Positions 1 to 37,820 of a stretch of 37,820 nt of DNA are shown here, one piece after another. The notes under the pieces are model-generated. The model made no database searches, had not been told where the DNA came from, and was given only the letters and a program-made list of their open reading frames with translations. The translations under genes were made by a program, and so were the position numbers. The stretch lies in assembly GCA_030530285.1 (NCBI GenBank), contig JAUMVD010000017.1:1-37820 (forward strand), in the 5' to 3' direction. Each line of letters starts with the position of its first letter. Positions within the stretch are counted from its first letter, which is position 1. The DNA comes from Bacillota bacterium (GTDB lineage Bacteria > Bacillota > Clostridia > Peptostreptococcales > Anaerovoracaceae).

Positions 1-3
1 AGT

Positions 4-52
4 ATCTCTCATTTTTTATCTATTTCTGTAACATATGTCCTATCACATTACA
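4..52. repeat. Left copy of 49-bp terminal inverted repeat (IS-like end)
   Basis: Bases 4-52 are the exact reverse complement of 37772-37820. Read outward from the unique sequence, both copies start with TGTAATGTGATAGG and run to AAAAATGAGAGAT. Identity stops exactly at 52/53 here and at 37771/37772 on the right. A sharp edge starting TGT is typical of an insertion-sequence end, and the ATG near the outer edge could be the start of an element-borne gene reading outward. Only the edge is inside the window, so the element type is inferred. Confidence 0.75.
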
Positions 53-77
53 CAACGCAGCCGGGCTGTGTTATAAT
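49..77 (+). promoter_or_regulatory. Probable extended -10 promoter of the YfcE-type gene
   Basis: A perfect TATAAT lies at 72-77 with an upstream TG (69-70), making TGtTATAAT. With a 17-nt spacer the -35 is TACACA (49-54, 4 of 6 matches), which straddles the edge of the terminal repeat at 52. The expected start of transcription is at about 84, the A of the start codon. Confidence 0.55.
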
Positions 78-83
78 CGTCCC

Positions 84-632
84 ATGAAAATATTAGCAAT
101 CGGTGATACACACGGCAAACTGAACAAAGTCAGAGATGTCTGGCACAAGCTGAAGGACATCGATCTCATCATCCACACGGGGGATTATTTCCACGACGCC
201 GCCGCGTTGAAAGAGGAATTTCACGTCCCCGTCATCGCGGTGAGAGGCAACTGCGACGGAGGCGGCCGGCAGGATTATGAGCTGGTGGAAACGGACTGCG
301 GCAGGATCCTTCTCACCCACGGTCACAGTTTCGGCGTAGATTATTCTCTCGATAACCTGAAATACTTCGCCATGGAAAACGACTGCATCGCAGCCGTATA
401 CGGCCACACCCACAGGGCTTTTCTCACGGAGGATGACGGCATCTATTTCATCAATCCCGGAAGTCTGAGCCAGCCCCGTGACAACAGCGGCGGGTCCTAC
501 GCCATCATCAGAACGGATGACGACGGCATCCATGCCTCCGTGGTATATTACGACACGGTCTTCGGCGGCAATAAAAAATCCGGAGGATCCGGATTTATAA
601 AAAACATATTAAACTATTCAGACCGCCTGTGA
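84..632 (+). CDS. YfcE/MJ0936-type metallophosphoesterase
   Basis: The 182-aa protein has the full metal-binding set of calcineurin-like phosphoesterases: GDTHG at 7-11, GD at 33-34, GNCD at 55-58, THGHS at 78-82 and GHTH at 107-110, followed by NPGSLSQPR at 124-132. This short form matches the YfcE/YsnB family, soluble metal-dependent phosphodiesterases whose physiological substrate is not settled. The last 20 residues are a Gly/Lys-rich tail beyond the core. There is no Shine-Dalgarno before the ATG, and a TATAAT ends 6 nt upstream, so a leaderless mRNA is likely. The stop is 2 nt from the end of the convergent gene at 635, with no terminator between. Confidence 0.9.
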   Translation: MKILAIGDTHGKLNKVRDVWHKLKDIDLIIHTGDYFHDAAALKEEFHVPVIAVRGNCDGGGRQDYELVETDCGRILLTHGHSFGVDYSLDNLKYFAMENDCIAAVYGHTHRAFLTEDDGIYFINPGSLSQPRDNSGGSYAIIRTDDDGIHASVVYYDTVFGGNKKSGGSGFIKNILNYSDRL

Positions 633-634
633 TG

Positions 635-835
635 TTACAGAATCAGCGTCTTGACGATGATCGCGATAAACACCAAAATAAACAGAACGTCTTCAATGAG
701 CAGTACGATCTTCAGTATTGCTCTTATTTTTTCTGAGAGCGAGCCTCGCAGCTGGCTTCCCACATTCGTCATGAATCTCAGCAATACGAACAGTACTACC
801 AGACCAAAAACTAATGCTGTAAAAAGAATTGTCAT
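635..835 (-). CDS. Small two-helix membrane protein of unknown function
   Basis: A 66-aa, very hydrophobic protein that I do not recognise. Residues 1-20 and about 43-65 are each long enough to cross a membrane, separated by a polar, basic loop (RFMTNVGSQLRGSLSEKIR). An AAAGG and an AGGAT lie just before the ATG. It starts 63 nt after the stop of the dehydratase fusion gene on the same strand, so it may be co-transcribed. It ends 2 nt from the convergent phosphoesterase gene. The opposite-strand reading frame over this stretch is less credible because it lacks a ribosome site and protein-like character. Confidence 0.55.
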   Translation of the reverse strand: MTILFTALVFGLVVLFVLLRFMTNVGSQLRGSLSEKIRAILKIVLLIEDVLFILVFIAIIVKTLIL

Positions 836-898
836 ATCCTAAACCTTTCAGTACTTTCTTATCTCACTAGAACATATTACCAAAAAATCTCTCTTCAT

Positions 899-2587
899 TC
901 AAGATGAAATACTGGTATCCGCGTTCAAATACACCGACGCAGCGGTGGCAATGAGCTTTCCGGTGGTTTTGCTGCAGGCTTCTGCGGTCAATTGGGTGAG
1001 TCTGCGCCCGGTGGATGTGGCCTTGGCCGTTACCACCAGCGTATCTCCCACGGAAGCAGGTCTGACGTATTTCACGTCCAGACTGATGGTCGGCGCGAAA
1101 TTCTCTCTGGCATAGAATCTCGCCAGAGCTGCGATGGTCAGATCAAAGGCTGAGCAGATGATCCCGCCATGGAGCTTGCCCACTCTGTTGGCCTGCCAGG
1201 CCTGAACCGGAAATTCGAAGGTCAGGGTTTTGTCCGCATAGGAGCCGTAGCCGTCGCTGGCCTTCATCAGACCGTTCAGGGTGTCCTTCTGGAGGACGTT
1301 ATTCTCGTACATGGTCTTTTGGATATGCGCGTCCAGCGCCCGCTGGCCTGTCAGGCCTTTGCCGTAGTACGCTTTCTTCTCTTCCTCCGGCACCATGTTG
1401 CCGCCGGTCGCCCATATGATGTGGATGTCGTTCTCGCCGCCGTGAACATACCTGAGTCCCTCAAAGGCCGCGCAGGCCGAAGGCTCTACGAAGATATCCT
1501 CGGTATCCTTCAGCAGGCTCAGATACGGATACAGCTTGGAATCGTCCACGGTAAAACAGCCGTCAAGACGCGTCGTCATGGCTTCAGAAACCAGCTTGGA
1601 CGGTCTTCCCACCGCCAGACCGTCGGCTTCCGTCCTGCCGTCGATGCCGATGTCGCCTACGGCGATTTTGTTATGCAGTCCCGTGAACAGTCCCAGGGTC
1701 ATGCAAGGCGCGTGTGTCGGCTCGGCGAAGTAGCATCTGGCGTTATCGCCGAAGTACTCTCTGATTCCGTAGGTGACGCCTCCCGGCGCTCCCCCTACTC
1801 CGCATGGGATGTAAACGTAGAGCTTATGATTTTCATCGATGATGATGCCCTGCTGATCCAGATAGGCCTTGAGCCTTTTGCCCGCTACCGAGTAGCCGGC
1901 AAACAGATCCAGGGAATTCTCATCGTCCACAAAGTGACACATCGGGTCCGCTTCCGCCTCCCGCCTTCCCTGGGCTACGGCCGCTTCATAATCATCCGGA
2001 TATTCCACTACGGTGACGCCTTTGGATCGGAGCATGTCCTTCTTCCACTGGCGGGCGTCCGCCGACATGTGCACGGTGACCTGAAATCCGATGGTGGCGC
2101 TGATGATGCCGATGCTGAGCCCCAGATTGCCCGTGGATCCTACCGCCACTTTATACTGCGAGAAAAACTCCCGGAATCTGTCGTCCGCCAGAACGGAGTA
2201 ATCGTCCTCCCAGGTGAGCATCCCCGCATCCACCGCCAGGGTCTCCGCCAGCTTCAGCACTTCGTAGATCCCGCCTCTGGCCTTCACCGATCCGGATATC
2301 GGAAGGTGGCTGTCCATCTTCAGAAACAGTCTGCCGGCAGAATCCAGGCCTTTGGCCGCCAGAGCCTTTTGCATTTCGGGGATTTCTCTTAGCGGGGATT
2401 CGATGATGCCGTCTCCCGTCTCCGGAAATACCCTCCTGATGAATGGCGCGAATCTGGCCAGTCTGGCCTCCGCGTCGTCAATATCTACGATCTGATCGCC
2501 TGCTCCGCCAACTGCGGGATTTTCCCAGAATACTTCCTTGCAGGCCGCTATATCTCTTAACTCCATATCGTTTGTTCCTTTCGTCAT
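899..2587 (-). CDS. D-serine dehydratase (DsdA-type) fused to a C-terminal hotdog thioesterase
   Basis: The 562-aa protein joins two domains. Residues about 8-440 are a fold-type II PLP enzyme close to D-serine ammonia-lyase, which converts D-serine to pyruvate and ammonia: [13 protein letters not shown] with PLP lysine K102, GSTGNLG at 150-156, the glycine loop [10 protein letters not shown] at 261-270 and TGGNMVP at 394-400. Residues about 445-555 are a hotdog thioesterase of the PaaI/4HBT type, with KLHGG at 471-475 before the central helix. Stand-alone DsdA is about 440 aa, so this is a true extension, in frame with no sign of a frameshift. Start choice: GGAG lies 7 nt before the ATG at 2587, but Met8 (2566) has AAAGGA 9 nt upstream and gives a more typical N-terminus. 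The thioesterase substrate is unknown. Confidence 0.85.
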
Positions 2588-2603
2588 ATCAATACTCCAC
2601 TAC

Positions 2604-2632
2604 ATGATACAATACCCCGCCGCAAAACGCAA
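2604..2632 (-). promoter_or_regulatory. Candidate promoter of the dehydratase-thioesterase gene
   Basis: On the minus strand TTGCGT (2632-2627) is followed after 17 nt by TATCAT (2609-2604), 17 nt before the first possible ATG. The matches are moderate. It is divergent from the small gene at 2738, whose own promoter I could not place with confidence (TTGAGA at 2674-2679 is a possible -35). Confidence 0.4.
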
Positions 2633-2737
2633 AAAGAAACCCTCTCCGCGCCGCAGGCCTTTGCTCCTGACAGTTGAGAAAACCCGCCGGATGTGATAAG
2701 GTATAGGTGTAAAAAGACAAAGGACTGGGGGTTCATT

Positions 2738-2908
2738 ATGAATCATATCAAAGACTTTTTTTATAACAAGAGCGATGTGATCATCGTTTTGATCATCCTG
2801 ATCGCCGCGGGTCTGCTGATCTATAACAGGATCGGCATCATTATGGATTATCCGCAGCAGGCAGCGGACACCACCAAGGCGCAGGTCGAAGAAAACATAG
2901 ATGAATAA
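2738..2908 (+). CDS. Small single-span membrane protein upstream of fba
   Basis: I chose the ATG at 2738 because GGGGG sits 6 nt upstream; an in-frame ATG at 2693 has no ribosome site. The resulting 56-aa protein has a polar N-terminus (MNHIKDFFYNKSD), one strongly hydrophobic segment at about residues 14-30 and a charged C-terminal tail rich in Gln and Glu. No family is recognised. Its TAA at 2906-2908 overlaps the AAGGAGG of the aldolase gene, so the two are almost certainly on one mRNA and may be translationally linked. Confidence 0.6.
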   Translation: MNHIKDFFYNKSDVIIVLIILIAAGLLIYNRIGIIMDYPQQAADTTKAQVEENIDE

Positions 2909-2920
2909 GGAGGTTACAGA

Positions 2921-3850
2921 ATGGCTTTAGTTACATCAAAGGAAATGTTTGCAAAGGCTCTGAACAGCGATTACGCAGTAGGCGCGTTCAATGTCAACAA
3001 CATGGAGATCATACAGGGAATCGTCGAAGCGGCGCAGCAGGAGAACGCTCCTCTCATCCTTCAGGTTTCCGCCGGCGCGAGAAAGTACGCGAAACCTGCT
3101 TATCTGACGAAACTGGTAGAAGCAGCGATCATCGACACCGGTGTTGACATCTGCCTTCACTTAGATCACGGCGAAGACTTCGATATCTGTAAGAAGTGCG
3201 TTGATGACGGGTTCACTTCCGTCATGATCGACGGATCGAAGCACCCGTTCGAAGAAAACATCAAGATGACCAAGGAAGTTGTAGAATACGCTCACGCTCA
3301 CGGCGTTGTCGTCGAAGCGGAGCTGGGCAAGCTGGCCGGCATCGAAGACGCGGTCAACGTCGCTGCCAGAGACGCCACCTTCACCGTTCCGGAAGAAGCG
3401 GCGGAATTCGTAGCCAAGACAGGCGTTGATTCCCTGGCGGTTGCCATCGGCACCAGCCACGGCGCATATAAATTCAAGGGTGAACCGAAGCTGGATTTCG
3501 AAAGACTCAAGGCGATCCACGCGCTGATTCCTGAAACGCCGCTGGTACTTCACGGCGCTTCCACCGTTCTCCCTGAGTTCGTTGCCAAGTGCAATGAATA
3601 CGGCGGAGACATCCCGGGCGCGCAGGGCGTTCCGGAAGAAATGATCAGAGAAGCCGCCAAGCACGGCGTCTGCAAGGTCAACATCGATACCGACCTGCGT
3701 CTGGCCATGACGGCTGAGGTTCGTAAGTATCTGGCGGAACATCCGGCGGACTTCGACCCTCGTAAATATCTGGGACCTGCCAGAGAAGCCATCCGCGACA
3801 TGGTAGCCCACAAGATCAAGAATGTTCTGGGCGCGTCAAACAAGAGATAA
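2921..3850 (+). CDS. fba: Class II fructose-1,6-bisphosphate aldolase
   Basis: The 309-aa protein cleaves fructose-1,6-bisphosphate to dihydroxyacetone phosphate and glyceraldehyde-3-phosphate in cytosolic glycolysis. It has the zinc-enzyme motifs of the class II family: HLDHG at 80-84 with catalytic D82 and zinc ligand H83, EAELG at 132-136, GTSHG at 177-181 with H180, VLHGAS at 209-214 with H211, and the phosphate-binding NIDTD at 254-258. Length is normal. AAGGAGG lies 7 nt before the ATG, the strongest ribosome site seen here, as expected for a highly expressed gene. A strong terminator follows at 3879-3919. Confidence 0.97.
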   Translation: MALVTSKEMFAKALNSDYAVGAFNVNNMEIIQGIVEAAQQENAPLILQVSAGARKYAKPAYLTKLVEAAIIDTGVDICLHLDHGEDFDICKKCVDDGFTSVMIDGSKHPFEENIKMTKEVVEYAHAHGVVVEAELGKLAGIEDAVNVAARDATFTVPEEAAEFVAKTGVDSLAVAIGTSHGAYKFKGEPKLDFERLKAIHALIPETPLVLHGASTVLPEFVAKCNEYGGDIPGAQGVPEEMIREAAKHGVCKVNIDTDLRLAMTAEVRKYLAEHPADFDPRKYLGPAREAIRDMVAHKIKNVLGASNKR

Positions 3851-3878
3851 ACCGCAATCGAATGAAAAAACGACATGA

Positions 3879-3919
3879 AAAAATGTGTCAATGGGAACCG
3901 TTCTCATTGACACATTTTT
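3879..3919. terminator. Bidirectional rho-independent terminator between fba and pncB
   Basis: Positions 3879-3893 pair perfectly with 3905-3919, and the stem extends inward through a G-U and three more pairs to a CCG loop, giving about 19 pairs. A-rich sequence on the left and T-rich sequence on the right (TTTTTG) let it work for the aldolase gene on the plus strand and for pncB, which ends at 3961, on the minus strand. Confidence 0.92.
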
Positions 3920-3960
3920 GATTGTCTTTATTGTCTTTAGTTTGTCCTGATCCAGCCTGC

Positions 3961-5388
3961 TTATCTGGCCGCTTCGATCATGCTGGCCTTCAGTCTGAAG
4001 AGTTTATCTGACAGGTCTACGTAGTATGTCTGCGGATTTTCGAATCTCTTCATTTCATCCCACATGAGTTCCAGCTGTTCCTTGCAGTATTTCTTGATGT
4101 CGTCGAGAGCCGGCAGCTCGTAAACGCATTCGCCGTTCTTAAAGATCTGCTCTCTCAGGTTCTTCGCGTAGAAGTTGGTGATGGTCTTTCTCTTCCATAC
4201 TGCGTTCGGGTCGAAGATCTCGATTTCCTCTCCTGCCGGTGCCGGTTCTTCATCCAGCGCGATGATGTCGACCAGAGCTCTGTCCGTATCCTTATCGAAG
4301 AGTCTCCAGATGGTCTTGAAACCAGGGTTGGTGATCTTCTCAACGTTTTCGCTGATCTTGATCTTAGGAATCATTTCCCCGTCCTTTTCCAGCGCCGCCA
4401 GCTTATATACGCCGCCGAATACCGGTTCTGACTTGGCGGTGATCAGTCTCTCGCCTACGCCGAAGGAATCGATGCAGGCGCCTTCTTTGAGGACGTCTCG
4501 GATAATGTACTCATCCAGGGAGTTGGAGATGACAATCTTACAGTCCTCCAGGCCCGCTTCATCCAGCATCTTTCTGGCGTTTCTCGTGAGGTACGTGATG
4601 TCGCCGCTGTCGATTCGGATGCCTTTGTTCGGCGGATCCAGTTCCTTGAACACCTTGATGGCTGCCGGTACGCCTGACTTCAGGACATTGTAGGTGTCAA
4701 CCAGAAGCGTAGCGTTGGTAGGATAAATCTTCGTGTATGCCTTAAATGCTTCGTATTCGTTATCAAACATCTGCACCCAGCTGTGGGCCATGGTGCCCAG
4801 CGCAGGGGTGTGGAAGTTCTCATCCGCGATGGTGCAGGCTGTTCCCGCGCATCCTCCGATGTAGGAAGCTCTGGCGCCGTAAATGGCTGCCGTGGTGCTG
4901 TGGGACCTTCTGGTCCCGAATTCCATGATCGGTCTGCCTTCAGCGGCTCTGACGATCCTACTGGCCTTCGTCGCAATCAGGCTCTGGTGGTTGACAAGCA
5001 GGAGGATCATCGTCTCAACGAACTGGGCCTGCATCACCGGTCCTCTGACCGTGATGATCGGCTCATGAGGGAAGATCGGTGTTCCTTCCGGAACCGCCCA
5101 GACATCGCATGAGAATTTGAAGTTCTTAAGGTACTCCAGGAATCTCTCACTGAAGATTTTCTTGCCGCGGAGATACTCTATATCTTCGTCTGTGAATTTC
5201 AAATCACTAAGGTAATGTACGACCTGTTCCAAACCTGCCATGATCGCATAACCGCCGTCATCAGGAATTTTCCTGAAGAACATATCGAAATAAGCGATCT
5301 CATCTTTCATGTCAGCTTCAAAATATCCGTTCGCCATGGTCAGCTCGTAGAAGTCTGTCAACATGGTCAAATTGATTTTTTCTATCAT
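3961..5388 (-). CDS. pncB: Nicotinate phosphoribosyltransferase
   Basis: The 475-aa enzyme makes nicotinate mononucleotide from nicotinate and PRPP, driven by ATP, in NAD salvage. Visible family features are LTDFYELTMANGYF at 10-23, GTRRSHS at 158-164, GTMAHSW at 198-204 with the histidine that is phosphorylated in the catalytic cycle (H202), and the phosphate-binding RIDSGD. AGGAG lies 6 nt before the ATG. It follows uvrA by 65 nt but has its own good promoter overlapping the uvrA stop (see 5453-5481), and its leader carries a small perfect dyad (5403-5415). PRPP would come from prs at 35243-36193. Confidence 0.95.
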   Translation of the reverse strand: MIEKINLTMLTDFYELTMANGYFEADMKDEIAYFDMFFRKIPDDGGYAIMAGLEQVVHYLSDLKFTDEDIEYLRGKKIFSERFLEYLKNFKFSCDVWAVPEGTPIFPHEPIITVRGPVMQAQFVETMILLLVNHQSLIATKASRIVRAAEGRPIMEFGTRRSHSTTAAIYGARASYIGGCAGTACTIADENFHTPALGTMAHSWVQMFDNEYEAFKAYTKIYPTNATLLVDTYNVLKSGVPAAIKVFKELDPPNKGIRIDSGDITYLTRNARKMLDEAGLEDCKIVISNSLDEYIIRDVLKEGACIDSFGVGERLITAKSEPVFGGVYKLAALEKDGEMIPKIKISENVEKITNPGFKTIWRLFDKDTDRALVDIIALDEEPAPAGEEIEIFDPNAVWKRKTITNFYAKNLREQIFKNGECVYELPALDDIKKYCKEQLELMWDEMKRFENPQTYYVDLSDKLFRLKASMIEAAR

Positions 5389-5402
5389 TTCTGATCTCCT
5401 TT

Positions 5403-5415
5403 TCGCGTTTCGCGA
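5403..5415 (-). promoter_or_regulatory. Perfect dyad in the pncB leader
   Basis: TCGCG-TTT-CGCGA is a perfect 5-bp inverted repeat ending about 3 nt before the AGGAG of pncB. In the mRNA it would form a small hairpin next to the ribosome site; in DNA it could be a repressor site downstream of the promoter. No matching regulator is in the window. Confidence 0.4.
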
Positions 5416-5452
5416 TTCATAACACGCGCGCCCGTTTTGAGTGCACCTGGTA

Positions 5453-5481
5453 ATTATAACAATTTCTTAAGAAACTGTCCA
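5453..5481 (-). promoter_or_regulatory. Promoter of pncB inside the 3' end of uvrA
   Basis: On the minus strand TGGACA (5481-5476, 5 of 6) and a perfect TATAAT (5458-5453) are separated by exactly 17 nt. An extended -10 TG precedes the TATAAT, which overlaps the uvrA stop codon. Transcription would start near 5446. This allows pncB to be expressed independently of the SOS-controlled uvrBA. Confidence 0.75.
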
Positions 5482-8294
5482 GTATAGGAGCCTTTGACCG
5501 CCGCCACCTCCTCCGGTGTTCCTTCGGCGATGACCGTCCCGCCGCGGAATCCTCCGTCCGGTCCCAGGTCGATGATATGATCCGCGCACTTGATCACGTC
5601 CAGGTTGTGTTCGATGACGACCACCGTGTTGCCCGCGTCCACCAGCTGGTTCAGCATGCTCAGCAGTTTCTCTACATCTGCGAAGTGCAGACCGGTGGTT
5701 GGCTCATCCAGAATATATAATGTCTTGCCGGTGCTCTTCTTCGAAAGCTCCGTGGCCAGTTTGATTCTCTGGGCTTCTCCTCCTGACAGCTGGGTGCTTG
5801 GCTGCCCCAGCTTGATATATCCCAGACCCACGTCTTCCAGCGTCTGCAGCTGCCGCTTGATGGTCGGGTGGTTCTTAAAGAACTCCAGCGCCTCGCTGAC
5901 GTTCATATCCAGCACGTCGAAGATGCTCTTGCCCTTGTATTTGACTTCCAGTGTTTCCCGGTTATATCTCTTGCCTTTGCAGACTTCGCACGGCACATAC
6001 ACATCCGGCAGGAACAGCATCTCGATCTTCTTGATGCCGTCGCCGTTGCACGCTTCGCATCTGCCGCCCTTGACGTTAAAGCTGAAACGCCCCTTGCCAT
6101 AGCCCCTCAGCTTCGCCTCCGGAAGCTGGGCGAAAAGGTCCCGGATATGGGTGAACACACCGGTATAGGTCGCCGGATTGGATCGCGGCGTCTTGCCGAT
6201 AGGCTGCTGATCGATGGCGATGATCTTATCGATATTCTGCAGTCCGGTGATGGACTTATGCTTGCCCGGTCTGTCCTTTGATTTATACATCTTAGCCGCC
6301 ACGGCCTTATACAGGATCTCGTTGATCAGGCTGCTTTTGCCCGAGCCGGATACGCCGGTGACGCAGATGAATTTGCCCACCGGGAATTTCACGTCGATTT
6401 TTTTGAGGTTGTTTTCCTCGGCACCCTTGATGGTGATGTATTTGCCGCTGCCCTTTCGTCTGGCTGCGGGGATCTCGATTTTTTTCTTGCCGCTCAAATA
6501 CTGGCCCGTGATGGACCGCTCACACGCCTTGATATCTTCTACGGTGCCCTGGGCTACCAGCTCGCCGCCGTTGATGCCCGCGCCTGGTCCGATATCTATG
6601 ATCTGATCGGCAGCGTACATGGTCTCCTCGTCGTGTTCTACCACGATGAGGGTATTGCCGATCTCCGTCAGCTCTCTCAGGGACCGCAGCAGTTTCTCAT
6701 TATCTTTCGGGTGCAGTCCTATGCTTGGCTCATCCAGGATGTACGATACGCCCACCAGGCCCGATCCGATCTGGGTCGCCAGCCTGATTCTCTGGGATTC
6801 TCCTCCCGAAAGGGTGGCCGCCGCCCTGCTGAGGGTCAGGTAGTCCAGTCCCACGTCAGCCAGAAATCGCAGTCTGCCCCGGATTTCCTTGATCACTTCT
6901 TCTGAGATCTTCCTGTGGGTCGGGGAAATCGTCTCCTGCAGCTCATCCAGAAACTCCACCGCTTCCACCACGGACATGTCGCAGAATTCCATGATGTTTT
7001 TGCCGCCTACAGTGACCGCCAGCAGTTCCGGTCTGAGCCTTTTGCCCTGACACGCCGGACAAGGGGCAATGTTCATGTACTGCTCGATTTTGTTTTTGAT
7101 CCATTCCGAGCCGGTTTCCTGATACCGCCTCTCCAGATTCGGGATGATGCCCTCATAGGTATGGCTCCTGTGCTGCACCATGCCCGCTCTGTTGGTATAG
7201 TCGTATACCAGTTTCTCATCTCCCGTGCCGTACAAAAGCACATCCTTGAATTTCTTCGGCAGTTTTTTGAACGGCTGCGTCACATCGGCGCCGTATTTAT
7301 CCGCCAGCGCCCTGATGACCTGCCAGTAGTAACTGGTGAATTCCATAGTGGCAAAGGCATTGCCCAGAGCCTTCTCGATGATGCTCAGGTTCTGATCCGG
7401 TATCAGCAGATCCGGGTCGACGCTCTGGATAAATCCCAGGCCTTTGCATTCCGGGCAGGCGCCCAGCGGGTTATTAAAGGAAAACATTCTCGGTTCCAGC
7501 TCATCGATGCTGACGCCGTGTTCCGGGCATGCCAGGGACGTGCTGAAGGTCTTCTCCGTTTCCACTCCGTCGGGATCCACAAGCTGTATCTGCACCAGTC
7601 CGTTGCCGTTGCTGATGGCCAGTTCACAGGCTTCCGCCAGTCTGCTCTGGACTCCGTCCCGGACCTTGATCCTGTCCACTACGATCTCTATGGTATGTTT
7701 GAAATTCTTTTCGAGTTTGATTTCGTCTTCTTCCAGAAGCTTGATCTCGCCGTCCACTCTGGCTCTGGTAAAGCCTTCACGCTTGATCCTGTCCAGGATC
7801 TTTTCGTGCTGGCCTTTGCGCTGTCTGATGACGGGCGCCATGACGGTGAGTCTCGTCCCTTCCTCTTCCTGCATCAGGATCTCCACGATCTGATCCACGG
7901 ACTGGCTGCTGATTTCGCGGCCGCATATCGGACAGTGCGGGATCCCGATCCTGGCGTACATCAGTCTCAGATAGTCATAGATCTCCGTGACGGTGCCCAC
8001 CGTGGATCTGGGGTTCTGGTTCGTCGTCTTCTGGTCGATGCTGATGGCGGGACTCAGTCCCTCGATGTATTCCACGTTTGGCTTTTCCATCTGTCCCAGA
8101 AACTGTCTGGCGTATGATGACAGACTCTCCATGTATTTCCTCTGTCCCTCGGCATAGATCGTATCAAAAGCCAGAGAGGATTTGCCGGACCCCGAAAGCC
8201 CCGTGAGAACGATAAACTGATCTCTCGGGATGGTCACGTCCAGACTCTTGAGATTGTTTTCCCGCGCCCCTTTGATTACTATTTCTTTCGCCAT
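5454..8294 (-). CDS. uvrA: Excinuclease ABC subunit A
   Basis: The 946-aa UvrA is the damage-sensing ATPase of nucleotide excision repair, which loads UvrB on damaged DNA. It has two ABC modules: first Walker [10 protein letters not shown] at 32-40 with signature LSGGESQR, second Walker [10 protein letters not shown] with signature LSGGEAQR. The zinc-binding pairs CPIC, CPEC/CEAC and CEVC are present. Length is that of the family. The ATG directly follows the uvrB TAA (8297-8295) with no gap, and GAGG sits 6 nt before it within the end of uvrB, so the two are translationally coupled. Confidence 0.98.
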
Positions 8295-10280
8295 TTACAT
8301 CCTCGCTCTATATTCAAATACCAGGTCACGCAGCTCTGCCGCTCTCTCGAACTGCAGGTCCGCCGCCGCCTGTTTCATTTCCTTTTCCAGCTTGCTTACA
8401 TAGTCCGCAAGCTCCTTCTTCGTCAGTTCCAACGGTTTCCTGCCGGCCAGGAAGCTGTCGTAACCCTCCATATCCTCGGCCGTCTTGGTGGCCTCGATGA
8501 CGTCTCTGACGCCTTTGCTCACGCTCCTCGGCGTGATGCCGTGTTTCTCGTTGAATTCGCTCTGTATCCTGCGCCTTCTCTCGGTTTCGTCCATGGCCGA
8601 GCGCATGGCTTTGCTGATGCCGTCGCAGTACATGATGACCCTGCTGTCCACGTTTCTCGCCGCCCTGCCGATGGTCTGGATCAGGGATGTTTCCGTACGC
8701 AGGAATCCTTCTTTATCCGCATCGAGTATGGCCACCAGCGACACCTCAGGGATGTCCAGCCCTTCCCTTAGCAGATTGATGCCCACCAGCACGTCGAACT
8801 CTCCCAGACGCAGATCTCTGATGATTTCCATACGCTCCAGCGTATCGACTTCCGAGTGCAGATATCGCACTCTGATGCCTACCCCCTTCAGGTAGTCCGT
8901 CAGACTCTCTGCCATCTTCTTCGTCAGCGTGGTGACGAGAACCCTTTCATTTTTGGCAGCGGTCTTGTTGATTTCTCCGATGAGGTGGTCGATCTGCCCT
9001 TCTGACGGATGGGTCTCGATCACCGGATCCAAAAGCCCCGTCGGCCGGATGACCTGCTCCGCGGTGATGCCGCCGCTTTCGTTTCGCTCGTACTCGGCAG
9101 GCGTGGCGCTGACGTACAGGATCTGATTCACCAGTGAGTTGAATTCATCGAATTTCAGCGGTCTGTTGTCCAGGGCTGACGGCAGTCTGAATCCGTAGTC
9201 CACCAGGGACTGTTTCCTGGCTCTGTCCCCGTTATACATGGCTCTCAGCTGCGGCAGCATGACGTGGGATTCGTCGATCATGATCAGAAAATCGTCCGGA
9301 ATGTAGTCGATCAGCGTATACGGTCTGCTGCCCGGCTTCAGCCCGATCAGGTGCCGCGAATAATTCTCGATGCCTTTGCATGTGCCCACTTCTCTGAGCA
9401 TCTCCACATCGTATCTGGTTCGCTGCTCGATTCTCTGGGCCTCGATGAGCTTGCCACGGTCCTTGAACCAGCGGATTCGTTCCTCCAGCTCCTCGTTGAT
9501 GGTCTGGGCGGCGCGCTCGATTTTATCTGGACTGGTGACGTAATGGGACGCCGGATAGATGGCCACGTGGTTTCTGAGGCCCAGGATCTCCCCGGTGATG
9601 GGATTGATCTCCTTGATGCTCTCCACCTCGTCGCCGAACAGTTCGATCCTGACCGCGTTTTCTTCGCCGGCCGGGTGCACGTCTATCGTGTCTCCCCGCA
9701 CTCTGAAGTCACCGCGCCCGAAGGCGATGTCGTTTCTGGTGTACTGGATGTCTACCAGTTTTCGCAAAAGCTCCTGCCGGTCTTTCTCCATGCCGGGTCT
9801 TAGGGATATGACCTGATTTTCGTAGTCCACCGGGCTTCCCAGTCCGTAAATACAAGAAACAGAGGCTACGATGATGACGTCCCTGCGCTCGCTTAACGCG
9901 GCGGTGGCGGAGTGGCGCAGTTTCTCGATTTCGTCGTTGATGTCCGAATCCTTCTCGATGTACGTATCCGTAGAAGCGACGTACGCTTCCGGCTGATAAT
10001 AGTCATAATAGGATACGAAGTACTCTACGGCGTTGTCGGGAAAAAATTCCTTAAACTCTCCGTGGAGCTGAGCGGCAAGGGTCTTATTATGGCTGATGAC
10101 CAGCGTCGGTTTCTGCACCTTCTCGATGATCTTCGCCATGGTAAAGGTCTTGCCGGATCCGGTGACGCCCATAAGTGTCTGCGCCCGTTGCCCGGACATG
10201 ATAGCCTCTGATATTTTATTGATTGCCTGGGGTTGATCCCCCATGGGCTCGAATTCTGAATAAACCTTGAAATCCGGCAT
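8295..10280 (-). CDS. uvrB: Excinuclease ABC subunit B
   Basis: UvrB verifies damage with its helicase fold and recruits UvrC. I start it at the ATG at 10280 (661 aa), because AAAGGA lies 9 nt upstream and the protein then begins [12 protein letters not shown] as in the family; the frame is open further upstream but that stretch overlaps the promoter. Visible are Walker A GVTGSGKT at 38-45, the beta-hairpin [11 protein letters not shown], the DESH helicase motif, and the C-terminal UVR coiled coil ([19 protein letters not shown]). uvrC is not in the window. A LexA-type box overlaps the -35 region. Confidence 0.97.
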
Positions 10281-10311
10281 ACTGAAGAGTCCTTTCTGCG
10301 TTGGTCTCTTC

Positions 10312-10340
10312 AGTATACCATATCCTATGCGGAGAAGCAA
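10312..10340 (-). promoter_or_regulatory. uvrB promoter
   Basis: On the minus strand TTGCTT (10340-10335), 17-nt spacer, then TATACT (10317-10312) preceded by TGG, an extended -10. Transcription would start near 10305, leaving a leader of about 25 nt with AAAGGA. The LexA-type box covers the -35. Confidence 0.7.
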
Positions 10341-10351
10341 ACAAATGTTCT
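10338..10351 (-). promoter_or_regulatory. LexA (DinR)-type SOS box upstream of uvrBA
   Basis: The minus strand reads AGAACATTTGTTTG. This fits the Gram-positive LexA consensus CGAACRNRYGTTYC at 11 of 14 positions, including the GAAC-N4-GTT core. It overlaps the -35 of uvrB, the expected place for a repressor, and lies just after the stop codon of the symporter gene. DNA damage would release LexA and raise uvrBA expression. Confidence 0.75.
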
Positions 10352-10352
10352 G

Positions 10353-11936
10353 TTAGTCCAGTGCTTCTTTCTTGGCGACGGATACCTTCTCGTCGTAGCA
10401 GGCGAATACCTTGTTGACTTCCTGTATCGGCTGTCTTCTGGTCACCAGACTCACCGCCGGCACCAGGATGAGGCCGCCCACCATGGCGATCACGCCTGAT
10501 CTGACGGATGAAGCGAAGATGTAGCTCAGGAATGTTCCCCAGCCTGAGATGTCGATGCCGCCCAGGGAAATGATCATCTGAATGATCATGAGTCCGCAGC
10601 CCCAGATGAAGCAGGCGAATACCGAAGCCTTGGATATGCGCTTCCAGTACAGGCCGTAAATATATGGAGCCAGGAATGCTCCCGCCAGCGCGCCCCAGGA
10701 TACGCCCATCATCTGCGCGATGAAGGTGATCTCAGGATGGCTGTCCTTGATGATGGCGATCACCGCTGAAACGAAGATAAAGAACAGGATGAAGATCCTC
10801 ATGACGATGACCTTTTTCTTCTCGCTCATGGTCCCGCCGCTGGCCGGATCGATGACGTCCAGGGTGAAGGTGGAACTGGATGTGAGCACCAGGGATGACA
10901 GCGTGGACATGGATGCCGAAAGCACCAGCACGATGACGATAGCGATGACCAGTGCCGGAAGCGTAGCCAGCATGGACGGCACGATGGTGTCGAACAGCGG
11001 AGTAACGCCGTCGCTCTGATATGCGATCTTGTCCGCGTACAGCCTGCCGAAGCCGCCGAGGAAGTAACATCCTCCCGCCACGATGATGGCGAATACCGTC
11101 GATATGATCGTTCCCTTGTGGATATCGTTCTCACTCTTGATGGCATAGAACTTTCCTACCATCTGCGGCAGTCCCCAGGTTCCCAGAGAGGTCAGCAGCA
11201 CGACGAACAGCAGTGCCAGAGGATCCGGTCCCAGGAATGATGAGAACGCGCCTCCGCTCCAGCCCTCTGTGGAAACTTCCGAAAGCTTTTGGGTGGCGGC
11301 TACCAGTCCGCCGTTGGCGTGGAGAACTGCGCCGATTACCGCGCAGATTCCAAACAGCATGATGATGCCCTGGATGAAATCGTTGATGGCCGTGGCCATG
11401 TATCCGCCGAATACAACGTAGAATCCGGTCAGTACGGCCATGACGGCGATGACGACCCAGTAAGGGATGTCGAATACCAGTCCAAACAGACTGGACAGGC
11501 CGTTATAAAGTGATGAAGTATACGGGATCAGGAAGATGAAGATGATGATCGACGCGATGACCTTCATGGACTGGGATTCGAACCTCTTGCCAAAGAAATC
11601 CGGCATGGTCTTGGCGTCCAGATGCTGCGTCATGATCCTGGTTCTCCTGCCCAGAATGTTCCACGCCATGAGGGATCCGATGAAGGCGTTCCCCAGACCG
11701 GCCCATGTGGAGGCCAGACCGAAATTCCATCCGAACTGCCCCGCGTACCCGACAAAGATTACCGCGGAGAAATACGACGTTCCGAATGCAAAAGCTGTCA
11801 TCCACGGTCCGACTGACCTGCCGCCCAAAACGAACCCTTCTACGTTGCGCGCCCTGCTTCTGGTGTGCAGGCCTACGGCGACCATGACTGCGAAGAAGAT
11901 TATCAGCATGATCGCGCTGATCACTTTAACTACCAT
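10353..11936 (-). CDS. Sodium:solute symporter (SSS family), probably for tyrosine
   Basis: The 527-aa protein has about 13 hydrophobic spans and SSS-family features such as FVLGGRSVGPWMTAFAFGTSYFS near the N-terminus, the GGYMATAINDFIQG segment, and LVLSASMSTLSSLVLTSSS in the sodium-site helix. These proteins carry solutes such as proline, pantothenate or sugars with Na+. The substrate cannot be read from the protein, but the gene sits behind a T-box whose specifier codon is UAC, so tyrosine or a precursor is the best inference. GGGAGG lies 8 nt before the ATG. The stop is 2 nt from the uvrB SOS box. Confidence 0.9.
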   Translation of the reverse strand: MVVKVISAIMLIIFFAVMVAVGLHTRSRARNVEGFVLGGRSVGPWMTAFAFGTSYFSAVIFVGYAGQFGWNFGLASTWAGLGNAFIGSLMAWNILGRRTRIMTQHLDAKTMPDFFGKRFESQSMKVIASIIIFIFLIPYTSSLYNGLSSLFGLVFDIPYWVVIAVMAVLTGFYVVFGGYMATAINDFIQGIIMLFGICAVIGAVLHANGGLVAATQKLSEVSTEGWSGGAFSSFLGPDPLALLFVVLLTSLGTWGLPQMVGKFYAIKSENDIHKGTIISTVFAIIVAGGCYFLGGFGRLYADKIAYQSDGVTPLFDTIVPSMLATLPALVIAIVIVLVLSASMSTLSSLVLTSSSTFTLDVIDPASGGTMSEKKKVIVMRIFILFFIFVSAVIAIIKDSHPEITFIAQMMGVSWGALAGAFLAPYIYGLYWKRISKASVFACFIWGCGLMIIQMIISLGGIDISGWGTFLSYIFASSVRSGVIAMVGGLILVPAVSLVTRRQPIQEVNKVFACYDEKVSVAKKEALD

Positions 11937-12264
11937 TGATTATTCCTCCCTATAACAAATAAATTCGCCCTCAATACAGAGGGCGAATGAGCATTCGCGG
12001 TACCACCTCAGTTCACTACCGCGTCACCACGGCAGCCTTTACGGGTACGTCCCTGGGGGATTATACCCTCGTGCTGTAACGGGCACTTCCCGTCACGCCC
12101 TACTCACCGCGGCGCAGACGCCTTAGTTTTCAGGGTGCAGCTCCGGGACGTATTCGCTATCAGTAACTACGCGCCTCTCACCAAACGGCAACTCTCTGTT
12201 CAGTCTCCTGAAAGTTACTCTTTCCCTTCACAGCCTTTTTGTTGGTATTCAACTAATTATTACG
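11937..12264 (-). promoter_or_regulatory. T-box riboswitch leader, specifier UAC (Tyr)
   Basis: This 5' leader fills the gap between sbcC and the symporter. On the minus strand it has the stem I features AGTA, CAGAGAG and GGTGAGAGG, then the specifier loop GCGAATACG closed by a GGGA/TCCC helix. The specifier is TAC (12152-12150) followed by a purine (G), as the T-box rule requires. The T-box motif AACTGAGGTGGTACCGCG is at 12013-11996, and a terminator follows. Uncharged tRNA-Tyr would stabilise the antiterminator and switch the transporter on. The ileS leader in this window has its specifier at the same place relative to its closing helix, which supports the reading. Confidence 0.92.
11963..11988 (-). 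terminator. T-box terminator before the symporter
   Basis: A perfect 10-bp stem (11963-11972 with 11979-11988) with a 6-nt loop, followed on the minus strand by TTTATTTGTT. Its 5' side immediately follows the T-box motif, as expected for mutually exclusive folds. Confidence 0.9.
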
Positions 12265-12270
12265 TTGTTT

Positions 12271-12299
12271 ATTATACTCTGACACAAAAAATCCGTCAA
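12271..12299 (-). promoter_or_regulatory. Promoter of the Tyr T-box/symporter transcript
   Basis: TTGACG (12299-12294), 17-nt spacer, perfect TATAAT (12276-12271) on the minus strand. The -35 overlaps the stop codon of sbcC. Transcription would start near 12264. Confidence 0.85.
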
Positions 12300-15028
12300 G
12301 AACTTTTTTCTGTTATTATTTTCACGCTGCTTCCGCGGGTCTTATCCTTGGTCACCACCACCTGTCTGCTGATTTTTTCCTTTAACTCAGCAACGTGGGA
12401 AATGATGCCCACGAGCCTGTCGCTTTCGGCCACCCGGCTCAGGGCGCGCATGGCCTGGGACAGGGTATCCTCATCCAAAGAGCCGAATCCCTCGTCCACA
12501 AACATGGTGTCCAGTTTGATGCCTCCGGAGGAAGCCTGGATCTCATCGGACAGTCCCAGCGCCAGCGACAGCGACGCCATGAAGGACTCCCCTCCGGAAA
12601 GCGTCTCCACGCTTCTCTCGCTGCCGTTATAGTGGTCGATGATGTTCAGGTCCAGGCCTGTCTTGGATTTTTTGTTGGCGGTTTCCCGTCTTCTCTTGAA
12701 TTCATACTGACCGTCGCTCATGATCCTAAAGCGCAGATTGGCCTTGCTCAGGATCCGGTCAAAATACGCCATCTGGACGTAGGTTTCCAGGGTGATCTTT
12801 TCTTTCCCGCTCAGGGTTCCATTGGCAGTATCCGACAGGGTGCTGATGGTCCGGTAGCTGCGTTCCGCCTCCTTCATGCGCCCCTGCAGCGATGCGATGT
12901 TCTGTTCGGCTTTGGCATTGATCTCGATTCTGGTGCGCAGCTTTTGCTGTCTGGAAAGGGCCTCCGCTTTATCTGCCGCAGCCGTTTCCAGCCTGGCCTT
13001 CTCGGCCTTGATATCGATGTCATTGCCCCGGCTTATAATGTCTTCCAGTTCCTTTTTCCTGCCGGCGAGGCTGCTCTGAAGGCGGACCTTGCTGTCGTAA
13101 TGCTTCCTGGCGTCTTCATGGGATTTCTCCAGGGCGTCGTCCTCGTCCTTCAGGTTTCGGATGGCGCGCTCCAGGCTCTTCAGGTCGCCATGGGTGAGTT
13201 TCGCCTTCTTTTCTTCGGCCTTTTGCTTCAGAGAATCCAGTTTTTCCTTCCAGACGGCCAGCTGCCTGGCGGATTCCGTGACGATCCTGTCGGCCTCTTC
13301 ATGGTTCTTCTTGTGTTCCGTTAAAGAGGCTTCCTGCTCGGCCAGACGTTTCATATCCGCCCTGGCTTCCGCCAGTTCCTTTTCTTTGACGGCGATTTCT
13401 TCCTTTACCTTAACGCTCTGTTCGCGAACGATCTCGGCTGTGATATCACCTTCGAACAGCTTGGCGGCCTCCCGCTTCAGGTTGTCAGCGGCGGTCTGCC
13501 GCTTTCCTTCCAGCTCTCCTGCCGCGGCGCTCTTTTGCTGCTGGAGCGAATTGGCCTGTTCCATTTCCCGGCCTTTGCTCTTGAGCTGACTCTCAGAAGG
13601 CGCCCCGTCTTTTACGACGGCCAGCTGAGGGTGCTCTGTCGCCCCGCATACAGGGCAAGGCGCGCCGTCATCCAGATTCTCTGCCAGGATTCCCGCCTGG
13701 GCGTCCAGGAAAGCTCGGTTTATGGCGGTGTGTTCCGCCGCGATTTGATCGTATGCCTTTCTGGCTTCCAGATATGCTTCTCTGGCCTTCTCGCAGTCCT
13801 TTTCCAGGGCTTCACACTCCGCCAGAGCTGCGGATATCTCGTCGATATGGGCTGCTTTCTGCCTCAGCAGCTTCAGTGCCCCTTCCCGCTCTGCCGCTTT
13901 GATTCCGGCGTCTTTCAGCGTGGCGATGGTTTGCTCGATTTCCGCTATTTCCGAAAGGCATTTCGTTTTTTCTTTGTTGGCCTTTTCGATTTTGTGTTCT
14001 GTTTCCGCCAGCGCCGTATCCGCAGCCTTGAGATCGCCTTTGATGGTTTCCAGTTCCTCGTAGGCCGGCCGCTGGGCCTTCAACTCCGTGATGAGGGCGG
14101 TGATTTCCTTTCGTCTCGGTGCCTTTTGCTCTTCGGTTTTCAGGCGCTGCTCGGCGGAGCTGACGTCCTGCGCCGCCTTGACGGAATCCTCGTTGATGGT
14201 TTTGAGGGATTCTCTGGCTGCCTCAAATTCCTCCGCCCTGCCGATGCGCTTCTGCAGTTTGCCGATTTTCTCATCGAATCCGGAGATTGTTTTTTCCAGA
14301 GTTTTGTCTTCCTCTCTATCATCCTGTAATCGGTCTCTGATCAAGTTGATGACATAGGAGATATTTTCGTTTCCGGCCTCTTCGGGGATCGCGTCCTGAA
14401 TGTATCCGGCTACGGAAGTCTTCACCTGCTCATACTCCTTCTGGGCTGCGCTCTTTTCCTCCAGCAGGCTGGACTGGATGCGCTCGAATATATTGGTCCC
14501 GAAAAGTTTCCGGAAGATTTTCATGCGCTCGTCGGTTCCCGCGGTGAGCAGCTTCATGAAGTCGCCCTGCGAGATCATGGCGATCTGCGCGAACTGATCC
14601 CGGTCGATGCCCAGCAGTTCTTTGACTGCGTTGTCCACTTCAGCCGTCTTCGTCAGGGGCTGCCTGCCCGGCGCGTAAAACTCCGCCTTAGCCGGACTGT
14701 TGGTGGTTCCCTCGCCTACCTTCTTCGCCCGTTCCTGATCCGGTTTCCTCATGACGGTGTATTCCCGGCCTTTGTGCTCAAAGGTCAGCTTGACTTCCGT
14801 CTCAACCGTCGGATCGGCGTATTTGGATCTAAGAGATTTAGGGGATCTCACCTTGCCGCTGGCCTGACCGTACAGCGCGAAGGTGATGGCGTCAAAAATA
14901 CTGGTTTTGCCCGCTCCGGTGACGCCGGTAATAAGGTACAGACCGTGCTCTCCCAGTTCATCCAGAGACAGCCGGACATTCCCTGCATATGGGCCAAAGG
15001 CCGTCATTTCCAGTTTCAAAGGTCTCAT
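12296..15028 (-). CDS. sbcC: SbcC exonuclease ATPase subunit (Rad50-like)
   Basis: The 910-aa SMC-like ATPase partners SbcD to cut hairpins and process DNA ends. Walker A GVTGAGKT is at 35-42, long charged coiled-coil arms flank a zinc hook CPVC at 458-461, and the signature LSGGES is at 810-815 with Walker B MFVDEGFGSLD downstream. It starts with ATG 4 nt inside the end of sbcD (ATGA overlap), the usual coupled sbcDC order. It is somewhat short for the family but has all parts. Confidence 0.95.
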   Translation of the reverse strand: MRPLKLEMTAFGPYAGNVRLSLDELGEHGLYLITGVTGAGKTSIFDAITFALYGQASGKVRSPKSLRSKYADPTVETEVKLTFEHKGREYTVMRKPDQERAKKVGEGTTNSPAKAEFYAPGRQPLTKTAEVDNAVKELLGIDRDQFAQIAMISQGDFMKLLTAGTDERMKIFRKLFGTNIFERIQSSLLEEKSAAQKEYEQVKTSVAGYIQDAIPEEAGNENISYVINLIRDRLQDDREEDKTLEKTISGFDEKIGKLQKRIGRAEEFEAARESLKTINEDSVKAAQDVSSAEQRLKTEEQKAPRRKEITALITELKAQRPAYEELETIKGDLKAADTALAETEHKIEKANKEKTKCLSEIAEIEQTIATLKDAGIKAAEREGALKLLRQKAAHIDEISAALAECEALEKDCEKAREAYLEARKAYDQIAAEHTAINRAFLDAQAGILAENLDDGAPCPVCGATEHPQLAVVKDGAPSESQLKSKGREMEQANSLQQQKSAAAGELEGKRQTAADNLKREAAKLFEGDITAEIVREQSVKVKEEIAVKEKELAEARADMKRLAEQEASLTEHKKNHEEADRIVTESARQLAVWKEKLDSLKQKAEEKKAKLTHGDLKSLERAIRNLKDEDDALEKSHEDARKHYDSKVRLQSSLAGRKKELEDIISRGNDIDIKAEKARLETAAADKAEALSRQQKLRTRIEINAKAEQNIASLQGRMKEAERSYRTISTLSDTANGTLSGKEKITLETYVQMAYFDRILSKANLRFRIMSDGQYEFKRRRETANKKSKTGLDLNIIDHYNGSERSVETLSGGESFMASLSLALGLSDEIQASSGGIKLDTMFVDEGFGSLDEDTLSQAMRALSRVAESDRLVGIISHVAELKEKISRQVVVTKDKTRGSSVKIITEKSS

Positions 15029-16176
15029 GCCATCTCCTCCTTTATCGTCTCGATGATCCTGCCGGCGATCTGCCGCTGCGCCTCGCTCATGGATGCGTTA
15101 TTCTGTTTCTCGAACAGCTCCTCAAACAGTTCCAGTTCCGACCGCTGCTTGAGCTCCGCCGCGTCCATAACGTCTGTTTCCGTCCGGGTCCGTTTATTGT
15201 CGTATCTTAAATTCATCAAATTCGGGTAAGATGACCTAAGCCTTGTGATCGCGTCCGGTATATCGTCCTCGTCCAGCAATGTCACTCTGACATACGCTTC
15301 CGTATCCACGGTTTTCAGGAACTCTTCCGACGTCACTTCTTCAAACGTCCCCCGGATATCCGCCCAGTCCCGCATCGGCTTCAGCCGGATTTCCCTGATG
15401 GTAAGATCGCACTTGCCGTCGGCCTTTGCTCCCAGCTCCGCTATGGTGACGGATTTCTGATGATGCACCTCCGAGAAGGAATACTTCAGCGGGGTCCCGC
15501 AGTATCGGATATTGTTGTTTGGTCCCAGGCTCTGTGGTGCGTGAAGATGCCCCAGAGCAGTATAATCAAAGGCTTCAAACACATCGGCGTCGATGTTGTC
15601 CAGTCCTCCGATCATCATGTCTTCTGACTCGCATCGGTCAGCCCCGGTCACAAACTGGTGCGCCACCAGGACATTTCTGGCGTCGGGATTGACCTCCATT
15701 TTATCGATGGCGGCGGCCATGGCCTTTGCATAAGTGTCGATGTCATCATCCTTCAGGGCGTGCCTCACCACCGCGGGTTTGATGAACGGCATCAGGTACA
15801 GATTCACCTGGCCGTATTCATCCGTCAGCGTGTATTTCGGTGCCTCGCCGCTATATGCCGGCGCGATGTGAACGCCGCTGTCCTCCATCAGCGTCCTGCC
15901 AAAGGCCAGACGCTCGGCCGAGTCGTGGTTGCCGCTGGCGATATAGATCTGATTGCCTTTGTCCGCCAGATGACAGAGAAACGCCTCCAGCAGCTCTATG
16001 GCTTCAATGGACGGCACGCTCCTGTCGTAAACGTCTCCGGCGATCAGGATCGCGTCGGGCGCTTCGCGTTCTGCGATGTCTTCTATCTTTTGTAATATAA
16101 ATTTCTGATCGTCGATCATGCTGAAGTCATTGATTTTTTTTCCCAGATGCAGATCTGAAATATGCAAAAGCTTCAT
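15025..16176 (-). CDS. sbcD: SbcD exonuclease nuclease subunit (Mre11-like)
   Basis: The Mn-dependent nuclease of SbcCD, with phosphoesterase motifs HISDLHLG, AGDVYD, SGNHD, AHQF and GHLHAPQ in order. I place the start at the ATG at 16176 (383 aa), because GAGAGG lies 7 nt upstream and the protein then begins MKLLHISDLHLG. A GTG three codons earlier (16185) abuts the same purine run and is too close to it. It overlaps sbcC by 4 nt. The upstream region holds an extended -10 promoter and, further out, the 47-nt repeats. Confidence 0.96.
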   Translation of the reverse strand: MKLLHISDLHLGKKINDFSMIDDQKFILQKIEDIAEREAPDAILIAGDVYDRSVPSIEAIELLEAFLCHLADKGNQIYIASGNHDSAERLAFGRTLMEDSGVHIAPAYSGEAPKYTLTDEYGQVNLYLMPFIKPAVVRHALKDDDIDTYAKAMAAAIDKMEVNPDARNVLVAHQFVTGADRCESEDMMIGGLDNIDADVFEAFDYTALGHLHAPQSLGPNNNIRYCGTPLKYSFSEVHHQKSVTIAELGAKADGKCDLTIREIRLKPMRDWADIRGTFEEVTSEEFLKTVDTEAYVRVTLLDEDDIPDAITRLRSSYPNLMNLRYDNKRTRTETDVMDAAELKQRSELELFEELFEKQNNASMSEAQRQIAGRIIETIKEEMA

Positions 16177-16207
16177 ATGCTTCACCTCTCTATCGCTTTA
16201 TGGTTCT

Positions 16208-16216
16208 ATTTTATCA
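16208..16216 (-). promoter_or_regulatory. Candidate sbcDC promoter (extended -10)
   Basis: The minus strand reads TGaTAAAAT, with TAAAAT at 16213-16208; the -35 is weak. Transcription would start near 16201, about 25 nt before the sbcD ATG. No LexA box is visible here. Confidence 0.5.
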
Positions 16217-16268
16217 TCCGCCGACGGGCTTTGCATTTGTTTCTGTGATTTGAATTTTTTTGTGATTT

Positions 16269-16315
16269 GCGGCTAAGTAGCCGACAATCGTTGAAATTAA
16301 CAGGCGCTTAGCCGC
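16269..16315. repeat. 47-nt three-block repeat, copy A
   Basis: It starts GCGGCTAA, has CAATCGTTGA at repeat positions 17-26, and ends TTAGCCGC. The outer blocks are perfect 8-bp inverted repeats. Sequences between the blocks differ from the other copies, but the spacing is the same. An extra short palindrome CGGCTAAGTAGCCG lies at its left end. Confidence 0.85.
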
Positions 16316-16363
16316 GCGCTTTGCCTCATATAGGGAAGATTTTCTTGTGTTTTCCTCCCATCC

Positions 16364-16410
16364 GCGGCTAAACTAGCCTCAAACCGTTGATCTTAAATAT
16401 GTTTAGCTGC
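16364..16410. repeat. 47-nt three-block repeat, copy B
   Basis: Same length and orientation as copy A: GCGGCTAA at the left, a central CAAACCGTTGA (one base longer, starting at repeat position 17), and TTAGCTGC at the right with one change from TTAGCCGC. Confidence 0.8.
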
Positions 16411-16437
16411 CAGCGTCTTCTGAACAGGGGACAAAGC

Positions 16438-16484
16438 GCGGCTAACGCGGCTCTACTTTCAACGGTTGTGAATGATTTAGCCGC
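16438..16484. repeat. 47-nt three-block repeat, copy C (reverse orientation)
   Basis: Its reverse complement starts GCGGCTAA, has CAACCGTTGA at positions 17-26 and ends TTAGCCGC. The stop codon of the nuclease gene (16479-16477) is the TAA of the GCGGCTAA block. Copies A and C share more flank: both are preceded by TGATTT and followed by GCTTTG. Confidence 0.85.
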
Positions 16485-17271
16485 AAATCAGCTCTAAAAC
16501 AATCCTTTTGATGCCTTCATAGTCCAACTGATTGTCAGGCCCTTCCTCTGTGACAATATAATTGTGGCTTTGAAAGATTCCGTTCATATTGTAGTCGACA
16601 CATTTCTGAACATTGCGCTGAACATAATCCACATTGCTCATCATTCCCTTGTGCTCCCAGTATATGGTGCTGCCGTCAGAAAGGATGATCGTAAAATCAG
16701 GGTAATAATGCTTCTGTACCCATTCTCCATTTCTCAGAACATGAAGCGTCAGCTGTCTCTCATAATAGAACTCAATCCCAAGGCTGTAGAGCAGTTCTGC
16801 TATGATCATCTCACTTTTAGTCCTGACATATAGCCCGAAGCTTGTTTGAATATTCAGTTGATCTCTTTTGTAGGGATTCTCGGATTGCACGATCTTTTTA
16901 TCCGCCTTGCCTTCAGGTTTGAATTTGGCATTGGGCCGATATGCTTTGTGGATCCGTGCCATCACTGCATCTTCAGTATCAGGAAGCAATTCGTCCAGTA
17001 ATTTTTGCTTTACTTCAATATTGTTTCGGATCACTTCAGACATGGCCTGTGCAAAGCGCTTAACCTGGAGCCTCCATATTTTAGCATTCGGCTGTTCTTG
17101 TAACGGGTGCTCTTTCTCATCGTCCGGTCCCTTGTAATAGTAATACGCTTTCTTCCGCCTGTGGTCCCATTTGCGGTTGATTCTGCCGGTTGCAGAAGAC
17201 ATTGCGGCCTTCTTGTACCGCTGCAGCCTTCGTTTATCAATCTCTATGCTTTTCTTTAAATACTCTATCAT
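16477..17271 (-). CDS. PD-(D/E)XK-type nuclease, unknown target
   Basis: A 264-aa protein with a basic N-terminal half (residues 1-50 rich in Lys, Arg and Tyr) and a C-terminal PD-(D/E)XK fold candidate: conserved-looking TKSE (E154), YYERQL (E171), YPD (D192) and EHK (E206, K208), the spacing expected for a catalytic D...ExK core. I know no specific function. I start it at 17271, since AAGGGG is 5 nt upstream and the earlier ATG at 17298 would lie before the predicted transcription start. Its last codons and stop lie in repeat copy C. It is visibly richer in A+T than sbcDC and the citrate synthase gene, which hints at separate origin. No methylase or defence gene is next to it. Confidence 0.7.
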   Translation of the reverse strand: MIEYLKKSIEIDKRRLQRYKKAAMSSATGRINRKWDHRRKKAYYYYKGPDDEKEHPLQEQPNAKIWRLQVKRFAQAMSEVIRNNIEVKQKLLDELLPDTEDAVMARIHKAYRPNAKFKPEGKADKKIVQSENPYKRDQLNIQTSFGLYVRTKSEMIIAELLYSLGIEFYYERQLTLHVLRNGEWVQKHYYPDFTIILSDGSTIYWEHKGMMSNVDYVQRNVQKCVDYNMNGIFQSHNYIVTEEGPDNQLDYEGIKRIVLELICG

Positions 17272-17298
17272 ATCTACCCCTTTGGCTGGTTTTTCCAT

Positions 17299-17307
17299 AT
17301 TTTACCA
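17299..17307 (-). promoter_or_regulatory. Candidate promoter of the nuclease gene
   Basis: The minus strand reads TGgTAAAAT, an extended -10 with TAAAAT at 17304-17299. Transcription would begin near 17292, which excludes the ATG at 17298 as start. No clear -35. Confidence 0.5.
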
Positions 17308-17335
17308 TAAATGGTCCGCACCTTCCAGTATGGGA

Positions 17336-17364
17336 TTGAATTTCTTTCGCTTTCATGCTATAAT
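17336..17364 (+). promoter_or_regulatory. Promoter of citrate synthase
   Basis: TTGAAT (17336-17341), 17-nt spacer, perfect TATAAT (17359-17364) with the extended -10 TG at 17356-17357. Transcription would start near 17371, giving a leader of about 32 nt with GGGAG 8 nt before the ATG. Confidence 0.85.
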
Positions 17365-17402
17365 CGTTTCAGACTTTAAAAGGCTAAAAGGGAGAATAGA
17401 TT

Positions 17403-18830
17403 ATGTTTGAAAGAGTTAGAAGAAAACATTTTGAAAAGAAAGAAGAGCGAAAGAACTCCTCCAGACATCGCTCTGCGTCTCTGTTTGACAACAGCGCCGC
17501 CATACTGTCTGAGAGGAATAAAATCGACAGCGCATTATACGTAGAAAACGACGTCAAGCGCGGATTGCGTAACGCCAACGGCACCGGTGTCGTTGTAGGG
17601 CTCACCCATATCGGCGAAGTTATGGGTTATGAAGTGGACGATAAGGGAAATAAGATTCCTTCTGAAGGACGTCTGTTTTATCGGGGATATAATATCGAAG
17701 ATCTGGTGAGATCCGTTCGCGAGGAAGACCGTTTCGGGTTTGAGGAAACCACCTTCCTGCTGCTGATGGGATCACTTCCGTCAAAGAAAGAACTGGACGA
17801 GTTCACGACATTTATCGGAAACCACCGGGATCTGCCATCCGGGTTCGCCCGGGATATGATCCTAACGGCGCCGTCCAATAATATTATGAACAAGCTGGCC
17901 CGAAGCGTGCTGGCGCTGTATTGTTATGATGACAATCCGGACGATACGTCCGTGGAGAACGTCCTGCGCCAGTCCATGCGTCTGATCGGCTACTTCCCCG
18001 CCATCATATCCTATGCGTACCAGGCGAAGAGCTCGTTTTATGATAACAAGAGTCTGCATCTGCACCCGCCGATCGCGGAGCTCAGCACATCCGAGAACAT
18101 TCTCAGGATGCTGCGGCCTATGGGCGAGTTTACGGATCTGGAGGCCAAGCTTCTGGATGTGAGCATGATCCTCCACGCCGAGCACGGCGGCGGTAACAAT
18201 TCGTCCTTCACGACACACCTCATATCCTCAACCGGCACGGATACCTATTCGGCCATCGCTGCCGCGGTAGGCTCTCTGAAGGGCCCGCGTCACGGAGGCG
18301 CCAATATCGCCGTCATCAACATGATGAAAGACATCAAAAAACACGTGCCCGATATCGGTAAGACATCCGCCCTCGATGACTACCTCATTAAGATCCTAAA
18401 AGGTGAGGCGCATGACCGAAGCGGTCTCGTCTATGGTGTGGGACACGCGATTTATACGAAATCTGATCCGAGAGCGCAGATCCTCAAGTCCATGGCCAAG
18501 AAACTGGCGGAGAAGAAGGATCTCCTTGACGATTTCCTGCTCTGTGACTACATCGAACGACGCGTTCCTGAGCTGTTCGCCGAGCTTCACGGCAAAGAAG
18601 TGCTCATGCCGGCGAACGTGGATCTGTACTCCGGATTTGTTTATTCCGCGCTGGATATTCCTCTGGATGTGGCGACTCCGCTATTCGCAACGGCCAGACT
18701 GTCAGGCTGGTGCGCCCACAGAATCGAGGAGCTCGTCGCCGGAGGCAAGCTCATGCGTCCTGCATACAACAGCGTGCAGGAGCACATGGAATATGTCCCG
18801 ATCGGCGACAGGAAGTCTTCCCTCCTCTAG
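17403..18830 (+). CDS. Citrate synthase
   Basis: The 475-aa enzyme condenses acetyl-CoA and oxaloacetate to citrate. Motifs include HAEHGGG at 258-264, GPRHGG at 294-299, the active-site GVGHAIY with H348, SDPRA at 354-358 and PANVDLYSG with D407. It has a basic, Lys/Arg-rich N-terminal extension of about 50 residues before the recognisable fold. It stands alone under its own strong promoter; no aconitase or isocitrate dehydrogenase gene is adjacent. In an anaerobe its likely role is glutamate synthesis. It ends 23 nt from the convergent BMP gene with no terminator visible. Confidence 0.95.
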   Translation: MFERVRRKHFEKKEERKNSSRHRSASLFDNSAAILSERNKIDSALYVENDVKRGLRNANGTGVVVGLTHIGEVMGYEVDDKGNKIPSEGRLFYRGYNIEDLVRSVREEDRFGFEETTFLLLMGSLPSKKELDEFTTFIGNHRDLPSGFARDMILTAPSNNIMNKLARSVLALYCYDDNPDDTSVENVLRQSMRLIGYFPAIISYAYQAKSSFYDNKSLHLHPPIAELSTSENILRMLRPMGEFTDLEAKLLDVSMILHAEHGGGNNSSFTTHLISSTGTDTYSAIAAAVGSLKGPRHGGANIAVINMMKDIKKHVPDIGKTSALDDYLIKILKGEAHDRSGLVYGVGHAIYTKSDPRAQILKSMAKKLAEKKDLLDDFLLCDYIERRVPELFAELHGKEVLMPANVDLYSGFVYSALDIPLDVATPLFATARLSGWCAHRIEELVAGGKLMRPAYNSVQEHMEYVPIGDRKSSLL

Positions 18831-18853
18831 CGCTTAAATACCGAAACCCGATA

Positions 18854-19936
18854 TTAGAATTCGATATTGCTAAGGTCAAGGTCCTTGACGTTCTCCACGC
18901 CATCGACCTTGATTTTAATTTTGCCGCTTTTGATCTGATCATACAGCGCGTCGTATTCGTCTTTGACGTAATTCTGCATCCTGCTGTTTCGATAGTCCAG
19001 CGAGATGGCATCGTCCGACACGCCGTAAGTGACGATCTCTCCGCCCTTGAAGTGCCCGTCGAAGTAATCGGTCAGCATGGCTTTGAGAGCCGTATCGATA
19101 TCTTCTACAGCGGAGATGAGTACGGTATCCGAGATTTCCCCTTTATCGGTTATGCCGGCGATGACTTTGCCGTCGCAGGTCTCGGCCTCACCGATGACGG
19201 TGTCTTCGATCCTGTCGCCCCAGGCAAAGATCACCTGAGTGCCATTCTGATACCATTCCGCCGCTTTGTTGGCGGCGTCGATCCTCGGTGTTTCTTCACC
19301 GCAGGCCGCGCATCTCAGGTGCGCCGTCACGCCCAGCTCTCTGGCGGCCCGGTTGGCGCCCTTGGCGAAGCCCAGGGTAACATTATGGTCCTGGGTGGTT
19401 TTGCCTTCCGTCAGGACTCCCAGGTCCGTGTACCCTTCCATGACGGCAGCATAGCCCGCCATGAAACCGGCCTGTTCTCCGGCGAAGGTGACAGCCACCG
19501 TATTCTCTCTGATGCGGATGTCGCCATTGGCGGAATCATACGGATCCGCGTTGATGGCGATAAACGCAGTATCTTTATAATCTTCCTGCTTTTCGAATAC
19601 GCAGTCGGCGATCTCGTTATCTTCTACGACGATGACCTTCGCGCCCTTTTGGACGGCGTTATCCAGCACGTCCGCTACGGCGTTAGGCTTGGCTTCCGTG
19701 GCTTTATAGTATTTGTGGGATATGCCTTTGGCTGAGCCAAAGTCGATGATGGTTTCCCAAACCGCTTCACTGGTCCCCCTGTCGCTGATCAGTCCTTCAT
19801 CCGTGATGAGGGCGATTTCGTAATCGATCATTTCCTCCGGCTGCTCCGCCTCTTCATCCTGACAGCCCGTCAGCGTGAACATGGCCATGGCTGTCATCAG
19901 CGCTATCATTACAGCGATTGATTTTTTGATTCTCAT
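18854..19936 (-). CDS. BMP family (PnrA-like) substrate-binding lipoprotein
   Basis: The 360-aa protein has a lipoprotein signal peptide: MRIKK, a hydrophobic stretch and the lipobox LTGC with C25. The rest fits the Bmp/PnrA family, which binds nucleosides for ABC uptake: VTFAGEQAGFMAGYAAV, TLGFAKGANRAA and VIFAWGDRIEDTVI. The typical permease and ATPase genes are absent here, so it may work as an orphan binding protein or sensor. Its ATG follows the nitrilase stop with one base between, and GGAG 10 nt upstream lies within that gene, so it is the last gene of the 22221-18854 set. Confidence 0.88.
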   Translation of the reverse strand: MRIKKSIAVMIALMTAMAMFTLTGCQDEEAEQPEEMIDYEIALITDEGLISDRGTSEAVWETIIDFGSAKGISHKYYKATEAKPNAVADVLDNAVQKGAKVIVVEDNEIADCVFEKQEDYKDTAFIAINADPYDSANGDIRIRENTVAVTFAGEQAGFMAGYAAVMEGYTDLGVLTEGKTTQDHNVTLGFAKGANRAARELGVTAHLRCAACGEETPRIDAANKAAEWYQNGTQVIFAWGDRIEDTVIGEAETCDGKVIAGITDKGEISDTVLISAVEDIDTALKAMLTDYFDGHFKGGEIVTYGVSDDAISLDYRNSRMQNYVKDEYDALYDQIKSGKIKIKVDGVENVKDLDLSNIEF

Positions 19937-19937
19937 A

Positions 19938-20741
19938 TCAGTACAACTCCGATCTTCTGTGCTTGAGCAGCGGCAGCTGCTGGCGTATGCCTTCCAGTTT
20001 CTCCAGGTCTATGTCTCCGTATATGATGCATTCTTTCTCATCGGCGCGGGCTACGAACTGCGCCCACGGATCGACGATGCATGAGTATCCGTATGCTTTA
20101 AAGATGCCGTGTTCATCCCGGGCAGGAGCGTTGGCCGCGAAGTAGACCTGATTGTCCATGGCTCTGGTTCTCATCAGCAGATCCCAGTGGGCCGGCCCCG
20201 TGGTGGTGTTGAATGCCGCCGGAAGCACGATGAGTTTCGCGCCTTCCAGGGTCATCTTCCTGAACCATTCCGGGAATCTGACGTCGTAGCATATGGCCAC
20301 GCCGACTTTGCAGAGATCCGTATCGATCACCGTCAGCTCGTCGCCGGCCGTGAGGGTATCGGACTCCATGAACCGGAACTTGCCTGCCACGTCGATATCA
20401 AACAGATGCACCTTGCGGTGTCTGCCGATGATCTCGCCGTTTCTGTCAAAGCAAAAGGCCGTGTTGTAGACCTTATCACCCTCCAGCTCCGCTATAGTGC
20501 CTCCGATGAGATAGATCCCCAGCTCTTTGGCCAGGCCGGACATCATCTCCACCGACGGTCCGTCTGCCGGTTCGGCGAATTTCCTGAAATAATCATTGGA
20601 GTACGGGCAGTTCCACATCTCGGGAAGGGAAACGAGTTCCGCCCCTTCTGACGCGGCTTTCCTGATGTACTCCGAAGCCTTTGCGCGGTTTCGTTCCTTG
20701 TCGGCGGAACCCGCGATCTGACATAACGCTATCTTGAACAT
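19938..20741 (-). CDS. Carbon-nitrogen hydrolase, omega-amidase (Nit2)-like
   Basis: The nitrilase superfamily triad is complete: E41 in LPEMWNCPY, K110 in HRKVHLFDID and C151 in AICYDVRFPE. The KVHLFDID and ESDTLTAG motifs resemble Nit2-type omega-amidases, which hydrolyse alpha-ketoglutaramate or alpha-ketosuccinamate to the keto acid and ammonia. I start it at the ATG at 20741 (267 aa), 7 nt after GGAGG; the frame is open further upstream but that part overlaps the NUDIX gene. The start lies 13 nt inside the NUDIX coding end, so the two are coupled. Confidence 0.92.
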   Translation of the reverse strand: MFKIALCQIAGSADKERNRAKASEYIRKAASEGAELVSLPEMWNCPYSNDYFRKFAEPADGPSVEMMSGLAKELGIYLIGGTIAELEGDKVYNTAFCFDRNGEIIGRHRKVHLFDIDVAGKFRFMESDTLTAGDELTVIDTDLCKVGVAICYDVRFPEWFRKMTLEGAKLIVLPAAFNTTTGPAHWDLLMRTRAMDNQVYFAANAPARDEHGIFKAYGYSCIVDPWAQFVARADEKECIIYGDIDLEKLEGIRQQLPLLKHRRSELY

Positions 20742-21355
20742 TTCAAAACCTCCATCAACTGTCTGGTCATACGTCCCGTAAGCCCCCATATCACGTGATC
20801 CTGCGCGTAGTAAACGGGCACAGGGGATGTGCCGCTCCGCCACGGATACATCCTGCCTTCCGTCACTCTGTCGTACGGAAACGCAGGATCCACCTCCTGG
20901 ATCAGTTTATTCACATACATGTCCGGCTCCATCCGCAAAAGCTCATTGACAGAAACCGTAAACACGTGGTCCACTTCCTGTTGGCTTGGCTGGATGCAGT
21001 CTTTCACGGCTTCATCGATGACGCCCAGAAAACAATGTATCTGCGATCCCGCTGTGGAGTGGATCTGATCCATTTCGCAGATCACCCGGATCCGTTCCTC
21101 CGGTATGCCGATCTCTTCTCTCGTTTCCCGCAAAGCGCACTGCAGCGGCGTCTCGCCTTCCTCGATCATGCCGCCCGGGAAACAAACCTCACCCGGCTGC
21201 CGGTCCAGCTTCTTCGCTCTCACCTCATAGATCAGCTCCGGCTCACGGCCGTCCAGGATCAGGGCCATCACGGCAAAATGCCGGAATCCCTTCTCGCCTA
21301 CGGGCACATAGCCCGTCATGATTTTTTCTATTTCCTGTGTAGTAATTCTTTCCAT
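20729..21355 (-). CDS. NUDIX hydrolase, CoA pyrophosphatase (NudL)-like
   Basis: The 208-aa protein has the motif before the NUDIX box typical of CoA pyrophosphatases (VRAKKLDRQPGEVCFPGG at 45-62) followed by the NUDIX box at 62-84 with REtrEEiG. These enzymes cleave CoA or its derivatives to phosphopantetheine and 3',5'-ADP. The C-terminal third is longer than the core domain, with YPWRSGTSPVPVYY and a helix. The ATG is 28 nt inside the end of the EamA gene and has no clear Shine-Dalgarno, suggesting coupled translation; Met13 at 21319 is an alternative. Confidence 0.88.
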   Translation of the reverse strand: MERITTQEIEKIMTGYVPVGEKGFRHFAVMALILDGREPELIYEVRAKKLDRQPGEVCFPGGMIEEGETPLQCALRETREEIGIPEERIRVICEMDQIHSTAGSQIHCFLGVIDEAVKDCIQPSQQEVDHVFTVSVNELLRMEPDMYVNKLIQEVDPAFPYDRVTEGRMYPWRSGTSPVPVYYAQDHVIWGLTGRMTRQLMEVLKCSR

Positions 21356-22221
21356 TTGTTAGCAGGTACCAAATTCATCAGTGAAGCGGTAAGGATCAGC
21401 AAAATCCCCACCACCGTGTTCCAGAGTATCGTTTCCCGCAGCACGATCACCGCGATCACCGGCGCGATGGCCGGCTTCAAAAAGAACGCGATGGATCCGG
21501 TGGACGCGTCTGACAGCTCGATGGCCTTGAAGTAACAGTAGTACCCCAGGCCGGTAACGACGACTCCCGTATATATTATAACAGGTATGTTGGCCGAAAG
21601 TCCCGCGATAACAGGCCGGCCCAGTATCATCAGTATGATCATGAGAACGGCGGCGCCGTAGAGGAAGCTGATGCTGGTCTGGGCGACGAATCCGATTTTT
21701 TTCTGGATCACCTTCCCGACGATGGTGTATAAACCAAAGACCAAAGCCGCCAGTATGATCAGGATCATCCCGCGGGCGGAGTTTCCCGCCTGCACGTCCC
21801 AGGGCCTCATCATGAAGAAGATGCCGGTCAGCGCAAAGGCCAGAACCATGATCTTGTTCCTGCTGAAATCCTCATTGGCAAACAGGTGGGCGAACACCAT
21901 CGTGAAGAACGGATTCACGCAGAACATGACCGATATCGTCGAGGCGTTGCACATCATGACCGCCACCTGGAACAGGGACATGCTGATGGTAACGCCGATG
22001 ACGCCGACCACCGCCAGCAGCAGATGATCTTTCGCGGTCAGCCTGATGCGGTGCTTTTTCAGATGCGCTACGGCAAGGGGCATCAGCAGCAGTCCTCCCA
22101 CAACGAATCGGATATAGGTCAACTGGAGCGGATCCATACTGGCTCCGCCGATTTTACACGACACCTCCATCGTCGCGAACAAAAACGCAGTTATGATAAC
22201 GTAGATATATGCCTTTCTCAT
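21328..22221 (-). CDS. EamA-family transporter (drug/metabolite superfamily)
   Basis: The 297-aa protein has ten hydrophobic spans in two repeats of five, as in EamA/RhaT-type exporters of amino acids or metabolites. It begins MRKAYIYVIITAFLFATMEV, and typical segments are LTYIRFVVGGLLLMP and FLKPAIAPVIAVIVLRE in the second repeat. The substrate is unknown. It is the first of four overlapping genes (EamA, NUDIX, nitrilase, BMP). The ribosome site is weak (TGAGAA), and a hairpin lies 18 nt upstream. Confidence 0.9.
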   Translation of the reverse strand: MRKAYIYVIITAFLFATMEVSCKIGGASMDPLQLTYIRFVVGGLLLMPLAVAHLKKHRIRLTAKDHLLLAVVGVIGVTISMSLFQVAVMMCNASTISVMFCVNPFFTMVFAHLFANEDFSRNKIMVLAFALTGIFFMMRPWDVQAGNSARGMILIILAALVFGLYTIVGKVIQKKIGFVAQTSISFLYGAAVLMIILMILGRPVIAGLSANIPVIIYTGVVVTGLGYYCYFKAIELSDASTGSIAFFLKPAIAPVIAVIVLRETILWNTVVGILLILTASLMNLVPANKWKELLHRK

Positions 22222-22238
22222 AGATTCTCAAAACAAAT

Positions 22239-22258
22239 CCCCCGGTACTGACCGGAGG
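22239..22258 (-). terminator. Hairpin after the P-loop gene, before EamA
   Basis: An 8-bp stem (22239-22246 with 22251-22258, one G-U pair) with a 4-nt loop, followed on the minus strand by ATTTGTTTT. It probably ends the upstream P-loop transcript, but the T-tract is interrupted, so partial read-through into the EamA gene set is possible. Confidence 0.6.
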
Positions 22259-22284
22259 ATGTTATTATTTTCCCTTCCTTCGAA

Positions 22285-22707
22285 CTAGTTAAGTATCTCG
22301 CACCCCTCGAAATTAACGCCTATCATTTCTTCCTTCTCGGCACTTACACTTACTGTGAAATTAACTTCGTATATTTCTGATATAGCTTTAAGTCTATCAA
22401 TGAACTCAGGCAGGTCTCCTAACGAAACATCTGCATGCTTCAAAATACTGTCGATAAAAATCATCTCGATATCGTGATCTGAACTGATGATTCCATAGAT
22501 AAACCCGATGTATTCATCGATGTTGGTGATATGTTCGAAATCCTCCATACAGATGACTCTTATTTTATAGTTCAGCTCATACATGAGCCTGTGATTCTTA
22601 TTAATGAAGACGACGCTTCCATTACTTACCGCGATCAATTCATTAGCCAGCTGGATCATCTTGTTCGTTTTGCCGCTGCCTTTATGTCCAATGAGTAACT
22701 TCACCAT
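22285..22707 (-). CDS. Small P-loop ATPase-like protein
   Basis: Starting at the ATG at 22707, 8 nt after a perfect AGGAGG, the protein is 140 aa. It begins MVKLLIGHKGSGKT, a Walker A motif at residues 7-14, and has a Walker B-like IEMIFIDS strand. It is too short for a full AAA+ or ABC protein. I recall similar small ATP-binding proteins in Clostridia with no known function. It lies between rlmN and the EamA gene under its own promoter, and is richer in A+T than its neighbours. Confidence 0.75.
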   Translation of the reverse strand: MVKLLIGHKGSGKTNKMIQLANELIAVSNGSVVFINKNHRLMYELNYKIRVICMEDFEHITNIDEYIGFIYGIISSDHDIEMIFIDSILKHADVSLGDLPEFIDRLKAISEIYEVNFTVSVSAEKEEMIGVNFEGCEILN

Positions 22708-22757
22708 GGTACTGCCCTCCTTGTTCCCCGCTTGACTCTCTGCTTTTATTAACAAAC

Positions 22758-22786
22758 ATTATAAACTATCCCGATTTTATGAGCAA
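22758..22786 (-). promoter_or_regulatory. Promoter of the P-loop gene
   Basis: TTGCTC (22786-22781), 17-nt spacer, perfect TATAAT (22763-22758) on the minus strand. A 7-bp inverted repeat TATGAGC-N9-GCTCATA (22778-22800) covers the -35 and may be an operator. Confidence 0.8.
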
Positions 22787-22806
22787 CCGAAAAGCTCATA
22801 TATATC

Positions 22807-23850
22807 TCATTTTTTCGAATGCAGTCTGAGCTGTCCGCAGGCGCCGTCGATATCGCTGCCCAGCTCTCTCCTGACGGTGGCGGAGATCCCGGATCGGTTC
22901 AGTTCCTCCGCAATCTGATTGGCCCTGGCTCTGCCGGAGCCTTTGAATCCCGTTTCCTTCACATCGTTCAGCGGAATCAGGTTCACATGACAGAGCATGC
23001 CGCGAAGCTTTTGGATCATCAGCTGCACATCCTGATCGCTGTCGTTCTCCCCCCGGATGAGGGCATACTCGAAGGTGATGCGCCGTCCGGTGGCCTGCGT
23101 GTACTCTCTGGCCGCGCCCAAAAGCTCCGTCAGAGGATACCTGCGGTTTACCGGCATGATGGCGGATCTTCCCTCGTCCGTCAGCCGGTGAAGGGATATG
23201 GCCAGTCCCGCCTGCGGAAAATCCGCGGCGAATTTCCTGATTCCGGGCACCAGCCCGCTGGTGCTCACCGTCATATTCCTGTAGCTCATGTTTTTGCCGG
23301 CGGGATCATGCAAAAGCTTCAGAAATCCAGAAAGCGCATCGTAGTTGTCAAAGGGCTCTCCCATCCCCATCACCACGATGTGGTTGATGGTCTGTTTCGT
23401 CTCCCGCTCCGCCGCCAGCACCTGTCCCAGCATCTCGCCGGAAGTGAGATTCCGGACGAATCCGCCCAGAGCCGAAGCGCAGAATCCGCATCCCATGCGG
23501 CAGCCGATCTGGCTGGACACGCACAGGGAATTGCCGTATTTGTACTTCATGAACACGCTCTCGACGGTCGCCTCTTCATCTGGCTCGCCATCGGGACCGG
23601 GAAAGCCCCACAGGAATTTCCTGGTGCCGTCGGCCTTGTCCACCTGCATGTCCAGCAGCTGTGGCAGGCCGATATACGCGGTCTCCTCCAGCTTCTCCCG
23701 AAAGCTCTTTGGCAGGTCGGTCATTTCCTGAAATGATCCTGCTCCTCTGTTTATCCACACAAAAAGCTGTTTGCCACGAAATGGTTTTTCGCCCATTTCC
23801 GTGGCAAACGCCTTCAGTTCATCCATTGTCAATCCTAAGAGATTAACCAT
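22807..23850 (-). CDS. rlmN: Dual-specificity 23S rRNA/tRNA methyltransferase RlmN
   Basis: A radical SAM enzyme that methylates C2 of A2503 in 23S rRNA and A37 of some tRNAs. The cluster-binding motif is CRMGCGFC at 117-124, and the C-terminal GACGQL carries the methyl-carrier cysteine of the family. The proper start is the ATG at 23850 (347 aa, normal length, preceded by GGGTGG), which overlaps the last 8 nt of the upstream gene. The frame is open upstream, but that part only reads through the neighbour. Confidence 0.95.
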   Translation of the reverse strand: MVNLLGLTMDELKAFATEMGEKPFRGKQLFVWINRGAGSFQEMTDLPKSFREKLEETAYIGLPQLLDMQVDKADGTRKFLWGFPGPDGEPDEEATVESVFMKYKYGNSLCVSSQIGCRMGCGFCASALGGFVRNLTSGEMLGQVLAAERETKQTINHIVVMGMGEPFDNYDALSGFLKLLHDPAGKNMSYRNMTVSTSGLVPGIRKFAADFPQAGLAISLHRLTDEGRSAIMPVNRRYPLTELLGAAREYTQATGRRITFEYALIRGENDSDQDVQLMIQKLRGMLCHVNLIPLNDVKETGFKGSGRARANQIAEELNRSGISATVRRELGSDIDGACGQLRLHSKK

Positions 23851-24304
23851 TTCTCCACCCCGGGTGTTTGATCTCCAGGTACTTATCCAGGCATATCCAG
23901 TCGTTTTCGGGATTTTCACTGGCTATGCCGGGATAAAACTGTCTTACATATTCTTCTATCAGCACACGCGGCAGGTTCTTGAACCGGCCTTTGCCCGAAT
24001 AGTCCAGAACCATGCCGAATTCCGGATCCACCTCGGCGCCTGTGCCGCCGATCATGAATCCGCTCAGCCTGTGTGATTTCTTCCCATCCGCCGCGGCCTT
24101 AGGGGCTGCGGTTTTGCCTGAGGATACTCTGATCTTCTCACCGTATCCTTCCAGCAGATTGATCAGATCCTCCGGATCGATGCCGAATTTGATGGAGAGA
24201 TAATCGATATTGCGGCCGACCGTAACATACAGATCAAAAATCGCCGTATGATCTTTGATGTCGCGTTCGGCCAATCTTCTGAGGTTTTCTATGCTGGTGC
24301 TCAT
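23843..24304 (-). CDS. Conserved-looking protein of unknown function
   Basis: A 153-aa protein that I do not recognise. The N-terminal 60 residues look helical and could be a small helix-turn-helix or RNA-binding unit (GRNIDYLSIKFGIDPEDLIN). A basic linker rich in Ala and Lys follows at about 63-77, then a C-terminal part with aromatic residues (FYPGIASENPENDWICLDKYLEIKH, partly quoted). It lies between ileS and rlmN with an 8-nt overlap with rlmN. There is no clear Shine-Dalgarno; AAAGAG precedes the ATG in a repeat of AGAGTATCAT units. Confidence 0.7.
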   Translation of the reverse strand: MSTSIENLRRLAERDIKDHTAIFDLYVTVGRNIDYLSIKFGIDPEDLINLLEGYGEKIRVSSGKTAAPKAAADGKKSHRLSGFMIGGTGAEVDPEFGMVLDYSGKGRFKNLPRVLIEEYVRQFYPGIASENPENDWICLDKYLEIKHPGWRNG

Positions 24305-24346
24305 GATACTCTTTATACTATGATACTCTATGATACTCTATACTCT
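24303..24346. repeat. Short tandem repeats between ileS and the 153-aa gene
   Basis: ATGATACTCT occurs at 24303-24312, 24320-24329 and 24330-24339, with a partial unit ATACTCT at 24340-24346. On the minus strand each unit reads AGAGTATCAT. The copies cover the ileS stop codon and run up to the start codon of the next gene. Confidence 0.85.
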
Positions 24347-27300
24347 CTCGATATTCAGGCCTGTCTTGTGTCCGTTCAGATTTACCGTGTCGAGGCCGCT
24401 CTGATCCGCGATGGATACAGCCAGGGTCTCCTTCATGATGTAATCCTTATGGGTCTCGATGGCCTTCTTGATGTCTTCATCCGCTTCCACGAAGATGTTG
24501 ATGTTGTCCATCATCTCATAATCGTTCTGCTTTCTCATCTGCTGGACCTTGGAGATCAGCTCTCTGGCCAGTCCTTCGGATTCCAGTTCAGGCGTGATGG
24601 TGGTATCCAGAATGGTAAACACGTTGTTTTCCATGGCTACCGCGAAGCCTTCCTTGGCGGTGATCTTCACATCGACCATGTCCGCGGTGATGTCCACCTG
24701 CTCGCCGTTAAGATCCATGGTGAGCTTGCCTTCGCTTTCGAGTCTGGCAACGGTTTCCTTTGGATCAGCCTTTGCCATGGCTCCGCCGAAGGCCTTGATG
24801 TTCTTGCCCAGCTTCGGTCCTGCCACCTTGAAGTTCGGCTTCAGGGAGTAATCCATGTATTTATCCAGATCGTTTTCGAAGACCACCTTCTTGATGTTCA
24901 GCTCTTCCATGATGAGCGGAGTCAAATCGCCGATGACGGCCTCGTAGGATCCGTCCACCAGAACTTCGCTCAGCGGCTGTCTGACTTTGATCTTTTCTTT
25001 TTCTCTGGTGCCTCTGCCCAGCGCTACCAGCGTTCTGACCAGATCCATTCTCTCTTCGACGTTCTCATCGATGAGGGATTCGTCCGCTTCCGGCATGTAC
25101 GCCAGGTGTACGGACTCCTCGCCGGTCAGGTTCACGTACATCTCATCGGAGATGAACGGCGCGAACGGCGCGATGAGCTTGGCCAGACCGGCAAGCACTT
25201 CGTATGTCGTGGCATATACCGACTTCTTGTCATCCGTCAGCTCTTCCGCCCAGAATCTTCTCCTGGCTCTTCTGATGTACCAGTTGGACAGGTCTTCGTT
25301 GACGAAATCCTGAATCAGACGTGTGGATCTCATGTGATCATACTTGTCCATGGCGTCTCTCAGGTCGCGGATCAGCTTGTTGAACTTGGAAATGATCCAT
25401 CTGTCCAGTTCAGGTCTCTGGGCAACAGGAACTTCCAGCTTGGCCGGATCGATCTCATCCTGGTTGGAATAGAGAACGAAGAAGTTATATACATTCTTCA
25501 GCGTACCGAAGAATTTGCTTACGATTTCGATCAGTCCGTCTTCATCGAACTTCGTCGGTGACCATGCAGGGGAAGTGTGCATCAGATACCAGCGGGTGGC
25601 ATCCGCGCCGTACTTGTCAAGCATCTCGAACGGGTCAACCGTGTTGCCCACGTGCTTGGACATCTTCTTGCCTTCCTTGTCCAGGATCAGGTCGTTGACG
25701 AGTACATTCTTATACGGAGCTCTGCCCTTGATGAATGTGGATATAGCCATCAGCGAGTAGAACCATCCTCTGGTCTGGTCAATGCCTTCGCAGATGAAAT
25801 CTGCCGGGAACAGTTCCTCATCGAACTTGTCCGTGTTCTCAAACGGATAGTGCCACTGGGCGAACGGCATAGCGCCGGAGTCGAACCAGCAGTCCATAAC
25901 TTCCGGAATCCTGTGCATCGGCTTGCCGCATACAGGGCAGGTGAATGTCACGTCGTCCACATACGGTCTGTGCAGTTCGATGCTCTCGTCGATGTTCTCG
26001 TTTGCCTTCTCTACCAGCTCTTTCCTGCTTCCTACACACTCCAGATGTCCGCATTCACATCTCCAGATCGGAATCGGCGTACCCCAGTATCTGTTTCTGG
26101 AGATGGCCCAGTCCTTGACATCTTCCAGCCAGTTTCCGAATCTCTTTTCGCCGACGAAATCCGGATACCAGTTGACGGTATTGTTGTTGGCTACCAGCTC
26201 ATCCTTGAGCTTGCTCATCTCGATGTACCAGCTCGGCTTCGCGTAGTAAACCAGCGGCGTTCCGCATCTCCAGCAGTGCGGATAGTTATGCTCGATCTTC
26301 TGCTTGGAATAGATGAGTCCGCGTTCTCCCAGCCACTTGAGGATCTCCACGTCCAGACCTTCTTCCATGACGAAGTGACCTTCCCACGGCGTAGCCGTGA
26401 AGCAGCCTTTGTCGTCTACCGGCTGCAGGAACGGCAGATCATAGACACGTCCGCACTGATAGTCGTCTTCACCAAAAGCAGGCGCCGTGTGAACGATTCC
26501 CGTACCATCTTCTGTGCTGACATAATCCATGCAGCAAACGTAAAACGCCTTCTTGTCAGGCTTGACGAACGGCATGAGCTGTTCATATTCCATGTATTCC
26601 AGGTCCTTGCCCTTGACTTCTTCCACGACTTCGTATTCGTCGCCTTCCAGAACCTTGTCCGCCAGGTCCTTGCCGACCCAGAAGAGGTTGCCGTCTTCTT
26701 CTCCGCCGATGATGCGGCACTTGACATAGTCCACTTCAGGACCTACGACCAGGGCCACGTTGGACGGAACGGTCCATGGAGTCGTCGTCCAGGCCAGGAA
26801 GTATTCGTTTTCTTTGCCCACGACCTTGAATTTCGTGGTGATGGTATTGACCTTTACGTCTTTATACCCTTGGGCTACTTCGTGAGAAGCGAGTCCCGTC
26901 TGACATCTCGGACAGTAAGGCAGAATCTTATATCCTTCATAAATCAGTCCTTTTTTGAAGAACTCATTGATGATCCACCAGCATGACTCGATGTAGTCGT
27001 TATCCAGTGTGATATACGGATCATCCAGGTCGCACAGATAAGCCATTCTCTCGCTCATCTGCTCCCAAAGGCCTTTGTACGTGAATACGGAATTCTTACA
27101 CTTCTCGTTGAATTCCGCGATGCCGTACTCTTCGATCTGCTGCTTGCCGTCGATGCCAAGCTGCTTCTCGACTTCTATTTCAACAGGCAGTCCGTGGGTG
27201 TCCCATCCGGCCTTTCTGTTTACTTTATAGCCTTTCATTGTCCAATAACGGTTCACTGAATCCTTCAGTGTTCTGGCCATCATGTGATGGATGCCGGGCT

Positions 27301-27454
27301 TGCCGTTTGCTGTCGGAGGTCCTTCGAAGAATACGAATGAAGGCTGCCCCTCTCTGGTGCTCACGCACTTGCCAAGCAGGTCGTTGTCTTTCCATTTTTT
27401 CGCCTGCTCGCTCTGGACTTCAGCGATAGGTTTTTCTGATAAGTTTTTGATCAT
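24338..27454 (-). CDS. ileS: Isoleucyl-tRNA synthetase, eukaryote-type
   Basis: A class I synthetase charging tRNA-Ile. I start it at the ATG at 27454 (1038 aa), which has AGGAGG 4 nt upstream; the frame is open into the T-box leader but that is not coding. The HIGH-type site is PTANGKPGIHH (residues 47-57) and the KMSKS-type site is KMSKH at 597-601. Both are the forms seen in the eukaryote-like IleS branch, which in known cases resists mupirocin. An Ile T-box controls it. Confidence 0.97.
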   Translation of the reverse strand: MIKNLSEKPIAEVQSEQAKKWKDNDLLGKCVSTREGQPSFVFFEGPPTANGKPGIHHMMARTLKDSVNRYWTMKGYKVNRKAGWDTHGLPVEIEVEKQLGIDGKQQIEEYGIAEFNEKCKNSVFTYKGLWEQMSERMAYLCDLDDPYITLDNDYIESCWWIINEFFKKGLIYEGYKILPYCPRCQTGLASHEVAQGYKDVKVNTITTKFKVVGKENEYFLAWTTTPWTVPSNVALVVGPEVDYVKCRIIGGEEDGNLFWVGKDLADKVLEGDEYEVVEEVKGKDLEYMEYEQLMPFVKPDKKAFYVCCMDYVSTEDGTGIVHTAPAFGEDDYQCGRVYDLPFLQPVDDKGCFTATPWEGHFVMEEGLDVEILKWLGERGLIYSKQKIEHNYPHCWRCGTPLVYYAKPSWYIEMSKLKDELVANNNTVNWYPDFVGEKRFGNWLEDVKDWAISRNRYWGTPIPIWRCECGHLECVGSRKELVEKANENIDESIELHRPYVDDVTFTCPVCGKPMHRIPEVMDCWFDSGAMPFAQWHYPFENTDKFDEELFPADFICEGIDQTRGWFYSLMAISTFIKGRAPYKNVLVNDLILDKEGKKMSKHVGNTVDPFEMLDKYGADATRWYLMHTSPAWSPTKFDEDGLIEIVSKFFGTLKNVYNFFVLYSNQDEIDPAKLEVPVAQRPELDRWIISKFNKLIRDLRDAMDKYDHMRSTRLIQDFVNEDLSNWYIRRARRRFWAEELTDDKKSVYATTYEVLAGLAKLIAPFAPFISDEMYVNLTGEESVHLAYMPEADESLIDENVEERMDLVRTLVALGRGTREKEKIKVRQPLSEVLVDGSYEAVIGDLTPLIMEELNIKKVVFENDLDKYMDYSLKPNFKVAGPKLGKNIKAFGGAMAKADPKETVARLESEGKLTMDLNGEQVDITADMVDVKITAKEGFAVAMENNVFTILDTTITPELESEGLARELISKVQQMRKQNDYEMMDNINIFVEADEDIKKAIETHKDYIMKETLAVSIADQSGLDTVNLNGHKTGLNIERV

Positions 27455-27742
27455 TTTTCCTCCTTCGGGGACCGTATATAATCGAAACGTCCCCAACATA
27501 CGCATGTTAGGGACGATTATTAACCGCGGTACCACCCTAGTTACGGGACCATCATCCCGTCTCTCTATTGTGTTTGGCTCAGAGGTGATTTTCACTTGCC
27601 GCCTCACCAGCGTTCTCTCAGCGCCTGCCTTCGCTCTTTCGCAAAGGCTTCGTAACGCATCTCTGTAAGGATCTTACGCGGGGCTACTGTCCTCGTCACA
27701 GCCTGCTATGAAATTATGGCGTACGACCAATAGACCATACAC
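27455..27742 (-). promoter_or_regulatory. T-box riboswitch leader, specifier AUC (Ile)
   Basis: On the minus strand: stem I with AGTA, the specifier loop GTGAAAATCA closed by a GAGG/CCTC helix, a stem III-like hairpin ACGGGA-TCCCGT, the T-box motif AACTAGGGTGGTACCGCGG (27542-27524) and a terminator. The specifier ATC (27589-27587) is followed by A. Uncharged tRNA-Ile would promote read-through into ileS. Confidence 0.95.
27488..27515 (-). terminator. T-box terminator before ileS
   Basis: A 12-bp stem (27488-27499 with 27504-27515, one G-U pair) with a 4-nt loop, followed on the minus strand by TTTCGATTAT. It overlaps the region after the T-box motif. Confidence 0.9.
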
Positions 27743-27748
27743 CATGTT

Positions 27749-27777
27749 AGTTTACACGCAACGCCTTGAAAAGTCAA
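27749..27777 (-). promoter_or_regulatory. Promoter of the ileS T-box transcript
   Basis: TTGACT (27777-27772), 17-nt spacer, TAAACT (27754-27749) on the minus strand. Transcription would begin near 27742, at the base of the leader. Confidence 0.75.
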
Positions 27778-27800
27778 GATAATCAGAGGTCTGTTCCGTA

Positions 27801-27809
27801 TGATATACT
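27801..27809 (+). promoter_or_regulatory. Candidate promoter of the sigma/propeller pair
   Basis: An extended -10, TGaTATACT, with TATACT at 27804-27809 and no clear -35. It is divergent from the ileS promoter. An additional promoter read by the ECF sigma itself may exist in 27810-27870 but I see no convincing consensus. Confidence 0.45.
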
Positions 27810-27878
27810 TATTTTGAAATACCTCGCAACACTTCCGCCATTTCCCGGCACTTAACTTACGAGAGAGGTAGAGAGATA

Positions 27879-28406
27879 ATGGCAAACGAAACGCAAGTGA
27901 TCAACAAAGCCCTTCAGGGTGACAGAGACGCATTTTGCTGTATTTACGATCTGTACAAAGACCGTCTGTACCGCTATGCCTTTTACCGGCTGCGAAACAG
28001 AGAAGAAGCGGAAGACGCGGTGTCTGACTGTGTCCTGTCCGCCTGGAAACAGATCCGGTCCCTCCGGGAGCCGGAGGCGTTCCCTGCCTGGATCTTCCGG
28101 ATCCTGTCGGGAAGCTGCAGCAAAATCATCAAGAAACAGATCGATGACCGGGAAAAGGCATCGGAGCTTTGGCGCGATGAAACGCGGAAGCGAGAAGGCA
28201 GCCTCTCAGCAGGCTGTCCGGATCAGGCGCTGGTGCTGCAGGAAGCGCTCCGGCTCCTGTCCGAAGAAGAAAGAAACATCGTGCTCCTTTCCGTGATCGC
28301 CGGCCTCAAAAGCGGCGAGATCGCGGACATCACCGGCCTTACCGCAGGTTCGGTGCGGTCAAGTCTATCCAGGAGTCTTCATAAAATGAGGGGGTATTTA
28401 GAATGA
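27879..28406 (+). CDS. ECF-type sigma-70 family RNA polymerase sigma factor
   Basis: The 175-aa protein has a region 2-like part (about 10-80: DAFCCIYDLYKDRLYRYAF, then EEAEDAVSDCVLSAWKQ) and a region 4 helix-turn-helix part (about 118-172: LSEEERNIVLLSVIAGL, KSGEIADITG, SVRSSLSRSLHKMR). Region 3 is missing, as in ECF sigmas. A purine-rich AGAGAGATA precedes the ATG. The stop overlaps the start of the next gene by 4 nt (ATGA), so the two are made together; the partner is a likely anti-sigma or sensor. Confidence 0.92.
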   Translation: MANETQVINKALQGDRDAFCCIYDLYKDRLYRYAFYRLRNREEAEDAVSDCVLSAWKQIRSLREPEAFPAWIFRILSGSCSKIIKKQIDDREKASELWRDETRKREGSLSAGCPDQALVLQEALRLLSEEERNIVLLSVIAGLKSGEIADITGLTAGSVRSSLSRSLHKMRGYLE

Positions 28407-30313
28407 GTAATAATATGAACGATTTTGATTTTATCAAGGATAAATTCGATCATGACGGAATCAAGGCGCCGGCAAGTCTGGATCCGGATGCGATCCTGCC
28501 GGATGGGGGCGTGCCGAAGAGACAAGACATGCCGAAGAGACCGCTGCGAAAGCGCCGCTGGTTCAGACCGGCTGTGGCCATCGCCGCCTGCGCCGCGCTG
28601 GCCATCGGCATCATCCCCATGACCCGGGCAGGATCGGGAGGTCCCGTGACGGCTGACGATCTGCTGACCTACTCCAGCTACCAAGAGCTCAGCCAGGCCA
28701 TCGAAGATATGGCCGGGCCATACATGGTGGACGGTCCGGTTTCTGTGCAGGATTTCGATGTCATGGACTCCGCCGCGCCGGCCGCGCCAAAGGAATCCGC
28801 AAGTTCCGCCCTGTCCTCCGGTGAGAGCCAGTCCGAGAGTATCTCTGAGAACAGCTCTGAGGATCACTCCGAGACCTACACCCAGGAAGCGGATGTGGAT
28901 GAGGCGGATATCGTCAAGACAGACGGAAGGTACATCTACTTCGTTTCCGGCATCGAAAACCAGATCATCATCGCCAAGGCGTCAAAGGGCAGCGCCGAGA
29001 GAGTTGCGGCCATCAGCGCCTCCAAAGCGGGATCATATATTGAAGATATGTACCTCCACGACGGACAGCTCATCGTCATCGCAGAGGATGACCGCATCGC
29101 GGGCAGACTGTCATCCGATTACCGAAGGGTCACCCGGGTCACCACGTTCGACGTGACGGATCCGGAGAATCCGGAGAAACTGAACCAGTATGCCCAGACC
29201 GGAGGCCTGCTCTCCTCCAGAATGATCCAGGACACGGTGTGTCTGGTAACGAATGACTATATCTATTCCCACAAGAAGCGCGACTGCGTGCCGTATTTAT
29301 GCTACGGCAGCGGCGACCCTGAGCTGATGCCCGTTGGTGACATCCGCGGGATACCTCACGCCACCAGTTCGGCATACACCGTCATCGGCTGCTTCGATAC
29401 ATCCACCGGCACCGCGGACCGCGACAGTATCCGAACCAAGGCCGTGCTGGGCGGATCGGAGGAAATCTACTGCAGCAGCAAAAACCTCTACATCACTTCC
29501 GGCATCTATGACGAGAAGGCCGATGAGGATCTGACCTGCGTACTCAAGGTCTCGCTGAAAAACGGCAAAGCCCGTTTCCAGCAGATGGCGAAGGTCCCGG
29601 GTTATGTGAACAACCAGTTCTCCATGGGTGAAGGCGGCGGCACATTTAAGATCGCGACCACGGATTACGTGAATGATCATGACGTCAATAACCTGTTTCT
29701 GTTTGATGAGAACATGAGAGAAATCGGCAGCGTCCGCAATTTCGCCAGAGATGAGCATATCGAAGCGGTCAGATACATCGGCAGCAAGGCCTATGTCATC
29801 ACCTATGAAGAGACGGATCCCCTCTTTATCATCGACCTCAGCGATCCGGAGGATCCGGTGATCGCAGGTCACGTGAAAATCACGGGATTCTCCACTCTGC
29901 TGGTTCCCGCCGATAAAGATCATCTGCTGGGCTTCGGATTCTCCACGGAAGATACGGAATTCGGAGAGGCCACCGACGGATTGAAGCTGGCGCTGTTCGA
30001 TATCAGCGACCCGTCATCCCCTGAAGTGGCGGATTCCCAGGCTTTTGCCGGCATGGAAAGCGAACTGCAGTACAACCATAAGGCCCTCCTGGTGGGACCG
30101 GACAGCGCTTACTACGCCCTGCCGTACTCCGTCTGGAGCGACAAAAACGGCTACGGAAAAAACGGCATTCTGATGTTCTCCGCCAAGGGCGGCAAGCTGT
30201 CAGACGCATCCAGACTGCAAACCAAAGAAGCTGTCAACAGGTGCATATACATAGGGGATTACCTCTACGGCATATGCAGTGATGACAGCATCGAAGGATT
30301 CAATATTCAATAA
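28403..30313 (+). CDS. Membrane-anchored beta-propeller protein, possible anti-sigma sensor
   Basis: The 636-aa protein has a cytoplasmic N-terminus of about 50 residues ending in a basic run (KRPLRKRRW), one membrane span at about 56-73 and a long extracellular part. A Ser/Glu-rich linker (about 130-160) leads to EADVDEADIVKTDGRYIYF, the opening motif of the secreted C-terminal beta-propeller family (Beta_propel). GGGGG lies 8 nt before the ATG. Gene coupling to the sigma factor and the single-span topology suggest it binds the sigma inside and senses a signal outside; this is inference. It ends 26 nt from the convergent dapB. Confidence 0.88.
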   Translation: MSNNMNDFDFIKDKFDHDGIKAPASLDPDAILPDGGVPKRQDMPKRPLRKRRWFRPAVAIAACAALAIGIIPMTRAGSGGPVTADDLLTYSSYQELSQAIEDMAGPYMVDGPVSVQDFDVMDSAAPAAPKESASSALSSGESQSESISENSSEDHSETYTQEADVDEADIVKTDGRYIYFVSGIENQIIIAKASKGSAERVAAISASKAGSYIEDMYLHDGQLIVIAEDDRIAGRLSSDYRRVTRVTTFDVTDPENPEKLNQYAQTGGLLSSRMIQDTVCLVTNDYIYSHKKRDCVPYLCYGSGDPELMPVGDIRGIPHATSSAYTVIGCFDTSTGTADRDSIRTKAVLGGSEEIYCSSKNLYITSGIYDEKADEDLTCVLKVSLKNGKARFQQMAKVPGYVNNQFSMGEGGGTFKIATTDYVNDHDVNNLFLFDENMREIGSVRNFARDEHIEAVRYIGSKAYVITYEETDPLFIIDLSDPEDPVIAGHVKITGFSTLLVPADKDHLLGFGFSTEDTEFGEATDGLKLALFDISDPSSPEVADSQAFAGMESELQYNHKALLVGPDSAYYALPYSVWSDKNGYGKNGILMFSAKGGKLSDASRLQTKEAVNRCIYIGDYLYGICSDDSIEGFNIQ

Positions 30314-30339
30314 CGATATGTAGTTACAATGAGCAGACG

Positions 30340-31122
30340 CTACAGCAGGTCGTCCATCTCGTATGAGCCCGGCTCACCTGCTTCCAGCTTTCTGCCAAGA
30401 TACAGAGCAGCATCGCAGGCGCCTATGGCATAACATCTCCAGTCATAGGCGTCATGTGTGATCTGGAACATCTCGCCCTGACATCCGAAGAGCACATGGT
30501 GACTTGACGGCGTGTTGCCAGCTCTTACGGAGTGGAATGTGATATCGTCATAGGTCTTTTCTTTCATTCCGGCGGCCATGGCCTTTCCCATCTCAATGGC
30601 AGTGCCGCTTGGGGCGTCCAGCTTGGTATCGGAATGCGCCTCGATGATCTCCATTCCGGCCTTTTGCTCCAGATATCCCGCAGCCTCCCGCAAAAGCTTC
30701 TTCATCACGGTGACAACATAGGATGTGTTGGCCGTCTGCATGATTGGAATGGTTTTGCTTGCCTGAGCGAAGTCTTCCAGCTGTTCGTCGTTAAAGCCGG
30801 TGGTTCCGCAGAGATATGCCTTGCCGTGTTCCACGCATTTCTGGAGTATGGCCATGCTCAGCTCGATTCTGGAATAATCGATGACCACGTCGCATTTTTC
30901 GATGAGCATTTTTCCGTCATCCATGAGATCTTCGATATCCGCAAAAACCGGCGCGCCGATTTCTTTGCCGACGCCGCTGACCAGTCCCGCGTCCGTGCCG
31001 ATGTAGTCGCGTCCCGGGGTGCCTACGCATCCGATCACTTCGATCTCACTGTGCTTGTACGCTTCCTGTACGATCAAACTGTCCATGGTTCCTCTCGGTG
31101 CTGTGATCACTACTTTTAACAT
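30340..31122 (-). CDS. dapB: 4-hydroxy-tetrahydrodipicolinate reductase
   Basis: The 260-aa enzyme acts in lysine and diaminopimelate synthesis. Family motifs are CGTTG at 105-109, EAHSDTK at 161-167 with catalytic H163 and K167, and DAPSGTA at 169-175. The nucleotide-binding loop is unusual: the common GxxGrMG reads APRGTMD at 8-14, missing the first and last glycines. The second His of the usual HH pair is Ser. The substrate site is intact, so it is probably active. GGAGGC lies 4 nt before the ATG, inside the end of mfd (7-nt overlap). Confidence 0.9.
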   Translation of the reverse strand: MLKVVITAPRGTMDSLIVQEAYKHSEIEVIGCVGTPGRDYIGTDAGLVSGVGKEIGAPVFADIEDLMDDGKMLIEKCDVVIDYSRIELSMAILQKCVEHGKAYLCGTTGFNDEQLEDFAQASKTIPIMQTANTSYVVTVMKKLLREAAGYLEQKAGMEIIEAHSDTKLDAPSGTAIEMGKAMAAGMKEKTYDDITFHSVRAGNTPSSHHVLFGCQGEMFQITHDAYDWRCYAIGACDAALYLGRKLEAGEPGSYEMDDLL

Positions 31123-34100
31123 TTCTGCCTCCTATCTGCTATTTCAAAAAACAGCTCCAATTCTTTTAATATACCTTTAATATATCCCGGTGAGTCCGGC
31201 TGCTTGCCGACGGTGAGCCTGATATACGGGTCTGTCCCGCCGTTGAATTTGATTTTACCGCCGTAGGCTGATGCCAGCGCGGGGATCACTCCCTCCGGAA
31301 ACTTGGTCGTCCTCCAAAGGGAGAATTTCACCTTGAGTCCCTGCTGAGAGATTTCCCGGATGCCGGTCCTGCCGGCCATGGTCCGTATCTTGGATATCCG
31401 GATGAGGTTCATGGTGTCCGCAGGGATATCGCCGAATCTGTCCAGAAGCTCGTCGATCACATCCGCTTCATCTTCGTTATCCGCTACCATGGCGATTTTC
31501 TTATACATCTGCAGCCTGAGGATCTCATCATCGATGTATCTGTGCGGGATGAGGGCCGGAATCGGCAGGTTGAATACCGTTTCGTCCGCCGACGGCAGAT
31601 CCGCGGTTTCCTCCTCCGCCTGCATGCCGGTTTCGATCCGCTTCACCGCTTCATCCAAAAGCTTGCAGTACAGTTCGTATCCGATGCTGAGCATGTGGCC
31701 CGACTGTTCGGTGCCCAGCAGATTGCCTGCGCCCCGGATTTCCAGATCCTTCATGGCGATCTTGAACCCGGAGCCAAACTCCGTAAACTCCCGGATGGCT
31801 CTCAGCCGCTTCTCCGCCACTTCGCTTAAATTCTTATCCTTCCTGTACATCAGATAGGCGTAGGCGATGCGCTCCGATCTGCCCACGCGGCCTCTGAGCT
31901 GATACAGCTGCGCCAGACCAAATCGGTCGGCGTCCAGCACGATCATGGTATTGACGTTCGGTATATCCATTCCGGATTCTATGATGGTGGTGGAAACCAG
32001 AATGTCGAATTCCCCTTCGGCAAAATCCATGATCATGTCCTCCAGAGCGGCTTCTCTCATCCTGCCATGTCCCACCGCCACTCTGGCCTGGGGAACCAGC
32101 CTCTTGATGTCGCTGGCCACTCTGTTGATGCCTTCGACCCGGTTATACAGGACGTAGACCTGGCCTCCCCTTGACAGTTCTTTCTCGATGGCTTCCCGGA
32201 TGGTGAAATCGTCCTCCTCCATGACATAGGTCTGCACCGGATATCTGTCTTCCGGGGGTTCTTCGATGGTGCTCATATCTCTGATTCCTGACAGCGACAT
32301 GTGCAAAGTCCTCGGAATCGGTGTCGCTGACAGGGTCAGAACATCGATGTTCTCTCTGATCTGCTTGATCTTCTCCTTATGTCTGACGCCGAATCGCTGT
32401 TCCTCATCGACCACCAAAAGACCCAGGTCTTTGAATTTGATATCGTTAGACAGAAGCCTATGGGTGCCGATCACCAGATCCACTTCCCCGCGCTCCAGCT
32501 GCTTCACGATTTCCTTTTGCTGGGCGGCGGTCCTGAACCTGCTGAGCATCTCGACCTTCACAGGGAACTGCTCGAATCTGCCTTTTAATGTGTAGTAATG
32601 CTGATTGGCCAGCAGCGTGGTGGGAACCAGCACCGCAGCCTGTTTGCCGTCGGAGACGCACTTGAACAACGCTCTGGCGGCAACTTCCGTTTTCCCGAAT
32701 CCCACATCACCGCACAGGAGCCGGTCCATCGGCACCGGCCGCTCCATGTCGGCCTTGATTTCTCTGGCGCATCTGAGCTGGTCTTCTGTCTCCGTATACG
32801 GGAAGCTGTCCTCAAACTCAGCCTGCCAGACCGTATCCTCCGAGAAGGCGTATCCCTTTTCTCTCATTCTGGCTGCGGAGACTTTGATCAGTTCCTCCGC
32901 CATATCGTTGACGGCGGCCTTTGCCTTGGCTTTCGTCGCCTTCCACTCATTTCCCGACAGCTTATTGAGTCTCGGTGAGGCGTCTTCGCCTCCGATGTAT
33001 TTCTGCAGCATGCCCAGCTGGTCCACCGGTATATACAGCACATCGCTGCCGGCGTATTTCACCTTCAGGTAGTCCTTGCTGACGCCCTGGACGGTCAGCT
33101 GCTGGATGCCGGTAAATCTGCCGATGCCGTGGCTCTCGTGCACCACCAGATCCCCTTCTTTGATGTCGGCGAAGCTTTTGATCTGGGAGGCTCTGGAGTC
33201 GTCTTTTTTCTTTGGTCTGCGGCTTCTCCTGCTGCCTCCGAATATGTCACCTTCCCATATGAAGCATTCGTTCCTGTCCGGAAATTCCATTCCCGCCGTC
33301 AGGGATCCCTGAAGGATCCGGATATCTCCGGCGAGGTTTTCCATGGCCACGAAATCCCTGATGTTGGCTTCACGCTCCGGCGTGCTGCAGACGATGGTGA
33401 CGGCATAGCCTTTGTTGATGTAGCCCTGGACATCGGATTTGAGCATGTTCATCTTGCCGTTGTATACCGGCGTCTGTCTGCATTTGATCTGAATCAGATC
33501 CGTCAGGAACGGCGCGTTCTTGATGGTGCTGACAAAAGGCGTGAAGATGTATCCGTCCCTGCCCAGCTTCTCCGGCAAATCGTAGAGTCGGTAATAATCC
33601 GGCGTGGCGGACATGGAGACAAAGTCCTCGCTGATGCCCCTGCCGTCCGTCAGGATATCTGCGATGTCATCGGCCCGCTCCTTTTCGAAGATCTGCAGTG
33701 TTTCCAGGATTCTGGCCGGGTCGTCTATCATGATCAGAGGCTGATCCATGTACTCCCAGAGATACTGGGTTTCGTCATAGAAATAGTTGATGAATTTCTC
33801 CATGTACTGGATGTTCACCATGCCTTCCGCGAATTCCATGAGCTGGTCCCGCCTCTGTCTCAGGTTATATGACTGTTCGGTTTTTTCGCCGGATTTTTCC
33901 AGTTTTTTGATCTGCTTGTCATAGGCTTTTGCGATCTTTGCTGAAGCCTTTGCGAAAATCTCTCTGTCACGGGCGATCTGGCTGCACGGAAAGATGGAGA
34001 CGTACTTGAGATTGCCGGTGGATCTCTGGGTATCCGGATCAAAACTCCTGATGGAGTCCACCTCCGTGTCAAAGAGTTCGATTCTGTAGGGATACTCCCC

Positions 34101-34610
34101 TTCCGGGGTGAAGATGTCCACGATCCCGCCTCTGATGCTGTATTCACCGCGGCTTTCGATGGCCGCCGTGCGTTCATAGCCCATGAGGGCCAGTTTGTTT
34201 CTGAGTGCTTCGATATCGACGTCCTGCCCTCTGGTGATTTCGATGACGTTGCCGGTGAAGACTTCCTTAGGCGGCAGCTTCCTGATGGCGCCCGTTACGG
34301 GAGCGATGATGGTAATGTCCTGTCCCGAGACTGCGGCTTTGATGACTTTCATGCGTTCCAGCAGAGAATCGTTGTTTCTGGCCTCATACTGGATCAGGCT
34401 GTCATCCTCCGGCGGAAGCACCATGACGGGGGCCGGATCATCGCTTTCCAGAGCATTAAAAAAAGAAAGGTCCGACGCCAATCGTCTGGCCCTGTTCAAT
34501 GTAGGTACCACAATCAGACTCTGACCTTTTTGTTCTTTTATGATTTCCGATGCGATACGGGCTACGCGGCCTTCCGCGGCGCCCGCTATGTTAATCATCC
34601 CCTGCTTCAC
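31116..34610 (-). CDS. mfd: Transcription-repair coupling factor
   Basis: The 1164-aa Mfd dislodges RNA polymerase stalled at lesions and recruits UvrA. It has the N-terminal UvrB-like module (GEYSIRGGIVDIFTP), the RNA polymerase-binding tudor-like part (VHESHGIGRFTG), and a RecG-like translocase with CGDVGFGKTE, VDEEQRFGVRHKEK and GRVGRSE, then the C-terminal TRCF domain. It begins with GTG at 34610, with GAGG 10 nt upstream, or ATG at 34598, with AGGTGA upstream; both lie inside the end of pth. It overlaps dapB by 7 nt. Confidence 0.97.
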   Translation of the reverse strand: MKQGMINIAGAAEGRVARIASEIIKEQKGQSLIVVPTLNRARRLASDLSFFNALESDDPAPVMVLPPEDDSLIQYEARNNDSLLERMKVIKAAVSGQDITIIAPVTGAIRKLPPKEVFTGNVIEITRGQDVDIEALRNKLALMGYERTAAIESRGEYSIRGGIVDIFTPEGEYPYRIELFDTEVDSIRSFDPDTQRSTGNLKYVSIFPCSQIARDREIFAKASAKIAKAYDKQIKKLEKSGEKTEQSYNLRQRRDQLMEFAEGMVNIQYMEKFINYFYDETQYLWEYMDQPLIMIDDPARILETLQIFEKERADDIADILTDGRGISEDFVSMSATPDYYRLYDLPEKLGRDGYIFTPFVSTIKNAPFLTDLIQIKCRQTPVYNGKMNMLKSDVQGYINKGYAVTIVCSTPEREANIRDFVAMENLAGDIRILQGSLTAGMEFPDRNECFIWEGDIFGGSRRSRRPKKKDDSRASQIKSFADIKEGDLVVHESHGIGRFTGIQQLTVQGVSKDYLKVKYAGSDVLYIPVDQLGMLQKYIGGEDASPRLNKLSGNEWKATKAKAKAAVNDMAEELIKVSAARMREKGYAFSEDTVWQAEFEDSFPYTETEDQLRCAREIKADMERPVPMDRLLCGDVGFGKTEVAARALFKCVSDGKQAAVLVPTTLLANQHYYTLKGRFEQFPVKVEMLSRFRTAAQQKEIVKQLERGEVDLVIGTHRLLSNDIKFKDLGLLVVDEEQRFGVRHKEKIKQIRENIDVLTLSATPIPRTLHMSLSGIRDMSTIEEPPEDRYPVQTYVMEEDDFTIREAIEKELSRGGQVYVLYNRVEGINRVASDIKRLVPQARVAVGHGRMREAALEDMIMDFAEGEFDILVSTTIIESGMDIPNVNTMIVLDADRFGLAQLYQLRGRVGRSERIAYAYLMYRKDKNLSEVAEKRLRAIREFTEFGSGFKIAMKDLEIRGAGNLLGTEQSGHMLSIGYELYCKLLDEAVKRIETGMQAEEETADLPSADETVFNLPIPALIPHRYIDDEILRLQMYKKIAMVADNEDEADVIDELLDRFGDIPADTMNLIRISKIRTMAGRTGIREISQQGLKVKFSLWRTTKFPEGVIPALASAYGGKIKFNGGTDPYIRLTVGKQPDSPGYIKGILKELELFFEIADRRQKC

Positions 34611-35193
34611 CTTCGGTTGTCCTCTTTGTTTTTTTGGATGTATTGTATTTGTTCATCGCGATATCGATCCCCTGGCCGATGATGCAGGTCACTGCGTCCG
34701 CCGCCCTGTCTATGGTCTCCGACAGGGTCCCGGCTTCCTCTTCACTGACTCTGCCGCAGACATAGTCCTTCCAGTCGGCGCCGCCGCTGGCGCCGATGCC
34801 GATCCTGACTCTCGGGAATCCATCCTCCTGCAGCTGATAGATCACGGATTTCATGCCGTTGTGGCTTCCGGCGCTGCCCTTTTTTCTGATGCGGAGGGCG
34901 CCGGTCTCCAGATCCAGATCATCGTAGATGACGATGAGATTTTCGATAGGGATCTTGTAATAATCCATGACCTGCCGCAGTGATTCGCCGCTGAGGTTCA
35001 TGTATGTCTGGGGTTTGACCAGCAGTACCTTGGTGCCCTCGATCACGCCTTCACCGGTCAGTGCTTTGTGCTTCAGCTTGCTGACCTTGATCCCGTGCTT
35101 GGCTGCCAGAGCATCCAGGACCAGGAACCCCATATTATGTCTTGTATTTTCGTATTTTTTACCTGGGTTGCCCAGTCCTGCTATCACGTACAT
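34591..35193 (-). CDS. pth: Peptidyl-tRNA hydrolase
   Basis: The 200-aa enzyme frees tRNA from dropped-off peptidyl-tRNA. Motifs: GLGNPGKKY at 6-14, TRHN with catalytic H19, KPQTYMNLSG, YDDLDL and GSAGSHNG (the common form is GSAGGHNG). The C-terminus is a charged tail. No strong Shine-Dalgarno precedes the ATG; instead three tandem 13-nt repeats run directly up to it. It follows prs by 49 nt and overlaps mfd by about 20 nt. Confidence 0.96.
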   Translation of the reverse strand: MYVIAGLGNPGKKYENTRHNMGFLVLDALAAKHGIKVSKLKHKALTGEGVIEGTKVLLVKPQTYMNLSGESLRQVMDYYKIPIENLIVIYDDLDLETGALRIRKKGSAGSHNGMKSVIYQLQEDGFPRVRIGIGASGGADWKDYVCGRVSEEEAGTLSETIDRAADAVTCIIGQGIDIAMNKYNTSKKTKRTTEGEAGDD

Positions 35194-35232
35194 ATCACTC
35201 TAACGTATTCATCTAACGTATTCGTCAAACGT
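35194..35232. repeat. Three tandem 13-nt repeats abutting the pth start codon
   Basis: The units are 35194-35206, 35207-35219 and 35220-35232; on the minus strand each reads ACGTTnGAnnnAT (ACGTTTGACGAAT, ACGTTAGATGAAT, ACGTTAGAGTGAT). The last unit touches the pth ATG. They fill nearly all of the prs-pth gap. Confidence 0.85.
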
Positions 35233-35242
35233 ATGAATTGTT

Positions 35243-36193
35243 TTAGTCAAAAAGTTTGCTGATGGATCCGTTGGTATGGATTCTGTTCATGGCTTCAGCG
35301 AACAGCGGTCCTACCGAAAGGATCTTCATCTTATCGATCAGCTTGCTGTCGTCTATCGGCATGGTGTTGAGAAGAACCAGTTCTTCGATGGCGGAGTCTT
35401 CTATTCTCTCGATGGCCGGGCCTGACAGCACCGGGTGAGTCGCGCATGCCTTGACGCTCTTGGCGCCCAGTTCTTTCAGGGCGTTGGCGGCGTTGGTGAT
35501 GGTTCCCGCCGTATCGATCATGTCATCCACCAGAATGCAGTTCTTGCCTTCTATGTCTCCGATGATGTTCATGATTTCGCTGACGTTCGGACGCGGTCTT
35601 CTCTTATCTACGATGGCGATCGGGCAATCCAGCGGTTCCGCCATGTTTCTGGCTCTCGGCACGCTGCCGTGATCCGGTGAAACGATAACCATATCTTCGA
35701 TATTCTCTTCCGCGAAGTATTTCGTAAGGATCGGGAGGCCTACCAGATGATCTACAGGAATGGTGAAGTATCCCTGAATCTGCGCCGCGTGCAGGTCCAT
35801 GGTGACGACTCTGTCCGCTCCTGCCGTTACCAGCATGTCAGCTACCAGCTTGGCCGTGATCGGATCTCTGGCCTTTGCTTTTCTGTCCTGTCTGGCGTAT
35901 CCGTAATACGGGATGACCGCGCTGATCCTTCCTGCGGATGCTCTCTTCATCGCGTCGATGGTGATGAGGAGCTCCATCAGGTTATCATTGACCGGGTTGC
36001 ATGTCGACTGTATTACGAAGCAGTCCACACCTCTTACTGTTTCTCCTAAATTTACACTGACTTCTCCGTCGCTGAACTTCTTTACCTCCAACTTTCCCAG
36101 AGGTTTTCCCATTATCGATGAAATCTCTTCTGCCAGTTGCGGGTGTGAATTTGCCGCGAATACCTTGTAGCTTGAAAACATGCTGTTTTTCAT
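35243..36193 (-). CDS. prs: Ribose-phosphate pyrophosphokinase
   Basis: The enzyme makes PRPP from ribose-5-phosphate and ATP, for nucleotides, His, Trp and NAD. I start it at the ATG at 36193 (316 aa), 7 nt after AGGAG; the frame is open upstream but overlaps murC. Motifs: the ATP flexible loop YGYARQDRK at 97-105, [11 protein letters not shown] at 133-143, [11 protein letters not shown] at 172-182 and the PRPP loop DDMIDTAGT at 223-231. It follows murC by 19 nt. Its product is the substrate of pncB in this window. Confidence 0.97.
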
Positions 36194-36212
36194 TGCCTCT
36201 CTCCTTTTCTTA

Positions 36213-37640
36213 CTAGTCTTCGATCTTCTTATACTCTCTGGCGACCTTCTTGACCTGAGGTTTTTCCATCTCAAGCAGCATTTCGCCTACCTTGTAAATA
36301 TCTCCGGCTCCCATGGTCAGAACCAGATCTCCCGGCTCTGCGATTTCATAGACGAATTTCGCTATGTCATCAAATTCTCTAAAGAAATAAACTTCCTTCG
36401 TATTATCATGCTCACGGATTTTCTTCATGAGCAGTTCCGAACTGATTTTATGAATGTTTTTCTCTCTGGCCGGATAAATCTCCGCCAGCACGATCTTATC
36501 GGCCTGATCAAAGGCCGTGGCGAAGTCATCCATCAGCGCCAGGGTTCTGGTATATGTGTGCGGCTGGAACAGGCACCAGAGATTGTTGTGTTTCATCTTC
36601 TTGACCGCGGCCAGCGTCGCCTTGATCTCCGTAGGGTGATGGGCATAATCATCGATGACCCCGACGTTTCTCTGGGTCTTGCCCAGCACATCGAATCGCC
36701 TGTGGGTGCCCTTGAATTCGTTCAGGGTCTCCACGATGACATCGATTTCCACTCCCAACATGTGACAGCATGCAAAGGCCGCCAGAGCGTTTAGGATGTT
36801 ATGCTCTCCCGGTATCGAAAGCTGCACATTGCAGAGGACCTGGCCGCCGTGGTTGACATCGAACTGAGGCATTCCGTCTCTGCTGAAGTTGATGCCGCTG
36901 GCGAAGTAATCGCTGCCGGAATTCAGCCCGAAGGTGACCGCGTTAGGCAGTCCCTCAATGACGCTCTTGACAAAGGCATTGCCGTCGTATGCGATGACCG
37001 TCCCGTATTCAGGCACCAGTCTGGCGAATCTGTCAAAGGACTTGGCGATGTGTTCTACATCCTTAAAGTAATCCAGATGATCCGAATCGATGTTGAGGAT
37101 GATCTCAACGCTCGGCCTCAGTTCCAGAAAACTGTCCCTGTACTCACAGGCTTCCGTCACGAAATACTGCTTCTCGCCCACGTAAACGTTGCCGCCGATT
37201 TCATCCAGATTTCCCCCTACGAGGATCGTCGGCTTGCGGTCCGCATGCTTCAAGATCAAAGACACCATGGATGTAGTGGTCGTCTTGCCGTGGGTTCCTG
37301 AAATGGCGATGCTGTGATCGTATTCATCCATCAACGCGCCCAGGGCCTGAGCTCTGGTAACGGTAGGAATCCCCAGCTCTCTGGCTCTGGCCAGCTCCGG
37401 GTTATCATCACTTACCGCGACGGTATACACCACAAGATCGGCGCCCTCTACGTTCTTGGCTCTGTGTCCCAAAAAGATCTTGGCGCCGTTATCCATTAAC
37501 TTCTCTGTGATCTCGCTTTCTCTCATGTCTGAACCGGTGACTTCATATCCTCTGGACATAAAGACTTCGGCCACACCGGAAAGCCCGATTCCCCCAATAC
37601 CGATACAATGAATCTTCTTATATTTAGACAAATCTATCAT
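36213..37640 (-). CDS. murC: UDP-N-acetylmuramate--L-alanine ligase
   Basis: The 475-aa cytosolic enzyme adds L-alanine to UDP-MurNAc in peptidoglycan synthesis. The N-terminal nucleotide-sugar loop is GIGGIGLSG at 14-22, the ATP-binding GTHGKTTTT is at 115-123, and [18 protein letters not shown] and [10 protein letters not shown] follow in family order. AGGAGG lies 6 nt before the ATG. It is the first gene of murC-prs-pth-mfd-dapB, with a promoter at 37668-37698. Confidence 0.97.
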
Positions 37641-37667
37641 TTGTTTCCTCCTAGCATAGTCAACAAA

Positions 37668-37698
37668 AGTATATCATACTTTATCTTACATTGGTCAA
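37668..37698 (-). promoter_or_regulatory. Promoter of the murC operon
   Basis: TTGACC (37698-37693) and TATACT (37673-37668) with an extended TGa on the minus strand. The spacer is 19 nt, longer than ideal. Transcription would start near 37661. Bases 37699-37771 hold no gene or clear signal. Confidence 0.65.
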
Positions 37699-37771
37699 AA
37701 AACTATATTCTCTTTTCATACTGTTTCAGGCTTTAAACTGCGTAAGTAAATAGTCAGAAAAGTAAAAAATA

Positions 37772-37820
37772 TGTAATGTGATAGGACATATGTTACAGAA
37801 ATAGATAAAAAATGAGAGAT
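37772..37820. repeat. Right copy of 49-bp terminal inverted repeat (IS-like end)
   Basis: An exact reverse complement of 4-52. The junction with unique sequence is at 37771/37772, beginning TGTAATGTGATAGG and running outward to AATGAGAGAT at the last base. Any continuation is outside the window. Both copies lie upstream of inward-facing genes. Confidence 0.75.

Follow-up and report, generated by a model that had tools for sequence, protein, structure and literature searches.

Helically phased palindromic arrays lie beside genes for a predicted PD-(D/E)XK nuclease-like protein in a gut-bacterial genus

The locus and its three modules

The window, meaning the whole 37,820-nt stretch of DNA that was analysed, is contig C61 of a 2.06-Mb genome in 84 contigs (G000), and it carries a cluster of three modules between sbcD and a gene for a predicted nuclease-like protein, orf273 (Table 1). 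An earlier note on this DNA had described three elements of exactly 47 nt, the third of them inverted, and both the lengths and the orientation are borne out. The same note proposed three shared blocks, of which the end arms stand, being perfect in modules A and C (GCGGCTAA/TTAGCCGC) and carrying a single mismatch in B (TTAGCTGC), but the middle block is looser than claimed: it is exact in A (CAATCGTTGA) and C (CAACCGTTGA) and shifted by one base in B (CAAACCGTTGA). On the minus strand the trio reads as a single unit of the layout M1(+) - 27 nt - M2(-) - 48 nt - M3(-). Beyond M3 lies a short T-rich stretch, and as a T- or A-rich outer flank is present in several array copies, this flank is probably part of the mobile unit. 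A CRISPR array, already dismissed in the note, can be rejected, since identical direct repeats are absent, only the arms are constant and the modules change strand. The window contains no further copy of the cluster, likewise as noted. What the earlier note missed is the key partner of the array, the adjacent gene orf273, whose stop codon is supplied by the outer arm of module C, so that the array begins inside the stop codon. Elsewhere in the window a T-box leader precedes a gene for a sodium:solute symporter.

Table 1 Positions of the array, its parts and the other features discussed, in window coordinates
Feature	Position	Strand	Remarks
T-box leader	11976-12240	-	Rfam RF00230, 103 bits; upstream of sodium:solute symporter gene (10353-11936)
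sbcD	15025-16185	-	Downstream neighbour of the array; also neighbour in G031
T7 run and 7 nt beyond M3	16255-16268		Outer flank
Module A (M3)	16269-16315	+	47 nt, perfect arms
Linker	16316-16363		48 nt, sequence free, length phased
Module B (M2)	16364-16410	+	47 nt, one arm mismatch
Linker	16411-16437		27 nt, sequence free, length phased
Module C (M1)	16438-16484	-	47 nt, perfect arms; outer arm contains the orf273 TAA stop codon (16477-16479)
orf273	16477-17298	-	Predicted PD-(D/E)XK nuclease-like protein of 273 aa, proposed to be the cognate of the array

A gene family with gene-specific arrays

No family in Pfam or NCBIfam fits the orf273 protein. In its AlphaFold (AF2) model (pLDDT 92), residues ~143-273 form a predicted PD-(D/E)XK nuclease-like domain, for which the closest structures are the homing endonuclease I-Bth0305I (Z 9.3, 91 residues, 2.5 Å), TnsA (8.8) and Vsr (7.7); the Z values are moderate, but the three proteins belong to one superfamily and occupy the top of the list. 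D201, E215 and G218 do not vary among 39 homologues, and E163 and H216 hardly do. With this core fold and these conserved acidic residues the C-terminus fits the PD-(D/E)XK superfamily, which is characterised by metal-dependent DNA cleavage. The N-terminal 130 residues are modelled as long helices and a beta-hairpin (pLDDT 94) and matched coiled-coil-like structures only and no DNA-binding fold, which has to be counted against the proposed two-part system of gene and array.

An even sample of the phylum, 118 other genomes, yielded no full-length member of the family; the two matches obtained there comprise the nuclease domain only, inside larger proteins. A related domain terminates large helicase-like proteins, including the PADLOC candidate PDC-S68, and plasmid AAA-type proteins. 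The match to the 1,221-position PDC-S68 model covers residues 135-270 of orf273 and model positions 1085-1218 (E 9e-27), yet membership in PDC-S68 would require a large multi-domain protein of ~1,200 aa, of which orf273 shares one domain only, and the assignment was rejected. Nuclease domains of the orf273 type were also seen within AAA-family/helicase proteins on plasmids of several phyla and on unannotated gut phage contigs.

Within the genus, matches to the orf273 family occur in 43 of 49 genomes, often in several copies. The flanks of 50 family genes, which are the better tblastn matches and not a random sample, and which include some near-identical pairs, were scanned with a detector blind to arm sequence that looks for 8-nt inverted arms with no more than one mismatch and requires two or more modules whose arms are alike. 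Arrays of palindromic modules that share gene-specific arms are present within 700 nt, on either side, of 27 of these genes, as against none of 98 windows around other genes and none of 100 shuffled flanks; an earlier and stricter scan likewise gave none in 260 shuffles. The 23 genes at which the detector found no array count against the two-part system, as does G010, a congener that has several arrays yet just a weak orf273 match (the MAG is 79% complete). Since 13 of the 30 flank arrays lie downstream of the gene, they are not promoter operators of orf273. In one genome (G026 C32, L155), near-identical arrays in direct orientation stand on both sides of a single orf273-family gene (1108-1275 and 2196-2363), an arrangement resembling a composite element.

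The arrays consist of two to six palindromic modules of ~36-53 nt each, and their arms differ among paralogues of the same genome, being GCGGCTAA, ACCCCACT and TTTGGAAA in G000 and TCTTATAC, GCATCGAA, AGTTGTTA, AATAACAT and TTACAGTC in G072. Arm similarity tracks protein identity weakly (Spearman 0.19, Mantel p 0.01), and no reliance is placed on this trend. In the congener G031, an orf273 orthologue with 64% identity has an array at the corresponding place, ~69 nt past the stop codon and also upstream of sbcD. The differing distance between array and gene at first suggested that arrays had inserted separately beside sbcD in G000 and in G031, an idea dropped because inheritance of the gene with its own array offers a better explanation. 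The gene and its array very probably constitute a functional pair.

Dispersal, constraint and helical phasing

The earlier note had called for a search of the whole genome and of related genomes, and both searches returned further copies. The arm pattern yields six perfect modules in the 2.06-Mb genome and none for a reversed control pattern, and with three mismatches allowed clusters appear at C25, C61 (the window), C65 and C83 only, which gives four three-module GCGGCTAA arrays in G000 and rules out a one-off local duplication. Every cluster follows a common plan, in which two outer modules on opposite strands enclose a middle module, sometimes degenerate, from which each is separated by a linker; the unit of the window type recurs elsewhere with other linker lengths. 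G010 has four such arrays and one solo module, G031 has four arrays and the rumen MAG RUG12788 also carries them, and in G000 as well as in these three genomes some of the arrays are dispersed and geneless. According to a sequence-only module model applied to 49 genomes of the genus, convincing arrays are confined to G000, G010 and G031 (the carrier genomes are MAGs, 79-92% complete), and among 394 sampled genomes of the order, a sample without G010 and G031, the exact pattern was found in none except G000. The remaining matches among 84,980 species, including other phyla, are isolated and look like chance; one (L044) is a CRISPR-like tandem repeat array that by chance contains GCGGCTAA, and the sole IMG/VR match (L030) is isolated within unrelated sequence. 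Two arrays tested for a viral or plasmid origin had no match in phages or plasmids.

Three individual loci may be mentioned here. In G010, a hybrid module of 45 nt that stands alone but has the outer flanks of a complete array (L024, C207, 2052-2096) is probably the result of a collapse via recombination between outer modules. In G011, a solo module with different arms, TGACTAAGAATCGCTGAAAGCATTGGAATTCGATTTAGTTTAGTCA, at ~1495-1545 (L079) precedes a short spacer and an A7 run, an arrangement shared with the window family. The terminator-like hairpin behind a tRNA gene in G025 (L080, ~1501) includes CCTTGAAATTTCAACGG, and its similarity to the module core is probably fortuitous.

A second family in G000, with other arms, again has one array at its gene and several geneless ones. 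Its CCCCACT arms define eight dispersed arrays with 15 exact modules, and the array length is 185-186 nt in the seven in which both outer modules are exact. One of these arrays, at C18, lies 22 nt past an orf273 paralogue of its own, and the copy at C83 adjoins the last ~23 codons of an orf273-type gene.

The genes neighbouring the arrays vary between copies and between genomes, and some arrays sit between convergent genes. In the relative G032, whose GpmI is 90% identical, addA and gpmI occur in the same order with the array absent; the intergenic region measures 87 bp there and 336 bp in G000, a 249-bp difference that corresponds to the 216-bp array and its flanks. The compact state of this single array-free site and the patchy distribution of the arrays favour insertion in G000. 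No target-site duplication is common to the array copies. A 36-nt direct repeat is found at the array in G000 C83 only, and it belongs to a local repeat (L011) in which a sequence of 30-36 nt (..ACTATACGKCAGTTTCGGCCCATTGTCTAAC) occurs three times in 0.8 kb (440-475, 720-755 and ~1179-1211). These repeats surround the GCGGCTAA array and a truncated orf273 remnant, and longer stretches in between also look duplicated.

Comparison of copies indicates which parts of the array are under constraint. Between C61 and C25 within G000, the arms are 96% identical, the spacers 31% and the linkers 27%, which is near random, while the linker lengths are the same (27 and 48 nt); among the G010 arrays the arms are 100% and the linkers 50-64% identical. 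Neutral decay would wear down arms and linkers equally, and hence the arms and the spacing have been kept. Of the two readings favoured by the earlier note, a recognition site as distinct from plain duplication is thereby supported, with arms and spacing retained, the remainder drifting and the spacings following whole turns of B-DNA. The other, a structured RNA, was rejected: no compensatory change affects the pairing of the 8-bp arms across 35 modules, which speaks for a DNA site rather than an RNA stem, no Rfam covariance model matches the array and the period is that of B-DNA. Folding as RNA, which the note had also proposed, gave modest structures for the modules and strong ones for whole arrays, but the latter arise because the modules are inverted copies of one another.

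The module centres of the window are 7.05 and 9.05 helical turns apart, and other array copies have distances of 7.0, 9.1, 10.05 and 11.14 turns, or ~15 overall where the middle module is lost. Over 72 spacings in 30 arrays, called by a detector that carries no built-in phase, the distances cluster at multiples of 10.5 bp (R=0.78, Rayleigh p ~1e-19, best period 10.55). As arrays probably grow by duplication, the phasing was re-tested conservatively, and it persists when repeated values are collapsed to one (n=25, p 6e-6; Monte Carlo, period left free, p 2e-4) and when every array outside the window family contributes a single gap (n=27, p 3e-7). The re-tests leave out the downstream group of L144, which resembles a false positive arising in GC-rich coding DNA; the array calls L094 and L161 are weak. 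A helical ladder of this kind is expected where proteins sit along one face of double-stranded DNA. Long, regular arrays occur in G065, one upstream of the gene (L145) with six modules at a 73-bp period and one downstream of the gene (L146) with five modules at 52/52/73/52 bp.

Interpretation and comparison with known systems

The cluster in the window is probably the gene-adjacent array of a two-part system composed of a nuclease-like protein and cognate phased palindromic arrays, and it is likely that the pairing of gene and array serves to spread the array. The association of gene and array, the gene-specific arms, the phasing, the constraint and the dispersal are direct observations, whereas we infer that the orf273 protein would bind, cut and move the arrays, for which a possible course of events can be outlined. 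A dimer or oligomer of the protein may bind the paired, gene-specific inverted arms, and the phasing would stack the bound modules along one face of the DNA into a nucleoprotein complex. The nuclease domain could then cut or nick, after which the array, and not the gene, would be copied in trans to new intergenic sites; the gene-adjacent array would represent the home copy and the others its non-autonomous offspring. More tentatively, the pairs may make up a new class of selfish DNA, in which PD-(D/E)XK proteins, acting without an HUH, DDE or site-specific recombinase enzyme, would use gene-specific arms to recognise helically phased palindromic arrays and copy these in trans, with protein and arms co-diversifying into several non-crossing pairs per genome.

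The main rival explanation is that the system is useful to the host, in that orf273 proteins would act as nucleoprotein or regulatory factors, possibly with no nuclease activity, and selection at each locus would maintain the arrays as their operators or as sites that organise the chromosome. In its favour, arms and spacing are retained despite near-random interiors, phasing is typical of looping regulators, and several arrays lie just upstream of promoters, for instance those of sbcD and gpmI. However, the inconstant neighbour genes, the arrays between convergent genes, the patchy distribution within the genus, the absence of the array at addA-gpmI in G032 and the invariant acidic catalytic residues of orf273 all speak against it, and this explanation appears unlikely.

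A role in defence, where orf273 would be a single-gene anti-phage nuclease and the arrays self-marks, decoys or activators controlling it, could draw on the match to the C-terminus of PDC-S68 and on the several diverse paralogues per genome, but the homology is restricted to one domain of a far larger protein, dispersed geneless arrays would have no obvious role and the two arrays tested resemble no phage or plasmid, so that defence seems improbable. The arrays also resemble classical MITEs in being short, intergenic and non-coding, with terminal inverted repeats and an array-free site in a relative, and they might be common MITEs whose parent DDE or recombinase element escaped detection, with orf273 just a frequent neighbour or hitch-hiker. 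That account is very improbable, as, over many genes, each orf273 gene has arms of its own in the array beside it, neither Y1 transposases nor serine recombinases were found in the carriers, the copies have no target-site duplication in common and no long element bounded by such ends came to light. The paired system of nuclease-like protein and phased arrays remains the preferred reading.

Among described systems, the closest in logic is the REPtron, which combines REP/REPIN repeats with the Y1 transposase TnpA_REP/RAYT (PMC3116915, PMC8266576, PMC3733652) and which also comprises a chromosomal enzyme gene flanked by its own gene-specific palindromic repeats, geneless dispersed copies and repeats in opposite orientation. 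In contrast, the protein here has a predicted PD-(D/E)XK fold, and no match to the Y1 (HUH) transposase PF01797 was found in the carriers searched (G000, G010 and G031, MAGs 79-92% complete); the modules are 36-53 nt with long variable interiors, the flanks of 13 arrays contain neither GTAG nor another constant tetranucleotide tag, the phasing points to double-stranded DNA, and there are 4-8 copies per genome, not hundreds. Membership in the REP/RAYT group was therefore rejected for want of a Y1 transposase and a tag in the carriers. The res site of the Tn3 family likewise has three inverted-arm subsites, acted upon by a serine resolvase, whose distances must equal whole helical turns (PMC12217951), but res subsites are 25-34 bp in a site of ~120 bp, whereas the present modules are larger and number two to six per array, many arrays departing from three; as no serine recombinase (PF00239) matched in G000, G010 or G031, this assignment was rejected as well. 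The BOX and RUP elements of pneumococcus are short interspersed modular repeats of Bacillota, some arranged A-B-C, that make target-site duplications and have ends resembling known IS (PMC3049150), but the BOX modules are different sequences and no partner gene accompanies each family as it does here. With the EDxHD/Vsr-type homing endonuclease I-Bth0305I and with TnsA the likeness is in the predicted nuclease-domain fold only: the N-terminal domain of orf273 is different, the gene is not in an intron or a Tn7 operon, and identity over the aligned part is 8-21%.

On the best reading, orf273 and its arrays thus fit none of the REPtron, Tn3 res or BOX systems, and no description of such a gene-array system was found in the open-access literature. 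If the reading is true, it would give a function to an unnamed family that has no Pfam or NCBIfam match and occurs in several copies in most genomes of this gut-bacterial genus. With so many natural pairs whose arms differ, protein-DNA specificity and its co-evolution can be tested directly, and the helical ladder provides biochemistry with a strong and simple prediction. An arrangement of an enzyme with dispersed palindromes would then have evolved independently of the REPtrons, on the nuclease fold of TnsA and the homing enzymes and not on that of HUH transposases.
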